Below are positions 1-64,000 of a stretch of DNA of 64,000 nucleotides, one piece after another. The translations under genes and the position numbers were made by a program. The notes below the pieces were generated by a model. That model searched no databases. It was not told the origin of the DNA and was given only the letters and a program-made list of their open reading frames with translations. Source of the stretch: Clostridiales bacterium. GTDB lineage: Bacteria > Bacillota > Clostridia > Saccharofermentanales > Saccharofermentanaceae. The stretch lies in the NCBI GenBank assembly GCA_017940895.1, contig JAGAXM010000033.1, positions 1 through 64,000 of the forward strand, in the 5' to 3' direction. Every line of letters begins with the position of its first letter. Position 1 is the first letter of the stretch.

Positions 1-4
1 ACAC

Positions 5-77
5 ATGGTATATATCTCCTGAACAAAGATATACTACCATTATTAAAGGCTCCGGGTTCGATTCCCCGAGCCTTTAA
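5..77 (+). ncRNA. Two adjacent hairpins, one with a tRNA T-arm-like loop
   Basis: Two back-to-back stems are visible. Bases 5-17 pair with 27-40 (one bulge, loop 18-26). Bases 43-52 pair perfectly with 68-77, continuing through a C/C mismatch to GGG/CCC (54-56 with 64-66) around the 7-base loop TTCGATT. That loop is the canonical T-loop of tRNA, and the stem looks like an acceptor stem stacked on a T-stem, but with no D or anticodon arm between and no CCA. It may be the 3' part of a structured RNA starting left of the window, a degenerate tRNA-derived element or a terminator-like hairpin. The function is unknown and the strand is assumed. Confidence 0.3.
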
Positions 78-85
78 TTGCATTT

Positions 86-140
86 AAAAGGAGCTGTGTA
101 ACCTCGATTTTTAGTCGAGGTTTTTTCACAGCCCCTTTTT
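86..140. terminator. Nested bidirectional intrinsic terminator
   Basis: An inner stem (101-107 with 115-121) is followed by a T run. An outer stem (about 86-98 with 127-139, one mismatch) is flanked by A's on the left and T's on the right. It can end leftward transcription of the foldase gene, which stops at 145, and any rightward RNA coming from the hairpins at 5-77. Confidence 0.75.
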
Positions 141-144
141 TGAT

Positions 145-1818
145 TTACGGTACATCCGCTATTCTGTCGAGTCCCGTCTGATTGAATTCGTACTGGTAAG
201 CACTTATCGTCTCATTCAGGAACGCCTGATAGTTTCTCATACGTACGAACGAGTTTACTCTGTCGTACCACTCGGGATTGGTCGAGATGTCAACCAGATA
301 GACTATATAGTAGCCGGTATCTGTCTCGAGGAAGGCCTTATCACCTGCGACTCTCGTGTCGGAGAAGATCCACTCGTCGAGGATTCCCTCATACTTGCCG
401 GGGTAAGTGTCCTGGCTGTGTGTGATGACGATATTGCCGTTGATGATATCGTCGTTGTAAAGATTCTCGATGGTCTGTACGTCAGTCTCTTCACCGAATA
501 CGCCGATCGTATCGTAGATCTCCTGTGCGACCTGCTGTGCATTCGCGATATCGTAGCCGGGGATTGTTTCGTCGCCGGAATTATTGATGAGTACTTCTAC
601 CATACGTACGTCTCTAAGCGGTACTGTCTGACGCTCGCGGTTAACAAATACGAGGATGATAGGGAAGCCGTCTCCGTCATTGAAGATGACTGCATCGCCC
701 GGAGTTCTCGCCGAATCGAACAGCCAGTCTCTGAAGTCGGTATGTGTGAAGTCGTCGTATCTTGCACCTGAAGTAAGGCAGGAATCGGTAAGTTGCAGGA
801 TGGCTGCTGCCTCGCCCGAGAAATACTGGGCTGCGATAGCCTCGAACATCGAAGGATCCTGTCCCATCTGCTCGATGATCTGGTTGGCATGGAGATTGGC
901 AGTGTCGATGAATGCCTGGTCTCTCTGCTCGTAACGGATGCGAAGGAGCTTATAGTCGACTTCGTCATATGCGTTGGGGTTGTTCTGATATGCTTCTTCA
1001 GCCTGTTCTTCCGTAGCCTGGAGTTCAACGAGCTTGGCATTGGATGAATAGTCTTCAGTGAAATACATTTTCGCGAGGGCAGAGAGGATGACCTGCTCGT
1101 CTACCTGATCGCCGAAGACACCGCGGATGTATGTCGTGAGATCAACTCCGAGTTCGTCCGCCTTGCCCTGGAGCCAGTCGATGTATGCACGGGCGAGGTC
1201 GTAGTGTTTCTGCTCGATCTCGTAGCCGTGAGAGATCGCATCGTCGTAGAGAAGCTGTGTCAGCTGCATCTGCTGTGCGGTCAGATCGAGGAAGTAGTCT
1301 CTGTTGGTAGCGTAGTTTGTGTCTACGGAAGGAGAAGCAAGCATCTCGGGCGTCTCCGCAGCGAAAATATCTACACCGTTATCGATCAGTATGTAGTGAT
1401 ACATGAAGGAGAACTCTGCGCTGTCGACCGGAGTGCCGCCGATGGTAAGGGGGCTTTGGAGCTTCTCCTTGATACCTGCGTTATAGAACAGGGAAGCCGC
1501 TACTGTCGCGAGTACAACGATCGAAGCGATCACGAGGAATGTGATGCTCTTGATACTTCCCTTGGTGACGGGTGTGCGGGACTCTTTATCCGCCTTGGCG
1601 GGTGCGAGGTCGAGCTTTACCGGAGCGATGTCGTTCTTCTTTACCTCCTCTTTCATGGGAGCGGGGGATTCGGAAGTTATCTTGTCTTCGAGCGTCGCGG
1701 TATCTTCGCCGGACAGACCTAACTGTGCGTCTTCGGAGAACTCCTGAACGCCCTCGGCGTTGATCTCGAAGTCCGGGGTTCTTATGATCTTTTTCTTGTC
1801 TTCTCTGTTCTTTTTCAA
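145..1818 (-). CDS. Membrane-anchored PrsA/SurA-type peptidyl-prolyl isomerase-like foldase
   Basis: This 557-residue protein is probably an extracytoplasmic chaperone or foldase. It has a charged, low-complexity cytoplasmic head (residues 1-90), one membrane helix (about 91-111, ITFLVIASIVVLATVAASLF) and a large exported region. That region resembles the SurA/PrsA N-terminal helical domain followed by two parvulin-like segments (about 270-380 and 385-530, with the typical PGD and D-T-GYYIVYLVD patterns). A TM anchor replaces the lipobox of classical PrsA. Its start overlaps the stop of the upstream lipid kinase by 4 nt, so the two are translationally coupled. Isomerase activity is uncertain because the parvulin active site is poorly recognisable; a chaperone-only role is possible. 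Confidence 0.7.
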   Translation of the reverse strand: MKKNREDKKKIIRTPDFEINAEGVQEFSEDAQLGLSGEDTATLEDKITSESPAPMKEEVKKNDIAPVKLDLAPAKADKESRTPVTKGSIKSITFLVIASIVVLATVAASLFYNAGIKEKLQSPLTIGGTPVDSAEFSFMYHYILIDNGVDIFAAETPEMLASPSVDTNYATNRDYFLDLTAQQMQLTQLLYDDAISHGYEIEQKHYDLARAYIDWLQGKADELGVDLTTYIRGVFGDQVDEQVILSALAKMYFTEDYSSNAKLVELQATEEQAEEAYQNNPNAYDEVDYKLLRIRYEQRDQAFIDTANLHANQIIEQMGQDPSMFEAIAAQYFSGEAAAILQLTDSCLTSGARYDDFTHTDFRDWLFDSARTPGDAVIFNDGDGFPIILVFVNRERQTVPLRDVRMVEVLINNSGDETIPGYDIANAQQVAQEIYDTIGVFGEETDVQTIENLYNDDIINGNIVITHSQDTYPGKYEGILDEWIFSDTRVAGDKAFLETDTGYYIVYLVDISTNPEWYDRVNSFVRMRNYQAFLNETISAYQYEFNQTGLDRIADVP

Positions 1819-2726
1819 AGCGGTTCCTCCTTATTGGGAACAATGAGTTTGATAGCGTGCTTGATGCAGCTTATATGGGCGGGCAGGGAAGAACCCTCCT
1901 CGCCGTCGATGTCGAGTACGACGTGTTCATCGGACTCAATAGAGATATCGTCTGACTGAAGATAGATAACGTTGTCGTTGTTGATGTGGTCTCCTACCAT
2001 GAGACTTCCGAGCAGCGGAACGATCTCGATGGGGTCCATCTTCTTGATCGCGAGCATGTCGAGGACGCCGTCAGTGATGTCTGCGTTTGTCATAAGGCTT
2101 CTGAAGCCGCCGACGCTCTTGGTATTCGAGATCAGGAACATGATTATGTCTTCGTTATAGACCATGCCGTTCGCGGTGATCTTTACCTTGAAGGTACGGT
2201 TGATCGAAGGAAGATCTCTTAATGCGGAGATCCAGTAGGCCGCAGGTCCGATCAGAGTCTTTACATCCGAGTTTGCCTTGTATGCGACGTCGGTAAGAAG
2301 ACCTGCAGCGACAACGTTAAGGAAATAGTCGTTGTTGGCTCTGCCGCAGTCGACTGTTACATATGAAGGATTCGCGAGCATACGCGCGAAGTCGGAGGCT
2401 GACTGCGGGAGATTGTTGATGGTGGCGAAGTCATTAACCGTGCCGGAAGTGAAGATGGCAAGAGGAAGCTTTACGCCGCCTCTCATCATGCCGGTAACTA
2501 CTTCGTTGACCGTTCCGTCACCGCCCATCGCGACGATGGCATCGTATTCTTCGGCACGTGTGTTTATCGCGAAGTTCATCGCATCGTATCTTCCCGATGT
2601 GTAGCAGATATCGGAGCGCGTAAGATTACCCGAACCCGACAGATGCATGAGCACGCTGTCGAGATCCTGAAGTGCTGTCTCCCTTCCCGAGGAAGGATTG
2701 ATGATGATACGTAATCTAAGTCCCAT
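1815..2726 (-). CDS. Diacylglycerol kinase-like lipid kinase (YegS/DgkB family)
   Basis: The 303-residue length is typical of soluble bacterial lipid kinases, which phosphorylate diacylglycerol or related lipids at the membrane and recycle diacylglycerol from lipoteichoic-acid synthesis. It carries the catalytic-domain signature GGDGTVNEV near residue 70, preceded by the N-terminal strand LRIIINPSSG. The C-terminal beta domain includes DGVLDM and VLDIDGEE stretches. No Shine-Dalgarno motif precedes the start, and a -10-like TATTAT lies only 4 nt upstream, so the mRNA may have little or no leader. It is the first gene of a two-gene leftward operon. The family call is firm; the exact lipid substrate is unknown. 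Confidence 0.85.
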   Translation of the reverse strand: MGLRLRIIINPSSGRETALQDLDSVLMHLSGSGNLTRSDICYTSGRYDAMNFAINTRAEEYDAIVAMGGDGTVNEVVTGMMRGGVKLPLAIFTSGTVNDFATINNLPQSASDFARMLANPSYVTVDCGRANNDYFLNVVAAGLLTDVAYKANSDVKTLIGPAAYWISALRDLPSINRTFKVKITANGMVYNEDIIMFLISNTKSVGGFRSLMTNADITDGVLDMLAIKKMDPIEIVPLLGSLMVGDHINNDNVIYLQSDDISIESDEHVVLDIDGEEGSSLPAHISCIKHAIKLIVPNKEEPL

Positions 2727-2761
2727 ACATATAATACTTTAACATATAGTAGGCGGCGGTT

Positions 2762-2789
2762 TTGTTACCGCATTGCTACAAAATATGAT
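2762..2789 (+). promoter_or_regulatory. Promoter of the YfhO-type operon
   Basis: TTGTTA, 16-nt spacer, TATGAT. The predicted start point is about 5 nt before the ATG at 2802 and there is no Shine-Dalgarno, so the transcript would be nearly leaderless. Confidence 0.5.
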
Positions 2790-2801
2790 AGTATTAGCTC
2801 T

Positions 2802-5513
2802 ATGGTTAAGTACGGCAAATTAAAGTTATTTTCGTTCCTGTTCCCGTTCGCGGCAGTTATTATCATTTTCGCGCTTATGGGCGTGTATCCCGCGGGAACC
2901 AAGACGATGCTTACGGTGGACCTTTACCACCAGTATATGCCGTTCATTTATGAGCTCAGGGCGAAGATCTTAGGCGGAAGGTCTTTGTTCTATTCTTGGA
3001 ACAGCGGTCTCGGCAACGAGTACTATGCGGTCTTCGCGAACTACTGTGCGTCGCCTTTAAATCTTCTGTGCCTGCTTTTCCCTTACAAAGCGCTTCCCGT
3101 GTTCGCGGCGTTCATTACCGCTGTGCGTGCCGGTCTTGCTTCGCTGTTCATGGCGATGTTCCTCTCGCATATCGACTCTCGTAAATACGATCTCATAACA
3201 GTCTCATTCGGCGTTGCATACGCGCTGTCCGGATGGTTTCTTACAGACTTCTGGAACATCATGTGGTGCGATGCGTACGTACTGCTTCCGCTCATATGCC
3301 TGGGACTTCTGAAACTCTTTACGGAAGGCAATTACCTGCTTTATGTCGTATCCCTCGCGGTCGCACTTATCTCCAACTACTATTCGGGATATATGCTTTG
3401 CATATTCCTTACGTTCTTCTCGGTAGTCATGTACTTCGCATTCATGCCCGATGATAAGTTCGGACCGCGCTCTTTCTTCGCATCTGCGGGAAGATTCGCG
3501 CTCGGCTCTCTGATCGCGGGTGCGATATCTGCGGTAGTCGTAATCCCCACGTATCTTATCCTGCAGCACTCGTCTGCTACGGGAGATACGCTCCCCGTTG
3601 ACTTCACGCCTTCCGGAAGTCTGTTCGACTTCCTCGGCCGCTTCCTTGTAAGCGCCAACCCCAATATCAGAAGCGGTATGGCTAATGTCGCATGCGGCAC
3701 GGTAGTTGTTCTCATGCTGCCGCTGTTCTTCATGGCATCATCGAAAGCATCCATTTCTCTGCGAAAAAAGATCGGCTTCGGCTTCATGATGCTGTTCATG
3801 TATTTAAGCTTCGAGATGAGGACGTTGAATTTCATCTGGCACGGATTCCATTTCCCGAATCAGATCCCTTACAGACAGTCCTACATGATGAGCTTCATCG
3901 CGGTCATCATCGCGTTCATGACCATCAGAGTACTTAAGACATTTACTCCTGCCCAGTTATCGGCTGTATGCGTGGGTGCGGGTGTATTCCTTATGCTTTA
4001 TGAGAAATTCGGTACGGGTGAAGAAGGATATCAGCAGATAGGACTTTCATTGCTGTTCCTCATTATCCAGTCCGTAGTGCTTAGGCTTATCGTTACTTCC
4101 ACGAGGACCGGCAGCACCGTTCTCGAGTGGGTGCTCATGATCACCATGCTCGCGGAGACTTTGACCGCGTCCGCGTTTACCATCGGCAGAGTGGCTGAGC
4201 ATGAGGGTTTCACCGGATATGAATTCTACGGTAAGAACAGGCGCACCATACATGAGTATGTGACGGACCTCGAGGGAAGCGAAGGACATAATAATTTCGA
4301 GAGGACGGAGCTGTATCCGAACTTCATCTGCGATATTCAGTCTGTGTACGATGTTAAAGGCATGTCGATATTCTCTTCTACCGCCCGCGAGAGCTTTGTT
4401 AAGTACATGCGTAACTTCGGCTTCCATAATAACGGTATCAACGGACTTCGTAATGCGGGTCTTACCAGAGTTACCGCATCGATCCTCGGCATACGTAATC
4501 TCGCACTCATTCAGGATACGCAGAGTGTACCCATGATCTTCGATGAGACTTACAGCGAAGGTGAGGTCACAATCTACGATAATCCCGATGCTTTGTCAGT
4601 CGGATTTATGACCTCGGATGATATTATCAATTACGTTCCGTCCACATTAACGAATGATGTATTTGTTAAGACCAATGATTGGATAAGAGCGATGGGAGTT
4701 CAGGCTGATGTCTATCTTCCTTTGTATGCCGTATCTTCGCAGGAGAGCGGAATGACTCCTACAGGCTGGTCCGGCAATGCTCTTAATTATCAGATGACCG
4801 CGGCAGGTTCCGAGAGCTCGTATACGGTTACGGTAAGCGAGGCGGATATAGGCGCGGATGTTTATCTTTATGCTGACAGCTCCAAGGGCGGTAAAGTCAA
4901 GATCATGAACGGCATCGAGACTGTTGCCGAGTATGAGATAAGAAGTTATCAGACGGTCTGCCTCGGCACATTTACGGGTGAACCTTTAACAGCGACGATC
5001 ACATACAGTGATTCTCCGGCGGGAACCCTTCATGTCTATACTTATGAGTTAAACAGGGAAGGGTACGACCTCGCGGTTAATACACTCGGCAGCAGACAGT
5101 TTGAAGTTACCTCTTATGACGATACTTCCATAACCGGAACCATAGATGCCGGTGAGGGAGGGTTCATGCTGCTGACCATACCCTATACTGAAGGATTTAT
5201 TGCGCAGGTTGACGGTCAGGAGGCTGAACTTATATCTGTTCAGGATGCTTTGTGCGGCATTGATCTTGAAGAGGGAACTCACGAAGTGGTTATACGATAT
5301 GTTCCCGCGGGATTTACGCAGGCGGCATTTATATCATTGGCAGGTATAATTGCTCTTGCGGCAGTATGTGTAGTAAGAAAACTTGTCTCCAAGCCTGCCG
5401 CGGCTTTGGCTGAAGAGCAGGTTGCAGTTGAAGAGTCTGTTGCCGTCGAAGAGATTACAGGCGAAGACCAGAATGCTGAAGATCAGGATGCCGAAGATGA
5501 GACGCCGGATTGA
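2802..5513 (+). CDS. YfhO-family GT-C-type membrane glycosyltransferase
   Basis: A 903-residue integral membrane protein of the YfhO family. Related proteins, such as B. subtilis YfhO working with CsbB, transfer sugars from undecaprenyl phosphate to lipoteichoic acid on the outside of the cell. Seen here: an N-terminal helix, the conserved stretch VDLYHQYMPF near residue 45 and FYSWNSGLGNEY near 65, about a dozen hydrophobic segments to residue 460, a large extracellular beta-rich domain (about 470-820) ending in the family's PYTEGFIAQVDGQEA motif, a last TM helix and an acidic Glu/Asp-rich tail. It is first in an overlapping three-gene operon. The substrate is inferred only. Confidence 0.85.
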   Translation: MVKYGKLKLFSFLFPFAAVIIIFALMGVYPAGTKTMLTVDLYHQYMPFIYELRAKILGGRSLFYSWNSGLGNEYYAVFANYCASPLNLLCLLFPYKALPVFAAFITAVRAGLASLFMAMFLSHIDSRKYDLITVSFGVAYALSGWFLTDFWNIMWCDAYVLLPLICLGLLKLFTEGNYLLYVVSLAVALISNYYSGYMLCIFLTFFSVVMYFAFMPDDKFGPRSFFASAGRFALGSLIAGAISAVVVIPTYLILQHSSATGDTLPVDFTPSGSLFDFLGRFLVSANPNIRSGMANVACGTVVVLMLPLFFMASSKASISLRKKIGFGFMMLFMYLSFEMRTLNFIWHGFHFPNQIPYRQSYMMSFIAVIIAFMTIRVLKTFTPAQLSAVCVGAGVFLMLYEKFGTGEEGYQQIGLSLLFLIIQSVVLRLIVTSTRTGSTVLEWVLMITMLAETLTASAFTIGRVAEHEGFTGYEFYGKNRRTIHEYVTDLEGSEGHNNFERTELYPNFICDIQSVYDVKGMSIFSSTARESFVKYMRNFGFHNNGINGLRNAGLTRVTASILGIRNLALIQDTQSVPMIFDETYSEGEVTIYDNPDALSVGFMTSDDIINYVPSTLTNDVFVKTNDWIRAMGVQADVYLPLYAVSSQESGMTPTGWSGNALNYQMTAAGSESSYTVTVSEADIGADVYLYADSSKGGKVKIMNGIETVAEYEIRSYQTVCLGTFTGEPLTATITYSDSPAGTLHVYTYELNREGYDLAVNTLGSRQFEVTSYDDTSITGTIDAGEGGFMLLTIPYTEGFIAQVDGQEAELISVQDALCGIDLEEGTHEVVIRYVPAGFTQAAFISLAGIIALAAVCVVRKLVSKPAAALAEEQVAVEESVAVEEITGEDQNAEDQDAEDETPD

Positions 5514-7701
5514 TGAAGACGCGCTTGCGTGTGCGACGGCGGCTTTTCTGCTTCCGGTATTCGTACTGCTTCTTATAATCGGAAATGCTCCCGAGAGTTT
5601 TCTGACTTCGGTATTTACCCAGTCTACCGATATAGACATATTAAGAAGCCGGTTTGCAGGGGGAAGACTGTTCATTCCGGATGCTATCCTCGATATAGTC
5701 ACGAGAAGGTTATATCCTTCGTTTATTATCTGTTTCCTCATCGGCGGCAACTTAGGTAAGTTCCTGTTCAGGATGTTCTTCTATTTAAGATTCGGACTTC
5801 TGGGATTTATCATGTATCACTTCTGTTCCGGTCACGTGAAGATCAAGAGAATATGGGGCTGTGTTATCGGTCTGCTTTATTCTTTGTGTGCCGCAAGTCT
5901 TATATCGTCTCTGGATCCTCAGATTATGAATGTCATGATAGCTGCGCCCGTTGCGGCAAGTGCTGTCGACAGTCTTATGAGGAACGGACGGAAGAAGGAT
6001 TTTTGGCTTGCCGTCGCGGCATTCACTTTGTTTATGACCGGCGGGTTTAACGGAATAATATCGGGTGTGCTGTTCATACTTAGCACACTTTGGCTGTTCG
6101 CGGGACTTATCCCGGGCGGCAAGAAATGGCCTGTTATCAAAGCCCTTCTGGCTTCCCTGATCTGTGATCTTACGGTCATCATTCCCACACTTGCAGCGGG
6201 AATGTCTTATATCGATATCGCCGGTGAGGCAAAGAACAGTACGGCGACCTTCAAGTTCTTCGATCTTCTGTGCTCGCTTCTTGACGGGGCGGCGGTCAAC
6301 GTGCCTGCCGAAGGAAAATTCCCGGCGCTCAGCATGTCGGTATTCATCTTTATGTTCGCACTGCTGTTCTTTATTAACCGTGCCATTCCTCACAGCGCGA
6401 AGTTCGCGGGTCTTGTAATAATCCTGCTTCTTACGGCATCGTGTTCCTGGTCGTTACTGAATGCGATCCTGTCCGTATACGGTGATACGGGAGCGGCGGC
6501 GATGACGAGATTCGCAGTGCTTACCGTGCTGGTGTTTATAATGGCGGCAGTTTCTCTTCGTAATGCACGTATGTTGACTCGCAACGGGGTTTTCACTGCG
6601 GTGTTCTCTGTGCTTGCACTTATAGTCATATCCAACGTTTCTGCTGCAAGCGAAGTTACAAGGAGTATGTTCACGATATGGTTCAGCGCTGTCTCCGTCA
6701 TATTCTGGGGTGCATTCCTGTCGATGGTGCTGCATGAGAAAGAAAAGTCTGTTGACCTTTTCGCCATGATGGCAGTGGCGGGGATGGTGCTTAATCTGTG
6801 GTACAGCTTCTCTGTGTCCGGGTTCGAGGGCAAATGGGATCCCCTTTCTATTTACAGAGCCAATACTTATTCTCCTGCGGTAACGGTCAGAGATCCGCTG
6901 CCTCTTTACGGATCACAGCCGGAGTACATCATGATAAGATCCGATCTTCGTCAGAATAATGAGGGAAAAACATTTCCCGAGCTTTTCAACAAGCTGTCGC
7001 AGGCTGCTGTTGCCGACACCGTATTTACTGTGGCAGATGCATTTCCCGTATATCTTGAAGGCGTAACGGATCGGGGTAACGGCAACTATATGCCTTATGA
7101 TCATCCGGGAATTGAGATGCTGCTTCGCGCGGAGAACCTGAACTTTGATTCTCCGTACTACGTTTTTTCTTCCTTTGACGGCAGACAGGTGCTTACGGAG
7201 ACATATGCGGGATTCGAATCGGTAAGCGAGTTCGACGGACCATATGTTAAGCAGTTGGACAGGCACTGTGTGGCCCTGAGCCTGAGACAGGAAGGAGACT
7301 CTCCGTCGGATCTGTCAGTCCTGTCCTTGTGGAGGGGAAATGAAAGCGCTATGGATTCTTTACGTTCCCGCGTAATGCCGATGGAAGGATACGAGGCGCT
7401 TCTTGCAGGTGATGACATAGATACGGGATTCGTTACTGTCGTTACATCCGTGGTTTACAGCAGCGGATATGATATCAGTATCACGGGATCCGAAGGCAGG
7501 GTGTCGAGTGAGACATTCTCGTATGCGGGTAAATTGGCGGCGACATTCAATGCGTCCGGCAGTTACGATTATATGGTCAGAATAGGCGCATCATATGTGA
7601 TAACTATAGTAACGTTAAGTATATGGGTCTTGTCTTCTGCAATTGTTGTTTATAATATCTTAAAGAACAGAAAGACAGACAGGGTGGTACCTAATGCTTA
7701 G
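5497..7701 (+). CDS. Second YfhO-like polytopic membrane protein
   Basis: About 734 residues from the ATG at 5497, which overlaps the end of the upstream YfhO gene by 17 nt. The open frame continues upstream to 5383, but that part is an out-of-frame reading of the upstream gene's acidic tail and is basic and low-complexity, so the later start is preferred even though no good Shine-Dalgarno exists; translational coupling is likely. It has the same architecture as its neighbour (many N-terminal TM helices, an extracellular domain from about residue 460, one final TM), but is shorter and divergent and lacks the clear VDLYHQY motif. Probably an ancient duplication forming a paired GT-C system. 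Function is inferred from family and context. Confidence 0.65.
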   Translation: MRRRIDEDALACATAAFLLPVFVLLLIIGNAPESFLTSVFTQSTDIDILRSRFAGGRLFIPDAILDIVTRRLYPSFIICFLIGGNLGKFLFRMFFYLRFGLLGFIMYHFCSGHVKIKRIWGCVIGLLYSLCAASLISSLDPQIMNVMIAAPVAASAVDSLMRNGRKKDFWLAVAAFTLFMTGGFNGIISGVLFILSTLWLFAGLIPGGKKWPVIKALLASLICDLTVIIPTLAAGMSYIDIAGEAKNSTATFKFFDLLCSLLDGAAVNVPAEGKFPALSMSVFIFMFALLFFINRAIPHSAKFAGLVIILLLTASCSWSLLNAILSVYGDTGAAAMTRFAVLTVLVFIMAAVSLRNARMLTRNGVFTAVFSVLALIVISNVSAASEVTRSMFTIWFSAVSVIFWGAFLSMVLHEKEKSVDLFAMMAVAGMVLNLWYSFSVSGFEGKWDPLSIYRANTYSPAVTVRDPLPLYGSQPEYIMIRSDLRQNNEGKTFPELFNKLSQAAVADTVFTVADAFPVYLEGVTDRGNGNYMPYDHPGIEMLLRAENLNFDSPYYVFSSFDGRQVLTETYAGFESVSEFDGPYVKQLDRHCVALSLRQEGDSPSDLSVLSLWRGNESAMDSLRSRVMPMEGYEALLAGDDIDTGFVTVVTSVVYSSGYDISITGSEGRVSSETFSYAGKLAATFNASGSYDYMVRIGASYVITIVTLSIWVLSSAIVVYNILKNRKTDRVVPNA

Positions 7702-8686
7702 CAGGATGATAAAAGACGGAGATGTATTTATAGTCTTCGATCTTGAATGGAATCAGCCGTTTCCCGGTAAGGAATACGGCTTTGACGTATCTAAGCTTTC
7801 GGGTGAGATTATAGAGATAGGTGCCGTAAAGATGGTGTACTCCGGCGGAACTCTGATCCCGAACGGGGTGTTCTCCAGCGATATCAAGCCTGCCTGCTAC
7901 AAGACCATTCATTATCATGTTAAGAAAGTAACTCATAAGACCAATGCGGATCTTGCCAAGGGCGAGCCTTTCGGGGATGCTTACAGAAAGTTCCGTGAGT
8001 TCTGCGGTGAGGATGCCATACTTGCGGGCTGGAGTAACTCGGATACCGATATGCTGAAGACCAATCTTAAGTTCTTCGGTATGGATGACAGGCTCGGTAT
8101 GTATTTTGTTGACGTTCAGCCTCTGTTCTCGGTGTTTTCCACGGAGAAGGGAAGGCAGAGGAGCGTGGAATTTGCAGTGGAGTACTTCGGTATCCCGATC
8201 GAAGAATCCTTCCACAGCGCGACATCCGATGCGAAATATACGGCGAAGATCCTTCAGAATATATTTGACCGTAATAAGACGAGCGAGGTCTTAAGTGTGA
8301 TCTCGACTTCGGCAGTCAACTGCGACATGAAGCGGGAGTTTACTACGGTAGGTGCGCCCTGCGACCATGTCTCGCAGGCTCTCATGCTAGTTGACGGCTT
8401 CAACAGCAGGTGTCCCGTATGCGACCGCCCGTTCGACGCCAAGATAAAGCCCTTCAGGATCCGTAAATCATCTTACGGGCTCTTAAGCTGCCCGAACGAC
8501 GGCGAGTTCTTCGCAAGAACACGCCTTAAAAAGAATAAGGAAGGTAAGTTCTACGCTTCCTCTGTGCTCAGATTCGCCACCCAGCCTGACTATTTTTTGG
8601 TCGCGTCAAAGAGGGAAGAGTACGAGAAATTCGGCATTGAGGGCAAGCCTGCCGTCAAGAAAGAACCCGAATCAGATAGTGAATAA
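7694..8686 (+). CDS. DEDDh 3'-5' exonuclease with C-terminal zinc ribbon
   Basis: A 330-residue protein. The N-terminal half is a DnaQ/RNase T-type exonuclease: Exo I FDLEWNQ at residues 15-21 followed by EIIEIGAVK, Exo II around WSNSDTDMLKTN, and Exo III near HSATSDAKYTAKIL, where His and Asp complete the DEDDh set. The C-terminal third has CDHV, CPVCDRPF and CPNDGEFF, suggesting a zinc-binding ribbon that may contact nucleic acid. It overlaps the upstream membrane-protein gene by 8 nt, so it is co-transcribed with cell-surface genes without an obvious functional link. Substrate (RNA or DNA) is not determinable here. Confidence 0.8.
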   Translation: MLSRMIKDGDVFIVFDLEWNQPFPGKEYGFDVSKLSGEIIEIGAVKMVYSGGTLIPNGVFSSDIKPACYKTIHYHVKKVTHKTNADLAKGEPFGDAYRKFREFCGEDAILAGWSNSDTDMLKTNLKFFGMDDRLGMYFVDVQPLFSVFSTEKGRQRSVEFAVEYFGIPIEESFHSATSDAKYTAKILQNIFDRNKTSEVLSVISTSAVNCDMKREFTTVGAPCDHVSQALMLVDGFNSRCPVCDRPFDAKIKPFRIRKSSYGLLSCPNDGEFFARTRLKKNKEGKFYASSVLRFATQPDYFLVASKREEYEKFGIEGKPAVKKEPESDSE

Positions 8687-8723
8687 AGTGTGAATAAAAA
8701 GTGTCAATTGCGTGATATTCATA

Positions 8724-8752
8724 TTGAAAATCAAATGCGCGTGACATATAAT
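8724..8752 (+). promoter_or_regulatory. Promoter of the PilX-like gene
   Basis: TTGAAA, 17-nt spacer, TATAAT: near-consensus sigma-A. Predicted start about 8759, giving a leader of about 73 nt that contains the hairpin at 8777-8800. Confidence 0.75.
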
Positions 8753-8776
8753 CATAGTAATTTATTAGGTGTAATG

Positions 8777-8800
8777 GCGTCGTAATGCATTTTGCGACGC
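8777..8800 (+). promoter_or_regulatory. Leader hairpin of the PilX-like gene
   Basis: GCGTCG (8777-8782) pairs with CGACGC (8795-8800), extended by further pairs inward, with an AT-rich loop. No T run follows, so it is not a terminator. A hairpin of the same size and position lies in the pilB leader (13932-13956), and both leaders end with a similar start-proximal motif. Confidence 0.45.
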
Positions 8801-8831
8801 TGTGGGTATTATGTTGAGGAAGGACTTGTTT

Positions 8832-10829
8832 ATGCGTAAGACTAACAAGAAATTATCGAAGTTAGTTGATGATAAGTCAGGCGTAATCCTCGTTACGATT
8901 ATTTTTATTGTAGCGATGGCGCTTATATTTATCACCACGGCACTTACAATCACGATCGCCAACAGACAGAGAATCTACACTAATGCTAAGTCCGATCAGG
9001 CAAGGCTTACTGTTACGTCTTTGTCACAGGCACTTTGGCAGGCGATCTACTCACAGCAGATCAATGATGATATGTTGTATGATCTGGCTAATGGCAGTAC
9101 CGGAAATGGCTCGCTCGTTACCTTCGAGTGTAGTGATATCCCCGGTATGGGCACCGCTTCAAGCGGTACATCAGCTACTGCTTATTTCTATCTTATTCAG
9201 GAAGAGAATCTGTCTGCAGACCCTCAGGTGCTTCGTAAGATCGGAATAGAGTGTAAGTGCGAGATAGACGGTGATACCCAGTACTATACTTTGGTTCTTG
9301 AGAAGCACCAGAGTGAAGGTCAGCCTGCGTCTTGGTTCGATGTCGGACTTAATCTCGGTGACGGTGGCGAATTCAGCAGTTGTGTTATGGGATGGGATGT
9401 TGATTATTTACCGTCAAATTACATTACCAGTATGCCTACTTATTCGCAGTATGTTTCATGGAGACCTTCAGGTGGAGCAACTGATGACAATATCGCAGTT
9501 CTGCATAATCCTACATTCAGTGGAATAGACAATATGGGATTCTATGCTAATGTTGTTACAGATGGTACATTGTCTTTTAATGATGCTACTTATGCACGTG
9601 ACATGTATTTCATAGGTCGGAATGCAGGTGTGACTTACGGTGATTCTAACCAGAATATTGCAGCCGTATATAATCAGAATGGTCAGGAAGTTTCTTCTCA
9701 TCCTGCTAATCCTCAGCTTGGTGAGTTCCATTTCTATGGTTCTGAGCATCCTTTTACCGGACGAAATTACACATCCTGGTGGCCTCCGGTTTATACGCTT
9801 GCACCCGTTACGAACAATACATTCTCTTGGCGTGGTGTAGAATCGATGCATTTTACTCGATCAACTGATACTTCTTATACTCAGTTCAATGGTGGTATCG
9901 GTACACTTACAGGACAGTTCTTTGATAATGGAAACGGTATTCAGTCTGTTTATATTGATGACGGTATCACCTATACGAACGGCTCTTCATATGACAGAAT
10001 ACGCAGACCCAGTGATGCCAGTTGGCAGGCTGATGATGCAGCTTCTTATGCATCCTATTTGACACCTGATTCAGGTAAGACTGATACTATTGATGAATTG
10101 ATAGGTACTGACGGTGTATTCGCCGGGAAGTGCCCCTCGGAAGCTGATACGGATGCTTTAAGCACATATAACAGTGTTGGTAATGCATTAACGGGCATTC
10201 ATCTCTTCAGCGGTGAACAGGAGATTCCTGCAGGTGAAACAGTCTATGTTGATGTTTCTCACGGCGATGTTATCGTATTCATGGATGAGAATTCCAATAT
10301 TACTTTCGGATCGAATTCCTACATTCAGGTAAGTGGTGGCGGTGACGGAAGGTTTATTATCTTGCTCAAGAGCGGTGCCAGAGTAATTATTACAGATTAT
10401 AGCGGTATTTATGAGACGAACTGCTTCAATAGCTACTCCGATTTTAGTGATGTTTCGCTTGCAAATCTCGATCAGTCTGTTGCTCCGAAAACTTTCATAT
10501 TCGCTCTTTATACCGGTGCATCAGGTGCAAATGCTCCTGTTATATTCGCTCAAAACGGAAACAGAGTTCTGACGGCAAATCTTGGCTTCTATCCTCAGAC
10601 AAATCCGAATGGATCAGGCGGTTGCCACTTCGCTTACTACGATTGTGGTGGAGATGATGTCTATTATGGAAGAATAAGTGCAGGCGGTATGGATAAGATG
10701 AACGGTAACTTCTTCTATATGCCCTACTGTCCTTCTCCTCCGGGAACAGCGCCGGACAGAGATACTGCTTACAGAGATAACACTGACTATTCAGTTGTTC
10801 AGGCCGAGAGCGGATACTTTACAGTTTGA
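8832..10829 (+). CDS. PilX-like type IV pilus protein with a large exported domain
   Basis: 665 residues from the ATG at 8832, chosen because GAGGAAGGA ends 8 nt upstream; earlier in-frame starts (8802, 8811) lie before that site. The N-terminus is a basic, hydrophilic leader ending in DDKSG, then a single hydrophobic helix VILVTIIFIVAMALIF, the pattern of PilX/PulK-type prepilins, which often lack the usual Glu at +5. The remaining 600 or so residues are polar, Gly/Ser/Tyr-rich and beta-like, far longer than ordinary minor pilins (150-200 residues). A tip or adhesin role in the pilus encoded downstream is inferred. It has its own promoter and terminator and is separated from pilB by a leftward operon. 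Confidence 0.6.
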   Translation: MRKTNKKLSKLVDDKSGVILVTIIFIVAMALIFITTALTITIANRQRIYTNAKSDQARLTVTSLSQALWQAIYSQQINDDMLYDLANGSTGNGSLVTFECSDIPGMGTASSGTSATAYFYLIQEENLSADPQVLRKIGIECKCEIDGDTQYYTLVLEKHQSEGQPASWFDVGLNLGDGGEFSSCVMGWDVDYLPSNYITSMPTYSQYVSWRPSGGATDDNIAVLHNPTFSGIDNMGFYANVVTDGTLSFNDATYARDMYFIGRNAGVTYGDSNQNIAAVYNQNGQEVSSHPANPQLGEFHFYGSEHPFTGRNYTSWWPPVYTLAPVTNNTFSWRGVESMHFTRSTDTSYTQFNGGIGTLTGQFFDNGNGIQSVYIDDGITYTNGSSYDRIRRPSDASWQADDAASYASYLTPDSGKTDTIDELIGTDGVFAGKCPSEADTDALSTYNSVGNALTGIHLFSGEQEIPAGETVYVDVSHGDVIVFMDENSNITFGSNSYIQVSGGGDGRFIILLKSGARVIITDYSGIYETNCFNSYSDFSDVSLANLDQSVAPKTFIFALYTGASGANAPVIFAQNGNRVLTANLGFYPQTNPNGSGGCHFAYYDCGGDDVYYGRISAGGMDKMNGNFFYMPYCPSPPGTAPDRDTAYRDNTDYSVVQAESGYFTV

Positions 10830-10854
10830 TCTGTAACAGTCAAATAGCAATTTA

Positions 10855-10880
10855 AGAGGATCGGGAAACCGATCCTCTTT
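10855..10880. terminator. Intrinsic terminator between convergent units
   Basis: AGAGGATCGG / CCGATCCTCT stem with GAAA loop, followed by TTTATTAGTT. It ends the PilX-like gene. The same stem can serve the leftward yebC operon, though with a weaker T run. Confidence 0.85.
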
Positions 10881-10903
10881 ATTAGTTAAAAAATATATAC
10901 AGT

Positions 10904-11305
10904 TTACTCGAGTATGAGCTCCGGTCTTGTCTCAATGATAAGATCGGTTATCTCAGTCATGTGTACCGAAGTTAACTTATCCCCCAAGTCAGGAACGGAT
11001 ACGCCATAATAAGAAGCGCTGTCTGAGCAGATTAAAGTCTTGTTGACGAGTGGGATAAGTGATTGAAGCTTGTCTGAAGATTCGATCAGTCTGACCGCAC
11101 TGTCGGTAATTATTATCATATGGATCCTGTCAGCTGACAATGTCAGTCCGTCAAGGAAACTGTCAAGCAACGCACGTCCGTTGTCATTATCAGATGAATA
11201 GTAATCATGCTTAATAAGTACAGTAAGACTGTTGGCACTCTCGCTGACATCAAGAGCAACATCAGTCAAAAGATCCAGTTCTGTGTTAAAGCTGTTATCC
11301 TTCAT
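10904..11305 (-). CDS. Hypothetical 133-residue protein, last gene of the yebC operon
   Basis: Not recognised. It is an acidic soluble protein without signal peptide or TM segment. Alternating strand-helix segments (SLTVLIKHDYYSSDNDNGR, MIIITDSAVRLIESS, LIPLVNKTLICSD) suggest a small alpha/beta, possibly Rossmann-like, fold. Its start overlaps the end of the DUF6062 gene by 11 nt, so it is coupled to it, and it ends near the shared terminator at 10855-10880. Its conserved position suggests a role with the ATPase and DUF6062 proteins. No function can be assigned. Confidence 0.7.
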   Translation of the reverse strand: MKDNSFNTELDLLTDVALDVSESANSLTVLIKHDYYSSDNDNGRALLDSFLDGLTLSADRIHMIIITDSAVRLIESSDKLQSLIPLVNKTLICSDSASYYGVSVPDLGDKLTSVHMTEITDLIIETRPELILE

Positions 11306-12047
11306 TGAACTCTCCTGTATCAGACGATAAAAATCTCATTGAGCGCTGAATGGCGTTCTTGCTGTTGCCCCAGGAAGCTTCTTTGTTTCTGTAATCGAAC
11401 TTCTGAGTAAACCACTCTACATCATGCTCAAGTTCGGCAAAACACTCTTTATTGCCCATGGCAAGTGCTGTAATGAAGTCAGCGGCGTCGTTCTGCGAAA
11501 GCTTGTTCGCCGCGGTACGAAGTAAAGCTGCAGTGTGTGGAAGACAATGAGACTTGGTGTTCATGAACCTCTCCCTGAATGCACTGTCATGAGAGAACAT
11601 ATGCATAATTACTTCGTTATATCTTTCGATAGTATTATTCATCTTCTCGCAGATAGGACATGTGGCAGTTCTCTTGTCTATTCTGTCTGCGAGGCTCTTG
11701 CAGGCAGCTTTATAGTCGCTCGATCTGCCCTTGAGAAGACCGGCTTTGGCAGGAGCTGCTTTCGCGAGGTCTTCCGTAATGTCCTTATCGTAATCGAGAA
11801 GATGCGTATGCATCACAAGCGCAAGTCCGAGTCTGTTCGTGACCTGTTTATTAAGCTTTGCCATATGATCAGGGCAGAAGCCTGTCTTGTTGGTAACGAT
11901 CCTGGTGTCAGGCTCCATAAGGGAGGGACCGAGATAATACTCAATCTCGTTGTCTTCGGCCTTCTTACGAAGCATGCACAGAGGGCATTCGCACTCTGCG
12001 TTATAAGCATCATTAACGGGAATAGTGTAGATAGTCTCTTTCATCAT
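11295..12047 (-). CDS. DUF6062 family protein
   Basis: 250 residues, matching DUF6062: an N-terminal CECPLCMLR cysteine motif (about residues 19-25), GFCPDHM near 57, a second CPICEKM motif near 136 and SHCLPH near 168, so four Cys/His clusters that could hold metal or form disulfides. The protein is otherwise helical and soluble. It begins within a 4-nt overlap with the P-loop ATPase gene and its own end overlaps the next small gene. DUF6062 has no established function to my knowledge; the paired CxxC motifs suggest metal or redox chemistry, which is inference. Confidence 0.75.
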   Translation of the reverse strand: MMKETIYTIPVNDAYNAECECPLCMLRKKAEDNEIEYYLGPSLMEPDTRIVTNKTGFCPDHMAKLNKQVTNRLGLALVMHTHLLDYDKDITEDLAKAAPAKAGLLKGRSSDYKAACKSLADRIDKRTATCPICEKMNNTIERYNEVIMHMFSHDSAFRERFMNTKSHCLPHTAALLRTAANKLSQNDAADFITALAMGNKECFAELEHDVEWFTQKFDYRNKEASWGNSKNAIQRSMRFLSSDTGEFNEG

Positions 12048-13063
12048 GTATCCTTTCCGTGAATAAGCCGTCCGGCCCTTATGTCGACTGAAACGACTGT
12101 TATCGCAGTGTAGTTCTCAACAGCGTGTCCTATTCTCTGCTGTGCGTCGAACAGTACCTTCTGGGCATCAAATCCGTACAGTAAAGCGAGGTCTATCGTA
12201 AATACAACTCCGATAGTTCTTTTCTCACTTTTAAAGTTCAAAACCTTGCCGTACCCCGGCAGATCTTTCAAAGTTATCTCGATGAGCTCAAGCAGGGCAT
12301 CGTCGGAGATCGAATAAGATCCCAGGGAAGAGAAGGTGGGACGGATCATAGTACGCTCGTTCTCTCCGTCCAAAGCAACGCCGCCTTCTTCGAGATTCAG
12401 TCTGCTTCTGATTCTGTCGAGAGGATCGGAGAAGTAACCTGAGAACTCGTGCTTAATCTCCATGCTCGGAACCGGGATGGTATGCATTCCCTCATTCATT
12501 CGCGTGTTTCTTGCGTGACGTCTTTCTTCTTCGGTCGACACATCTTCGATCCTGATGAGCATCGAAGGCTTGTTGAGCCACAGGTTGGTTGTGATTTTCT
12601 CGAGCATCGAATCGCTTGTGCCGAGGATCATGATCGCGGTAGGGGAGGACTCGACTATAGCTCTCCTCATGACCTCAGATCTTGTCGGATCAACAAAAAG
12701 CGCCTGCCTTACGGACTCCATCTTACTCGGAGCCTTCTTGGCAGACGTTCCTGCAACGATCCTGCCTCCGTTTATGAGGAGACCGTCGTCAATAAGATAA
12801 TCAATGTTATTCTGTCGTGCTACTGCAATGGCACGTGTACTTTTACCTGTTCCTGACTGTCCGACAAAAGCGATGATCGCGATATTGGACAGGAATTCGC
12901 GGGTCAGTGTCTCACTTTGGAGTATTGTATCCGTGCTGAATTCTGCAGATTTACCGCGTGACACTTCCGGCGTCAGATTGATCTGCTTCAGTGTCGCCCT
13001 TAATTCGGGTATCAGTCTGGTCCTCTTGGATTCGACAGGCGGTTTGTTCTGGATGTCGGACAT
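12044..13063 (-). CDS. P-loop ATPase with a C-terminal Asp23/Gls24-like domain
   Basis: 339 residues. Residues about 57-75 carry a Walker A motif (FVGQSGTGKST) followed by a nucleotide-kinase-like segment IDYLIDDGLLINGGRI and a basic KKAPSKMESVRQA stretch. A probable Walker B (AIMILGTSD) lies near residue 145. From about residue 245 the pattern changes: SISDDALLELIEITLKD and then TIDLALLYGFDAQKVLFDAQQRIGHAVENYTAITVVSVDIRAG closely follows the Asp23/Gls24 envelope-stress fold. The Walker B and Asp23 assignments are my reading. Translation is coupled to yebC (stop and start share one base) and to the DUF6062 gene (4-nt overlap). Confidence 0.65.
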   Translation of the reverse strand: MSDIQNKPPVESKRTRLIPELRATLKQINLTPEVSRGKSAEFSTDTILQSETLTREFLSNIAIIAFVGQSGTGKSTRAIAVARQNNIDYLIDDGLLINGGRIVAGTSAKKAPSKMESVRQALFVDPTRSEVMRRAIVESSPTAIMILGTSDSMLEKITTNLWLNKPSMLIRIEDVSTEEERRHARNTRMNEGMHTIPVPSMEIKHEFSGYFSDPLDRIRSRLNLEEGGVALDGENERTMIRPTFSSLGSYSISDDALLELIEITLKDLPGYGKVLNFKSEKRTIGVVFTIDLALLYGFDAQKVLFDAQQRIGHAVENYTAITVVSVDIRAGRLIHGKDT

Positions 13064-13788
13064 CAGTTATCCCAGTTGTGATAGACTTCCTGGATATCTT
13101 CGTTCTCTTCCATCATGTCGAGCATCTTCTCGAGACTCTCGCAGATGGCGGGATCCTCAACCTTGTTGGAGGTAATGGCGACCGGTCCGAGGCTTGCGTC
13201 GATGAACTCGTAACCCTTAGCCTCGAGAGCATCCTTAACCTCGTAGTACTCGTCTGCACCGGTATCGACTTCGTAATACTCTTCCTCAGAGATAAAGTCG
13301 GAAGCACCTGCTTCGAGAGCATCCTCCATGACCTTGTCCTCGTCCTCGAAGTCCTCGCGGCTTATAAGGATCACGCCTTTCTCTTCGAAAAGGAAAGCAA
13401 CGCTGCCGTCAACACCGAGCTGACCGCCGTGCTTGGAGAAGATGTGTCTTACATCTGCAGCTGTACGGTTACGGTTGTTGGTTAGGGCACGAACCATGAT
13501 GGCAATTCCGCCGGGACCGTAGCCTTCGTACTGGATCTCTTCATAATCATCGCCTTCACCGGCGCCTGCAGCCTTCTGAATGGCACGCTTGATGTTATCG
13601 TTAGGCATGTTGGCAGCCTTAGCCTTGGCGATTACGTCCTTGAGCTTGGAATTACCGTCGGGATCAGGTCCTCCTTGTTTTACTGCGATGGCGATAAGCT
13701 TAGCCATCTTTGTGAAGACGGCACCCTTTGCGGAATCCGATGCCTCTTTCTTACGCTTGATGTTATTCCACTTGGAATGACCTGACAT
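13063..13788 (-). CDS. yebC: YebC/PmpR-family protein
   Basis: 241 residues from the ATG at 13788, preceded by GGAGG with 5-nt spacing; a TTG four codons upstream falls before that site and is rejected. It begins with the family signature MSGHSKWNNIKRKKEA and continues with KMAKLIAIAVKQGGPDPDGN, PNDNIKRAI and YEGYGPGGIAI, all full-length and intact. The family includes DNA-binding regulators, and some members relieve ribosome stalling at proline stretches. It is first in a four-gene leftward operon whose downstream genes are all of unknown function. The family is certain; which of the described roles applies is not. Confidence 0.95.
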   Translation of the reverse strand: MSGHSKWNNIKRKKEASDSAKGAVFTKMAKLIAIAVKQGGPDPDGNSKLKDVIAKAKAANMPNDNIKRAIQKAAGAGEGDDYEEIQYEGYGPGGIAIMVRALTNNRNRTAADVRHIFSKHGGQLGVDGSVAFLFEEKGVILISREDFEDEDKVMEDALEAGASDFISEEEYYEVDTGADEYYEVKDALEAKGYEFIDASLGPVAITSNKVEDPAICESLEKMLDMMEENEDIQEVYHNWDN

Positions 13789-13824
13789 ATATACCTCCAA
13801 AATATTTTAAATAATGTAAATATC

Positions 13825-13844
13825 CTATTAATTATAATTAATAG
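13825..13844. promoter_or_regulatory. 20-bp perfect palindrome over the yebC -10 region
   Basis: The 20 bases from 13825 (CTATTAATTA and its exact complement) form a perfect palindrome containing TATAAT on both strands, about 35-55 nt upstream of the yebC start. It could be the -10 element, a repressor site, or both. In such AT-rich DNA a chance palindrome is possible. Confidence 0.4.
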
Positions 13845-13885
13845 TACTTGTATTTTCCACTTAATAGCAAAGTTACCAAAAAAAC

Positions 13886-13914
13886 TTGTTTTTTATCATG
13901 TCCTGTTGTATAGT
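13886..13914 (+). promoter_or_regulatory. Promoter of the pilB operon
   Basis: TTGTTT, 17-nt spacer, TATAGT. The predicted start near 13921 lies about 11 nt before the leader hairpin at 13932. Confidence 0.6.
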
Positions 13915-13931
13915 TTTATAGATATATCACG

Positions 13932-13956
13932 GGGCGTATTATGCTTTTATGCGCCC
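13932..13956 (+). promoter_or_regulatory. Leader hairpin of the pilB operon
   Basis: GGGCGTAT (13932-13939) pairs with ATGCGCCC (13949-13956), one G-T wobble, 9-nt loop. The in-frame ATG at 13949 is buried in the 3' arm, which argues against its use as the pilB start. There is no T run. It mirrors the hairpin at 8777-8800 in the PilX-like gene's leader. Confidence 0.45.
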
Positions 13957-13987
13957 AAATATTAGTGATGTATTGAAGAGTGTGTTT

Positions 13988-15682
13988 ATGTTTGGTGCTG
14001 ATACCAGTAATATGAAGAGGTTGGGAGACATTCTCATTGAGAGCGGCTTCCTGACAGCAGCCGAATTGGCTGAAGCATTAAGTGTTCAGAAGGAATCAGG
14101 CAAGAGACTCGGAGAAGTCATCACAGAAATGGGACTTATGTCGGAATTCGACATTCTCCGTGCAGTTTCCAGTCAGTACAATTATCCGATCATCGATCTT
14201 TCAAGTATCGACGTCGATCCTAAGGCGTTGGATCTGCTTAACGAGAAGTATTGTACTGAGAATACCGTTGTTCCTATCGGTTTTGATGATGATAAGCTCG
14301 TTGTAGCTATCGATGATCCTCTTAACATCCTCGTTCAGGATGACCTTCAGTTCAGAACAGGTTATGAGATCGTTCTCATGCTTGCCACAAGAACCGGAAT
14401 CCTTGACACAATTAAAGTAAACTACGGAAAGATCAGCTCCTCCGAGGCTGCAAAAGAGCTCGGCGAGGATCTCGCAGGCGATGAGATTCAGGGTCTGTCC
14501 GATGAGGTTGCAGAACAGGTTAACAGTGCTCCTGTAGTTAAGCTCGTTAACTCCATGATCGACTTCGCTATCAGAGCCGGATCTTCCGATATTCATATCG
14601 AACCGATGGAAGATCGCGTTCGAGTCCGTATCCGTATCGACGGTGTTATGCAGGAGATCATGAGCAACCCTGTTAATTCCAAGGATGCTATCACAACGAG
14701 AATCAAGATCCTCGGCGGTATGAATATTGCCGAGAAGCGTATCCCTCAGGACGGTCGTATTCAGACGGAGATCAACGGAACTCCGGTCGACATGCGTGTA
14801 TCCATCCTGCCTACTATCTGGGGTGAGAAGACGGTTATCCGTATCCTTGCAAAGAACGACGGTAACCTTAACAGAAGATACCTCGGTATTTCCGATCACA
14901 ATAATGACATGATCAATAAGATCATCAAGGTTCCTCAGGGAATCTGCCTTATCTCAGGACCTACGGGTTCAGGTAAGACAACAACTCTTTATACACTTCT
15001 CGCAGAGAAGAATACTCCCGAAGTTAACATCATCACAGTTGAGGATCCTGTCGAGATCCGTATTCCCGGACTTAACCAGGTTCAGGTTAATGCCAAGGCA
15101 GGTATGACCTTCGCATCAGGTCTTCGTTCTATTCTCCGTCAGGACCCGGATATAATCCTCGTCGGTGAGATCCGAGACGGTGAGACAGCCGAGATCGCGA
15201 TGAGAGCTGCTATCACAGGTCACTTGGTATTCAGTACAATCCATACGAACGATGCCGTATCCTCTATCAACCGTCTCATTGATATGGGTCTTGAGCCATA
15301 CATGGTTTCTTCGGCTCTCGTAGGCGTTGTAGCCCAGCGTCTCGTTCGCCGTATCTGCACCAACTGCAGAAAGGCATACGATGCAGAGCCCGAGCTTATT
15401 GAACAGTTCAACTTCGAACCCGGACAGAAGCTCTATAAGGGTGAGGGTTGTACTGATTGTAACGGTTCCGGCTATAAGGGCCGAATCGCTATTCACGAAG
15501 TAGTAGTTATTACAAGGGGCATGAAGACGCTTCTTGAGAAGAGAGCACCGGAAGATGAGATGAGAACACTTGCCGTTAAGGAAGGTACTCAGATGCTCAT
15601 GGATTCCGCTTTGGCTCTCGTAGTAGAAGGAATCACGACTATTGCGGAAGCAAACAGAGTTGCTTACTCAGTAGACGGATAA
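13988..15682 (+). CDS. pilB: Type IV pilus assembly ATPase PilB (GspE family)
   Basis: Cytoplasmic hexameric ATPase that powers pilus extension. About 564 residues from the ATG at 13988, chosen because TTGAAGAG sits upstream and the same start context (TGTTTATG) occurs at the PilX-like gene; 13949 and 14012 are alternatives. The N-terminal GspE/PilB domain opens with MKRLGDILIESG. Walker A is GPTGSGKTTTLYTLL near residue 325, followed by Asp box and Walker B regions (RQDPDIILVGEIRDGET) and TGHLVFSTIHTND. A four-cysteine zinc site, C-x2-C (CTNC) and C-x2-C (CTDC), lies near residues 456-490. All key residues are present. It leads a six-gene operon. Confidence 0.95.
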   Translation: MFGADTSNMKRLGDILIESGFLTAAELAEALSVQKESGKRLGEVITEMGLMSEFDILRAVSSQYNYPIIDLSSIDVDPKALDLLNEKYCTENTVVPIGFDDDKLVVAIDDPLNILVQDDLQFRTGYEIVLMLATRTGILDTIKVNYGKISSSEAAKELGEDLAGDEIQGLSDEVAEQVNSAPVVKLVNSMIDFAIRAGSSDIHIEPMEDRVRVRIRIDGVMQEIMSNPVNSKDAITTRIKILGGMNIAEKRIPQDGRIQTEINGTPVDMRVSILPTIWGEKTVIRILAKNDGNLNRRYLGISDHNNDMINKIIKVPQGICLISGPTGSGKTTTLYTLLAEKNTPEVNIITVEDPVEIRIPGLNQVQVNAKAGMTFASGLRSILRQDPDIILVGEIRDGETAEIAMRAAITGHLVFSTIHTNDAVSSINRLIDMGLEPYMVSSALVGVVAQRLVRRICTNCRKAYDAEPELIEQFNFEPGQKLYKGEGCTDCNGSGYKGRIAIHEVVVITRGMKTLLEKRAPEDEMRTLAVKEGTQMLMDSALALVVEGITTIAEANRVAYSVDG

Positions 15683-15701
15683 ATAACAGGAGGTACAGAA
15701 A

Positions 15702-16817
15702 GTGGAAGGATTCAGCCTTACAATGGAGGCGATTCTGGCAGAGTCTGTCAGAAGAGGAGCATCGGATACACATATTACAGCCGGTCTCCCTCCGATGATC
15801 AGAGTATCGGGAGAGCTTATGCCTTTGACAAACCAGATCTTGACACCTGAGGACACAGAGTTCCTTTGTAAGTCAATGATCGATAAGTCAAGACAGCAGT
15901 ATCTTGCCGAGAGAGGAGAAATCGACTTCTCTTACGTTGTAGCGGATTACAGCCGTTTCAGATGTAACATATATAAGCAGAGAGGCAGTTATGCACTCGC
16001 TGCCAGAACAATTACAAATGAGATCCCCACATGTGAGAGACTCGGACTTCCTTTGTTGTTCAAGGATCTTGCACTTAAGCCTCGTGGATTGATCCTCGTT
16101 ACCGGACCTACGGGTTCAGGTAAGTCGACAACTCTTGCCGCTATGGTAGGTCATATCAACAGCGTTAAGAGATGCCATGTACTTACACTTGAGGAGCCTA
16201 TCGAGTATCTCCATAATCACGGAGAGGCTATGATCAACCAGAGAGAAGTTCATGAGGATACACTCTCATTTGCTAACGCATTGAGAGCTGCTCTCCGTGA
16301 GGACCCTGATGTTATTCTCGTAGGTGAGATGCGTGACCTTGATACTATCAGTACTGCTATCACCGCTGCCGAGACAGGACACTTGGTTCTTTCCACACTC
16401 CATACGTCTTCTGCATCCGATACGGTTAACCGTATCATCGACGTATTCCCTCCTCATCAGCAGGATCAGATCAGAGTTCAGCTCGGCTCCATTCTGGTAG
16501 CCGTTATCTGTCAGACACTCGTTCCTAAGGTTTCAGGCGGTCGTTGTGCTGCATTCGAGATCATGCTTGCAAATGATGCTATCCGTAACAATATCCGTGA
16601 AGGTAAGACTTACCAGATCGACAGTGCTATTGCTACAAACCTTGCATCCGGAATGTGCCCTCTTGACTTCTATCTTGCAGAGCTTGTAAAGCGTAAGATA
16701 ATCTCCAGAGAGACAGCAATGCAGAGATGCCGTTTCCCGGATGATCTTAAGAGATATATCAATAATGTTGGCGGTCCTGCTAACAGCCCTCTGTTCGGGG
16801 ATATTGATTTTCAGTAA
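15702..16817 (+). CDS. pilT: Type IV pilus retraction ATPase PilT
   Basis: 371 residues, starting at GTG 15702, placed by AGGAGGT about 8 nt upstream. The N-terminal part reads GASDTHITAGLPPMIRVSGEL, typical of PilT. Walker A GPTGSGKSTTLAAM is near residue 135, Walker B LREDPDVILVGEMRD near 200, and the histidine box GHLVLSTLHTSSASDT near 225. PilT ATPases depolymerise the pilus, giving twitching motility or DNA uptake, so the system is probably retractile. It lies 19 nt after pilB. Confidence 0.95.
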   Translation: MEGFSLTMEAILAESVRRGASDTHITAGLPPMIRVSGELMPLTNQILTPEDTEFLCKSMIDKSRQQYLAERGEIDFSYVVADYSRFRCNIYKQRGSYALAARTITNEIPTCERLGLPLLFKDLALKPRGLILVTGPTGSGKSTTLAAMVGHINSVKRCHVLTLEEPIEYLHNHGEAMINQREVHEDTLSFANALRAALREDPDVILVGEMRDLDTISTAITAAETGHLVLSTLHTSSASDTVNRIIDVFPPHQQDQIRVQLGSILVAVICQTLVPKVSGGRCAAFEIMLANDAIRNNIREGKTYQIDSAIATNLASGMCPLDFYLAELVKRKIISRETAMQRCRFPDDLKRYINNVGGPANSPLFGDIDFQ

Positions 16818-16843
16818 GTAAATTAATACAGGAGGAATAATAT

Positions 16844-18052
16844 ATGCCTAATTTCAGATATCAGGTTCTGGACGATGCGGGCAAATCGACTTCCGGTGTA
16901 CTGGATGCAGCAACAATCTCTGATGCATCCAGAAAACTTAAGGCCGACGGCAAGTATATCGTCTCACTCGAACTTGATAAGGGACAAGGTCTTGCCAATA
17001 TGGAAATCGGCAGTAAGAGACTTAATACGAGAGAGCTCGTTATGATTACGAGACAGCTCGCATCTCTCTTGTCAGCCGGTATTACAGTTGTAAGATCTTT
17101 GGACATGCTCTATCAGCAGTGCGAGACCAAGAGGTCTAAGCGTTGCATTGGTGAGGTTTATGAGCAGATCCAGTCAGGTAAATCTTTGTCGGAGGCTTTT
17201 AGGGAACAGAAGGAGGTAATTCCGACTATCATGATTTCAATGATTTCTGCCGGTGAAGAATCCGGTCGACTCGATGAGATCATGGAGCGACTTGCTGTTC
17301 ACTTTGCAAAGGAAGCTAAACTTAAGAATAAGATCTCCTCAGCTATGGTTTATCCTAAGATCCTGCTCTTTGTTACCTTGGCAATCGTTATCGGTCTTAT
17401 GACCTTCCTTGTACCGGGTATCGCAGAGACGATCATTGACCTCGGTGGAGAACTTCCGGGACTTACTAAGTTCATCATGGCCGTTTCAGATTCCATGGTT
17501 CACTTCTGGTGGGTTTATCTTCTTGTTATCGGCGGCGGCTGGTTCGCATTTACGACATGGAAGAGATCCGAGAAGGGTCATGCACGTTGGGATACTTGGA
17601 TGCTTAAGATCCCGATCGTCGGTAAGGCTACTAAGATGAATGCCGCTGCAAGATTTACAAGAACGGTATCCACGCTTCTTAAGTCCGGTATCTCAGTTCT
17701 TACTGCAGTTGAGATCACAGGTGCTTCTCTTGATAATGTTATTCTCGAGAAGAAGTTGGCTGATGCCAGAGTCGAGATACGTAAGGGTACATCACTCTCA
17801 AAGTCAATCAAGAACATTACAGAGTTCCCCCCTATGATCTATGCCATGACGGCTATCGGTGAAGAGTCAGGTACTCTTGATACGATTCTTGAGAAGGCAG
17901 CGGACTTCTTTGAAGATGAGGCAGATGCTGCTACAGCTAAGATGACAGCTGCTCTCGAGCCGTGCATGCTCATCGTCATGGCCATCTTGGTCGGTGGTGT
18001 AGTAGGCGGTATCGCAATGCCTATCTTTACAATGGCACAGTACATAGGATGA
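16844..18052 (+). CDS. pilC: Type IV pilus inner-membrane platform protein PilC (GspF family)
   Basis: 402 residues with the full duplicated GspF architecture: an N-terminal cytoplasmic segment (FRYQVLDDAGKSTSGVLDA), two T2SSF helical domains (about 65-190 and 270-390), each with the GxxLSxAF/SL-like and SAGEESGRLDEIMERL / IGEESGTLDTILEKAA repeats, and three TM helices (about 165-190, 215-235 and 370-395). PilC anchors the ATPases and transfers their motion to pilin subunits. GGAGGAATAATAT precedes the start. It lies between pilT and pilM in the operon. Confidence 0.95.
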   Translation: MPNFRYQVLDDAGKSTSGVLDAATISDASRKLKADGKYIVSLELDKGQGLANMEIGSKRLNTRELVMITRQLASLLSAGITVVRSLDMLYQQCETKRSKRCIGEVYEQIQSGKSLSEAFREQKEVIPTIMISMISAGEESGRLDEIMERLAVHFAKEAKLKNKISSAMVYPKILLFVTLAIVIGLMTFLVPGIAETIIDLGGELPGLTKFIMAVSDSMVHFWWVYLLVIGGGWFAFTTWKRSEKGHARWDTWMLKIPIVGKATKMNAAARFTRTVSTLLKSGISVLTAVEITGASLDNVILEKKLADARVEIRKGTSLSKSIKNITEFPPMIYAMTAIGEESGTLDTILEKAADFFEDEADAATAKMTAALEPCMLIVMAILVGGVVGGIAMPIFTMAQYIG

Positions 18053-18065
18053 AAGGAGAATAAAT

Positions 18066-19178
18066 ATGGCATTTTCAACAGGAAAAGGATCTCAGTACAT
18101 GGTTCTGGATATGTCCAGCTCCAACCTCAAGCTTGCTGTAGGTTCTTATAATAGTAAGATAGGAGTTGTCAGCATCGAGAAGGTAGGTGTTGTACCTCTC
18201 GAGATGGACTCCGTAAACGACGGTCAGATCGCTGACTCATTCGGTATCAACATGGCTCTCAAGCATGCATGGGCAAAGCTTGGAATCAGCACAAAGAACG
18301 TAATCATCACAACAGACGGAAGCTTCATGCACACACGTGACCTCGAGATCCCTCAGGTTGCATCCGGTCAGATCAGCGACATGGTTAAGTATGAGCTCAT
18401 GGGTCAGTCCAATTCAAAGGATATGTCTGTTGACTACATCGTATACGGTGATGCAGTTGACCCCGACACAAATGCTAAGAAGCTCAAGGTCAGAGCTACT
18501 GCTGCTCCTACTGAGACAGTTACAGCTTTCAGAGACTTCCTTAAGGATATGGAGAAGACACCTGTAGCTCTTGATACAAACCAGAATGCAGTACGTAAGC
18601 TTTTCGAAGGCGGAATCATCAACGGTAACGTAAACGTTGCCCAGACAACGCTTCTTCTTATCGAGCTCAATGCTGCTACTACTACAGTAACTATCCTTGA
18701 GAAGGGATTCCCCATCCTCACAAGAAGACTTCAGTTCGGTCACAACAGCATCCGTCAGGTTGCAGAGTCCATGAAGAAGCTTCAAGGTGGAGATAATCAG
18801 TCTTCTCTTGCAAGAAGACTTAACATCACAAAGAGCGATTCCGATCTCTCAGTCGATCCTTCCGATATCGATCTGTGGCACGAGTCACTTGCAGATGCAC
18901 CTGCTCTTCAGAGCGCAGCAAATGCATACTTCAAGAGCCTTACTGATGCAGTTTCACGTACTGCTCAGTTCGCTATCTCCAAGTTCCACATCGACAGCAT
19001 CAGCACATGTTTTCTCTATGGTTCAGGTGCCGGCTACAAGAAGATCGACAAGGAGCTTTCAAGTCAGTTGTCAACTCAGGTTGAAACGCTCAATACGCTT
19101 AGCACTGTAAACGGTCCTAAAGATTTTATGCTTCCTCAGTTTGTTAACTGCTGCGGCGCATTGATCAGGAATGACTGA
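18066..19178 (+). CDS. pilM: Type IV pilus actin-like assembly protein PilM
   Basis: 370 residues, soluble, with the actin/FtsA-type fold expected of PilM: phosphate-binding strand VLDMSSSNLKLAVG at residues 13-27, then the conserved IITTDGSFMHTRDLEIP segment near 80 and a C-terminal ATP-binding loop FLYGSGAGYKKID near 320. PilM forms the cytoplasmic ring of the alignment complex with PilN and PilO, whose genes follow directly. AAAGGAG lies upstream of the ATG, 13 nt after pilC. Confidence 0.85.
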   Translation: MAFSTGKGSQYMVLDMSSSNLKLAVGSYNSKIGVVSIEKVGVVPLEMDSVNDGQIADSFGINMALKHAWAKLGISTKNVIITTDGSFMHTRDLEIPQVASGQISDMVKYELMGQSNSKDMSVDYIVYGDAVDPDTNAKKLKVRATAAPTETVTAFRDFLKDMEKTPVALDTNQNAVRKLFEGGIINGNVNVAQTTLLLIELNAATTTVTILEKGFPILTRRLQFGHNSIRQVAESMKKLQGGDNQSSLARRLNITKSDSDLSVDPSDIDLWHESLADAPALQSAANAYFKSLTDAVSRTAQFAISKFHIDSISTCFLYGSGAGYKKIDKELSSQLSTQVETLNTLSTVNGPKDFMLPQFVNCCGALIRND

Positions 19179-19196
19179 TAAGGAGGAGATTGGAAT

Positions 19197-20120
19197 ATGA
19201 CTTTGTTTGGATCAAAGAAAGGTTACTCAAAGAGTGATATTAACTTCTTTGAGGAATTTACCGCCTCAGCCCGTAAGCAGACACAGGTTCTCGCGGTAGT
19301 TGTTTTTGTAGGTATCATTGCCATCGGCTTGTGCCTTGCAGTTTTGGCTTATTATATCTTCCGTAACTTAAGCGTTCAGAAGGATATCGATGATCTCAAT
19401 GCTACACTCGCAAGTGATGAGTATGCAGGACTTGAGCTCAGATCTCAGTCATTGCAGCAGGAAATCAATGATAAGAATCAGTACTTCTATACTCTTACTG
19501 AGATGAGAAGAATCGTTGATGAGACAGCTGCTGCACCTGTTGATATAGCTGAACTGATCGGTGATAATATTCCCAGCGATGCATACGTTGATTCATACAC
19601 GCTTACAGGAACATCTCTTACACTTCAGGGAGTAACATTCAGTTACTATGATGCTGCTAATATCGCTTACATGCTCAATGAGTCAGATGTGTTTGCTAAC
19701 TATGTTGCTCCTAATCTTGAAAGAGATGATACTATGAACGGTGCTGAAGGCGTTGAAGAGAATCCGATTGACATTTATTACGACTTTACTATATCCGGTA
19801 ATATAGTTTCTGATTCTGTCATATCTGTTGTTCACTATGCTAATACAGAAAGTGGTGTTATTGCGTTGAGCGGTGTTTCATCACAGACGGTTGAGGCAGG
19901 TGCTGAGTATGAGATTCAGGGAATCAACACATACACTGTTAATGGTGTAAACTACAGCCTTGCATCGGTAGTTATAAATGAAACAGCTCTTACTCCGGCT
20001 GAGTTCGCATCTGTATCAGCAGCCGATAAGGTCAGTGGAATAGCCAACGGTAACGTGGAGATTGTTCTTTACTATAACGTAGTAACAGTAGCGGAAGCAG
20101 AAGAAGGGAGTGCTGAATAA
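19197..20120 (+). CDS. pilN: PilN-like type IV pilus alignment protein
   Basis: 307 residues: a short cytoplasmic N-terminus with NFFEEFTASARKQ (the position of the PilM-binding motif), one TM helix at about 37-62, a coiled coil (about 63-105) and an exported alpha/beta domain with PVDIAELIGDNIPSDAYVDSYTLTGTSLTLQG, which matches the PilN fold. It is longer than typical PilN (about 200 residues), with an additional C-terminal Val/Ser-rich beta domain. AAGGAGGAG precedes the ATG. Its stop shares one base with the pilO start. Assigned by topology and position more than by sequence identity. Confidence 0.75.
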   Translation: MTLFGSKKGYSKSDINFFEEFTASARKQTQVLAVVVFVGIIAIGLCLAVLAYYIFRNLSVQKDIDDLNATLASDEYAGLELRSQSLQQEINDKNQYFYTLTEMRRIVDETAAAPVDIAELIGDNIPSDAYVDSYTLTGTSLTLQGVTFSYYDAANIAYMLNESDVFANYVAPNLERDDTMNGAEGVEENPIDIYYDFTISGNIVSDSVISVVHYANTESGVIALSGVSSQTVEAGAEYEIQGINTYTVNGVNYSLASVVINETALTPAEFASVSAADKVSGIANGNVEIVLYYNVVTVAEAEEGSAE

Positions 20121-21112
20121 TGGGTAATATTGGTCAGCGTGAGAAATACTACCTGATGCTTTTAGGCATTGTTGTGGTAGTTGTATTGGTTTATTTCTTT
20201 GGTATCAGAAATCTCGGTGCTAAGCACGAAGATCTTGTTGCCGAGCGTACAAGACTTGAAGAGCAGCTCGCATACTACGAAGCTTTGAAGACTCAGAATG
20301 CCGAGACTCAGGCCCAAATCGATCAGATCAGAGAGCAGATCGCTGATGAGGAAGCAAGATTCCTTCCTTTTATCTGCTCAGAGGCTATTGAGCAGTATGT
20401 TCTCAAGACATTTGAGGATGCGGGTTGTCCGTATCTTGTCTCTGTTACTGCAACGGATGTAGCTCCTGCCACAGTTACTCTTCCTAACGGCAGCAGTGCG
20501 ACAGATACACTTCTCGATAAGAGAATTTCAGTACAGTACTGTACTACAGACGGATATAACATCCCTGAATACAATAGAAGTGCAACTGTTATTTCTAATG
20601 GCGTTATCGATGAAGCGGCATTTAACGCATATCTCGATGAGATGTACTGGCATGGTGCTGATTCCAGAGTAGGATACACAGAGTTCCTTTCTGCTCTTGC
20701 GACTCTTGAAGAGGCTAATCCGGATTGCATTAAGATAAACTCGATCAGTATCTCTTCAGAAGCTGGTTATATTCTTCTTAATGCCGAGATAGATTTCTTT
20801 TCTGCAACTTTCTATGACAGAGTATCCGAGCCTGATACTGATGCACCTTATATCACATGGGCAGGTGCAACGAACATCAATACAACCGGAGGTTTCATCG
20901 GTTATCCGTTCATCGTTGAGGATCCTAACAGTGAGTGGTTCATGATCATGATGACAGATTCTGACGCAGTTGAAGGTCAGAGACCGTTTGCAACGTATTA
21001 CTCCAATGCTATCTTTACAGATGAAGTTAACTCAGTAGGACTTGCTTCAGTTCTTGATCTTGACGGTGTAGGCGGCGGAGACATCCCGGCTGATGAAGTG
21101 CCTGCGGATTAA
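20120..21112 (+). CDS. pilO: PilO-like type IV pilus alignment protein
   Basis: 330 residues with PilO topology: short N-terminus, TM helix at about 10-29 (YYLMLLGIVVVVVLVYFFGI), a long heptad-patterned coiled coil (about 33-80, LVAERTRLEEQLAYYEALK and onward) and an exported domain. It overlaps the preceding pilN by one base. PilN and PilO normally form heterodimers linking PilM and PilC to the pilin. The C-terminal 80 residues are acidic and look like an extension. Last gene of the pilB operon before the pilin promoter. Confidence 0.75.
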   Translation: MGNIGQREKYYLMLLGIVVVVVLVYFFGIRNLGAKHEDLVAERTRLEEQLAYYEALKTQNAETQAQIDQIREQIADEEARFLPFICSEAIEQYVLKTFEDAGCPYLVSVTATDVAPATVTLPNGSSATDTLLDKRISVQYCTTDGYNIPEYNRSATVISNGVIDEAAFNAYLDEMYWHGADSRVGYTEFLSALATLEEANPDCIKINSISISSEAGYILLNAEIDFFSATFYDRVSEPDTDAPYITWAGATNINTTGGFIGYPFIVEDPNSEWFMIMMTDSDAVEGQRPFATYYSNAIFTDEVNSVGLASVLDLDGVGGGDIPADEVPAD

Positions 21113-21133
21113 TTTGAACGGCTCTTCACAATT

Positions 21134-21195
21134 GTGGAAAAAATGTGAAAAAAACGTGAAAAAGGTATTGCAATTCAAAAATGAAGTGCTATACT
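21134..21195 (+). promoter_or_regulatory. Major-pilin promoter with phased upstream repeats
   Basis: Three GTGRAAAA-type repeats begin at 21134, 21145 and 21156 (exactly 11-nt period), followed by -35 TTGCAA (21168-21173), a 16-nt spacer and TATACT (21190-21195) preceded by TGC (extended -10). Phased A-tracts directly upstream of a -35 can act as an UP element or bend DNA. The last repeat, its spacing and the -35 recur at the second pilin gene. Confidence 0.65.
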
Positions 21196-21233
21196 AAAGA
21201 TACAAACTTAATACTTACAGGAGGTAAGCACAA

Positions 21234-21437
21234 ATGAAGAAGATTCAGAAGACTAAGAAGGGTTTTACACTTATTGAGATGGTACTCGTTATCGCTATCA
21301 TCGTTATCCTTGCTGCAGTTCTCGTAATGAGCATCGGTACTTACATCAACAGAGCTAAGAACGCTGCTTCTTCCGTTGCTGCACACAACTCTTCTATTTC
21401 TGGTGTTGTTGCAGAAATCGACAACGCTATGGCCTAA
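21234..21437 (+). CDS. Very short type IV prepilin, likely major pilin
   Basis: 67 residues. It has a class III leader MKKIQKTKKG with cleavage before Phe and Glu at +5 (FTLIEMVLVIAIIVILAAVL), giving a mature protein of only 57 residues: essentially the N-terminal alpha helix with almost no globular head. Aromatic residues are scarce (Phe1 and one Tyr), unlike conductive short pilins. A strong extended -10 promoter, AGGAGGTAAGCAC ribosome site and a private downstream terminator suggest high, separate expression, as expected for the major subunit. Similar truncated pilins occur with a separate head protein in other bacteria; no obvious head partner is adjacent. Confidence 0.8.
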   Translation: MKKIQKTKKGFTLIEMVLVIAIIVILAAVLVMSIGTYINRAKNAASSVAAHNSSISGVVAEIDNAMA

Positions 21438-21461
21438 TCTAGTCATTAGATTGAGTGCTGA

Positions 21462-21488
21462 GAGGGACAGGAAACTGTCCCTCTTTTT
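21462..21488 (+). terminator. Intrinsic terminator after the short pilin gene
   Basis: GAGGGACAG / CTGTCCCTC stem with GAAA loop and TTTTTG. It isolates the short pilin transcript from the downstream prepilins. Confidence 0.9.
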
Positions 21489-21520
21489 GTTAAAAATCTT
21501 TGTATAAACATTAATAGAAT

Positions 21521-21560
21521 GTGAAAATTGCATTGCAAATATATATATACCTTGTATAAT
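21521..21560 (+). promoter_or_regulatory. Promoter of the second prepilin operon
   Basis: GTGAAAATTGCATTGCAA (21521-21538) contains -35 TTGCAA; a 16-nt spacer leads to TATAAT (21555-21560). The GTGAAAA motif lies 12 nt before the -35, identical in spacing to the major-pilin promoter. Confidence 0.65.
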
Positions 21561-21617
21561 ATATATGTATTATTTCGAACAGAAGTGTATGCATTTATTG
21601 AAAACCTTGAGGTTATT

Positions 21618-21884
21618 ATGAAGAGAATTTGTAAATCTAAGATTGGTTTTTCTTTATTGGAAATAATAATTGTTGTTGCTATCATTGCGATTCTTGCAGG
21701 AGTAATGGTGATGAGTATAGGAACCTATATAAACAATGCCAAGGCAAAGTCTGATGTTGCAGAACAGAGTAGAAGATCTGCTGTTACAAATATTCTTTCA
21801 AGTGAAGCCAGGATGAATGAGTTAGGGTTCGGAAATTCAACCAATGCAAGGTATGTGACACAGAGTATGTCAACATCCGTTTGA
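21618..21884 (+). CDS. Short type IV prepilin, paralogue of the upstream pilin
   Basis: 88 residues from the ATG at 21618 (GAGG about 6 nt upstream); the open frame continues back to 21528 through promoter sequence and is not used. Leader MKRICKSKIG, then FSLLEIIIVVAIIAILAG with Glu at +5, giving a mature protein of about 78 residues. It shares the VMSIGTYIN-AK block with the 67-residue pilin, so they are tandem duplicates, but has a longer hydrophilic tail ending in a Ser/Thr-rich stretch. It could be an alternative or minor subunit. Confidence 0.75.
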   Translation: MKRICKSKIGFSLLEIIIVVAIIAILAGVMVMSIGTYINNAKAKSDVAEQSRRSAVTNILSSEARMNELGFGNSTNARYVTQSMSTSV

Positions 21885-21910
21885 TATAAGCAGTGTGATA
21901 GGAGTCAGTT

Positions 21911-22621
21911 ATGAAGAAGATTATTGTTAAGTCAAAGTCTGGTTTCACTTTGTTGGAAGTTGTTTTGGCGGTTGTGATTCTTGTTGTTGCTTCTACTATG
22001 ATCATGAAAGGCTTCGTTGCTGTTATGATCATGGGTCGTAATAGCCGTAATTATACGAAGTCCGGTGAGCAAAATTACAGGAGAGCCATGAATGAAACAA
22101 TAATTCGTCATGCTACAGCTCCTGTTCAGTATGATAATGTAGTAGTTCCTCTGACAGGTGGTGTACAGAGTACTCTGACGGCGTCTTTTGAATCCGGACA
22201 TACTCCTTCAAATGTTACTGCCGATCAGATGAATTTGACTGTCGATCTTTCAATGTATACCAATACTGAGGTTAACGTCACAGATTCATCGGATAATGCA
22301 TATGTAATAGGCGGCGATACTATTGATGCAAGTACCGTGGCTGACAATAGGTATGCTTTCTTCTATGATTATGGCGATTATATTGGTGCAGCCAATTATG
22401 CAGCAACTCATGATGGTAAGCATAATATCCATTGGGGATACACCACAATAACGACTGCCGTTTATAATAGTTTGACGACCACACAGCAAGCAAATTGTGT
22501 TGCACAGTCTGGCGGTGGTTATCGCTATTATGGTTTCTACTGCTTCAATAGTAGTCATGTAAGTGATACAGGTGCACCTGACCCTTGCAGGTACACTCCG
22601 TTTACGCCTGCTGGTGCTTAA
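21911..22621 (+). CDS. Minor prepilin, PilV/PulG-like
   Basis: 236 residues. A standard prepilin signal, MKKIIVKSKSG followed by FTLLEVVLAVVILVVASTMI with Glu at +5. The exported domain (about 200 residues) is rich in Thr, Asn, Tyr and Gly and contains two Cys near the C-terminus that could form a disulfide, as in many minor pilins. It follows the short prepilin by 26 nt with GGAGTCAGTT upstream of the start. Minor pilins prime assembly at the pilus tip. Subtype is not determinable. Confidence 0.75.
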   Translation: MKKIIVKSKSGFTLLEVVLAVVILVVASTMIMKGFVAVMIMGRNSRNYTKSGEQNYRRAMNETIIRHATAPVQYDNVVVPLTGGVQSTLTASFESGHTPSNVTADQMNLTVDLSMYTNTEVNVTDSSDNAYVIGGDTIDASTVADNRYAFFYDYGDYIGAANYAATHDGKHNIHWGYTTITTAVYNSLTTTQQANCVAQSGGGYRYYGFYCFNSSHVSDTGAPDPCRYTPFTPAGA

Positions 22622-22643
22622 TTGTTAGAGGGAGGAGTTATAA

Positions 22644-23411
22644 GTGAGAAGATCAAGTAAAAAAGGTTTCACACTGATTGAAATGTTGCTTGCAATAGCA
22701 ATCACGATGATCATCAGCGGTCTGTTTGTTTCCCTGATTGTCGCAATCAGATCTTCATATTATAGAACCTATAATGATGTTGATTGTGCTGATATTGCTG
22801 CCATGTATGCAGAAGCATTGGAGAATGCTGTTCTGAGCGATATTCAGAACGGAGTAACTACTGATAAAATCTACATTAATGATTCAGGAATTCTCACAAA
22901 TGATGCTGGAACAATCAGGTTTGATTCTATTGAGAATTTCAACCGGACTGATGGCGGTGCATCCGGTCGTAAATGGGATATTCGAATGGTTTGTCTGTTC
23001 AATAGTACTACCGGTGAGTTCAGATATAAATTCTTCTTTATTGATAAGTACGTTAATGAGAATTATCTGCATTATGTTTATGAAGGAAGTTTTTGGATTC
23101 CGAGTTATGCGCCTTTCCGCCCGCAGACAGTAGGTATGGGTGATGAAGTTCCTAATGGTGGTTTGAACACTTGGGATTATAACTATACGCATCCTGCATA
23201 CAATTTCACAATCGATGTTCAAAATCCCGGTGTTGATGATGGTTCCGGTTCGCTGACATCTGCTGGTTTGGATCCTACCCAGTACCATGTCAGATATTAT
23301 TCAGACGGCATGGGAGAGTTAAGAACAGATACTTCTGCTACTGATTTGGTTAGTGTACCGTTGGCATCGTCGATTATAAAAATAGACCCCGTTTCTTCGA
23401 CTCCTACATGA
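22644..23411 (+). CDS. Minor prepilin, PilW/GspJ-like
   Basis: 255 residues, GTG start at 22644 preceded by GGGAGGAG. Leader MRRSSKKG, then FTLIEMLLAIAITMIISGLFVSLIVAI with Glu at +5. The exported domain holds aromatic-rich beta segments (YVYEGSFWIPSYAPFRP), consistent with PilW/GspJ-type subunits. It is the last gene of the pilus locus, ending at the terminator at 23431. No prepilin peptidase is present in the window, so processing must rely on a gene elsewhere. Confidence 0.75.
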   Translation: MRRSSKKGFTLIEMLLAIAITMIISGLFVSLIVAIRSSYYRTYNDVDCADIAAMYAEALENAVLSDIQNGVTTDKIYINDSGILTNDAGTIRFDSIENFNRTDGGASGRKWDIRMVCLFNSTTGEFRYKFFFIDKYVNENYLHYVYEGSFWIPSYAPFRPQTVGMGDEVPNGGLNTWDYNYTHPAYNFTIDVQNPGVDDGSGSLTSAGLDPTQYHVRYYSDGMGELRTDTSATDLVSVPLASSIIKIDPVSSTPT

Positions 23412-23430
23412 TTGATATTTAAATGTGATA

Positions 23431-23462
23431 AAAAAGGTCCGATGGAAATCGGACCTTTTTTC
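23431..23462 (+). terminator. Intrinsic terminator of the prepilin operon
   Basis: AAAAAGGTCCGAT / ATCGGACCTTTTT stem with GGAA loop and T run, between the last prepilin and the pantothenate kinase gene. Confidence 0.9.
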
Positions 23463-23495
23463 TTGTAAAATTTTAAGGCTAGCGAGGTACTTAAA

Positions 23496-24320
23496 ATGCG
23501 TATTAATGTCGGTCTGGATGTAGGCGGAAGTACGACTAAGATAGTCGGAATGGATAATGAGAATATTATCTATAAGTCCATAACAAGCGCGGGTGATCCT
23601 GTAACTTCCGCATACGGAGCTCTCGGTAAGCTTATAAATGACTTTAATATCCCTGTTACTGATATTGCCAGGATCAATATTACGGGAGTAGGTTCGGGAT
23701 TCTCCGTTCAGCCGATGCTCGGAATTGATACGCTGGTAATAGAGGAGTTCATATCAACAGGCTTGGGCGGTCTTTACCTTGCGAAGCTTGATCGTGCTGT
23801 CGTTGTAAGTATGGGAACAGGTACGGCTTACCTTAAGGCCGAGTATCCGAACGTTAAGCATATTATCGGTTCCGGTGTAGGCGGCGGTACTCTTGTCGGT
23901 CTTTCAAATTCTCTTGTAGGTATAGACGATCCCGAGAAGCTCTCACTGCTTGCAGTTAACGGTGACATCGGTAAGGTCGATCTTACGATCGGAGATATAT
24001 CTCAGGCGGAGATACCGGGACTCGGCAAGCATATAACGGCTTCGAACTTCGGTAAGGCTGCTGATGATCTTACGGGTGAGGACAAGCTGTGCGGTGTGTT
24101 CAATCTTGTTTACCAGTCGATCGGTACCATGGCAGTATTGGCCGCTCGTACCGTCGGCATTAAGGACGTCGTATTCACAGGCCAATTGACGACATTCTCC
24201 CAGTGCGACAAGACATTCGAGATGTTCCGTGAGCTTTATGAGGCGAATTTTATTATCCCCGAGGATGCGGAGTTCGCGACAGCAATCGGCGCGTGTCTCG
24301 CAGGAGGAAAGCACCTTTGA
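23496..24320 (+). CDS. coaW: Type II pantothenate kinase
   Basis: 274 residues, matching type II (eukaryote-like) pantothenate kinase, which phosphorylates pantothenate in the first step of coenzyme A synthesis and is often not feedback-inhibited by CoA in bacteria. Actin-fold nucleotide motifs: NVGLDVGGSTTKIVG at residue 3, VSMGTGTAYLK near 108 and IIGSGVGGGTLVGLS near 125; the catalytic Glu is probably in VIEEFISTG near 82. GAGGTAC precedes the ATG. First of four overlapping genes; its stop TGA overlaps the next gene's TTG start. Confidence 0.85.
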   Translation: MRINVGLDVGGSTTKIVGMDNENIIYKSITSAGDPVTSAYGALGKLINDFNIPVTDIARINITGVGSGFSVQPMLGIDTLVIEEFISTGLGGLYLAKLDRAVVVSMGTGTAYLKAEYPNVKHIIGSGVGGGTLVGLSNSLVGIDDPEKLSLLAVNGDIGKVDLTIGDISQAEIPGLGKHITASNFGKAADDLTGEDKLCGVFNLVYQSIGTMAVLAARTVGIKDVVFTGQLTTFSQCDKTFEMFRELYEANFIIPEDAEFATAIGACLAGGKHL

Positions 24321-25099
24321 CGGCAGGAGCACAGAAGAAAGACAGAGCTTTCGAGCTCGACGCCCTGCGCGGTGTAGCGATAGTAATGATGATGTTCATG
24401 CATTTCTCGTATGACATCAGATATGAGTTCGGCTTTGATACATTCGAATACTTAAGAAGTGCGTGGTTCTGGACGTTCGTTCATCCGATCATAATCGTGC
24501 TTTTCGTAGGTCTGTCAGGCATCTGCTGCACGTTCTCGAGAAACAATTTCAAAAGAGGCGGCAAGCTTCTTGCGGTAGCACTTGCATTTACGGTTGTCAC
24601 TGGTTTTATTACATACAAGATGGGTATCAACTGCCTTATCTTATTTAACGTGCTTCACATGCTCTCGGTATCAACGCTTGTTTATGCTCTCGTGTCGCTG
24701 ATCGAGAAGAAGACAAAGATAAAGGCGAATCAGCTGACGTTCATTCTTATCCTCTTCGGCGTATGGATCACGATGACCAACAATAATCTCGATATGTATG
24801 CATACGAGTCTGAAAGCATGCTTCTGTATCCGCTCGGAATTCAAGTTAAGGGCGCACCTGACGTCGCAGACTATATGCCGCTCATCCCGTGGATGGGTGT
24901 GTTCCTGATCTGCGCGGGAGCAGGCAGGGTGCTGTACAAGGATAAGAAGACACTTTTCCCCGGTGCAGGCAAGACAGTAAGATCCATAACGAGACCTCTC
25001 GAGTTCATGGGAAGACATTCGCTCATCATCTATCTTGTGCATCAGCCGATCATTTACGGCATTCTGTTTGTGATATTCGAGATCACAGGAAGGACCTGA
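24317..25099 (+). CDS. DUF1624/HGSNAT-type membrane acyltransferase
   Basis: About 260 residues. The start is placed at TTG 24317 because AGGAGG at 24302 is 9 nt upstream; a GTG at 24293 would sit before this site. The TTG overlaps the upstream stop. It shows the family N-terminus RAFELDALRGVAIVMMMFMHFSYD (first TM with catalytic-region His) followed by six or seven further hydrophobic helices, including HPIIIVLFVGLSGICCTFSR and SLIIYLVHQPIIYG. These proteins move acyl groups across the membrane to sugars or polymers. Substrate unknown; gene context (CoA synthesis upstream) is suggestive only. Confidence 0.75.
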   Translation: MTAGAQKKDRAFELDALRGVAIVMMMFMHFSYDIRYEFGFDTFEYLRSAWFWTFVHPIIIVLFVGLSGICCTFSRNNFKRGGKLLAVALAFTVVTGFITYKMGINCLILFNVLHMLSVSTLVYALVSLIEKKTKIKANQLTFILILFGVWITMTNNNLDMYAYESESMLLYPLGIQVKGAPDVADYMPLIPWMGVFLICAGAGRVLYKDKKTLFPGAGKTVRSITRPLEFMGRHSLIIYLVHQPIIYGILFVIFEITGRT

Positions 25100-26295
25100 T
25101 GAAGTATCAGCTTAAAAGACAGAAGACAAAGTTCTCCGTTCCGCGTCTGATCGGAAGGACGCTGGTTCTTCTGTTTCTTATCGCGCTCATACCGGCAGCG
25201 TATTTCCTGCCGTCCATGCTGATCAAGGGTCAAGCGGCGGAGTATTACTGCAGGAATATCTTCCAGTACGTCTCGATACTTCCCAATGCCATTAATACTG
25301 TGTTCCCGTTCTCTCTTACCGAGATGTTCGTGGTGGTGGGATCCGTATCGGTTGTTGTCGTCATAATAGGCTTCATCGTAAGATGCGGGACCGTCGCTTA
25401 CCACAAAGGTTTTAAGCACATGCTGCGGCACATATATACGGTGCTTCGTGTTGTTGCGATAATCGGTATCGTCGCGGCACTGATGTTCGAGTTCATGCAC
25501 GGCATTAATTACAACCGCACGCCCGTCAGGAAGACCATGCACCTTTACGGCGATGACAGACCGTATGAGGATTATGAGCAGGCGCTGCTGTGGGCATATA
25601 CCGGCATGGTCGAGGCCAGAACCAGCCTCGGAGAGGATTATAACGGTGTGGCTCACATGGACACCTCTTTCGAGAGTATTGTTTACGATGCGAATGTGGC
25701 GGTAAGCGCTATGTCTGAGCATTATGATCTCGGATTAAGTCCCAACTATATCCGTGCCAAGCCCGTTATGTTAAGCCACTTGTGGCGCTATACCGAGATT
25801 GTCGGAGTGTACGATGCTTTCCTTGGTGAGGCTAATATCAATACCGACTATATGGATATACTTCATATTCCGATTACGGTGTGCCACGAGATCGTGCATG
25901 CCAAGGGATATGCGAGTGAGACGGATGCGAATATGATCGCGGTATTAAGTTGCATCAATTCGCCCCGCGCGGATTTCCGTTACGCGGGTTACTTTTATAT
26001 ATTTATGAGACTGTGGGGGACCGTGCGCGATTATGCTGCTTACGACGGTGCGACCATGATCGATTATGCTTCGTTCGACAGCTTTAACCCCGTAAGGCGC
26101 GATCTGCGTGCTTACAACCGATACCTCGAAAGCTTCGAGACGGGACCGATCGCGGAGTTGATCGCCAGGTTTTCCGAGGATGCGAATAATGCTTTCCTTG
26201 AGTCGAACGGACAGGAGGGAGGAACCGATACTTATGTTGTTCCTCACGACGCTTACGTCGAATACTATTGCAGGTATGTAAGAGGCGATGCTTAA
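25099..26295 (+). CDS. DUF3810 membrane protein with metallopeptidase-like HExxH motif
   Basis: 398 residues. Three N-terminal TM helices (about 18-40, 70-95 and 118-140), then an extracytoplasmic domain holding CHEIVHAKGYASETDAN near residue 258: an HEIVH zinc-protease-like motif followed by a conserved Glu, as in DUF3810. The C-terminal part is aromatic-rich (NRYLESF, YVEYYCRYV). Its first base is the last base of the preceding stop, and its end overlaps hemZ by 8 nt, so the four-gene unit is tightly coupled. Peptidase activity is inferred from the motif only. Confidence 0.75.
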   Translation: MKYQLKRQKTKFSVPRLIGRTLVLLFLIALIPAAYFLPSMLIKGQAAEYYCRNIFQYVSILPNAINTVFPFSLTEMFVVVGSVSVVVVIIGFIVRCGTVAYHKGFKHMLRHIYTVLRVVAIIGIVAALMFEFMHGINYNRTPVRKTMHLYGDDRPYEDYEQALLWAYTGMVEARTSLGEDYNGVAHMDTSFESIVYDANVAVSAMSEHYDLGLSPNYIRAKPVMLSHLWRYTEIVGVYDAFLGEANINTDYMDILHIPITVCHEIVHAKGYASETDANMIAVLSCINSPRADFRYAGYFYIFMRLWGTVRDYAAYDGATMIDYASFDSFNPVRRDLRAYNRYLESFETGPIAELIARFSEDANNAFLESNGQEGGTDTYVVPHDAYVEYYCRYVRGDA

Positions 26296-27649
26296 GATAG
26301 TTCTCGAAGGTCACGATAATTACTACGGGATAGGCGACGTTGTGCGTCTTTTCTACGGTCCTTGCCGTGAGGATAAGGAAACCCGCGCGGTGTTGTGCGA
26401 CTTCGGTCCCGACATGACGCTTATAAGCGCCGCTGATGCGTCTTCTGTGCTCCCCGTGAACCGACAGGTGAAACGGGATCTCTATGAGAAGCTCGCGCAA
26501 ATAACGGGCATGTCGTTCCCATGGGGGAGCCTTACCGGTATCCGACCGACTGTGGTGGCAGCAGAGGAGAACTTCGACCACAGGGCATTAATTGAGAAAT
26601 ACTTCGTCCGTGAGGATAAGGCGCGTCTTGCCTGTGACACCGCACGCCTCGAAAAGAGTATCGCCGAACAGGCGGCCAGGAAACTTAATGTCTACGCAGG
26701 CGTTCCTTTCTGTCCCGGAAGATGCGAGTACTGCTCGTTCATCGCGCAGGACGTGACCAAGCATCTTAACAGGCTGCACGACTATGCGGATGCGATGATC
26801 ACCGAGATGGATACACTCGCTCCTTTCATAAGCGAGGTCCCTGGTACGATCTACATGGGCGGCGGGACTCCGACTGTCTTCGATGAAGGGGATATGAGAA
26901 GAGTTCTCGAGTCTATGAAGGAAGTTTTTCGGGCAGGGGAGAAGACAGAGTTCACGGTGGAAGCGGGGCGACCCGACACGATCACGGAAGGCAAGCTCAT
27001 CGCGATGCGCGATAACGGCGTGAACCGCATCTGCATCAACCCGCAGACGATGAGGGACGAGACTTTAAGGCGGATCAACAGGGGACACACGGCGGCTGAT
27101 GTCGTGAAGGTCTATGAGCAGGCGAGACGGAACGGATTTGATGTCATTAACATGGATCTTATCGCGGGTCTTAAGTACGAGACGGCGGATGATTTCCTCA
27201 ATTCCGTGAAGACCGTGGCGGAGCTTGATCTCGAGAATATCACGATACACACGCTGTATAAGAAAAGGCGCGCCGGAATGAGCCGTGATGACGTGCTTAA
27301 TGCCGACGGGCGCGGAGATATCGATAAGGCTGTGCAGCGGGCGTATGAGTTTCTTTACGGCAGGGGATACGTGCCGTACTACATGTACCGCCAGAAGGAT
27401 ACCGAGCTCGGGCTCGAGAATACGGGTTTCTGTAAGCCGGGTACGCATAATGTCTATAACGTCGCCATGATGAGCTACGACAGCAATGTGCTTTCAGTGG
27501 GGGCGGGAGCGATGAGCAAGCGCGCTTTCGAAGATGGCAGGTATGAAAGATGCCCTAACGTCAAGGACGTAAGTCTTTATATGAATGAGGCGCGGGAATG
27601 TGCGCAGAAGAAGATCAGTTTTTTTGATCTTCGCCGTAACGCTCGCTGA
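26288..27649 (+). CDS. hemZ: HemZ-type radical SAM protein (coproporphyrinogen dehydrogenase family)
   Basis: 453 residues with the clostridial HemZ layout: an about 130-residue N-terminal extension containing SFPWGSLTGIRPT, then a radical SAM core with the iron-sulfur motif CPGRCEYCSF (C-x3-C-x2-C) near residue 145, the GGGTP SAM-contact motif near 195 and the EAGRPDTI segment. HemZ proteins are assigned to oxygen-independent coproporphyrinogen oxidation, but many hosts lack heme synthesis and the true substrate is debated. No other heme gene is present here. Its 3' end overlaps the convergent glycosyltransferase by 35 nt. Confidence 0.85.
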   Translation: MLKIVLEGHDNYYGIGDVVRLFYGPCREDKETRAVLCDFGPDMTLISAADASSVLPVNRQVKRDLYEKLAQITGMSFPWGSLTGIRPTVVAAEENFDHRALIEKYFVREDKARLACDTARLEKSIAEQAARKLNVYAGVPFCPGRCEYCSFIAQDVTKHLNRLHDYADAMITEMDTLAPFISEVPGTIYMGGGTPTVFDEGDMRRVLESMKEVFRAGEKTEFTVEAGRPDTITEGKLIAMRDNGVNRICINPQTMRDETLRRINRGHTAADVVKVYEQARRNGFDVINMDLIAGLKYETADDFLNSVKTVAELDLENITIHTLYKKRRAGMSRDDVLNADGRGDIDKAVQRAYEFLYGRGYVPYYMYRQKDTELGLENTGFCKPGTHNVYNVAMMSYDSNVLSVGAGAMSKRAFEDGRYERCPNVKDVSLYMNEARECAQKKISFFDLRRNAR

Positions 27650-28580
27650 TGATGTATCTGGGACGCTGCTTTGTCTCAAGATAGATCTTGCCGATATACT
27701 CGCCGATAACACCGATACTCATCATCTGCATGCCGGAAAGGAAGCAGATGATACAAGATGTACTCGCCCAGCCCTGAGGGGTGTTGCCCATGAAGTGGGA
27801 GATCAAAGTGTAGATCAGAAGTATGAAGCTTATAAGAGCAACGAAGAATCCGAACCATGTGATGATCTTGATGGGCTTTACGGAAAGGCTCGTAACTCCG
27901 TCGAAAGCAAGCGTAAACAGCTTCGAGATGGAGTAATGACCTTTGCCCGCGAGACGCTCGTGTCTGTCGTAATAAACGCAGGTGCTCTTGAAGCCTACCA
28001 TAGGGAACAGACCTCTTAAGAAGAGGTTGACCTCATGGAAGTTCGCGAATTCCTGCAGGGCTCTCGAAGAAACGAGTCTGTAGTCGGCGTGATTATAGAT
28101 AACGTCTGCGCCGAGCACGTTAAGTGTCTTGTAGTAAGTCTGCGCTGTGAAGCGCTTCATGAAAGTATCGGTATCACGGTTCTGTCTTACGCCGTATACG
28201 ATCTCACAGCCCTTGTCGTACTCGATGAGCATGTCGCGCATCGCACCGATATCGTCCTGTCCGTCGTCATCGATCGTGATCGTGACGTCGCAGTGGTCCT
28301 TGGCTTCCATGAGACCTGCGGTAACTGCGTTCTGGTGACCTCTGTTACGTGACAGAGCGATTCCCTTGACGAAAGGCTTATTCTCGTCACATAACTGCTT
28401 TATCGTGTCCCAAGAGTCGTCTCCGGATCCGTCATCAACGAAAAGCAAACGGCTGTCGCCGCTGATAAGTCCTTCGTCGCGCATCTTGTAAAGCTGATCC
28501 AAAAACATAGGACACGTGACCTTTATAACGTCCGCATCCTTGTAAACAGGTACTACAATGTACAAAACTGTGTCTTTCAT
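27615..28580 (-). CDS. CsbB/GtrB-type polyprenyl-phosphate glycosyltransferase
   Basis: 321 residues: a GT2 catalytic domain (LYIVVPVYKDADVIKVT at residue 5, FVDDGSGDDSWD near 50, the metal-binding TIDDDGQDD near 98) followed by two C-terminal TM helices (about 230-255 and 268-292), the classic GtrB/CsbB topology. Such enzymes load a sugar from a nucleotide donor onto undecaprenyl phosphate at the inner leaflet, for later use by GT-C enzymes outside. YfhO-type partners exist at 2.8-7.7 kb and GT-C-like proteins at 29.5-33.4 kb. The -10 lies 7 nt before the ATG with no Shine-Dalgarno, suggesting a leaderless mRNA. Confidence 0.88.
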   Translation of the reverse strand: MKDTVLYIVVPVYKDADVIKVTCPMFLDQLYKMRDEGLISGDSRLLFVDDGSGDDSWDTIKQLCDENKPFVKGIALSRNRGHQNAVTAGLMEAKDHCDVTITIDDDGQDDIGAMRDMLIEYDKGCEIVYGVRQNRDTDTFMKRFTAQTYYKTLNVLGADVIYNHADYRLVSSRALQEFANFHEVNLFLRGLFPMVGFKSTCVYYDRHERLAGKGHYSISKLFTLAFDGVTSLSVKPIKIITWFGFFVALISFILLIYTLISHFMGNTPQGWASTSCIICFLSGMQMMSIGVIGEYIGKIYLETKQRPRYIISERYGEDQKN

Positions 28581-28587
28581 AAGAAAG

Positions 28588-28610
28588 ATTATACATTAAC
28601 GTGTTATAAT
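28588..28610. promoter_or_regulatory. Overlapping divergent promoters giving leaderless starts
   Basis: Leftward: TATAAT (28593 to 28588) with TTGGTT 17 nt upstream on the minus strand; the ATG at 28580 is 7 nt past the -10. Rightward: TGT-TATAAT (28605-28610, extended -10); the ATG at 28618 is 7 nt past it. Neither gene has a Shine-Dalgarno site. The two promoters interleave within about 40 bp, so they may compete. Confidence 0.55.
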
Positions 28611-28617
28611 AACCAAT

Positions 28618-28881
28618 ATGAAATGCCCCAGATGTATGACAGAGAACGGTAACAGGACTATCTGCAGTAAATGCGGATATTTCATGTACCGTGTAGCCAA
28701 TCAGAATGTAGAGAAGAGATCCAATACCCAGCGTGCGCTTGACGATGCCAAGATCGCAGGCAAGAGTTTCTGGAGGATATTCAGGATAGTTTGGATCATA
28801 ATAGTTATTATAGTTATGAGTTTCTGGCTTCTCGCCCTGATGATGTGGCTTACGGGCGGTCAGGTCGTCTTAGGACAGTAA
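28618..28881 (+). CDS. Small zinc-ribbon membrane protein
   Basis: 87 residues. The N-terminal treble-clef or zinc-ribbon MKCPRCMTENGNRTICSKCG has two C-x2-C pairs (residues 3-6 and 16-19), then a basic linker and one strong TM helix (about 54-78, WIIIVIIVMSFWLLALMMWL). Such proteins are common, poorly characterised membrane adaptors in Firmicutes. Predicted leaderless. Located 21 nt upstream of the flavin reductase gene, so probably co-transcribed with it. Confidence 0.7.
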   Translation: MKCPRCMTENGNRTICSKCGYFMYRVANQNVEKRSNTQRALDDAKIAGKSFWRIFRIVWIIIVIIVMSFWLLALMMWLTGGQVVLGQ

Positions 28882-28902
28882 TCAATAATCGGAGGTTCTA
28901 AT

Positions 28903-29484
28903 ATGAGCGTGCAGATCGATCAGCATAATTCGGTAATTCTTCCCGAGGCAGTATTCATCATCGGAACATACGATGAGAACGGCGTACCCAATGCCATGAA
29001 TGCGGCATGGGGAACACAGACGGACTTTAATGAGATCATTATCTCGTTATCCAAGCACAAGACTACAGAGAATCTCGAGAAGACGGGCGAGTTTACCGTC
29101 GCATTCGGAACAGTCGATACGGTTACGATCTGTGATTACTTCGGCGTCGAGTCCGGAAAGAAGATCAATAAGATCGAGAAGGCAGGATGCCACGTTCATA
29201 AGAGTGAGCACGTTAATGCTCCGATCATCGAGGAGTTCCCTCTGACTCTAGAGTGTAAGGTTAAGTCATGGAAGCCCGAAGAGGGTATCCTCGTAGGTGA
29301 GATCGTCTCCGAGCAGGCTGATGAGTCGATCATGACTCCTGACGGACATGTGGATCTCGATAAGATGAAGCCTATCATCTACGATGCGGCTATTCACGCA
29401 TACAGAGGCATCGGTCCTGTTATCGCTACAGCTTTCGAAGAAGGATTCAAGATTAAGAAATCTGTAGACGTTTGGGATAACTGA
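28903..29484 (+). CDS. Flavin reductase-like FMN-binding protein
   Basis: 193 residues, full length for the flavoredoxin/flavin reductase family (split-barrel FMN-binding fold). Seen: AVFIIGTYDENGVPNAMNAAWGTQ at residue 17, the SLSKHKTTENLEKTGEF segment that contacts FMN phosphate, then FPLTLECKV and LVGEIV strands. Members transfer electrons from NAD(P)H or ferredoxin to flavin or act as oxygen-protective reductases in anaerobes. GGAGGTTCTAAT precedes the ATG. Partner unknown. Confidence 0.85.
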   Translation: MSVQIDQHNSVILPEAVFIIGTYDENGVPNAMNAAWGTQTDFNEIIISLSKHKTTENLEKTGEFTVAFGTVDTVTICDYFGVESGKKINKIEKAGCHVHKSEHVNAPIIEEFPLTLECKVKSWKPEEGILVGEIVSEQADESIMTPDGHVDLDKMKPIIYDAAIHAYRGIGPVIATAFEEGFKIKKSVDVWDN

Positions 29485-29494
29485 TCTAATCATT

Positions 29495-31450
29495 GTGAGT
29501 AATAAGAAGAACGTTATAAAAGATAAAAAAGCGATCCTACTGATCGCTTTTATCGCGCTTGCATTGTTTGGTGCTGCACTCGTTACTTTTGTGCCGAAGC
29601 TGTCGATATGGTCGCGTTCGTTTTCTAATGAGACTTCCCGTTATGAATACATTAAACCTGGAGAAAGCGTCAGCATATCTTTTTATGCTCCGTTTGATGT
29701 CCTGACAGGAATAAAGATTGACATTGAAAGTTTGGATGAGAGAGATGTAGTAGCATCAACGGATGCTGAGTTAACAATTACTGATGCTGACGGTAATAAT
29801 ATATGTTCCGGGAATATGTCATCCGTGCTTGAAAAGGACTGTTCTTTTGATAGGGTGAATCTTGAAAGAAATCAGTTATATGTTCTTACATATAGTCTGA
29901 AATCAATTACCGGTGATGATCAGGTCGGTATAGGAGTAACAGATTTAGGATATCTTGCTGTTGAAATGAGAGGGTCTTACAATGGAGCTCCTGCAAAGGG
30001 TATGTTCATAGTCTGTTATGTATTAGTCGCAGCGATTGTTATGTTTTATGTCTGGTATTATGGAGAACAAAATATTAAGAAGACCGGACTAATTGATAAG
30101 GTTATTTTTGCAGTAGGAATCTGCATGGCACTTGTATTTGTCAATCTGTTTTACGACCTTTTTATGATCGGCCGAAGCGGGTTAATGATGCAAGATGCTG
30201 TTATGGACGGTAAGCTTTTGCATTTTTATGATTATGCATATGAGAATGAACTTGCTAAGGGGAGTTTACTTGTTCATTTCGAACACTTTTACAGCGTTAT
30301 AACATATTTAATAATAGCAGTTTTCTTGTTTCCAATCAGATTGTTGATGAATGGCAATATTGGCGATAGTGATTTGATGAGTATTATCGTCTTATACTTG
30401 GATTTTGTTGTTGCGATATTGGTTCTGTGTTCAGTAAAACTAACAGAACGTATTTGTGAAGTGTGCGATATGCCGGTTGAATACAGAAATTCAGTAAAGT
30501 ATATATATGCATTCTCATCCGTGATTATTAGTACAATGGTTGCAAGTGGTCAGATAGATATTATTTATGTTTTGATTATGCTGTTGGCTTTGCCTTTCTA
30601 TTACAGTAAAAAGTACAAAACGTTTTCTTTAATTATGGCATTTGCCTTATCAATAAAGATTCTCCCTTTTATGGTGTTCTTTCCGCTGATTCTGTTGGTA
30701 AACAAGCGAATCAAAGATATCTTTATAAACACTGCTATCAGTCTGTCTGTTACCGCTGTAGAAAAACTGTTATATAGTCGCGAGATTGGATATCAGGCTA
30801 TAGGGAATATGATAAATGAAAAGTATGGTTTTGCTGACAGATTGTTCTATTCCAATATAGGAGTATCTTTGTCTTTGTTTATAGTTACTTATGCAGGCAT
30901 TTGTATTTGGTGCTATTTAAAAGATATAGACACATTCAATCGTAAGGAATTATTATTTAATTCTATGTTAGTTATTTTTGCAATATACGGTTTCTTTACT
31001 GCTTTTGTAGACTTGCATACCCAGTGGTTGGTACCTCTATTTATGGCATTCTCTTACATAGTTCCCTTTATTACCCCCAAAAGGCGAATTCTTATTGTGG
31101 AGTGTATATTTGAAATCCTTGTTTTGCTTGTGTCGGATATGGGAGTTGGAATGGCAAATTTGGTAGAAAACGGTTTGCTTGCCTTGCCAAACTATGCTTA
31201 TGATGGGATAAGCCTTGCAGAAGCTCTAAAAAACGTAACCCCTTTAGCAGAAAGTATTCTCATTTCACTGGAAGCCGGAGTGATTATTTGCTTGGTTGTC
31301 TGCTTTGCTGTCAGGAACCCGTTCAGAACAAATAATAATAGTTGTAAGGATCAGGATTATGTTGTTGATAGAGCGCTTGCGGTCGGCAGAATATTTGTTT
31401 TATATGGACTGCTTATTCTTTCTTTTTGGCAGTATTGTTTCGTTGGGTGA
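29495..31450 (+). CDS. GT-C/GT87-like polytopic membrane protein, copy 1
   Basis: 651 residues, GTG start at 29495, without a clear Shine-Dalgarno. One N-terminal TM (about 14-33), an exported beta-rich domain (about 40-165: KPGESVSISFYAPFD, STDAELTITDADG) and then 10 or more TM helices. The block ASGQIDIIYVLIMLLALPFYYSKKYKTF and the following SIKILPFMVFFPLILLVNK resemble polyprenol-phosphate-dependent GT-C (GT87/DUF2029) transferases. The gene is clearly more AT-rich than its tandem paralogue and most neighbours. Glycosyl transfer is inferred from fold pattern; catalytic residues were not identified with certainty. Confidence 0.65.
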   Translation: MSNKKNVIKDKKAILLIAFIALALFGAALVTFVPKLSIWSRSFSNETSRYEYIKPGESVSISFYAPFDVLTGIKIDIESLDERDVVASTDAELTITDADGNNICSGNMSSVLEKDCSFDRVNLERNQLYVLTYSLKSITGDDQVGIGVTDLGYLAVEMRGSYNGAPAKGMFIVCYVLVAAIVMFYVWYYGEQNIKKTGLIDKVIFAVGICMALVFVNLFYDLFMIGRSGLMMQDAVMDGKLLHFYDYAYENELAKGSLLVHFEHFYSVITYLIIAVFLFPIRLLMNGNIGDSDLMSIIVLYLDFVVAILVLCSVKLTERICEVCDMPVEYRNSVKYIYAFSSVIISTMVASGQIDIIYVLIMLLALPFYYSKKYKTFSLIMAFALSIKILPFMVFFPLILLVNKRIKDIFINTAISLSVTAVEKLLYSREIGYQAIGNMINEKYGFADRLFYSNIGVSLSLFIVTYAGICIWCYLKDIDTFNRKELLFNSMLVIFAIYGFFTAFVDLHTQWLVPLFMAFSYIVPFITPKRRILIVECIFEILVLLVSDMGVGMANLVENGLLALPNYAYDGISLAEALKNVTPLAESILISLEAGVIICLVVCFAVRNPFRTNNNSCKDQDYVVDRALAVGRIFVLYGLLILSFWQYCFVG

Positions 31451-31477
31451 TTCGTAAAAAGAGGTTGCATTTAGCAC

Positions 31478-33427
31478 ATGGGATTAAGAATTCGTGACAG
31501 AAAAACCAGCATAGCGATTGTCTTTCTGATTATGGTAGTAATAGGAGCAGCTCTTGTTACAGTTGTTCCAAAAATGTCGGTATGGTCGAGATCATTTACC
31601 AATGAAGATGATCATTATGAGGATCTTGAGCCCGGACAGAGTGTATCAATGTCTTTCGGAGCGCCTTTCGACAGGCTCAGCGGCGTTGAGATCTTTTTCG
31701 AAGGCTTAAGCGATACAGATGTTGTAACTTCCACTGATGCCGAGCTTGTTATCACGGATGCCGACGGAACCGTTATCTGCTCTAAGCCTGTATCGTCAGT
31801 ATTCGAGAAGAGTTTCTCTTTCAATGATGTTGAACTTACGCGCGGGAATAATTATGTGATCACATATAAGCTTATTTCTGCTTCAGGGGGGACGGGGACA
31901 ATCCCGATAGGAGTAACCGAGTCCGGGTCATTGGCATTTACCATAAGAGGTTCATATTCTGGTGCTCAGACCAAAGGTGTATTCCTGTTCTTCTATATTG
32001 TGATATCTGCAATCGTTCTGCTGTATGTATGGTTCTTTAACGAGCGGGATATCAAAAAGACCGGAACGGTTGATAAAGTGATCCTTGCCGTGGGCTTGTT
32101 TATGGCGATCATTGTTATTAACCAATTCTATGATCTGTTTATGGTAGGCAAGAGCGGACTTCGCATGCTCGATGCCATAAAAGACGGTAAGTTCTTCAGT
32201 TTCTATGATTATGCTTATAGTAAGGAACTTTCTAACGGAAGTACCGGAATGTATTTCGAATACTTCTACAGCATCGTTACGTATCTGATAATTGCAATTC
32301 TGATGCTTCCTTTCAGGTTGTTTGCCGATGGTAATATCGGGTTCAGTGCGACAGCCAATCTGCTGGTTCTTTACTTCGATGTTATCATCGCCGCACTGGT
32401 TATCTGGTCGGTCAAACTAACGGAGAAGATCTGCGATGCCTGTAAGATGCCCGAGAAGTACAGGGCTTCGGTAAAGTATATATACGCATTCTCTTCTGTG
32501 CTGATAAGCTCGCTTATTGCTTCGGGACAGATCGACATTATTTATCTGATAATCATGCTGTGGGCGCTGCCTTTCTATTACAGCGGGAAGTATAAGATGT
32601 TCTCGCTTGTAATGGCATTCTCCGTAGCGGTGAAAGTTCTGCCATTTATGGTATTCTTCCCGATGATCCTTCTTGTAAATAAGAAGATTAAGGATATAGC
32701 GGTTAATACGGCTATTTGCTTCTCCGTTACATTAGTGTTTACCCTTATCTTCAATCACGGGACAGGTTATGAAGCGATCGGCGGCATGATCCATGACAAA
32801 TACGGCTTTGTCGATAAGCTGTTTGACAACAGACTCGGAGTATCAATGTCATTGTTTATTCTTGCTTATGTTGCTATCTGCATATTGTGTTATATGAAGG
32901 ATGTTGACGCTTCCGATAAGAAGCATCTTCTGTTCAGTTCGATGCTGATAATATTCTCTATATATGGTATGTTTACGGCGTTTATCGACTGGCATACACA
33001 GTGGCTGATACCGTTGTTCCTCTCGTTTGCTTTCCTTGTTCCGTTTGTACAAAAAAAGGACAGAGTTCTTGTCATCGAGTGTGTATTGGAAGCTCTTATT
33101 ATCCTGGTATCTGATCTGACTTACGGAACGGCTTATATGGTGGATAACGGACTGATCGCTCTTCCTGATTATCCATATCAGGGAATCAGTCTTACTGAGG
33201 CCATGAAGAATGTAACTCATCTTGCAGGACCGATACTTATCACACTGCAGGCTTCTGTTGTAATAAGTCTGATCGTTTATTTCCTTAAGGCGGATCCTTT
33301 CCGCAAAGGCGGTCAGGATACAGCTTCGAACGAGTATGCGGTCGACAGATCTATGGCAGTAGGGCGCATATTTGTATTGTATGCACTTCTGCTTATATCC
33401 TTGTGGCAGTACAGTTACGTAGGCTGA
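31478..33427 (+). CDS. GT-C/GT87-like polytopic membrane protein, copy 2
   Basis: 649 residues and collinear over its whole length with the upstream gene: the same N-terminal helix and SIWSRSF/SVWSRSF block, exported domain (STDAELVITDADG), SGQIDIIYLIIMLWALPFYYSGKYKMF, HTQWLIPLF and the final AVGRIFVLYALL helix. Codon use matches the host, unlike copy 1. GAGGTTG precedes the ATG. Its stop TGA directly abuts the stop of the convergent flavodoxin-like gene. Two near-identical-length paralogues suggest donor or acceptor specialisation. The function is inferred. Confidence 0.65.
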   Translation: MGLRIRDRKTSIAIVFLIMVVIGAALVTVVPKMSVWSRSFTNEDDHYEDLEPGQSVSMSFGAPFDRLSGVEIFFEGLSDTDVVTSTDAELVITDADGTVICSKPVSSVFEKSFSFNDVELTRGNNYVITYKLISASGGTGTIPIGVTESGSLAFTIRGSYSGAQTKGVFLFFYIVISAIVLLYVWFFNERDIKKTGTVDKVILAVGLFMAIIVINQFYDLFMVGKSGLRMLDAIKDGKFFSFYDYAYSKELSNGSTGMYFEYFYSIVTYLIIAILMLPFRLFADGNIGFSATANLLVLYFDVIIAALVIWSVKLTEKICDACKMPEKYRASVKYIYAFSSVLISSLIASGQIDIIYLIIMLWALPFYYSGKYKMFSLVMAFSVAVKVLPFMVFFPMILLVNKKIKDIAVNTAICFSVTLVFTLIFNHGTGYEAIGGMIHDKYGFVDKLFDNRLGVSMSLFILAYVAICILCYMKDVDASDKKHLLFSSMLIIFSIYGMFTAFIDWHTQWLIPLFLSFAFLVPFVQKKDRVLVIECVLEALIILVSDLTYGTAYMVDNGLIALPDYPYQGISLTEAMKNVTHLAGPILITLQASVVISLIVYFLKADPFRKGGQDTASNEYAVDRSMAVGRIFVLYALLLISLWQYSYVG

Positions 33428-33865
33428 TCATTCTTTTACGTCCGCAAGGACACCGTCATTATCAAATATTAGAAACAACGGGGCGCTTAATGAGGCGCCC
33501 CGACATTTTTCTTTGAGGCTTGAATATACGTTGACATATACTCCTCCTGTGGTAAAGAACGGATGGATCTTTATCCCTTTCCAGTCTGTGGTATTGATGA
33601 ATGATAACATCGGCGGAGGAATGTCATTATCCCAGACAGGCATGCCGAGAATAACCGTTCCGTATTGGTTAATGTCATGTACAAGTTCGCGGATCGGTAT
33701 GTGAGGATTCGAGGTGATCTGCTTTCTTATATCGCTTTGACTTCCGGAAAAAGGGATTAAAGGTTCGAGCCTTTCCGTGTCGCATCCTATTGCTGAACAG
33801 ATCAGTCTGGCGATCCTTGACGTGCGTCCGGTCTGAGAATAATACACGAGAAGGATCCGTGTCAT
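33428..33865 (-). CDS. Flavodoxin-like protein
   Basis: 145 residues, a single flavodoxin fold. The FMN phosphate loop is YYSQTGRTSRIA (residues 8-19), with aromatic loops GMPVWDNDIPPPM near 73 and TTGGVYVNVYSSL near 106. Flavodoxins carry electrons in place of ferredoxin; this one resembles the stand-alone flavodoxin_4-type proteins of anaerobes. It lies 2 nt downstream of the XRE regulator gene, so the two form a small leftward operon and may be co-regulated. Confidence 0.8.
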   Translation of the reverse strand: MTRILLVYYSQTGRTSRIARLICSAIGCDTERLEPLIPFSGSQSDIRKQITSNPHIPIRELVHDINQYGTVILGMPVWDNDIPPPMLSFINTTDWKGIKIHPFFTTGGVYVNVYSSLKEKCRGASLSAPLFLIFDNDGVLADVKE

Positions 33866-33867
33866 TA

Positions 33868-34182
33868 TTACAGAGAAAGCTTATCAAAAAGTAGTCTTAT
33901 GAAGTTTTTGGTAGGTGCATCAAAACGGCGGAATTTCTCGATGAGAATGAATTCTTTCTCGTTGATGGGGTAGACGGGATCCTGTCCCTTGATCTGATGC
34001 CCTACAAGATAATCGACGCTCACATCAAACACATCCGCGAACTTGATGATCAACTTGATATCAGGCTCGTACTTTGACGTCTCATATTTCTGTATGGATT
34101 TCCGGGATACACCGACCAAGTCAGCCAGTTGTTGTTGTGTATATCCACGTGATTCTCTCAGAATTCTCAGATTCTCCAGCAT
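33868..34182 (-). CDS. XRE-family transcriptional regulator
   Basis: 104 residues: an N-terminal Cro/CI helix-turn-helix (LRILRESRGYTQQQLADLVGVSRKSIQKYET, residues 5-35, then DIKLIIKFADVFDVSVDYLVG) and a short helical C-terminus that probably dimerises. AGGAGAGG precedes the ATG. The intergenic DNA to the divergent hydrolase gene contains an imperfect dyad around 34199-34223 that could be its operator. Likely regulates itself and the flavodoxin-like gene; inference. Confidence 0.88.
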   Translation of the reverse strand: MLENLRILRESRGYTQQQLADLVGVSRKSIQKYETSKYEPDIKLIIKFADVFDVSVDYLVGHQIKGQDPVYPINEKEFILIEKFRRFDAPTKNFIRLLFDKLSL

Positions 34183-34273
34183 ATTAAACCTCTCCTGATT
34201 CCATGATAAACAAGTACACGTGGAGGGAAGGCTATAAAACGGAGCAATTTCAAAAATGCTATTAAAGAGCGCA

Positions 34274-34301
34274 TTGACAAATCAGTTCTGCGGGATATAA
34301 A
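34274..34301 (+). promoter_or_regulatory. Promoter of the PAF-acetylhydrolase-like gene
   Basis: Consensus TTGACA (34274-34279), 16-nt spacer, TATAAA (34296-34301); the predicted start near 34308 leaves a short leader containing AGGAGG. Confidence 0.75.
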
Positions 34302-34343
34302 ATGAAACAGGATTCATTTTTGCGCGGTTCAGGAGGGATAAAA

Positions 34344-35459
34344 ATGGCGAATACGATCACACCGAAGCCTGCGGGCGAATATAAAGTCGGAACGACAGTC
34401 TTTGATGTTACTGATAGCGGCAGGGTGGAGAAGCTGGGTCCAGATGCGGGCAAGATACCGCGTAAAGTATCCGTACGCCTGTACTATCCCGTGCTCCTTC
34501 AGACTGTGGTCGGCATGGATAAGGCGATAGCGATGTCTGCAGCCAGGCTTACGGCTTTGGGCAAGTTCTATCATATGCCGGTCAAGGGTGCCGAGGACAT
34601 CGAAGGCGAGTTCTACCAGGATGCGGAGCCGGTACCGGGGAAGAGATTTCCTCTTGTCATATTCAGCCACGGAATGGGCTCTTACCGCGAGTCCAATAAC
34701 CTGATGCTGACCGAGCTTGCATCGCGAGGTTTTGTTGTGGCTGCGATAGGCCATACCTATGAGGAGGTTCTGTCCGAGTTTGCTGACGGGACAACTGCTC
34801 TGTTCGACAAGCGCTGCCAGGCGGATATGTATCAGCCGAAGATGAAGGGCACGATCGGGGCTCTCAAGGTCATGCTCAATAAGAAAGGAAACTTCGAGGA
34901 GCAATACCGCCGTTTTAATACTTTCCAGAGCAGGTACTGCGGCTTTCTTATCGAGCGCATGGAGGAGCGCGCTAAAGATATAAGTGTGGTGCTTAATGCT
35001 ATCAAGAGCAGTTTCGCAGATATTATCGATACCCGGCACGGTGTGGGCATCTCCGGTCATTCTATCGGCGGTGCGACAGCGTACTACATGTGCATGCATG
35101 ATGATGAGTTTACATGCGGCATCAATCTCGACGGAATGCTGCTCGGACACTACGACGGTATGAGCATGAAGAAGCCTTTCTATCAGATAAGCTGCGAGGA
35201 TGCCCGCTCTACAGTATCGCGCGTTGCCATAGATAACGAAGCGCCTGTTTACTGGGAACTGTTTAACGGCATGAAGCACGTGGGGTTTGCAGATATGAAA
35301 TTCATGGTTCCGATCAAGAGCGTAGTGGGCAAGATGGATCCCATGAAGTATCACGAGTATGTGTGCAGGATACATCTGAGCTTCTTTGATGCATATCTGA
35401 ACGGTGTACCATATGAGGTGTATGCGCCCGATGATAGCTTCGTAAGAAAGCTGGTGTGA
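34344..35459 (+). CDS. Alpha/beta hydrolase, PAF-acetylhydrolase-like
   Basis: About 371 residues from the ATG at 34344, chosen for AGGAGGGAT upstream; an ATG at 34302 lies before that site. The core matches platelet-activating-factor acetylhydrolase-type lipases: oxyanion strand PLVIFSHGMGSYRESNN near residue 108, nucleophile GISGHSIGGATA near 235 and a later INLDGML; the catalytic His is probably in MKHVGFADM near 315. No signal peptide is visible. It sits 3 nt before a TetR regulator, probably regulator and target in one unit. Substrate unknown. Confidence 0.78.
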   Translation: MANTITPKPAGEYKVGTTVFDVTDSGRVEKLGPDAGKIPRKVSVRLYYPVLLQTVVGMDKAIAMSAARLTALGKFYHMPVKGAEDIEGEFYQDAEPVPGKRFPLVIFSHGMGSYRESNNLMLTELASRGFVVAAIGHTYEEVLSEFADGTTALFDKRCQADMYQPKMKGTIGALKVMLNKKGNFEEQYRRFNTFQSRYCGFLIERMEERAKDISVVLNAIKSSFADIIDTRHGVGISGHSIGGATAYYMCMHDDEFTCGINLDGMLLGHYDGMSMKKPFYQISCEDARSTVSRVAIDNEAPVYWELFNGMKHVGFADMKFMVPIKSVVGKMDPMKYHEYVCRIHLSFFDAYLNGVPYEVYAPDDSFVRKLV

Positions 35460-35462
35460 GTC

Positions 35463-36119
35463 ATGCCACGTGTAAGTGAAGAATATCTTGCAGGAAAGCG
35501 TAAGGAGATAACGGATGCCGCGCACCGCGTATGCCTTCGAAAACCTGTCAGCATGGTGACCATGACGGACATCATAAACGAGACCGGAATGGCGCAGGGC
35601 AACATCTACAGATACTATAAGGACCTAGACGATATCTTCAGTGCGATGATACTCGACATGAGGCAGAGTTACTCGATCATAGAGGAGACGGACAGTATCT
35701 TCGCGAATGCCGGAATTGAGCCGGTCGATGTCACTATGGGCAAGATCTTCGATATGCTCGCAGATAAGATGGAAGAGCAGCTCATGGACATACAGAAGAT
35801 CAACTTCGATCTGTCTGTAATGGCGATAAATGATCCGGAGAGAACGGCGAAGATCATGAGCGGGCTTAAGAGTGAGGGTAACCTCGAGCATCTTGTAAAC
35901 CGCACCGCGGAACTTATGGGGAAGGCGGCTTCTTCGGGAGAACTTCATCCGAGGCAGCCTCTTGAAGATATCATAAGATTTCTGTCCTCTTCCTACAGCG
36001 GCATTCAGATGAACTGCATCATAAGCGCGTGCTATACGCAGAGCCCTATGGCAGGGTATGAACCAAGGAAGCTATTCGAGACGCTGAAGCAGACAATGCT
36101 TTACCTGTTGGGAGTGTGA
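35463..36119 (+). CDS. TetR/AcrR-family transcriptional regulator
   Basis: 218 residues. The N-terminal helix-turn-helix is RKEITDAAHRVCLRKPVSMVTMTDIINETGMAQGNIYRYYKDLDDIFSAMI (about residues 14-62), in the standard TetR arrangement, followed by an all-helical ligand-binding and dimerisation domain. Begins 3 nt after the hydrolase gene and precedes the clostripain-family gene by 32 nt. It could respond to a lipid or aromatic ligand and control the flanking hydrolases; inference. Confidence 0.88.
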   Translation: MPRVSEEYLAGKRKEITDAAHRVCLRKPVSMVTMTDIINETGMAQGNIYRYYKDLDDIFSAMILDMRQSYSIIEETDSIFANAGIEPVDVTMGKIFDMLADKMEEQLMDIQKINFDLSVMAINDPERTAKIMSGLKSEGNLEHLVNRTAELMGKAASSGELHPRQPLEDIIRFLSSSYSGIQMNCIISACYTQSPMAGYEPRKLFETLKQTMLYLLGV

Positions 36120-36151
36120 TACTATAACAGTGAATTAAGCGGAAGGATAGT

Positions 36152-38572
36152 GTGAACATGGGAAAGAATAAAGGGAAGAAAAAGAAGTTCTTTGTACCGC
36201 TGCTGATACTTCTGATTATAGTAACGCTCATAATGCGTGCGGCGATTGTGTGGGGTCTTATGTATGCCGTTGATCAGTATACGACATCCAAGACCTCTTC
36301 CTCATCAAGATCATCACATTCGTCCAGAAGTTCGTCCGACAGGGATGACGGTGATGATGACGATGACGATGACGATGACAACGATTGGGGTAATCCTTCC
36401 GATCCTGCCGACATGGCCTCTTGGACCGTGCTCGTCTATATGTGCGGAACCGATCTTGAGACCCAAAACGGTTTCGGTTCGATGGCGTTCGACTGGATGA
36501 ATGATGAAGATATATCGGATGACATCAACATCATCGTTGAGACGGGCGGCACGCTTACGTGGAATAACGAAGATAATTACTTCTCGGATGACTCCGTAAA
36601 CGATGTTGATATTCCGGAAGATATGCTCGGAAGATTCCAGGTTAAGCAGGACGAGGTGATCGATCTCGGCGCCGTCTCACTGCAGTCGATGGGAAAGGCC
36701 GAGACGCTGTCCGACTTTATCTCATGGGGCGTACAGGAGTTTCCTGCCGAGCACTATATGTTCGTTATGTGGGATCACGGTTATTCCGAGCCTTACGGCA
36801 ATATGGAGCATGACGAGATCTTCTATGAGAATGGCAGTGGAAGCATCGTCAACGGCACAACCACCAATGTCGATACTAACGAATACTATAACGACTGTCT
36901 TACACTCGATGAGGTGTGCGAGGGCTTTGAAGACGGCGGTGCGCATTTCGACCTGATCGCATTTAATACGTGTCTGTCGGGTTCCATGGAGATCGCGTCT
37001 GCCATGGCACCTTACGCGGATTACATGGCGGCTTCGGAGGAGGTTATCCCCGCGATCATCGGTATCCCGATGGGTTATATCACGTATCTTTCAGAGAATC
37101 CGGACTGCACGGGCGAGGATGTCGGCAACGAGATCCTGTCACTGTACGAGAACGAGATCAACTCATATACCGCAGCGTATTCTTCCGATCAGGACGTGTC
37201 CGAGCTTTTCGCTGCGGGTACGATGTCGCTTATCAACCTGTCCTGTATGGAACAGATCGATGAGTTGATGGGGCAGTTCTGGCAGAGACTTTACTACACC
37301 ACATACAGTCAGGGCGAGTTCTCGTCCGTAATCAACATCGCATCAAAGTGCGAGAACTACGGTGCGGAAGGAAGCATGCCGGGCAACCTTATAGACTTCA
37401 GGGCGTTCCTTAACGACATAAGATCGGTGTTCTCAGATACTGACGTTGATGACGAACTGCTCGAGCTTCTTAATGACAATGTCGTAAGCGTATCGGGGCG
37501 CGCGAGAACTAATTCGTACGGCATGTCCGTATTTTTTCCCTCGGCTGTGTACCCGCAGGCTGTAAGAAGCTCTTACGAGTCGATGCTCAATACTTACGGT
37601 GTTGACTATACCGAGGATCAGATGCTCGAGATTCTGCATCAGCATATTGGTTTCTCTCTTAACGGCTATACAGACAATATCGACTTCATTGACGGCTACT
37701 ACTGGTATGCGGCGTTCCTGCAGGTAAGATTCTCGGATTACTGGACTGCGGATAATTCCGTGTGGAATGAGGTCAACAGCCATCTCGATCCTTCGTATCA
37801 GAACATGGTTCAGATAAGTTCCGAAAACCCTGAAGAGATCGAATACGAACTGACCTACGATGACCGCGGCAACATCATGCTCGACATCACTTCGGGGGCG
37901 GCTTCGGTGCTGTCCGTGGAGGCTAACGTATGTTATTACTACCCCTTCGATACGGGTGACTACTATACGCTGTTCGGATCAGAGCCCGTATATTCGAATC
38001 AGGGCAACGCCTCTTCTTATACATATAATCCGGACTGCCAGTGGCTGAACTTCTGCGATTACGATATCACCGTATATCCGCTCGAGGATACGGCTGATCA
38101 TACGATCTACGCGACGCCAGCTGATATCAACAGTGTGTGGTCGTTCATCTACATCTATTACGATAAGGCGACGGATGAGTATTCGCTGTTGTACTGCGCT
38201 TCGGTCGATCCCGAGAGCGGTGTCGCGACGAATGATATCTTCAACCTCGAGGAGGGCGATGAGGTCGAGTTCCTGTATTACTCGGTAGCTGAGAATATAG
38301 GATACGAAACTGTGCTCCTCATAAGACCTCTGTTCGATTCGTTTACCTATGACGGCTCGCTTAATATCAACCGCGGCAATATGTTCGGTACGGGCGGTTC
38401 AGATAAGGTAATCCTCGTGAACTTCCTTATCAGAGACAGCTTCGGTAATATCACCGATACTGCCGCTGTCGAGATCACATACGGCTCTAATAACGAGGTC
38501 GTAAATGTTACCGATGCCGAGGGTTATATCGACTACACGAACCTCTACGAAGTAACGTCCGCCGATTTCTGA
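36152..38572 (+). CDS. Clostripain-family (C11) cysteine protease, membrane-anchored
   Basis: 806 residues (GTG 36152; the ATG at 36158 is also possible, GGAAGG lies upstream of both). A lysine-rich N-terminus, one TM helix (about 13-35), a Ser-rich then Asp-rich linker encoded by tandem GATGAC repeats near 36346-36378, and the caspase-like C11 domain: SWTVLVYMCGTDLE near residue 90, catalytic His in MWDHGYSEPYG near 207 and catalytic Cys in AFNTCLSGSMEIA near 272. A long C-terminal beta-rich region follows. C11 enzymes cleave after basic residues, often after autoprocessing. Likely a surface-exposed protease. Confidence 0.82.
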   Translation: MNMGKNKGKKKKFFVPLLILLIIVTLIMRAAIVWGLMYAVDQYTTSKTSSSSRSSHSSRSSSDRDDGDDDDDDDDDNDWGNPSDPADMASWTVLVYMCGTDLETQNGFGSMAFDWMNDEDISDDINIIVETGGTLTWNNEDNYFSDDSVNDVDIPEDMLGRFQVKQDEVIDLGAVSLQSMGKAETLSDFISWGVQEFPAEHYMFVMWDHGYSEPYGNMEHDEIFYENGSGSIVNGTTTNVDTNEYYNDCLTLDEVCEGFEDGGAHFDLIAFNTCLSGSMEIASAMAPYADYMAASEEVIPAIIGIPMGYITYLSENPDCTGEDVGNEILSLYENEINSYTAAYSSDQDVSELFAAGTMSLINLSCMEQIDELMGQFWQRLYYTTYSQGEFSSVINIASKCENYGAEGSMPGNLIDFRAFLNDIRSVFSDTDVDDELLELLNDNVVSVSGRARTNSYGMSVFFPSAVYPQAVRSSYESMLNTYGVDYTEDQMLEILHQHIGFSLNGYTDNIDFIDGYYWYAAFLQVRFSDYWTADNSVWNEVNSHLDPSYQNMVQISSENPEEIEYELTYDDRGNIMLDITSGAASVLSVEANVCYYYPFDTGDYYTLFGSEPVYSNQGNASSYTYNPDCQWLNFCDYDITVYPLEDTADHTIYATPADINSVWSFIYIYYDKATDEYSLLYCASVDPESGVATNDIFNLEEGDEVEFLYYSVAENIGYETVLLIRPLFDSFTYDGSLNINRGNMFGTGGSDKVILVNFLIRDSFGNITDTAAVEITYGSNNEVVNVTDAEGYIDYTNLYEVTSADF

Positions 38573-38579
38573 TGATCCT

Positions 38580-39389
38580 ATGATCGATCTTAAATATCCG
38601 GTTCTGTTGGTCCACGGGATGGGTTTCCGTGACCGTAAACACTTGGGTTACTGGGGGCGCATACCGCGCGTCCTTGAAGAGCTCGGAGTGAAGATCTACT
38701 ACGGCGGTCAGGACAGCAGCGGTTCGATAGAGGGCAACGGCGAGTTTCTTGCGGACAGGATACGTAAGCTTTGTGCCGAGCATAATATCGAGAAGTTCAA
38801 TGTGATCGCGCATTCGAAGGGCGGACTTGATATCCGATATGCGATCTCAAGTCTAGGCATGGGTCCGCACATCGCAAGTGTCACTACCATCAACACGCCG
38901 CACAACGGTTCCTATACCGTGGATAAACTGTTGAAGTTTCCTGCGTGCATAGTGCGGTTCGGATGCGTGTTCGCGGATTGGTGGTTCAGGCTTCTCGGGG
39001 ATAAGAACCCGAGGACATATGCGGCGATACGAAGCTTTAGAACTTACGACTCGCAGGAGTTCAACCGCATGAACCCGGATGATCCTTCCGTGTATTATCA
39101 AAGCTATGCATTCACGTGCAAGCGCGTCACGGGCGACATGCTGCTGTTTATAAGCAATATCGTTGTGCGTGCGATAGAAGGCGAGAACGACGGATTGCTC
39201 ACCCCGCGTGCGGTAAAGTGGGCGAATTTCCGAGGGCACTTAAGAAGCGCCGGCAACAGAGGCATCTCACACTGCGATGAAGTTGATATGAGAAGACGTC
39301 CCCTCTCTAAGAAGAAAGGGGACGGGATCTCGGATATAACTGATTTTTACTGCGATGTGGTTAAAGAGCTCGCGCAGATGGGGTATTAG
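38580..39389 (+). CDS. Lipase-like alpha/beta hydrolase
   Basis: 269 residues: YPVLLVHGMGFRDRKHLGYWGRI (oxyanion region, residues 7-28), then KFNVIAHSKGGLDIRYA with nucleophile Ser near residue 81 in A-H-S-K-G, and TTINTPHNGS near 100, the pattern of bacterial triacylglycerol lipases and PGAP1-like hydrolases. The catalytic Asp is probably in EGENDGLLT and the His in RGISHCDEVD. No signal peptide. It is closely related to the C-terminal part of the convergent gene that follows, and their stop codons overlap by 4 nt. Confidence 0.8.
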   Translation: MIDLKYPVLLVHGMGFRDRKHLGYWGRIPRVLEELGVKIYYGGQDSSGSIEGNGEFLADRIRKLCAEHNIEKFNVIAHSKGGLDIRYAISSLGMGPHIASVTTINTPHNGSYTVDKLLKFPACIVRFGCVFADWWFRLLGDKNPRTYAAIRSFRTYDSQEFNRMNPDDPSVYYQSYAFTCKRVTGDMLLFISNIVVRAIEGENDGLLTPRAVKWANFRGHLRSAGNRGISHCDEVDMRRRPLSKKKGDGISDITDFYCDVVKELAQMGY

Positions 39390-40714
39390 AATCCTTTCTG
39401 CTTAAGACCGCTTACAAGCTCGACATACGTTTCTCTTACATCAAAACCGTCGATGTTCTCTCGCATCAGGTCGATCATGTCGCCATGGGTAATGCCTCTG
39501 GACTTGCGGGGTGTGACATATGTAAAGTCCGCGCCCCACTTCATGGAAGGCAGCGCCACGAGACCGTCATTGGGACCGTCGAAATAATTAACAAGATGAT
39601 ATGACAGATTAAGAGGGAATCTTCCGCTCGCGGCTCTTACTGACTTGGAGCCTATGCTCTGGTAGTATACGCCGTCGACGTCGGGGCAGCGCTCGTTGAA
39701 AGTTTTCGCTGCGTCGTGCGTAAGATCCGTGACGGCTGCGATGAAGTCGGGGTTCTTGTCGCCGAGCTTGCGAAGTGCCGCGTTGTACTTGGAAGCGACC
39801 GCGTTCTTAAGACCCTCCGGAGCCTTGCCGAGAAGATAGTCGGCGAACTGGCAGCCCCTGTGAGGAGTGTTTACAGTTGTGAGTGAAGCGACGTACGGTG
39901 CCGCGCCGTAGAGCGTGATCGCGGCTCTCGAGTCGAGACCGCCCTTGGAGTGAGCGATGATGTTTACTTTGCCGCAGCCCGTCTCATCTACGATCTCTTT
40001 GATCCTTGCTGCGATATGCTTGCCGCAGTCGTCTATGGAAGCGGCGGATTCCTGGTTGCCGTAGTAGATGCGTGCGCCGTTCTTCTCGAGGTCGGCCGGT
40101 ACACGTCCCCAGTAATTAAAGCTTCTTAAGTCTCTGAAGAAGACGCCGTGTACCATGAGAAGAGGGTACTTGGTGTCGCATATAAGATCGCCGGCGCGCT
40201 TCTCGTTAAGATAGTATCTCGAGCTCTCGTCGGTATATTCGCGGTATGTAAGCTTGATTATGTATCCGAGTGCGATAAGGTGAGCGATGGGGATCATGCC
40301 GCAGAAGATGCCGATGAGTCTCCACTTAAGACCGATCTGCTTGGATGTGATGTAGACGCGGATGATGCCGTCCCAGAAAACCAGGTTGCCGACGACGATG
40401 TCGATGATGACCGTCGCTATTACCGCGGAACTGTCGAAGTCCCAGCCGCCCATGATGAGAAATGCGGTAAGGAAAGCCGCATCGGCGACGCAGGTAATAA
40501 GGAATTCTATGAGAAGTGCCGTACCGCGCTGTGTGTTGCGAAGACCTTTGAGCGGGAACTTCTTGAATGAAGGAACGATAAGGAAGAATATCGTCAGGAT
40601 CGAGAGTACCGCATACGAAGGGATAAGGATAGATGCTTCGGGATCGATCCCCGCCATGTCGAGGATAAGAAGCAGATTAGATATCAGTATGAATACAAGT
40701 GTAGCAAGGATCAT
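39386..40714 (-). CDS. Membrane-anchored lipase-like alpha/beta hydrolase
   Basis: 442 residues. Five or so N-terminal TM helices (to about residue 165), then a cytoplasm- or surface-facing hydrolase domain: YPLLMVHGVFFRDLRSFNYWGRV near 188, KVNIIAHSKGGLDSRAA near 253, TTVNTPHRGC near 278, PNDGLVAL near 385 and RGITHGDMIDL near 410. The hydrolase half aligns block for block with the 269-residue protein encoded on the opposite strand next door, so the pair is an inverted duplication, one copy fused to a membrane domain. Its start overlaps the upstream hydrolase gene by 4 nt. Confidence 0.78.
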   Translation of the reverse strand: MILATLVFILISNLLLILDMAGIDPEASILIPSYAVLSILTIFFLIVPSFKKFPLKGLRNTQRGTALLIEFLITCVADAAFLTAFLIMGGWDFDSSAVIATVIIDIVVGNLVFWDGIIRVYITSKQIGLKWRLIGIFCGMIPIAHLIALGYIIKLTYREYTDESSRYYLNEKRAGDLICDTKYPLLMVHGVFFRDLRSFNYWGRVPADLEKNGARIYYGNQESAASIDDCGKHIAARIKEIVDETGCGKVNIIAHSKGGLDSRAAITLYGAAPYVASLTTVNTPHRGCQFADYLLGKAPEGLKNAVASKYNAALRKLGDKNPDFIAAVTDLTHDAAKTFNERCPDVDGVYYQSIGSKSVRAASGRFPLNLSYHLVNYFDGPNDGLVALPSMKWGADFTYVTPRKSRGITHGDMIDLMRENIDGFDVRETYVELVSGLKQKGF

Positions 40715-41541
40715 CTTAAGAAAAACTCCGTCATTCTGTCTCTGTAGTCGGGTGCGAGGTCATAGACCGCGTGACCGTAGCCGTTATACATATAAAGCTC
40801 GCAGTCGGGGTGCGAGCTCAAAGCTTCGTAAATTGCTTCTGATGCTTCTCCGCCCAAGACCTGATCGTCCTCGGAACCCAATACCAGGACGGGACATGAA
40901 ATCTCTCCAATGCGGGCGCTCACGTCGAACCCGTCGATGGATCCTGCTAGGATGACAAAGCGGTCCAGATCCTCCTGTGTTACGCCTGCCGCACTCTGAA
41001 TGAGAAGGTCTCTTGACTGCTCATAGACTTCTGGCGGGTAGAGGGCTTCACCGAATGCGAGGTAAAGACTCTCGGCGTCACCTTCGGCGGCAAGTTCAAC
41101 CCAGCCGGAAATGACATCATCGTAGTGCTCCTGATCTACCGCAGCTGCCGTGGAGCCCAGGATGAGTTTGCTAACAAGATCCGGATGATCAAGTGCGATC
41201 ACCAGGGAGATCATGCCGCCCTGGGAAGCTCCGAACAGATAGATGTCTGAAAGTCCAAGTTCGCTTATGGCTGCCGCAGTATCGTCCGCCATGTCCTGAA
41301 TGGAGTAGGCGGCAGGAAGATCCTTCCTTCTGTCGAACAGGTATATCGTGAAGTCGTCTGTCATCTGAGCGTAAGCGCCTGCGACCGCTTCGAAATACTT
41401 CATGACACTGTCTACGCTTAGCCCCGGGATGATGACCATGGTCTTATCACCATGACCGAACTTCATATAATCCATGGAGAAATCATCTGCGGTTACCGTG
41501 CCTAATACAACACCGTTGTTCATCTGGATCGTTACCTCCAT
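40711..41541 (-). CDS. Alpha/beta hydrolase
   Basis: 276 residues, a complete single-domain alpha/beta hydrolase: TMVIIPGLSVDS near residue 34, nucleophile elbow LFGASQGGMISL (Ser near 108), acid in VLVLGSEDDQVLGG near 222 and His in NGYGHAVYDL near 260. Comparable proteins include esterases and C-C hydrolases; the substrate cannot be told. First gene of a leftward pair with the membrane-anchored lipase-like gene. A Shine-Dalgarno-like GGAGG is lacking; the start context is weak. Confidence 0.82.
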   Translation of the reverse strand: MEVTIQMNNGVVLGTVTADDFSMDYMKFGHGDKTMVIIPGLSVDSVMKYFEAVAGAYAQMTDDFTIYLFDRRKDLPAAYSIQDMADDTAAAISELGLSDIYLFGASQGGMISLVIALDHPDLVSKLILGSTAAAVDQEHYDDVISGWVELAAEGDAESLYLAFGEALYPPEVYEQSRDLLIQSAAGVTQEDLDRFVILAGSIDGFDVSARIGEISCPVLVLGSEDDQVLGGEASEAIYEALSSHPDCELYMYNGYGHAVYDLAPDYRDRMTEFFLR

Positions 41542-41595
41542 TCTATCCTTTATTCAGTGATTATTATAATACATCTGAGTGTTAATTATATTTAA

Positions 41596-41624
41596 TTGAC
41601 GAACATGGGTGTAAAAGGTATAAT
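41596..41624 (+). promoter_or_regulatory. Consensus promoter of the structured RNA
   Basis: TTGACG (41596-41601), exactly 17-nt spacer, TATAAT (41619-41624); one mismatch from consensus, among the best promoters in the window. Predicted start about 41631, more than 300 nt before the first gene of the polyamine operon. Confidence 0.85.
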
Positions 41625-41630
41625 TCCCGT

Positions 41631-41950
41631 GTTTTATAGACGATGTTTATCAGAGTCTAAAGTAATTTTACGGACCACTCCCATGCGGAGTTGAGGCCAC
41701 GGACAGCCGGGTCCACTGCCGATGATCGGTTCTTCCGATCTATTGATTGAGTTAAAAGCTCAGTTTTATAAGTTGGTTACTTTATAACCGAAATGCGTAA
41801 TTAGCGCAGACTTGTGAAATGGTCAATAAGAGTAGTAAAAGTAGTATTACTATATAGGCTCTGGATACCGGATTATCATTATTTGATGACCGACAGAATA
41901 TAATTGAACCATACGCAAGTTGTGAGATTACACAGCTTGCGTTTTTGCTT
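41631..41950 (+). ncRNA. Highly structured non-coding RNA or leader before the polyamine operon
   Basis: No rightward ORF occupies this stretch. A long-range helix pairs 41648-41659 and 41661-41666 with 41846-41851 and 41855-41867 (about 18 bp, G-T pairs and a bulge included). Inside it are local hairpins: 41677-41681/41687-41691, 41701-41704/41711-41714, 41724-41729/41735-41740, 41748-41751/41759-41762, 41775-41779/41785-41789 and 41794-41797/41805-41808. A further stem lies at 41869-41892, and an intrinsic terminator at 41913-41950. It has its own near-consensus promoter. It could be an independent regulatory RNA or a riboswitch-type attenuator for polyamine genes. It does not match the cores I know for lysine, SAM, T-box, guanidine, RNase P, SRP or tmRNA. 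Rfam comparison, including raiA and 6S, was not possible. Confidence 0.65.
41913..41950 (+). terminator. Intrinsic terminator or attenuator directly before the decarboxylase gene
   Basis: ACGCAAGTTGTG (41913-41924) pairs with CACAGCTTGCGT (41931-41942), one G-T pair, loop AGATTA, followed by TTTTTGCTTT. GAGGTGAAC and the ATG at 41962 follow at once, so the stem either ends the upstream RNA or controls readthrough into the polyamine operon. A TATAAT at 41899-41904 could provide a separate start. Confidence 0.85.
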
Positions 41951-41961
41951 TGAGGTGAACT

Positions 41962-43416
41962 ATGGAAAGAACAGAATTGGATCAGACAAGGGCTCCGATC
42001 TACGAGGCTCTCGAGAGATTCCGCGAGATGCGTGTCGTGCCTTTCGACGTGCCGGGACATAAGCACGGCAAGGGTAACCCCGAGCTTACTGCTTTTCTCG
42101 GCGAGAAGTGCGTCGGCGTTGACGTAAACAGCATGAAGCCTCTCGATAATCTCTGCCATCCCGTGTCGGTAATACACGAGGCGGAGCTTCTTGCTGCAGA
42201 TGCTTTCGGCGCGAAGCATGCGTTCCTCATGGTAGGCGGCACGACAAGCTCGGTTCAGAGCATGGTTCTTTCCTGCTGCAAACAGGGCGATAAGATCATT
42301 CTCCCCCGTAACGTGCACAGAAGCGTTATCAATTCTCTGGTACTGTGCGGCGCGATCCCGGTTTACGTTAACCCCGATGTTGACAGAAGACTCGGTATCT
42401 CGCTCGGCATGAACCGCGATCAGGTTAAGAAGGCGATCGATGAAAATCCCGATGCGGTTGCGGTTCTGGTTAATAATCCTACTTACTACGGTATCTGCAG
42501 CGATATAAGAGCTATCGTAAAGATGGCGCACGACGCGGGCATGCTGTGCCTTGCCGACGAGGCTCACGGAACGCATTTTTATTTCGGCGAGAATATGCCT
42601 GTGTCTGCCATGCGCGCAGGTGCCGACATGGCTGCCGTATCTATGCACAAAAGCGGCGGAAGCTTAACGCAGTCGAGCCTCCTTCTTATCGGCGAGAATG
42701 TAAGTGAAGGACACGTAAGACAGATCATCAATCTTACGCAGACGACATCGGGAAGTTATCTTCTCATGTCGAGCCTTGACATAAGCAGAAGAAACCTCGC
42801 ATTAAGAGGAAAGGAAGTCTTCCGCAAGGTTATCGAGATGGCAGAATACGCAAGGGAAGAGGTTAACGCGATCGGAGGCTATTATGCTTACGGACGCGAG
42901 ATGATAAACGGCGATTCGATCTTCGACTTCGACCCCACGAAGCTCAGTGTCCACACAAGGGATATCGGTCTTGCGGGCATCGAGGTTTACGACATCTTAA
43001 GAGACGAATACGACATTCAGATCGAGTTCGGTGATATCGGAAATATCCTCGCATATCTTTCGATCGGTGACAGAATGCAGGAGCTCGAGCGTCTTGTAAG
43101 TGCGCTCGCCGAGATACGCAGAAGATACAAGAAAAATCCCGACGGCCTCATGACGCAGGAGTACATAGATCCCGAGGTCGTATGCAGTCCGCAGAAGGCT
43201 TTCTATTCCAACAAGAAGAGCGTTCCGCTTAAGGACAGTGCGGGAGAGGTCTGCAGTGAGTTCGTAATGTGTTATCCGCCCGGAATCCCGATCCTGGCTC
43301 CCGGTGAGAGAATCACTGAAGCCATCCTCGAGTACATAAGCTACGCGAAGGCCAAGGGCTGTTCCATGACAGGTCCCGAGGATCCGGACATCAACAACAT
43401 CAACATTCTGGTATAA
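41962..43416 (+). CDS. speA: Arginine/ornithine/lysine decarboxylase, fold I (short form)
   Basis: 484 residues, the short aspartate-aminotransferase-fold decarboxylase found in Firmicutes (SpeA/YaaO type), PLP-dependent. Seen: FDVPGHKHGKGNP near residue 29, the substrate and PLP region GGTTSSVQSM near 91, LADEAHGTHF near 195 (Asp contacting PLP) and SMHKSGGSLTQSS near 229 with the Schiff-base Lys. It produces agmatine from arginine, or a diamine from lysine or ornithine; the agmatinase gene in the same operon favours arginine. GAGGTG lies 7-8 nt before the ATG, just after the terminator stem. Confidence 0.88.
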   Translation: MERTELDQTRAPIYEALERFREMRVVPFDVPGHKHGKGNPELTAFLGEKCVGVDVNSMKPLDNLCHPVSVIHEAELLAADAFGAKHAFLMVGGTTSSVQSMVLSCCKQGDKIILPRNVHRSVINSLVLCGAIPVYVNPDVDRRLGISLGMNRDQVKKAIDENPDAVAVLVNNPTYYGICSDIRAIVKMAHDAGMLCLADEAHGTHFYFGENMPVSAMRAGADMAAVSMHKSGGSLTQSSLLLIGENVSEGHVRQIINLTQTTSGSYLLMSSLDISRRNLALRGKEVFRKVIEMAEYAREEVNAIGGYYAYGREMINGDSIFDFDPTKLSVHTRDIGLAGIEVYDILRDEYDIQIEFGDIGNILAYLSIGDRMQELERLVSALAEIRRRYKKNPDGLMTQEYIDPEVVCSPQKAFYSNKKSVPLKDSAGEVCSEFVMCYPPGIPILAPGERITEAILEYISYAKAKGCSMTGPEDPDINNINILV

Positions 43417-43428
43417 GGAGGATAACGG

Positions 43429-44283
43429 ATGAATCTTTGGTTCAGCGAATACCATGCACCTGACGTAAGACACAGCATTCGTGTCACAAGACACCTTTAT
43501 TCGGGCAAGAGCGATTATCAGCAGATCGATATCTTCGATACTCCCGAGTTCGGTAAGGTGCTGGCGCTTGACGGTAACGTAATGCTCACGGAGCGCGACG
43601 AGTTTATCTACGACGAGATGATCACGCACATCCCGATGTCCGTTCATCCGAACGTCCAGGATATTCTTGTTATAGGCGCGGGAGACGGAGGTGTCGTTAA
43701 GGAGCTCACAAGATACGAGAGCGTTAAGAGGATCGACCTCGTTGAGATGGACGACAAGGTTATCGAAGCGTGCCGCACATATCTTCCCGAGAACGCCTGC
43801 AAGCTCGACGACTCAAGAGTTCATATCTACTACGATAATGCACTCCGTTTCATAAGAAGAAGTTCCGACGAATACGACCTCATTATCGTTGATTCCAACG
43901 ATCCGTTCGGACCTTCCGAGGGGTACTTCACAAGAGAGTTCTACGGCATCTGCTACAACGCTTTAAGAAGCGACGGAATCATGGTAAACCAGCAGGGAAG
44001 CCCCTTCTACAAGCACGACGCGGAAGCGATGCAAAGAAGTCACAAGAGGATCGTAAACACCTTCCCGATAAGCCGCGTATATCAGGCACACATTCCGACC
44101 TACGCCGCGGGTTACTGGCTCTTCGGCTTCGCGAGCAAGAAGTATCACCCCATCGAGGACTTCGACGAAGAGAGGTGGAAGAAATTGCACTTAAGCACCA
44201 AGTACTACACAACAAAACTTCATGTGGGTTCTTTCTATCTTCCCGCATACCTCGAAAAGATGCTTATGGAGGTTGAATCGTGA
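43429..44283 (+). CDS. speE: Spermidine synthase (polyamine aminopropyltransferase)
   Basis: 284 residues. N-terminal beta domain and a Rossmann methyltransferase-like core: VIGAGDGGVVKELTRY near residue 82, LVEMDDKVIEACR near 104 and the DSNDPFGPSEGYFT catalytic loop near 160, where SpeE has DSTDP-type sequence. The enzyme moves the aminopropyl group of decarboxylated S-adenosylmethionine to putrescine. No speD (AdoMet decarboxylase) is present in the operon, so its donor must come from elsewhere. AAGGAGGATAAC precedes the ATG. Overlaps the agmatinase gene by 4 nt. Confidence 0.9.
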   Translation: MNLWFSEYHAPDVRHSIRVTRHLYSGKSDYQQIDIFDTPEFGKVLALDGNVMLTERDEFIYDEMITHIPMSVHPNVQDILVIGAGDGGVVKELTRYESVKRIDLVEMDDKVIEACRTYLPENACKLDDSRVHIYYDNALRFIRRSSDEYDLIIVDSNDPFGPSEGYFTREFYGICYNALRSDGIMVNQQGSPFYKHDAEAMQRSHKRIVNTFPISRVYQAHIPTYAAGYWLFGFASKKYHPIEDFDEERWKKLHLSTKYYTTKLHVGSFYLPAYLEKMLMEVES

Positions 44284-45134
44284 ACAAGAATGTAGAGACG
44301 TTTATCGGCTGCGACAGCGGGTATAACGAATCAAAAATCGTGCTCTGGGGTGCGCCTTTTGATTCCACGACGAGCTTTCGTCCGGGAGCAAGATTCGGAA
44401 GCGCGGCGATCCGCCATGAAAGCTTCGGAATAGAAACATACAGTCCTTATCAGGACAAGGATCTTACCGATATCAAAGTGTTCGACTGCGGCGATCTCGA
44501 ACTGTGCTTCGGTTCATCCGAATCGGCGCTTAATGACATCGAAGAGCAGACAGAGAAGATCTTAAATGACGGCAAGCTTCCGATCATGATCGGAGGCGAG
44601 CATCTCGTAACCTACGGCGCGGTGAAGGCTGTGTTTAAGAAGTATCCTGAACTCCGGATAATCCACTTCGATGCGCATGCTGACTTAAGAGACGATTACC
44701 TCGGTGTGAAGCTCAGCCACGCTTGTGTCTTGAGAAGGTGCCACGGTCTTGTGGGTGACGGCAAGATCCACCAGTTCTGCATAAGAAGCGGTGAGAGGGA
44801 TGAGTTTAAGTTTGCTGCCTCCCACACTGATATGCACAAGTTTAATTTCGACGGGCTTAAGGAAGTGTGTGAGGAACTTTCCAAGAACAACACACCCGTG
44901 TACTTCACGATCGATCTTGACTGTCTTGATCTGTCCGTGTTCTGCGGAACGGGTACACCGGAGGCAGGCGGAGTTAATTTTGCGCAGCTTCTTGATGCGA
45001 TCCTTACGGTAAGCAAGACGAACATCGTGGGCGCGGATGTGAACGAGCTTGCACCCATGCTTGATGCAAGCGGCGCTTCAACAGCAGTTGCCTGCAAAGT
45101 ATTAAGAGAATTGATCCTTTCAATCAACACATAA
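44280..45134 (+). CDS. speB: Agmatinase-type ureohydrolase
   Basis: 284 residues of the arginase/agmatinase family. GTG start at 44280 overlaps the speE stop. Binuclear manganese ligands: GGEHLVTYG near residue 105, HFDAHADLRDDYLG near 128 and TIDLDCLDLSVFCGTGTPEAGG near 215. Converts agmatine to putrescine and urea; in a carboxyaminopropylagmatine-type route a member of this family acts at a later step instead. Placement between speE and the carboxyspermidine genes supports a polyamine role. Confidence 0.88.
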   Translation: MNKNVETFIGCDSGYNESKIVLWGAPFDSTTSFRPGARFGSAAIRHESFGIETYSPYQDKDLTDIKVFDCGDLELCFGSSESALNDIEEQTEKILNDGKLPIMIGGEHLVTYGAVKAVFKKYPELRIIHFDAHADLRDDYLGVKLSHACVLRRCHGLVGDGKIHQFCIRSGERDEFKFAASHTDMHKFNFDGLKEVCEELSKNNTPVYFTIDLDCLDLSVFCGTGTPEAGGVNFAQLLDAILTVSKTNIVGADVNELAPMLDASGASTAVACKVLRELILSINT

Positions 45135-45150
45135 TAAGGGGGATAAGAAC

Positions 45151-46410
45151 ATGAGCAGAGTATTGGTGATCGGATGCGGCGGTGTCGCGAATGTAGCGAT
45201 CAGAAAGTGCTGTCAGGTGGACGATGTGTTCACCGAGCTTTGCATCGCAAGCAGAACAAAGTCAAAGTGCGACGCACTCGCAGAAGCACTTAAGGGGAAG
45301 ACGAGGACAGTCATCACAACGGCGCAGGTTGATGCAGATAATGTTGATGAGCTGGTCGCGCTTATCAATTCATACAGGCCCGATCTTGTCATGAATATCG
45401 CGCTTCCTTATCAGGACCTTACGATAATGGATGCGTGCCTCATCTGCGGCGTTAACTACATGGATACCGCTAACTACGAGCCTGAGGATACAGATGACCC
45501 TGAGTGGCGTGCGATCTATGATAAGAGATGTAAGGAGCAGGGTTTCTCTGCTTACTTTGATTACAGCTGGCAGTGGGCGTACAAGGAGAAGTTCGAGAAG
45601 GCAGGGCTTACGGCACTTCTCGGCTGCGGCTTCGACCCCGGAGTAACCCAGGCTTACTGCGCTTATGCGAAGAAGCACGAGTTCGATGAGATCGATACGA
45701 TCGACATTCTCGACTGCAACGGCGGCGACCACGGCTATGCTTTTGCCACCAACTTCAACCCCGAAGTAAATCTTCGTGAGGTCTCCGCTCCCGGAAGCTA
45801 CATCGAGAACGGCAAGTGGGTAGAGATCCCCGCCATGAGTATCAAGCGTGAGTACAACTTCGACTCCGTAGGACAGAAGGACATGTATCTTCTTCACCAC
45901 GAGGAGCTCGAGTCTCTTGCCGTAAACATCCCTGAGGTTAAGAGGATACGTTTCTTCATGACATTCGGACAAAGCTATCTTACACACATGAAGTGTCTCG
46001 AGAATGTCGGCATGCTTTCCACGGTTCCCGTTAACTTCGAAGGACACGAGATCGTTCCCATCAAGTTCCTCAAGGAGCTTCTCCCTGATCCTGTAAGCCT
46101 CGGTCCCCGCACACACGGCAAGACCAACATCGGCTGCATCTTCACGGGTAAGAAGGACGGCAAGGAAAAGACATACTACATCTACAATGTATGCGATCAC
46201 CAGGAGTGCTACAAGGAAGTTGAGAGCCAGGCTATAAGCTACACAACAGGCGTACCCGCAATGTGCGGCGCTCTCATGCTTCTTACGGGCAAGTGGACAG
46301 ATAAGGGCGTTCACACTGTAGAAGAATTCGATCCGGATCCGTTCCTTGATGCACTCGATAAGCACGGACTTCCGAGAAGAGAGAACTTCAATCCCGTACT
46401 GGTAGAGTGA
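45151..46410 (+). CDS. Carboxy(nor)spermidine dehydrogenase (saccharopine dehydrogenase family)
   Basis: 419 residues: NADP-binding Rossmann start VLVIGCGGVANVAIRKCCQ at residue 4, GCGFDPGVTQAYCAYA near 163 and LDCNGGDHGYAFATNFNPE near 188, as in carboxynorspermidine/carboxyspermidine dehydrogenases. It condenses aspartate semialdehyde with a diamine (or with agmatine in the CAPA pathway) and reduces the product. AAGGGGGAT precedes the ATG. Adjacent to its usual partner decarboxylase. Which amine it prefers cannot be read from sequence. Confidence 0.88.
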   Translation: MSRVLVIGCGGVANVAIRKCCQVDDVFTELCIASRTKSKCDALAEALKGKTRTVITTAQVDADNVDELVALINSYRPDLVMNIALPYQDLTIMDACLICGVNYMDTANYEPEDTDDPEWRAIYDKRCKEQGFSAYFDYSWQWAYKEKFEKAGLTALLGCGFDPGVTQAYCAYAKKHEFDEIDTIDILDCNGGDHGYAFATNFNPEVNLREVSAPGSYIENGKWVEIPAMSIKREYNFDSVGQKDMYLLHHEELESLAVNIPEVKRIRFFMTFGQSYLTHMKCLENVGMLSTVPVNFEGHEIVPIKFLKELLPDPVSLGPRTHGKTNIGCIFTGKKDGKEKTYYIYNVCDHQECYKEVESQAISYTTGVPAMCGALMLLTGKWTDKGVHTVEEFDPDPFLDALDKHGLPRRENFNPVLVE

Positions 46411-47570
46411 TTAATATGAACGGCATCTTCGACGGCTTAAAAACACCCTGCTATGTGATAGACGAGGCTAAGCTTCTTAAGAATGCTGAAGTGCTCGCTT
46501 CGGTCATGTCCCACACAGGTTGCAAGATCCTGCTCGCACAGAAAGCGTTCTCGAATTACGACTTCTATCCTTTGCTGTCAGGTTACCTTGCAGGCACTGA
46601 GGCGAGCGGCCTTTATGAAGCGCGGCTCGGCAAGGAAGAGATGCCTGAAGGTGAGGTGCACGTCTTCTGCGGGGCGTACCGCGATGATGAATTCGATGAG
46701 CTTCTGAAGTACGCGGATCACATCGTATTTAACTCGATACATCAGCTTGCTAAGTTCGGTCGTAAGGCTGAGAGTGCAGGCAAGAGTGTAGGTCTTCGTA
46801 TCAATCCCGAGTGCTCCACTCAGGAAGGTCATGAGATCTACGATCCGTGCGCGCGTGGAAGCCGCCTGGGGGTGACCAGAAGCGTGTGGGATAAGGAGAT
46901 GACGCCAAAGCTTCTCGAGCTTCTGGATGGGCTTCATTTCCATACCCTCTGCGAGCAGAATTCGGATGCGCTTGAAGTGACGGTACGTGCAGTGGAGGAG
47001 AAGTTCGGTGACGTCCTTCCCCGCATGAAGTGGCTTAACATGGGCGGCGGTCATCACATCACGAAGCCTGATTACGATGTTAATAAGCTCGAACAGATTC
47101 TTATTGATACGAAGACGAAGTGGGGTGTACAGGTATATCTTGAGCCCGGAGAAGCGGTGGCGCTTAATGCGGGATATCTGCTTACACACGTGCTCGATGT
47201 CGTAGAGAATCAGGACGTGAAGATCGCGATCCTTGATGCGAGTGCGGCGTGCCACATGCCGGATGTCATCGAGATGCCGTACACGCCGCCTCTGAGGGGC
47301 GCAGACAGCAAAGATACCAAACCATACCGTTACAGACTCGGAGGCCCTACATGCCTCTCAGGTGACGTTATAGGGGATTATAGTTTTGATAACGAATTGA
47401 AGGAAGGCGACCTTCTCGTGTTCGAGGACATGGCGATCTATACCACGTGCAAGAACAACACATTTAACGGAATGCCGCTTCCTGATATCTACAGACTTAA
47501 AGCAGACGGCTCAACAGAGAAGTTAACGAACTTCGGCTACGGGGACTTCAAGCACCGCCTCGGAAGCTGA
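46407..47570 (+). CDS. nspC: Carboxynorspermidine decarboxylase
   Basis: 387 residues, alanine-racemase-fold PLP decarboxylase. The N-terminus LKTPCYVIDEAKLLKNAE and Schiff-base Lys in ILLAQKAFSNYDF near residue 44 fit NspC; phosphate and active-site motifs are LNMGGGHHIT near 213, EPGEAVALNAGYL near 251 and the dimer-interface PTCLSGDVIGDY near 317. It decarboxylates carboxy(nor)spermidine to the triamine, the last step of the SpeD-independent route. The GTG at 46407 overlaps the upstream stop; the ATG at 46416 is an alternative start. Last gene of the operon. Confidence 0.9.
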   Translation: MINMNGIFDGLKTPCYVIDEAKLLKNAEVLASVMSHTGCKILLAQKAFSNYDFYPLLSGYLAGTEASGLYEARLGKEEMPEGEVHVFCGAYRDDEFDELLKYADHIVFNSIHQLAKFGRKAESAGKSVGLRINPECSTQEGHEIYDPCARGSRLGVTRSVWDKEMTPKLLELLDGLHFHTLCEQNSDALEVTVRAVEEKFGDVLPRMKWLNMGGGHHITKPDYDVNKLEQILIDTKTKWGVQVYLEPGEAVALNAGYLLTHVLDVVENQDVKIAILDASAACHMPDVIEMPYTPPLRGADSKDTKPYRYRLGGPTCLSGDVIGDYSFDNELKEGDLLVFEDMAIYTTCKNNTFNGMPLPDIYRLKADGSTEKLTNFGYGDFKHRLGS

Positions 47571-48149
<579 letters not shown>

Positions 48150-48163
<14 letters not shown>

Positions 48164-48479
48164 GTATAAGTTAAAGGATAAAGACAATCTCACAGAAGAG
48201 GAGATTAAGGCGGTTGAGGCTGGTCGTAAGAAGTCGGTTGTATTTGATGATGATTCGCCAGAGATTACTCCTGAAATGATGAAGCGGGCATATAGACCAG
48301 GTCGCGCTAAATCTACCAAGAGAATGGTTTCAATGTACATGGAAGAAGCTGATATTGAATACTTTAAGTCAATGTCAAAAGACACGGGTATTCCTTATCA
48401 GACACTTATCAGTATGTATTTGACTGATTGTAGGAAAAACAAGAGGACATTTAATCCGGTTTGGGAAGAACCTGCATAA
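48150..48479 (+). CDS. brnA: BrnA-family antitoxin
   Basis: About 109 residues from the ATG at 48150 (GGAAAGGTGG upstream; the open frame extends to 48117 but precedes that site). The C-terminal half has the BrnA pattern: a proline-rich neck DDDSPEITPEMMKRAYRPGR, then KRMVSMYMEEADIEYFKSMSKDTGIPYQTLISMYL, a ribbon-helix-helix DNA-binding domain. It would neutralise BrnT and autoregulate the operon. Here it is intact while the toxin carries a stop codon, so it may persist as a regulator or solitary antitoxin. Confidence 0.82.
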
Positions 48480-48491
48480 TAAAGTTAGAAT

Positions 48492-48527
48492 GATCCCCTG
48501 ATTTGAACAAACTTCAGGGGGTCTTTT
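48492..48527 (+). terminator. Intrinsic terminator of the brnTA unit
   Basis: GATCCCCTGA (48492-48501) pairs with TCAGGGGGTC (48514-48523), followed by TTTT. Confidence 0.85.
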
Positions 48528-48576
48528 AATAACCCTTGGGTAAGTAATTTTCATTGTGGTCTTATCTATTTAGACA

Positions 48577-48589
48577 ATATGTAATGACC
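48577..48589 (+). repeat. Left subterminal inverted repeat of the IS
   Basis: ATATGTAATGACC, exactly complementary to 50098-50110 on the far side of the transposase gene. Confidence 0.8.
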
Positions 48590-48682
48590 CCCGATTTGTA
48601 GGTCCGTGGATTTACCCATATACTACAAGTCGCTAAAAACAATGTGGTGACGGGAATTACCGCATACAAATGGAGGTCAGAT

Positions 48683-49804
48683 ATGGATTATAGCACGGTT
48701 TATGTAGGCATGGATGTTCACAAAGAAACCTTCTCGGTTTGCTGTTATACAAACGAGAAGGAAAAAGCTGAGTATTGTCAGACAATTGATGCTCATTACA
48801 GTAAAGTCCTGAACTATCTTGAAGCAATGAAATTTCACTATGGTAATGATGTTCTGTTTATCTGCGGATATGAAGCCGGATGTCTCGGTTATACTTTGTA
48901 CCATCAGTTAACTGATCACGGCATTACCTGTGTTATTCTCGCACCTACAACGATGTTAAAGCCGTCAAGCGGAAAGAAGATTAAAACAGACAAAAGAGAT
49001 GCTGCTTTGATAGCACGTTGCCTGGCTCATAATGATTATAAAGCCGTACACATCCCTACGGATAAAGATGAACAGATCAAAGATTTTATTAGGATGAGAA
49101 ACGATCACAATCTCGCATTAAAGAAGATCAAGCAACAGATTCTGGCATTCTGCCTGAGGCACGGATATAGATATGATGCAGGAAAGAGCTACTGGACTCA
49201 GAAACATCTTGTATGGTTGCGTACGATAGAGATTGATGGACTGTATAAGGAAATCTTAGATGAATATCTCCTTACCTACCACACATTAATGGATAAAATA
49301 GATCGCATTGACAGACGAATTGAAGAATTGGCATACGATGAAGACTACAAAGACAAGGTAAATAAGCTTGTCTGTTTCATTGGAATAAAAACACATACAG
49401 CACTTGCAGTTATAGCTGAGACTGGCGATTTCAAACGATTCAAGGATGCGAGATCTTATTCTGCATATCTCGGTCTTGTCCCTGGAGAAGACTCAAGCGG
49501 GCAAAAGAGATGTGGGCTATCCATTACCAAATCGGGTAACAGCCATATACGTAGTCTCCTAGTAGAGGCTGCTCAAAGTTATACAAAAGGTCAGATTGGG
49601 CATAAATCAAAAGCTCTCAAAGAACGCCAAAGAAGTAATCCATCAGAAATAATCACATATGCGGATAAGGCTAATGAGCGATTAAAAAGAAAATACTACG
49701 GCATGACATTAAGAAATGGTAAAAGAGCTAATGTTGCAAAGACTGCAGTTGCAAGAGAACTCTCATGTTTCATTTGGGGAATGATGACGGAAAACTATAA
49801 CTAA
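48683..49804 (+). CDS. IS110-family DEDD transposase
   Basis: 373 residues from the ATG at 48683, placed by GGAGGT 5-6 nt upstream; the frame is open back to 48644 but lacks another site. N-terminal RuvC-like DEDD domain: YVGMDVHKETF (first Asp), ICGYEAGCLGY (Glu) and IKTDKRDAALIARCL (Asp pair). C-terminal transposase_20 domain: FIGIKTHTALAVIAETGDFKRF, LGLVPGEDSSGQKRCGLSITKSGNSHIRSLLVEAA, which holds the catalytic Ser. All key residues are present, so it is probably active. IS110 enzymes are guided by an element-encoded bridge or seek RNA rather than by terminal-repeat recognition alone. Confidence 0.92.
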   Translation: MDYSTVYVGMDVHKETFSVCCYTNEKEKAEYCQTIDAHYSKVLNYLEAMKFHYGNDVLFICGYEAGCLGYTLYHQLTDHGITCVILAPTTMLKPSSGKKIKTDKRDAALIARCLAHNDYKAVHIPTDKDEQIKDFIRMRNDHNLALKKIKQQILAFCLRHGYRYDAGKSYWTQKHLVWLRTIEIDGLYKEILDEYLLTYHTLMDKIDRIDRRIEELAYDEDYKDKVNKLVCFIGIKTHTALAVIAETGDFKRFKDARSYSAYLGLVPGEDSSGQKRCGLSITKSGNSHIRSLLVEAAQSYTKGQIGHKSKALKERQRSNPSEIITYADKANERLKRKYYGMTLRNGKRANVAKTAVARELSCFIWGMMTENYN

Positions 49805-50097
49805 GGACAATTAGCATGAATATAAATATCAGAAGCGGATAAGTGAAACACTTGCTCGGAACCCTGAAAGCACCTTGAAAGGGCTATGGCCATTTTAAGG
49901 TTCGAGCAATGTACGAGCCGGCTATGTCGGTACAAGAAATTGTGATCCACGCTTTTAGAGGGTATAGCTCACGGCGGACCATTGACCTGTAGGTAACCAA
50001 TCCACGTATATCAGAGTGGCCAAGGCCGAGAACTGATACTCCATAGCTCTTCTAAGATGCTTTCAGGTATTGTTGATACTAATTCAGTATTGACACA
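49805..50097 (+). ncRNA. Candidate bridge/seek RNA region of the IS
   Basis: About 290 nt between the transposase stop and the right inverted repeat, with no ORF. It is locally GC-richer than its surroundings and full of short stems, for example GTAC...CCG (near 49911) with CGG-TAC (near 49927), and GGCC-AA-GGCC near 50021. AATCCACG at 49999-50006 is complementary to CGTGGATT at 48605-48612, just inside the left repeat, as a donor-guide loop might be. In IS1111-group elements the guide RNA is encoded here. RNA ends were not determined. Confidence 0.5.
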
Positions 50098-50110
50098 GGT
50101 CATTACATAT
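50098..50110 (-). repeat. Right subterminal inverted repeat of the IS
   Basis: GGTCATTACATAT on the + strand, exact complement of 48577-48589. Confidence 0.8.
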
Positions 50111-50193
50111 CAGCCGGCAAAGATATGAATACGGGATAATTGCATCCCTGACTAACACACTATCCTTATTTATATACATTTTTCAAACATTCT

Positions 50194-50202
50194 TGATATA
50201 AT
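50194..50202 (+). promoter_or_regulatory. Extended -10 promoter of the lipoprotein genes
   Basis: TGA-TATAAT at 50194-50202, with no good -35. The leader to the ATG at 50272 contains two small hairpins (AGAGG/CCTCT near 50210-50224 and TTGGT/ACCAA near 50237-50253) and GGGAGGAT before the start. Bases 50114-50193 contain only a GGGAT/ATCCC hairpin (50133-50148). Confidence 0.45.
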
Positions 50203-50271
50203 GAGGGTCGAGAGGGTAACCTCTTTGCAGTATTTTGGTGTTGGAAACCAAGAATAAGGGAGGATTTTATT

Positions 50272-51027
50272 ATGAAAGCTATGCGTAAATTCTGTTCAGT
50301 TGTACTTTGTGCATCTCTGATGTGTACGGTAATTGCCGGATGCTCATCAGACGAAGCAGCTGAGACAAATGCAAATGCAGGCGAAGACACCGCCGTTGAA
50401 GAGGAATCTGAAGACGGATTGTATTATGGGTATTTCAAGATCCAGGATATGCCCGACGGCGGGAAAGAATTCACTATTGATTTCGCAAGATGCAATTTGC
50501 AGGAAGCAAAAGCAGGCACTTCAGGTGAACTTATTATTCCTGAAGGTGTTACTTCAATTAACGCCATGTTATTTGAAGGATTTCCTAACATCACAAGCGT
50601 AACAGTTCCCTCGACAGTAACAGAACTGCCCGCACGTTGTTTTATGAACTGCGCAAGTTTGGAAGAAGTAATTCTGCCTGACACGTTGGAAGTATTGAAT
50701 GGTTATACATTCTACGATAGTCCTGCACTCGAGACGATTATTCTGCCTAGCTCATTAAGAGTAATAGGCAAGGCGGATTTCGGTTGGGGTACTAATGCTC
50801 CTGATGTTAGAAACATCTACTTCTCGGATGGTATCGAACTTGAAGATTACACATACACGCATTCTGATCTCGTATATACAGCTATGCCTCGTTCATGGGC
50901 TGTAGACAATGTGTATGTTGTTGAAGGTTCCTGGATTGATCAGCACTTCGAAGAACTGTATGCAGATGATACAAACGGAAGTTCAGAAATGCCCGACAGA
51001 CAGTATTGGGATGGCGTAAATCCTTAA
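50272..51027 (+). CDS. BspA-like leucine-rich-repeat lipoprotein
   Basis: 251 residues. Lipoprotein signal MKAMRKFCSVVLCASLMCTVIAGC, cleavage before Cys24, then an acidic linker. Residues about 85-180 hold LRR_5 (BspA-type) repeats: GELIIPEGVTSI, NITSVTVPSTVTELPARCFMNC, SLEEVILPDTLEVLNGYTF, ALETIILPSSLRVIG. Such domains mediate surface binding in gut and oral anaerobes. Followed 15 nt later by a second lipoprotein with a related signal peptide. Ligand unknown. Confidence 0.78.
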   Translation: MKAMRKFCSVVLCASLMCTVIAGCSSDEAAETNANAGEDTAVEEESEDGLYYGYFKIQDMPDGGKEFTIDFARCNLQEAKAGTSGELIIPEGVTSINAMLFEGFPNITSVTVPSTVTELPARCFMNCASLEEVILPDTLEVLNGYTFYDSPALETIILPSSLRVIGKADFGWGTNAPDVRNIYFSDGIELEDYTYTHSDLVYTAMPRSWAVDNVYVVEGSWIDQHFEELYADDTNGSSEMPDRQYWDGVNP

Positions 51028-51042
51028 GGGAGGAATTGTTTT

Positions 51043-51783
51043 ATGAAATCAATGAAAAAGGTATGTGCACTGCTTGTTTGTGCTTCAATGGCATTCTCTG
51101 TTTTTGCATGTTCATCCGAGGCGGAAGGAAAGCCTGATAGATCTTCAGATGATGCTGAAGAAACTGAGATTGAAGAAATCGATGATCGTGAAGATCATTC
51201 TGATGAAGATGATGACAGCGCAGAAGAGACTGTGGAAAGATCTTCCGATGAGAATGCTGAAATTGAGATCCCTAGGGGAGAAGTATCCGAAGCAGACGTT
51301 AATGAGTTTTTGAGTAATATTCCGAGTTATTGGGTTATCGGCGATTATCAGGTAGTTTATTCTGATGATTTCGTTACTGTATCAGCTATGCCGTTATACA
51401 TAAGCGCTTCTGCGGGTGATGTAGTGTCCACATGGCCGATGATCATTTGGAAAACAGAGAATCATTGTTCTTTTACTGTTAGCGTTGATGGTAATGGTGA
51501 TTTCCAGACTGACGCGGGTCTTACAGAAGGTATGTATAATCATTTCAGTTCTTATGTTGAGCCCGGTTCAACTGGATATAATTGCACTGATTTTCAGACT
51601 GTTGAAGGCGGTACGGGATCTCGTGCAGATGACGGAAACATATATATGTATGATGTTATAAATGATGTATATTTTTCTGCCGATATCGAATCATACAATC
51701 CTGATGATGGTTATGAAGATATAGCTTCAAATCAGATAATGACAGTTGATTTTAGTGTCCTTGGAACACCTGACTACTCCTGA
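51043..51783 (+). CDS. Acidic lipoprotein of unknown function
   Basis: 246 residues, lipobox SVFAC with Cys23 after MKSMKKVCALLVCASMAF. Residues 25-85 are an Asp/Glu/Ser-rich, probably unstructured spacer; the rest (about 90-246) is a compact Tyr/Gly-rich beta domain (YWVIGDYQVVYSDDFVTVSAM, CSFTVSVDGNGDFQTD). No family recognised. Its signal peptide resembles that of the upstream BspA-like lipoprotein, so the two are probably co-expressed surface proteins. GGGAGGAATTG precedes the start. Confidence 0.7.
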   Translation: MKSMKKVCALLVCASMAFSVFACSSEAEGKPDRSSDDAEETEIEEIDDREDHSDEDDDSAEETVERSSDENAEIEIPRGEVSEADVNEFLSNIPSYWVIGDYQVVYSDDFVTVSAMPLYISASAGDVVSTWPMIIWKTENHCSFTVSVDGNGDFQTDAGLTEGMYNHFSSYVEPGSTGYNCTDFQTVEGGTGSRADDGNIYMYDVINDVYFSADIESYNPDDGYEDIASNQIMTVDFSVLGTPDYS

Positions 51784-51884
51784 TCAGTTACCTGTTGTAT
51801 ACGGGTTATATGCGGAATAGCAGTTTTCTACTCGAGCTAAGAGTTATCTGTGTAATGGAAGATGAATTTCATACTGAGCATTAG
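51784..51884 (+). other. Gene-free stretch between lipoprotein and coding remnant
   Basis: No gene assigned. The same reading frame as the remnant at 51885-52004 is open from about 51778 to a TAG at 51882-51884, so this stretch may belong to the same decayed gene. Confidence 0.3.
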
Positions 51885-52004
51885 CTTTTCCGATTTCGTG
51901 TGACCTTGGTTGAGTTTGATCCCGAACCCGCCTGGCAGGTCTCAAGATCCGGCATAACAGAGGGTACTAATCTGCCCGGCTACATCGAGATATTAGTGAA
52001 CTAA
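51885..52004 (+). pseudogene. Probable C-terminal remnant of a decayed gene
   Basis: After the TAG at 51882-51884 an open stretch reads LFRFRVTLVEFDPEPAWQVS followed by RSGITEGTNLPGYIEILVN and a TAA at 52002-52004. Codon use looks genuinely coding. It has no start codon with a ribosome site, and the frame is also open upstream of the TAG. Family not recognised. Confidence 0.35.
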
Positions 52005-52011
52005 TAATTCT

Positions 52012-52794
52012 ATGAACGACAAGAATAACACTGCATCCAAAACTCTTTGCATAATATCAACTGTCGTGTTGGTATTAAGCGTTATTGGAACGCCGTTCTT
52101 TATCGTAATGTGGGTTCTGTCAGGGTTCGGCGGCAACGCAGCCCTGACAGACTCCTTAACGTCCCTCATCTTAGCCGGAGGCTTCGGGTTCTTTGTAAGC
52201 CTTGTCCTTGCCATCATCGCGAAAAGTATCAACACCAAGAGCATATATGCGACTGTGTGCATCATTATTTCTGCTATACCTGTACTTATAACGATAGTAC
52301 TGGTCATAATTCTTTCTTCTTATGTAAGAAAGATCCAAAACGAGATCAATCAGATAGAGCGAGCACAGGTTGTTGAGAATTATACTGGTGAGTGGGAAGA
52401 CGAAGTACAGGCGTGCCTCGACAGGCATCAATTCGATATTGCTGATATCAACTTCGATTACGTAAGTGATGAAGCCGGTAATGACCTGGTGCTCCTGATC
52501 TATATCTCAAGAGATGCTCAGCAAACTGAACTCGATCAGCTAAATGATTTTCTGCATGAGATAAGAGATTTATGTTTCGCTTATGAGAAAACAGTTCAGG
52601 TCATCCCCTGCTACTTTGATCCCGATGATGAGAATCTGGATTATACGACATACTTCTGGCTCACGGGCGACGAAGATGACATCCTCATAGACATCGATAT
52701 GAACAGATCGACATCTTCCGTATACTCCTGGTACAGACCGGAGAATCTCCCTGATAGAGCTGACGATTGTAATGTATTATTAGTGGTATATTAA
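52012..52794 (+). CDS. Membrane protein of unknown function
   Basis: 260 residues. Three TM helices in the first 110 residues (about 11-36, 47-69 and 78-106), then a soluble acidic domain (about 110-260) with a helix EINQIERAQVVENYTGEWEDEVQACLDRH and strand-rich C-terminus (VLLIYISRDAQQTELDQLNDFL, VIPCYFDPDDENLDYTTYFW). No known domain recognised. The start ATG lies 8 nt after the upstream remnant and has only a weak ribosome site. Followed by a strong terminator. Part of the accessory stretch next to tRNA-Pro. Confidence 0.65.
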   Translation: MNDKNNTASKTLCIISTVVLVLSVIGTPFFIVMWVLSGFGGNAALTDSLTSLILAGGFGFFVSLVLAIIAKSINTKSIYATVCIIISAIPVLITIVLVIILSSYVRKIQNEINQIERAQVVENYTGEWEDEVQACLDRHQFDIADINFDYVSDEAGNDLVLLIYISRDAQQTELDQLNDFLHEIRDLCFAYEKTVQVIPCYFDPDDENLDYTTYFWLTGDEDDILIDIDMNRSTSSVYSWYRPENLPDRADDCNVLLVVY

Positions 52795-52851
52795 ATTTCA
52801 TCGAGAGAAGGGCACTGTCCCTTATCTTTTAGCTGGCTCATATAGATTTAA

Positions 52852-52881
52852 AAACGCCTAGAGCATCAACTCTAGGCGTTT
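52852..52881. terminator. Intrinsic terminator
   Basis: AAACGCCTAGAG / CTCTAGGCGTTT, a 12-bp perfect stem with loop CATCAA, A-rich before and TTTAT after. Confidence 0.8.
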
Positions 52882-52901
52882 ATCGTTGGACGCTTCTTTC
52901 T

Positions 52902-52924
52902 ATTTTGTCGTAAATTTGTCGTAA
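52902..52924 (+). repeat. Tandem 11/12-bp repeat next to tRNA-Pro
   Basis: ATTTTGTCGTAA (52902-52913) followed directly by ATTTGTCGTAA (52914-52924). It lies 75 nt from the 3' end of tRNA-Pro, a common integration target. It could be a leftover integrase arm-type site; speculative. The remainder of 52882-52999 shows nothing else clear. Confidence 0.5.
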
Positions 52925-52999
52925 GTTGTGTTTTCTTAGAAGTTGGAATTCCTCGAAACCCTTGAAATTACTGACTTCCCACGACATGTATAAAAAGTG

Positions 53000-53075
53000 T
53001 GGTCGAGGTGACAGGATTCGAACCTGCGGCCCCATGCTCCCAAAGCACGTACGCTACCAACTGCGCTACACCTCG
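53000..53075 (-). tRNA. tRNA-Pro (anticodon UGG)
   Basis: On the minus strand a full cloverleaf: acceptor CGAGGTG/CACCTCG, D-arm with AGCGCAGTTGGTAGCG, anticodon loop TTTGGGA (TGG, proline), T-arm with GGTTCGAATCC and an encoded CCA at 53002-53000. Its 3' end points at the accessory region on the left. Confidence 0.95.
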
Positions 53076-53106
53076 ATGTAATTGCTTATGAATTGTACCA
53101 TAGCGT

Positions 53107-53139
53107 AAAAAACTGCGCCAGAAATAAATCCGGCGCAGT
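53107..53139 (-). terminator. Intrinsic terminator of the GH3 gene
   Basis: ACTGCGCC (53112-53119) pairs with GGCGCAGT (53132-53139); read leftward it is followed by a TTTTTT run. Confidence 0.85.
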
Positions 53140-53166
53140 CTTTGTGTTTAGTTTCTTAAGTAATTG

Positions 53167-55074
53167 TCAGTTCGCTGCACTCCAGCCGACACCGTAGAGG
53201 TAGTTCTCCGTGCCGATGTCATCTTCAGAAGTGTAGTAGGGCATGGGGAGTGTTCCCGTCATAGGCACGTTGCCGACGAGAATGTCTGCAATGCCGTTGC
53301 CGCCTTCGGAACCGGGCAGATAGCAGAAGTAGCAGGAATCCCATTCGTCGATGTAATCTTCTACGATCAGGTTACGACCTGCGACTACGAGTGTAACGAT
53401 GGGAAGATCGAGATCTGCCGCATCATTGATAGCCTGCTCGTTGCCGTCGAGAGTCTGTGAACCGTCCGTAATGGAAAGAGAAGACGTATCACCGTTCCAC
53501 TCGGCATACGGGTATTCACCGACGCAGAGGATAACGAGATCGCAGGATTCGGCCATGTCGGGATCTGTAACTACTTCGAAGCCGATCTCATCTGCTGCAG
53601 CCTCGAGACCGTCAAGAATGGTTACGCCTTCGGGAACTGCACGGTAGCCCAATTCGCTGTCTGCAGCGCCTTCCCAGCCGTATGTCCAGCCGCCGCACAG
53701 AACGCCTGTATCGTCTGCTGCAGGGCCCATAACGAGCACTCTCATTCCGGGCTCGATAGTGGCGTAGTCACCGAGCTTCATCGGGACGATGGACTCGGCA
53801 GCGAGAAGCCTTGCGACCTCATGCGAACGGTCGGAGTTGAACTCGTATGTTGTGTCGAAGTTCTCGATGTAAGGATCGTCGAACAGACCGACATCGATCT
53901 TGACCTGAATGATCCTTCTTACTGCATCATCGACTCTCTCTTCGGAGATGTCTCCGTTCTCAACTGCTTCCACGATGCACTGACGTGCCTGCTCGTAGTT
54001 GCCTGCTTCCATGAGCATATCGATGCCTGCGTTGACCGCGAGGCAGACGTTCTCGTACAGATTGGAGCCGGAGCACTTCTCGATGGAATCCCAGTCGGAG
54101 ATGATGAAGCCTTCGAAGCCGAAGTCATTCTTAAGGATCTGAATGTATTCTGCATTCTCGTGCATCTTCGTGCCCCACAGGGAAGTGTGGGAAATCATGA
54201 TGGTCTGTGCACCGATCTCGATCATGTGCTGATAAACTGCAAGGCACTCATCGATCTGTTCCTGTGTAGGCTGTGAGTCGCCTCTGTCGATAAGACGGTT
54301 GATGCCTTCGGAATTCTCCCCCGTGCCGTATACGACGTATCCCTCTGCAAAAAAGTGCTTGGGGCATACGATAACGCCCTCGGACAACTGACCTGTTATA
54401 AAGGCTGTTGCCATAGAGTCGCACAGGTCGAACTCGGATGAGTAGCACTCATAAGTTCTGCCCCAGCGGGGGTCGATACAGTTGTTTACAACAGGAGCGA
54501 AATTGAAGATCTGCGCTGCGTGGATCATTTCGCTTCCTACGATGGCGCCGTACTCTTCCGTGAGCTCGGGGTCGTTAGCCGCGCCGATGTTGATGTTGTG
54601 AGGGAAGATGACGCATCCGCTTGTGAAGTTAACGCCGTGTACGCTGTCCTGTCCGTAAAGCATCGGGATGCCTGCATCAGAAGCGAGAGCCGCATCCTGG
54701 TAAGCGTCGGTAATGTCTCTCCAACTGCTTACGGAAAGCTCGGGGAACATTCCGTAGTGGCTTAATACGGAGCCGTAACCGAATTCTTCCATGTCATCGT
54801 AATCGAGGTTATAGAGCGCGCCCTGAACCATCTGAGCAGCCTTCTGCTCGAGAGTCAGAGTCGCGACGATCTGTTCTGCCGTAAGTCCTGTGTAGTCGGT
54901 AATGTCAGCCTCATAAACAGTCTCCGGGGCAGTCTGAACCGCTTCTGATTCCGCGGAAGTCTCGGTTAACTGTTCTTCAGATTCTGCTGTTGTCTCGACC
55001 GTGGACAAGTTGCTGCAGGCATTTGTCATGAGCATAACCGCCAACAGCCAAGCTGTAATCTTAATCTTTTTCAT
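53167..55074 (-). CDS. Glycoside hydrolase family 3 lipoprotein
   Basis: 635 residues. Lipobox MTNAC (Cys20) then a Thr/Glu/Ser-rich linker and the GH3 TIM barrel: LTLEQKAAQMVQGAL near 75, YGQDSVHGVNF near 140, NNCIDPRWGRTYECYSSE near 200, CPKHFFAEGY near 233 and nucleophile Asp in GFIISDWDSIE near 325. The C-terminal alpha/beta sandwich (LVMGPAADDTGVLCGGW, CDLVILCVGEYPYAEWNGD) is complete, but no fibronectin domain follows. Likely a cell-surface exo-beta-glucosidase or related enzyme. Monocistronic with its own terminator. Confidence 0.9.
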   Translation of the reverse strand: MKKIKITAWLLAVMLMTNACSNLSTVETTAESEEQLTETSAESEAVQTAPETVYEADITDYTGLTAEQIVATLTLEQKAAQMVQGALYNLDYDDMEEFGYGSVLSHYGMFPELSVSSWRDITDAYQDAALASDAGIPMLYGQDSVHGVNFTSGCVIFPHNINIGAANDPELTEEYGAIVGSEMIHAAQIFNFAPVVNNCIDPRWGRTYECYSSEFDLCDSMATAFITGQLSEGVIVCPKHFFAEGYVVYGTGENSEGINRLIDRGDSQPTQEQIDECLAVYQHMIEIGAQTIMISHTSLWGTKMHENAEYIQILKNDFGFEGFIISDWDSIEKCSGSNLYENVCLAVNAGIDMLMEAGNYEQARQCIVEAVENGDISEERVDDAVRRIIQVKIDVGLFDDPYIENFDTTYEFNSDRSHEVARLLAAESIVPMKLGDYATIEPGMRVLVMGPAADDTGVLCGGWTYGWEGAADSELGYRAVPEGVTILDGLEAAADEIGFEVVTDPDMAESCDLVILCVGEYPYAEWNGDTSSLSITDGSQTLDGNEQAINDAADLDLPIVTLVVAGRNLIVEDYIDEWDSCYFCYLPGSEGGNGIADILVGNVPMTGTLPMPYYTSEDDIGTENYLYGVGWSAAN

Positions 55075-55157
55075 ATTGTTTACCTCGTCGTTTGATTAGA
55101 CAATGTATATTATAATAAATAGAGGTTTAATTGGTAGAAGTATTATCCGGGGGGTAT

Positions 55158-56879
55158 ATGGGAAAGAAATCAGTAAGAGAGATGAGTGTGGCTGAAAGAC
55201 GGAGCAAATCTCTTGAGGCCAAGACCATCAGAGGTCTTATCACCATAAGTATTCTCCTTGGAATTGCACTTCTAGCTACCGGACTGGGTTTGTATACCTA
55301 TTCTATTGGCAGGCAATATATCAGAGATGCACATTATCTCTCTCACATAGCCGCATCTTCCGCTTCTCACGGAACTGATGTTCTTGAGATGTCTGACGCT
55401 GTCATGGCAAGATACAGGAGTCTTACCGACGAGCAGATAAATATGATTGGCACCGATGAATACAGGGCTCTCTTTGCGGACTGTCAGCAGGATTATGACT
55501 ACCGTATGCTGGTAAAGATTCTCGCTCAGTACATCACTTTCGATGAGGTTTCTGATGTCTATATCGCCATGTATGATGAGCAGACCTGCAGGATGGTCTA
55601 TATCGTTGATCCCGATCCGGAGGGAACACTCTATCCCGGCGAGTGGGAAGATGTTAACTATGATGGAATGGAGAAGTTCTTAAATTACAGCGGTGACGGC
55701 ATTCTCTATGATATCGACTATACCGATAAATACGGCTGGATGTGTACCGTTGGCACTCCGCTTCTTGATGACGACGGCAGGATAGTTGCTTTTGTGCTTG
55801 TCGATCTTACAATAGATGAACTGTGGTCCGGTATGCGCACTTATGTTACGCAGATAACCCTTATGCTCCTTCTTATCGTTCTGGTGCTGATGCTTGTTAC
55901 TGTGCGTAATATCGAGAGACATCTTGTGCGCCCGATCAACCAGATCGCAGATGCTGCCCAGGCTTATGTCGATGACAGGAAAGCAGGCAAGAGGGGCGGA
56001 CAGCACTTCTCCAAACTCGATATACATACCGGAGATGAGATCGAGAACTTAAGCCTTACGATGGCTGAGATGGAAGGCGAGATGGCCGACTTTATTCAGG
56101 ACCTCGCGACCGTTACTGCCGAGAAGGAGCGTATCAGCACAGAACTTTCCGTTGCTACGAGAATACAGGCTGCGATGCTTCCGCATATCTTCCCGGCGTT
56201 CCCCGACAGGCCCGAGTTCGATGTATATGCGACTATGGACCCGGCGAAAGAGGTCGGAGGCGATTTTTACGATTACTTCCTAATCGATGACGACCATCTG
56301 TGTCTTGTTATGGCAGACGTATCCGGTAAGGGCGTCCCTGCGGCGCTGTTCATGATGGCATCCAAGATCATGCTCGCGAACTATGCGAAAATGGGTAAGA
56401 CACCTTCCGAGATCCTCACGATCACAAACGATACCATAAGTTCCAATAACAGGGAGGAGATGTTCGTTACCGTATGGCTCGGTATCTTCGAGATCTCTAC
56501 GGGTAAACTGGTCGCATCCAATGCAGGTCATGAGTATCCGATCCTGAAGAAGGACGGCAAGTTCGAGATCTACAAGGATCACCACGGCATGGTTATAGGT
56601 TACGAAGAGGGTATGGTCTACAAGGATTATGAGATCATGATGAAGCCCGGAGACAAGCTGTTCTTATACACTGACGGCGTTACCGAGGCTACCGATGATA
56701 ACGAGAAGCTTTTCGGCATGGAGCGCATGATAGACGCACTTAACAAGGATCCCGAGACGGATCCCGTGCAGACGCTTAAGAATGTCAGAGTGGGTGTGGA
56801 TGCGTTCGTAAAGGATGCGGAGCAGTTCGATGATCTGACTATGCTTTGCTTCGAGTACCGCTCTCCTGAACGATCTTGA
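55158..56879 (+). CDS. Membrane PP2C/SpoIIE-type (RsbU-like) phosphatase with HAMP
   Basis: About 573 residues from the ATG at 55158 (GGGGGG 5 nt upstream; the frame is open to 55131). TM1 at about 28-50, an extracytoplasmic sensor domain, TM2 at about 240-260, HAMP (about 260-320: NIERHLVRPINQIADAAQAY) and a coiled coil. The catalytic domain has AAMLPHIFPAFPDRPEFD, MDPAKEVGGDFYDYFLIDDDHLCLVMADVSGKGVPAAL (metal Asp residues) and YTDGVTEATDDNEKLFG. It would dephosphorylate a partner such as an anti-anti-sigma factor; none is encoded nearby. Its 3' end overlaps the convergent EAL gene by 41 nt. Confidence 0.9.
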   Translation: MGKKSVREMSVAERRSKSLEAKTIRGLITISILLGIALLATGLGLYTYSIGRQYIRDAHYLSHIAASSASHGTDVLEMSDAVMARYRSLTDEQINMIGTDEYRALFADCQQDYDYRMLVKILAQYITFDEVSDVYIAMYDEQTCRMVYIVDPDPEGTLYPGEWEDVNYDGMEKFLNYSGDGILYDIDYTDKYGWMCTVGTPLLDDDGRIVAFVLVDLTIDELWSGMRTYVTQITLMLLLIVLVLMLVTVRNIERHLVRPINQIADAAQAYVDDRKAGKRGGQHFSKLDIHTGDEIENLSLTMAEMEGEMADFIQDLATVTAEKERISTELSVATRIQAAMLPHIFPAFPDRPEFDVYATMDPAKEVGGDFYDYFLIDDDHLCLVMADVSGKGVPAALFMMASKIMLANYAKMGKTPSEILTITNDTISSNNREEMFVTVWLGIFEISTGKLVASNAGHEYPILKKDGKFEIYKDHHGMVIGYEEGMVYKDYEIMMKPGDKLFLYTDGVTEATDDNEKLFGMERMIDALNKDPETDPVQTLKNVRVGVDAFVKDAEQFDDLTMLCFEYRSPERS

Positions 56880-58776
56880 GGAACTTGTCCTTGGGAACGG
56901 GCTTTGAGAAGAAATAGCCCTGCAGGTAATTAACTCCCATAGGCTCGAGCAGCTTGATCTGCGCCTCTGTCTCTACGCCTTCCACGAGAATGCTAAGATG
57001 CATCTGATGGATCATCCTTATATTGTTCTCGAGAATAATGAATCCGAGTTTGCTTTTCTCAGCTTCCCACAGGATGCTCTTATCAATCTTGATGCAGTCG
57101 AGGTTCATTAACGCCAGAGCCTTCATGTTCGAATAACCCGTGCCGTAGTCGTCGAGCGAGAATTGGAAACCTTCTTTCTTAAGGTTGTTGATCGCGGTAT
57201 TCATTATCTCGTAGTTCTCGGAGGAGATGGATTCGGTTACCTCGAAGTTTATAAACTTCTTGTCGACGCCTGTCATCTCGACAAGTCCGTTGACATGCTC
57301 CACGAAGTCGGGCTTCATAAGCTGCATTACAGACAGATTGACGTTGATGCAGTCTACGATCTCATCGAGTTTCTCTTCCTTGATGGTCTTACATACATCC
57401 ATAAGAACGAAGTCGTCTATCGCATCGATAAGACCGATATTCTCGGCGACGGGAATGAACTCGTCAGGGAACAGCATTCCCATCTCATCGTCATGAAGTC
57501 TTACGAGTGCCTCGGCGCCGTGAAGTCTTCTGCCGTCGATCGTATAAGTGGGCTGGTAGTAGACTTCGAACTTGCCGTCTGCAAGACCGTTCGAGATCGA
57601 CTTCTCTATCGCTGAACCTCTCAGGATATTATCGAGATCGGCTCCTGAAAGGATCTTCTTCTCCTTCTTGCCGGGCTTAAAGCTCTCGAACATATAAAGA
57701 GCGTCGTTAAGCGATTCGAGCTGCTCCGGGATCTTCGCTATAAGAAGGGAAGATGACAGCAGTACCATTGTGTCGGCGAGCTTCCACGGCTTATCGAATC
57801 TTAATGCGATTCTTGATGCAAGATCGTAAGCCTCATCGTCGCTTCTGCCGAACAAAGTAAGGATGAAAGTCCTGCGCCCGAGTTTATAGATATTGTATTT
57901 CTTGTGGATGGTCTCGAGGTAATCGGCGACCTTCTTCTCGGCGAGCTCGCGGTTCGCTATACCGCTTTTACGGGAGATGATCTCAGGGGTCTCGATCCTT
58001 AGGCAGATCGCATGCAGCTTTGTCTTGTTGATGAGGTAACCTTCGAGGTCCATGATGAACGCCTGACGATTATAAAGACCCGTCTCTGTGTCAATCCTGT
58101 CGTCTTCGTTCTCGATGATCATCATGACGCCGGTAAGACCGATCGCCTCTGCGAAAAGCTCGACTTTAAGATTCGGATTGATAAGCTGGATCACAATACC
58201 GGCAACCGTGATGGTCGTGAACATGATCATGCCGACCTTTCTCTTCCTGTTAAGTGCGCTCCATGCAGTGTACAGATATTTAAGTGCGAGGAAGAGGAAG
58301 AGGGCGGCCGCGAGGTAGATGATGGACTCGCCCCAGTTACGTGTGAATTTGTTGTCCGCGTCGCGGTAGTAGACCCATTTGGTAAAAGGGTTCGTTATGG
58401 CAAGAAGTTCTGTCAGTCCGAATACCGTATAGTAGAAGTATTTCTTCTTATTGGAATTCGACTTAAAAACAACACCGCACACATGCGAGATGTAGAAGAA
58501 GAACATCGGTGCAAGGGCGGTGTGGAAAACAAAGTAGAAGTATCTCGCGCGGTCTGTAACCTGCACCGCGATATCGTTTGTCTCCATGAACGGAGCATAG
58601 TAGCCCGTCAGTGTGTTGCAAATGCCGTTGACTGATACGATGCACAGAAGGATCATGAAGATCTTATTCTGCGTTTTGCCCATCGTATTCTGGACCCTTA
58701 CGAAAAGGAAATCAGACATGCAGACACAGACTGCTGCAAAAGATAATGCGAATGTCAGATTATAGAATCTGTCCAT
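56839..58776 (-). CDS. Membrane EAL-domain c-di-GMP phosphodiesterase with degenerate GGDEF
   Basis: 645 residues: about seven N-terminal TM helices (residues 5-225), a GGDEF-like domain (about 235-370, DTETGLYNRQAFIMDLEGY) in which the GGDEF motif is replaced by LGRRTFIL, and a complete EAL domain. EAL residues are all present: GAEALVRL, NVNLSVMQL, NFEVTESI, LDDYGTGYSNM, IKIDKSI, VEGVETEAQ, QGYFFSKP. It should cleave c-di-GMP to pGpG, with the dead GGDEF as a possible GTP sensor. GGAGGTC precedes the ATG. Lies 24 nt downstream of the DHH gene. Confidence 0.9.
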   Translation of the reverse strand: MDRFYNLTFALSFAAVCVCMSDFLFVRVQNTMGKTQNKIFMILLCIVSVNGICNTLTGYYAPFMETNDIAVQVTDRARYFYFVFHTALAPMFFFYISHVCGVVFKSNSNKKKYFYYTVFGLTELLAITNPFTKWVYYRDADNKFTRNWGESIIYLAAALFLFLALKYLYTAWSALNRKRKVGMIMFTTITVAGIVIQLINPNLKVELFAEAIGLTGVMMIIENEDDRIDTETGLYNRQAFIMDLEGYLINKTKLHAICLRIETPEIISRKSGIANRELAEKKVADYLETIHKKYNIYKLGRRTFILTLFGRSDDEAYDLASRIALRFDKPWKLADTMVLLSSSLLIAKIPEQLESLNDALYMFESFKPGKKEKKILSGADLDNILRGSAIEKSISNGLADGKFEVYYQPTYTIDGRRLHGAEALVRLHDDEMGMLFPDEFIPVAENIGLIDAIDDFVLMDVCKTIKEEKLDEIVDCINVNLSVMQLMKPDFVEHVNGLVEMTGVDKKFINFEVTESISSENYEIMNTAINNLKKEGFQFSLDDYGTGYSNMKALALMNLDCIKIDKSILWEAEKSKLGFIILENNIRMIHQMHLSILVEGVETEAQIKLLEPMGVNYLQGYFFSKPVPKDKFLKIVQESGTRSKA

Positions 58777-58800
58777 GAAGACCTCCGGGGAGGGGGTATC

Positions 58801-59733
58801 TTATGGGTGAGTATTCAGCATCGCGATGATATCGGGAAGCATCTCGTCGACCTTATCGTTGTCGAGTTGACATGTACCGGCATTGGGATGTCCGCCGCCG
58901 CCGTAGTCGAGACAGAGCTGACCGATATCGAGTGTACCAGCCTTGTTGATGATGGACTTGCCGATCATGACCGCGGTGTTCTGCTTCTTAAAGCCCCACG
59001 CTACGTGAACGCTCATCTCGACCTCGGGCCACATCGCATATACCATGAAGCGGTTGCCTGCGTAGATAGTCTCCAGAGGTCTTAAGTCGATTACTGCGAC
59101 CTTGTCGTGAATAACGACAGTGTCCTTAAGCTGCTGCTTGAACAGTTCCTGCTGCTCAAAGTAAAGATCTACTCTCTCCTTAACATCGGGAAGTGCGAGG
59201 ACTTCTTCGATGGAGTGGTTCGTGCAGTAGGTAATGAGCTCCATCATAAGATCATAGTTGGATATTCTGAAGTTATGGAAACGGCCGAGACCCGTTCTTG
59301 CATCCATAAGGAAGTTCATGAGGACCCAGTCCTTAGGGTGGAGGATCTCGTCAGCCGTGAAGTCTGCGGAATCGCCCTTATCAACAGCTTCCATGATCTC
59401 TGTCGTAACTGTCTTGAATGTCTCTGCGCCGCCGTAGTAATCGTAAACTACGCGTGCTGCGGACTTGGCAACATAACAGATATACTGCTCCTTGATAGCT
59501 TCCATATCGTTACGTGAAAGCTCACTCTCGTGATGGTCAAATGCGATTCCTACTCGAGGATCGAAAGGAAGGTTGGTCGTGATATCGTTGTTGGACAATT
59601 CAACTTTGCCGTCCTGTACATCCTTGGGATGAACGAACTTGATATCGCCGATAACGTCGAGCTCTCTGAAGAGCATTGCACATACCAGACCGTCAAAGTC
59701 ACTTCTAGTTACGAGACGCATTTTGTCTTCCAT
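58801..59733 (-). CDS. DHH-family phosphoesterase
   Basis: About 310 residues from the ATG at 59733 (GGAGG about 8 nt upstream; the open frame to 59763 precedes it). Asp-rich motifs of the DHH superfamily: RSDFDGLVCAMLF, IAFDHHESE and VDKGDSADF, with the C-terminal DHHA1 glycine motif YGGGGHPNAGTCQLD. Relatives include NrnA-type nanoRNases/pAp phosphatases, exopolyphosphatases and cyclic-dinucleotide hydrolases; this subfamily's substrate is not certain. It is directly upstream of an EAL phosphodiesterase on the same strand, so degradation of pGpG is an attractive but unproven role. Confidence 0.8.
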   Translation of the reverse strand: MEDKMRLVTRSDFDGLVCAMLFRELDVIGDIKFVHPKDVQDGKVELSNNDITTNLPFDPRVGIAFDHHESELSRNDMEAIKEQYICYVAKSAARVVYDYYGGAETFKTVTTEIMEAVDKGDSADFTADEILHPKDWVLMNFLMDARTGLGRFHNFRISNYDLMMELITYCTNHSIEEVLALPDVKERVDLYFEQQELFKQQLKDTVVIHDKVAVIDLRPLETIYAGNRFMVYAMWPEVEMSVHVAWGFKKQNTAVMIGKSIINKAGTLDIGQLCLDYGGGGHPNAGTCQLDNDKVDEMLPDIIAMLNTHP

Positions 59734-59827
59734 ATAAATACCTCCGTGAGAGTTATTATCCACTTATAATGATAACAACTCGCAGGAGGTAAAGTTTAAA
59801 ACTATATGTAAATAAAAATTTAAATGA

Positions 59828-60562
59828 TCAGTCTAAGTCCGGATCGATATGGAGCTTCTCCATGTCGTGCATCCACTTGCTGAATGCATCCGTGACCTTG
59901 TGGGCATCGTTGTCATAGTCCTTGCCGTAGATGGGCTCGCCTATGTAGATGATGAGCTTTCTTCTCTTGAAAGGTGCCTTCCAGGGGTGAGGCCACTTCT
60001 GGGTTCTCGGCCAGATCTGATATGCACCGGAGATGTAGACGGGGACGAGGGGTACGCCTGCCTTGACTGCGATATAAGCAGCGCCGTCCTTCATGGGACC
60101 GAGCTTACCGTCGTGCGTACGTGTGCCTTCGGGGAAAACGAAGCAGATGTTGCCCTTTTCGACTTCCTTCTTAGCCTTGATGAGGCCGCGCACGGGATTG
60201 CCGTAACGGTCTACCGCGATGCCGCGTCCTACCTGCATGATGAGTCTTCCCAAAGACCCATAGTCAGTCTCGAGGTCTGCACCTACGAGAGCGCACATCC
60301 ACTTGAAGTGTCCGCGGGGAAGCCACTTGTCTATAAGCACGCCGTCAGCAAAGCACTGATGGTTGGCTGCAACAACATAAGGATTGTTCTTAGGGAAATT
60401 GTCTCTGCCGACACACTTGAAGTCGGTCAGGATGGTGGTGAGAAAGAGGAAACCTATCTTCGCGAGGTTGCCCTTGATGCCTCTTTTTACCGGGTACTTC
60501 TCATCAAGCTGCTTGTGATGATCAGCGCCCTTCGTGGTCGTATTTACCTTGTCTTCAGCCAT
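59828..60562 (-). CDS. plsC: 1-acyl-sn-glycerol-3-phosphate acyltransferase (PlsC family)
   Basis: 244 residues. Acyltransferase motifs in order: VVAANHQCFADGVLI (NHx4D box, with Cys and Phe in the middle), then GRGIAVDRYGNPVRGLIKAK, FPEGTRTHDGKLGPMKDGAAYIAVKAGVPLVPVYI. It acylates lysophosphatidate at the membrane to give phosphatidate. One weak N-terminal membrane segment (IGFLFLTTILTDF). The divergent gene encodes an acyl-CoA synthetase, so the pair may share a role in fatty acid handling. Confidence 0.9.
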   Translation of the reverse strand: MAEDKVNTTTKGADHHKQLDEKYPVKRGIKGNLAKIGFLFLTTILTDFKCVGRDNFPKNNPYVVAANHQCFADGVLIDKWLPRGHFKWMCALVGADLETDYGSLGRLIMQVGRGIAVDRYGNPVRGLIKAKKEVEKGNICFVFPEGTRTHDGKLGPMKDGAAYIAVKAGVPLVPVYISGAYQIWPRTQKWPHPWKAPFKRRKLIIYIGEPIYGKDYDNDAHKVTDAFSKWMHDMEKLHIDPDLD

Positions 60563-60696
60563 AAATAAACCTCTGTAACAATGTTAATTCCGCTTAAACT
60601 TATAATAATCATAACGATAATACTTCTTAAGTCAAACTATTATAGACTTAAAATAATCAAAATGTTATTATCTTATAGTTTTGAACGGAGGTCGTA

Positions 60697-62535
60697 ATGC
60701 GCGAGATAACCGGCACAGCTATATACAAGGCGGAGTACCACGAGAACATCCGCGACCTGATGATGAGTGCCTGCGAGAAACATGCAGCTCTCGATGCTTT
60801 TATATTCAGAAGAAATCCCAAGGAATCCGAGATACACAGAACTTTCGCCGAGTACGGTGATGATATCAAGAGCCTCGGCACATATATCCTTAACAGCAAG
60901 TACAAGGGCGAGCGCCTTGCGGTAGTAGGCGCGAACTCTTATGAGTGGCACCTTTGCTACAACGCGATCCTAGACACGGATTCTGTCGGCGTTCCTCTCG
61001 ACAGGATGCTTCCCGAGGACGAGCTCATCGCACTGCTTGAAAGATCTCAGGCTAAGGTCATTTTCTATCAGCAGAAGCACCACGCCATGATGGTGTCGAT
61101 CGCGGCTAAGCAGAAGGAAGGCACGATCAAGTCCTGCATCGAGAAGTTCGTATGCATGTACAAGGACGGTCTCGGCAAGGGCGAGGACCTTTCCATCGAC
61201 GGCTTCGAGGATCTGTACGAGCTTATCGCCAAGGGCAAGGCTCTGCGCGAAAAGGGTGACGACTCATTCATGAAGACTCCCATCTCATCCGATGAGCCCC
61301 GTATCATCCTGTTTACTTCAGGTACGACTTCCATGAGTAAGGGTGTACTCCTTACTCACAGAAATATCTGCACTAACGTTTACTGCATACAGCAGACGCT
61401 GCCGGTATTTGCAGGAGACCGTGCGTTCTCGATACTGCCTTTGCATCACACTTTCGAGAATACATGTGACTTCTTTATCCTGTATGTCGGCGGATGCCTT
61501 TGTCTGTCAGACGGACTTCGCTATATCGTAAAGAATCTGAAGGAGTGGCATCCCGAGGTGTGTATATCCGTGCCGCTTCTTTACGAGAATATCTATTCCA
61601 AGATCGAAGAGGGTATCAAGGCATCCGGTAAGGAGAAGCTTATCAACGTAATGGTGCCTGTTACAAAGTTCCTGAAGAAGTGCGGCTTTGATGTAAGGCG
61701 TGCCGTATTCAAGGAGATCCTCGATAACTTAGGCGGCGACATGAGAATGGTTGTTATCGGAGGCGCAGGCATCGATAAGAGATATATCGATGCGTTCACT
61801 AACTTCGGTATCGACTTCTTCATGGGTTACGGTCTGACTGAGACTTCACCTGTTATCTCGGTTACCAATGAGGTATGTAATGTTCACGGAAGCGTAGGTC
61901 GCCCGCTTATCGGCATTACAGCAGCGATCGATACGGAGGAGACCGGTGCCAATGTTGTAGGCGAGATCATCACGAAGTCCGACTGTGTAATGAAGGGTTA
62001 CTTCGAGAATGAGGAAGCAACGAAGGAAGTCATAGATGAGAACGGCTGGTTCCATACAGGTGACATGGGCTATATCGACAAGAAGGGTTCGATCCACATC
62101 ACGGGACGTGTTAAGTCCATGATCGTTCTTACGTCAGGTAAGAAGGCATTCCCCGAGGAGATTGAGTCTTTGATCACAGAGATCAAGGGCGTCACCGAGG
62201 CATTCGTCTGGGGCGCGGGTAATGAAAGAGGCCAGATCGATATCACGGCGAAGCTTCTTATCGACCGTGCTGCGATCGGAAGAGAACTCGGACTTGAGAA
62301 GGATCCCGATGACGAGAAGGTCGCCGATTATCTTGCAGAGCAGATGCGCATCGTAAACCACAAGATGCCTTCGTACAAGATCGTACATAATTACGTATTC
62401 TCAGAAGAGGATATGATCAAGACGACGACGTTGAAGATCAAGCGTCCCAAGGAGCAGGAAGCCATCGAGGCTAAGCTTGAAGCCAAGGGTGTAACGCTTC
62501 GTGAGATTAACGGAAAGAATATCGATAAGATCTGA
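60697..62535 (+). CDS. AMP-dependent synthetase, long-chain fatty acid--CoA ligase type
   Basis: 612 residues of the ANL superfamily. P-loop ILFTSGTTSMSKGVLLTHRN near residue 208, LPLHHTFENTCDFF near 250, YGLTETSPVIS near 380, the hinge-region GWFHTGDMGYIDKKGSIHITGRVKSMI near 450 and a C-terminal catalytic Lys in TTTLKIKRPKEQE near 580. It adenylates a fatty (or aryl) acid and forms a CoA or carrier-protein thioester. GGAGGTCGTA precedes the ATG. Followed by a terminator. Confidence 0.88.
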   Translation: MREITGTAIYKAEYHENIRDLMMSACEKHAALDAFIFRRNPKESEIHRTFAEYGDDIKSLGTYILNSKYKGERLAVVGANSYEWHLCYNAILDTDSVGVPLDRMLPEDELIALLERSQAKVIFYQQKHHAMMVSIAAKQKEGTIKSCIEKFVCMYKDGLGKGEDLSIDGFEDLYELIAKGKALREKGDDSFMKTPISSDEPRIILFTSGTTSMSKGVLLTHRNICTNVYCIQQTLPVFAGDRAFSILPLHHTFENTCDFFILYVGGCLCLSDGLRYIVKNLKEWHPEVCISVPLLYENIYSKIEEGIKASGKEKLINVMVPVTKFLKKCGFDVRRAVFKEILDNLGGDMRMVVIGGAGIDKRYIDAFTNFGIDFFMGYGLTETSPVISVTNEVCNVHGSVGRPLIGITAAIDTEETGANVVGEIITKSDCVMKGYFENEEATKEVIDENGWFHTGDMGYIDKKGSIHITGRVKSMIVLTSGKKAFPEEIESLITEIKGVTEAFVWGAGNERGQIDITAKLLIDRAAIGRELGLEKDPDDEKVADYLAEQMRIVNHKMPSYKIVHNYVFSEEDMIKTTTLKIKRPKEQEAIEAKLEAKGVTLREINGKNIDKI

Positions 62536-62559
62536 TAAGCGACTTTAATAGGACAGTTT

Positions 62560-62610
62560 AAAAACCGTCATGAGGTATAATAATCTTATTATCACTTCAT
62601 GGCGGTTTTT
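62560..62610 (+). terminator. Intrinsic terminator overlapping the addB leader
   Basis: AAAACCGTCATGA (62561-62573) pairs with TCATGGCGGTTTT (62597-62609), and an inner ATAATAA/TTATTAT stem extends it; a T run ends 2 nt before the addB ATG. A TATAAT at 62576-62581 in the loop arm may be the addB -10. Confidence 0.75.
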
Positions 62611-62612
62611 GT

Positions 62613-64000
62613 ATGATCAAGATAATTCCTTATATTTCATATAACCCGATAACGACGCATGTTGTTGATCGGCAGATGCAGGATCTTTCATCTGATGAGA
62701 GGGTCGTATTCATTGTTCCGGAGTCGGTTAAGGCTGCCGTGGAACGTATGGTTTTCGACAAACTTACGGCAGGCAGAGACGCGGGGGGAGACATAGATAC
62801 TTCATTCGGTTCCGTCAGTGCCGGTACGCTTAATGTCGATGTATCAAGTTTTGTGAGACTGTCGTACAAGATCCTTTCTCTGGTCGGCAAGGATTCCCCG
62901 GCGGGCGATCAGCTGCTCCGTAATGTTATATACCGTGTTCTGACTGAGGAGCGTGCGGATTATCCCAATCTTAATAAGCTTCGCACTCACTTCGAGTATA
63001 TCGATATGCTTGTCGACCTGATAGGTGATTTTCACCGTTACGGAATCAGTCCCGAGAAGATCGAAGAGTTTATCGCAGGTGACGATAAGAAGGACGACAA
63101 GCTGACTGAGGTGGCAAGCCTTATAAAGCGTGCCGATGAACTGGGACGTGAATACGGACTTCCGGTTAATGAGACACTTCCTGATATGGCATATGCCGTA
63201 TTGTGTGATCTGTTGTCCGGCAAGGAGGGATCTTCATCCGGAAGATATGTGCCGCTTAAGGCTTTCCTTGATTCGAGATTTGTAATTACCGGACTTGGCA
63301 GCACAAGGAACCTGACTCCGCAGGAGATACGTCTCATTAAGGCTCTGTCGGACGCGGGTTCTGAAGTCACCGTATATGCAGCAGTAAGTGATGATAAGGG
63401 GGATGGAAGTTTCTCCGAATTCGGTCGGAATACGGTATCCGTTCTCGAAAGCGTCGGCGGGAAGATCACATGTGATCCGGTTGATCTTAATTGTTCCGGC
63501 GGTAATTGTCTTAACAGCATGGCTGCGCATTATGCGATGGGTGATATTGATTACAGGTGTGAGGATGACGGCCTTGACGATGACGGCTCTGTTGAACTCA
63601 TATCGTACACCATGCCCGACGATGCAGTCTCTTATATCGCCAATGAGATCAACAGACTTGTCCGTACCGAGAAGATGTACAGATTCAGTGATATCAGGAT
63701 ATTCTGTGCTGACGATTCGTATAAGGAGCGTATCAAGAGCATCTTCTCGTTATTTGATCTTCAGATGTTTATCGATAAGAAGGTCATACTTCTTAATACT
63801 CCGGTCGTAAGATTTGTTATGTGTCTGCTCGATCTGTCGGCACATAATTATGATATCTCCGATGTGCTTAAGATCCTCCGTACCGGAGTCCTTACGGGTG
63901 CCAGAAGAGAACTTGTTGATATATTCGATAACTGGTGCCTGCGCGAGAATATCAGGAACAAAGACCGCATTTTTAACGAGAATTTCTATAAGCTTACGTA
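62613..64000 (+). CDS. addB: AddB-like helicase/nuclease subunit, 5' part (runs off the window)
   Basis: The frame opens at the ATG at 62613 and stays open to the window end (462 codons seen; full AddB is about 1,150). The N-terminus MIKIIPYISYNPITTHVVDR and later VVFIVPESVKAAVERMV, SFVRLSYKIL, FVITGLGSTRNLTPQEIRLIKAL, DAVSYIANEINRLVRTEKMYRFSDIRIF, then LLNTPVVRFVMCLLDL match AddB of the AddAB recombination complex, which processes DNA ends at double-strand breaks. As in AddB of Firmicutes the Walker A segment is not conspicuous. addA would be expected to follow. Only a weak GGCGG precedes the start. Confidence 0.8.
   Translation, partial: MIKIIPYISYNPITTHVVDRQMQDLSSDERVVFIVPESVKAAVERMVFDKLTAGRDAGGDIDTSFGSVSAGTLNVDVSSFVRLSYKILSLVGKDSPAGDQLLRNVIYRVLTEERADYPNLNKLRTHFEYIDMLVDLIGDFHRYGISPEKIEEFIAGDDKKDDKLTEVASLIKRADELGREYGLPVNETLPDMAYAVLCDLLSGKEGSSSGRYVPLKAFLDSRFVITGLGSTRNLTPQEIRLIKALSDAGSEVTVYAAVSDDKGDGSFSEFGRNTVSVLESVGGKITCDPVDLNCSGGNCLNSMAAHYAMGDIDYRCEDDGLDDDGSVELISYTMPDDAVSYIANEINRLVRTEKMYRFSDIRIFCADDSYKERIKSIFSLFDLQMFIDKKVILLNTPVVRFVMCLLDLSAHNYDISDVLKILRTGVLTGARRELVDIFDNWCLRENIRNKDRIFNENFYKLT

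What the first reader, a model, noticed from the sequence alone, without database searches (positions are those of the whole stretch)
41596..41961. Large, densely folded RNA with its own consensus promoter and terminator, before the polyamine operon
Seen: a TTGACG-17-TATAAT promoter, about 320 nt without a rightward gene, an about 18-bp helix joining bases roughly 190 nt apart, six internal hairpins, one further stem and an intrinsic terminator 10 nt before the decarboxylase ribosome site. Such density of mutually compatible stems is unlikely by chance. It is either an independent ncRNA with readthrough, or a transcription-attenuating sensor for a polyamine-pathway ligand. It does not match the riboswitch cores I can recall; it may be a known large class such as raiA or 6S, which I cannot test.
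Basis: partly seen in the sequence, partly recalled or inferred. Interest (0 to 1): 0.78.

Follow-up and report, generated by a model that had tools for sequence, protein, structure and literature searches.

The report
Widespread polyamine-gene leader RNA, likely riboswitch
Just before a polyamine-making operon lies a large folded RNA that recurs before polyamine synthesis and uptake genes across many Gram-positive bacteria and looks like a built-in off-switch, probably sensing spermidine, of which RNA databases so far hold only a short piece labelled as a Streptococcus small RNA.

Summary
Rfam recognises only 54 nt, 41672-41722, as RF02440 "Streptococcus sRNA SpF59 (ldcC RNA)". Homologues show that this is a fragment of a conserved leader RNA of about 190-230 nt. 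Its 166-position core scores 157 bits here. It occurs in 40/291 sampled genomes of the window's class and 37/399 of a Bacilli-like class. In all 163 distinct loci with enough DNA, the next gene is speA (67), speD (41), potA (35) or carboxyspermidine dehydrogenase (20). Covariation supports the fold, and the long-range helix co-evolves. A strong terminator follows in 134/146 loci, against 4-6 of about 135 control segments. Its 5' arm is complementary to the P9'/P7' strand of the RNA, and the two co-evolve. This antiterminator predicts transcription attenuation. Best reading: a polyamine (probably spermidine) OFF riboswitch, unrelated by Rfam scan to the known SAM-I-variant spermidine riboswitch. 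Ligand binding is inferred, not shown. The pneumococcal "sRNA" SN20/srn235/F59 is probably the terminated leader.

The parts
41596..41624 (+). sigma-70-type promoter TTGACG-17-TATAAT (start of transcription expected near 41631, inferred)
   Evidence: 11/12 consensus; promoter-like site in 126/144 homologous loci vs 18/132 control
41651..41666 (+). P1 5' strands: CAGAGUCUA 41651-41659 and AGUAAU 41661-41666 (long-range closing helix)
   Evidence: pairs with 41846-41863 in the MFE fold; own pairing -21.4 vs swapped -15.9 kcal/mol, sd 0.32, no permutation as low
41672..41722 (+). stretch recognised by Rfam RF02440 (SpF59_sRNA / ldcC RNA): P2 (41672-41676 with 41710-41714), P2a (41677-41681 with 41687-41691), P3 (41695-41697 with 41706-41708) with invariant CGGACA loop, invariant GCCGA 41718-41722
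   Evidence: cmscan 58.3 bits, E 8.5e-9; covariation in P2, P2a, P3; possible pseudoknot CGG 41700-41702 with CCG 41719-41721 is invariant, so untested by covariation
41672..41833 (+). conserved core of the leader RNA (166-position covariance model R1)
   Evidence: 157.3 bits, E 1.4e-42; 100/100 homologous loci matched end to end
41724..41740 (+). P4 hairpin
   Evidence: all 5 modelled pairs show double changes across 100 homologues
41741..41828 (+). P5 (UAUUGAUU 41741-41748 with GGUCAAUA 41821-41828), enclosing P6 hairpin 41749-41761 and the P7 domain
   Evidence: P5 about 97% and P6 about 99% of cells paired, P6 with double changes at all 4 pairs
41764..41819 (+). P7 (UUUUAUAAGU 41764-41773 with ACUUGUGAAA 41810-41819), enclosing P8 41775-41789 and P9 41794-41808
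   Evidence: P7 97.8% paired, P8 double changes at 5/5 pairs
41804..41814 (+). antiterminator partner strand GCGCAGACUUG (3' side of P9 and start of P7')
   Evidence: complementary to 41916-41924; best partner of the terminator arm in 41/59 divergent loci vs 5.2 expected
41829..41833 (+). near-invariant AGAGU; can pair locally with the 3' strand of P1 (P10)
   Evidence: at least 95% identical in 100 homologues; pairing invariant, so not testable
41846..41863 (+). P1 3' strands: AUUACU 41846-41851 and UAGGCUCUG 41855-41863
41913..41947 (+). intrinsic terminator, 12-bp stem 41913-41942 and U-tract; its 5' arm CAAGUUGUG 41916-41924 is the antiterminator arm
   Evidence: -17.9 kcal/mol, z -5.5; terminator in 134/146 homologous loci vs 6/137 and 4/133 in controls
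41952..41957 (+). ribosome-binding site GAGGUG of speA
   Evidence: sequence
41962..43416 (+). speA-type Orn/Lys/Arg decarboxylase, first gene of the operon
   Evidence: PF01276, E 3.3e-70
43429..47570 (+). rest of the operon: speE 43429, speB agmatinase 44280, carboxynorspermidine synthase-type dehydrogenase 45151, nspC decarboxylase 46407
   Evidence: NCBIfam: speE, agmatinase and nspC above cut-off; carboxynorspermidine synthase E 1.4e-121 but below its equivalog cut-off

Best explanation
The stretch from the promoter (41596) to the terminator (41947) is the 5' leader of the speA-speE-speB-CASDH-nspC operon and encodes a large cis-acting transcription attenuator, most likely a riboswitch whose ligand is a polyamine, probably spermidine. 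When the ligand is plentiful, the sensor domain (P1-P9) is stabilised, P9 and P7 stay closed, the terminator arm 41916-41924 has no partner, the terminator at 41913-41942 forms and transcription stops after about 316 nt. When the ligand is scarce, the 3' side of P9/P7 (GCGCAGACUUG, 41804-41814) pairs with the terminator arm (CAAGUUGUG), the terminator cannot form and the operon is read. Shown here by computation: the conserved fold, promoter, terminator, antiterminator complementarity and its co-evolution, and exclusive linkage to polyamine synthesis and uptake genes. Inferred: direct ligand binding, the identity of the ligand, and the OFF direction.
For: Gene linkage: 163/163 distinct loci, collected by an RNA or DNA pattern blind to genes, are followed on the same strand by speA 67, speD 41, potA 35 or CASDH 20; spermidine is the only compound common to all four. 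Fold: over 100 homologues 94.6% of cells pair, 390 double-change cells vs 107.7 (sd 16.7) shuffled and at most 61 slid (that alignment is fitted to the model); the MAFFT alignment, not fitted, gives 93.8%, and 97 vs 29.6. RNAalifold found P2, P2a, P5, P6, P7 and P10 unaided. P1 co-evolution. Terminators 134/146 vs about 4% in controls. Antiterminator: own -13.95, swapped -11.88 (sd 0.19), shuffled -6.82 kcal/mol, 0/20000 permutations; in 59 divergent loci own -13.7 vs -10.8 (sd 0.32), and significant within speA, speD and potA sets separately; best partner located at P9'/P7' in 41/59 vs 5.2 expected. Near-invariant unpaired bases (CACGGACA, GCCGA, AGAGU) as in ligand-binding RNAs.
Against: No ligand has been tested and no expression data exist for this organism. 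A protein or another RNA could be the sensor. Polyamines bind RNA unspecifically, so even a response in vitro would need care. In 12 of 146 loci no strong terminator was found (all speD or potA), and one spirochaete MAG locus (L103) lacks one by eye, so the output stage is not universal. The CASDH loci alone do not show significant co-evolution of the arm (200 of 5000 permutations as good), being very similar to each other. The P3-loop pseudoknot and P10 never vary and are untested.
Confidence: 0.7

Rival explanations
1. Protein-dependent attenuator: the same leader and terminator/antiterminator switch, but the sensor is an RNA-binding protein (as PyrR for pyr leaders) that carries the polyamine signal.
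For: Cis-attenuation itself is well supported; conserved loops could be protein sites; PyrR-type control is known in the same bacteria (PMC6296669).
Against: The RNA is far larger and more intricately conserved than known protein-binding attenuators; it spans Clostridia, Bacilli and Negativicutes, so a protein would have to be equally widespread; none is linked to the loci.
Confidence: 0.17
2. Independent trans-acting small RNA that happens to sit before the operon, with leaky read-through, as the pneumococcal sRNA annotation implies.
For: Found as sRNA candidate SN20/srn235/F59 in S. pneumoniae (PMC2887815, PMC3395615, PMC12323649) with a lung transposon-fitness effect of 0.05; own promoter and terminator.
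Against: Always the leader of a polyamine gene (163/163), which a trans-acting RNA would not need; the antiterminator has a meaning only for read-through; the pneumococcal length (318-327 nt) equals the span from promoter to terminator in a related leader (326 nt), i.e. the terminated leader; the fitness effect may be polar on the operon.
Confidence: 0.07
3. Riboswitch for another compound than spermidine (putrescine, agmatine, decarboxylated SAM, methylthioadenosine, arginine or lysine). This overlaps with the best explanation, which leaves the exact ligand open.
For: The genes touch these compounds as well; the SAM-I-variant study also had to rule out methylthioadenosine (PMC10853860).
Against: Arginine, lysine or agmatine would not explain speD, potA and CASDH; dcSAM or methylthioadenosine would not explain CASDH, speA and potA; putrescine is a substrate of the speD and CASDH routes, which makes repression by it illogical.
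Confidence: 0.2
4. Leader-peptide attenuation: translation of a short ORF within the leader decides termination.
For: In the window's genus AUGGUCAAUAAGAGUAGUAAAAGUAGUAUU..UAG can be read as a 12-codon ORF; ATG stands at that place in 59 of the loci.
Against: ACG stands there in 69 loci and other triplets in the rest; indels shift the frame between species; the stretch is part of conserved helices; no ribosome-binding site was noted for it (by eye).
Confidence: 0.03

Closest known systems
Rfam RF02440 SpF59_sRNA (ldcC RNA)
   Same: Same RNA: its 54 positions align end to end with 41672-41722 (58 bits vs cut-off 37), and the Streptococcus member also precedes a decarboxylase gene (SP_0916).
   Different: Rfam holds only the P2/P2a/P3 piece, as a Streptococcus sRNA gene; the RNA is 190-230 nt plus terminator, occurs across Bacillota, and behaves as a cis-acting leader.
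S. pneumoniae SN20 / srn235 / F59 / Spd_sr49 (PMC2887815, PMC3395615, PMC12323649)
   Same: Reported RNA of 318-327 nt between SP_0915 and SP_0916; length equals the predicted terminated leader (326 nt in a related genome, 316 nt here).
   Different: Published as a small-RNA candidate; no structure, ligand or attenuation mechanism is given in the passages read.
Spermidine riboswitch, SAM-I variant (Cell Rep 2023, PMC10853860)
   Same: Works alike if the inference is right: leader of speE, speB, speD and ldcC genes, antiterminator/terminator, OFF switch.
   Different: A SAM-I aptamer variant; Rfam scans of this RNA and six homologous loci give no SAM-I match; different size and fold; potA and CASDH linkage here.
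ABC-leader of potABCD in Haemophilus/Pasteurella (PMC2965389)
   Same: Attenuator proposed for a polyamine transporter operon.
   Different: Gammaproteobacterial; not compared by sequence here.
odc1 and potE motifs (PMC8632094)
   Same: Candidate RNA elements of polyamine genes.
   Different: odc1 is a gene control element built around a uORF, and potE is confined to Veillonella; their described features do not match this RNA (not compared by sequence).

Membership tests
RF02440 SpF59_sRNA | covariance model score above gathering cut-off (37.2 bits) | tested here: met
   58.3 bits at 41672-41722
RF02440 SpF59_sRNA | Streptococcus small RNA gene (as named) | tested here: not met
   outside Streptococcus in most hits and always a leader of a polyamine gene; the name does not fit the class
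Riboswitch (kind) | conserved structured RNA in the 5' UTR of functionally related genes | tested here: met
Riboswitch (kind) | expression platform coupled to the sensor domain | tested here: met
   terminator and co-evolving antiterminator, computational only
Riboswitch (kind) | direct, selective ligand binding by RNA alone | not testable with these tools
   needs in-line probing or ITC
Spermidine riboswitch (SAM-I variant) | SAM-I-like aptamer | tested here: not met
   no SAM-family match at E up to 10 on the window leader, nor at E up to 1 on six homologous loci
   no such match in the window
T-box and other Rfam leaders | Rfam model match | tested here: not met
   only RF02440 and chance matches

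The most novel reading that the evidence does not exclude
A large riboswitch class for spermidine (or another polyamine), structurally unrelated to the SAM-I variant and much more widespread, is the general polyamine feedback sensor of many Bacillota, controlling synthesis (speA, speD, CASDH operons) and uptake (potABCD) alike.
Probability: 0.5. Interest if true: 0.88.

Novelty: new variant of a known kind. Interest (0 to 1): 0.76.

Why it matters
How these bacteria sense their own polyamines is largely open, and the authors of the 2023 spermidine riboswitch wrote that further polyamine riboswitch classes surely remain to be found (PMC10853860). This RNA is a strong candidate that can be tested at once: it is common in gut Clostridia, Paenibacillus, Bacillus relatives and apparently Streptococcus, has a sharply defined fold and a predicted switch helix, and reinterprets a pneumococcal 'small RNA' with a strong lung fitness effect as a cis-acting control region. 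It also shows that an Rfam family can be a fragment of a far larger and wider class.

Tried and rejected
Known class: whole-window and permissive Rfam scans give only RF02440 besides a tRNA and chance matches. Leader peptide: start codon not conserved. Alternative P3 pairing CGG/CCG proposed by RNAalifold is broken in L049 and L052, where GGC/GCC becomes GCC/GGC, so the GGC/GCC hairpin is preferred. Local P10 (AGAGU/ACUCU) versus P1: P10 never varies; P1 co-evolves, and the 2-Mb genus replaces it by CCUAUUCU/AGAGUAGG (by eye, L224), so P1 is preferred, though both could form in turn. Four loci first classed as 'other' (L120, L150, L155, L166) proved to be polyamine loci on inspection (frame shadows, or a P-II gene before potA). 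Literature: ten full-text searches found no paper describing this RNA as a structured class or riboswitch; subscription papers, preprints and supplementary files were not held, so an earlier description cannot be excluded.

Full report
Observation. The intergenic region 41542-41961 lies between a leftward alpha/beta hydrolase gene and a rightward polyamine operon. The operon is speA, speE, speB, a carboxynorspermidine synthase-type dehydrogenase (CASDH) and nspC (the CASDH score is below its NCBIfam equivalog cut-off).

Known part. Rfam matches 41672-41722 to RF02440 (58.3 bits, E 8.5e-9), a 54-nt family named Streptococcus sRNA SpF59 (ldcC RNA). Nothing else in Rfam matches. The family's name follows pneumococcal small-RNA surveys, where the RNA is SN20 (318 nt), srn235 and F59 between SP_0915 and SP_0916, with a transposon fitness of 0.05 in mouse lung.

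What the homologues show. RF02440 was used to collect loci from the window's family (49/115 genomes) and class (35/291), and a DNA pattern gave 119 named loci (listed further): Faecalibacterium, Blautia, Gemmiger, Paenibacillus, Neobacillus, Bacillus testis, Lederbergia, Acidaminococcus, Phascolarctobacterium, and single spirochaete and synergistete MAGs. Nearly all conserve far more than the Rfam stretch. A 166-position covariance model (R1) matches the window with 157 bits, 100/100 chosen loci end to end (the 38 sequences behind the model are among them), 40/291 class genomes, 37/399 genomes of a Bacilli-like class, 13/299 of the phylum, and members of two smaller classes.

Gene linkage. For 168 distinct loci the next gene was identified by tblastn: speA 67, speD 41, potA 35, CASDH 20; the other five have less than 235 nt of DNA after the reference point. 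Representatives were confirmed by NCBIfam. In longer loci the operons are speA-speE-speB-CASDH-nspC, speD-speA-..., or CASDH-nspC, and potA is followed by potB and a potC/potD-like gene in the loci looked at. Because loci were collected by RNA sequence, this linkage is not built in. They are, however, not phylogenetically independent.

Structure. RNAalifold on a MAFFT alignment of 38 divergent sequences predicts P2, P2a, P5, P6, P7 and P10 without guidance. With the full hand-made structure 93.8% of cells pair, with 97 double-change cells against 29.6 in shuffles and at most 34 in slid versions. On 100 sequences aligned to the model: 94.6%, 390 against 107.7 and at most 61 (this alignment is fitted to the structure). 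The closing pair of P2 is U-A, G-C or C-G in 45, 27 and 16 sequences. The long-range helix P1 lies outside the model. A swap test (own 5' flank against those of other species) gives -21.4 versus -15.9 kcal/mol (sd 0.32). Invariant unpaired bases cluster in the P3 loop (CGGACA), GCCGA and AGAGU.

Switch. A strong terminator lies within 160 nt of the RNA in 134/146 loci, against 6/137 and 4/133 in control segments. The terminator's 5' arm is complementary to the 3' side of P9 plus the start of P7' (here CAAGUUGUG 41916-41924 with GCGCAGACUUG 41804-41814, with one bulged base). Own pairing averages -13.95 kcal/mol, swapped arms -11.88 (sd 0.19; none of 20,000 permutations as low), shuffled arms -6.82. 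The effect holds in 59 divergent loci and within speA, speD and potA sets, but not in the near-identical CASDH set, and a blind scan of the leader puts the best partner of the arm at P9'/P7' in 41/59 loci against 5.2 expected. Thus the folded sensor and the antiterminator exclude each other, the usual layout of a transcription-attenuating OFF switch. This also explains why the ACUUGUG strand of P7 is so conserved: it has to pair with two partners.

Ligand (inferred). speA, speD, CASDH-nspC and potABCD share one product or cargo, spermidine; putrescine is a substrate, and arginine, lysine or agmatine do not fit potA and speD. Direct binding is not shown. A protein sensor remains possible (0.17).

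Length check. From the -10 box to the U-tract the leader is about 316 nt here and 326 nt in the putative Streptococcus homologue L257 (a second one, L260, gives 293), close to the 318-327 nt pneumococcal RNA. The 'sRNA' is therefore probably the terminated leader.

Comparison. It works like the spermidine riboswitch of 2023 (PMC10853860), but no SAM-I model matches, so it is not a member of that family. It is a member of RF02440, whose model and name cover only a fragment. Novelty is rated 'new variant of a known kind': a new structural class of riboswitch candidate whose 54-nt fragment was already catalogued. An earlier description in literature not held here cannot be excluded.

Noticed in passing
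window 48644-49804 (+): IS110-family transposase (PF01548 and PF02371), about 1 kb after the end of the polyamine operon; such elements carry a bridge RNA in their flank, not examined.
   Followed up: partly
window 43429-47570 (+): The operon holds two complete last steps to spermidine, speE and CASDH-nspC; the same gene order occurs in 13 of the longer homologous loci.
   Followed up: partly
L120 (oriented, about 190-590 nt after the RNA reference point): A P-II nitrogen regulatory protein gene (PF00543) stands between the RNA and potA, hinting at a link of polyamine uptake with nitrogen control.
   Followed up: partly
L262, 424-600: A strongly diverged copy (29 bits) upstream of speA in the window's own genus, with altered invariant bases (CGGACG instead of CGGACA): possible change of ligand specificity or decay.
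   Followed up: partly
L103, 3374-3620: Spirochaete MAG copy before speD without an obvious terminator and with the RNA close to the ribosome site: perhaps translational control.
   Followed up: no
potA-type loci such as L047, L048, L051: These carry an extra hairpin in the P4 region and a shortened stretch between P5' and P1' compared with speA/speD types.
   Followed up: no
window 36152-38572 (+): Clostripain-family peptidase (PF03415) with a long Asp-rich stretch, next to several alpha/beta hydrolase genes (38580-41541).
   Followed up: no
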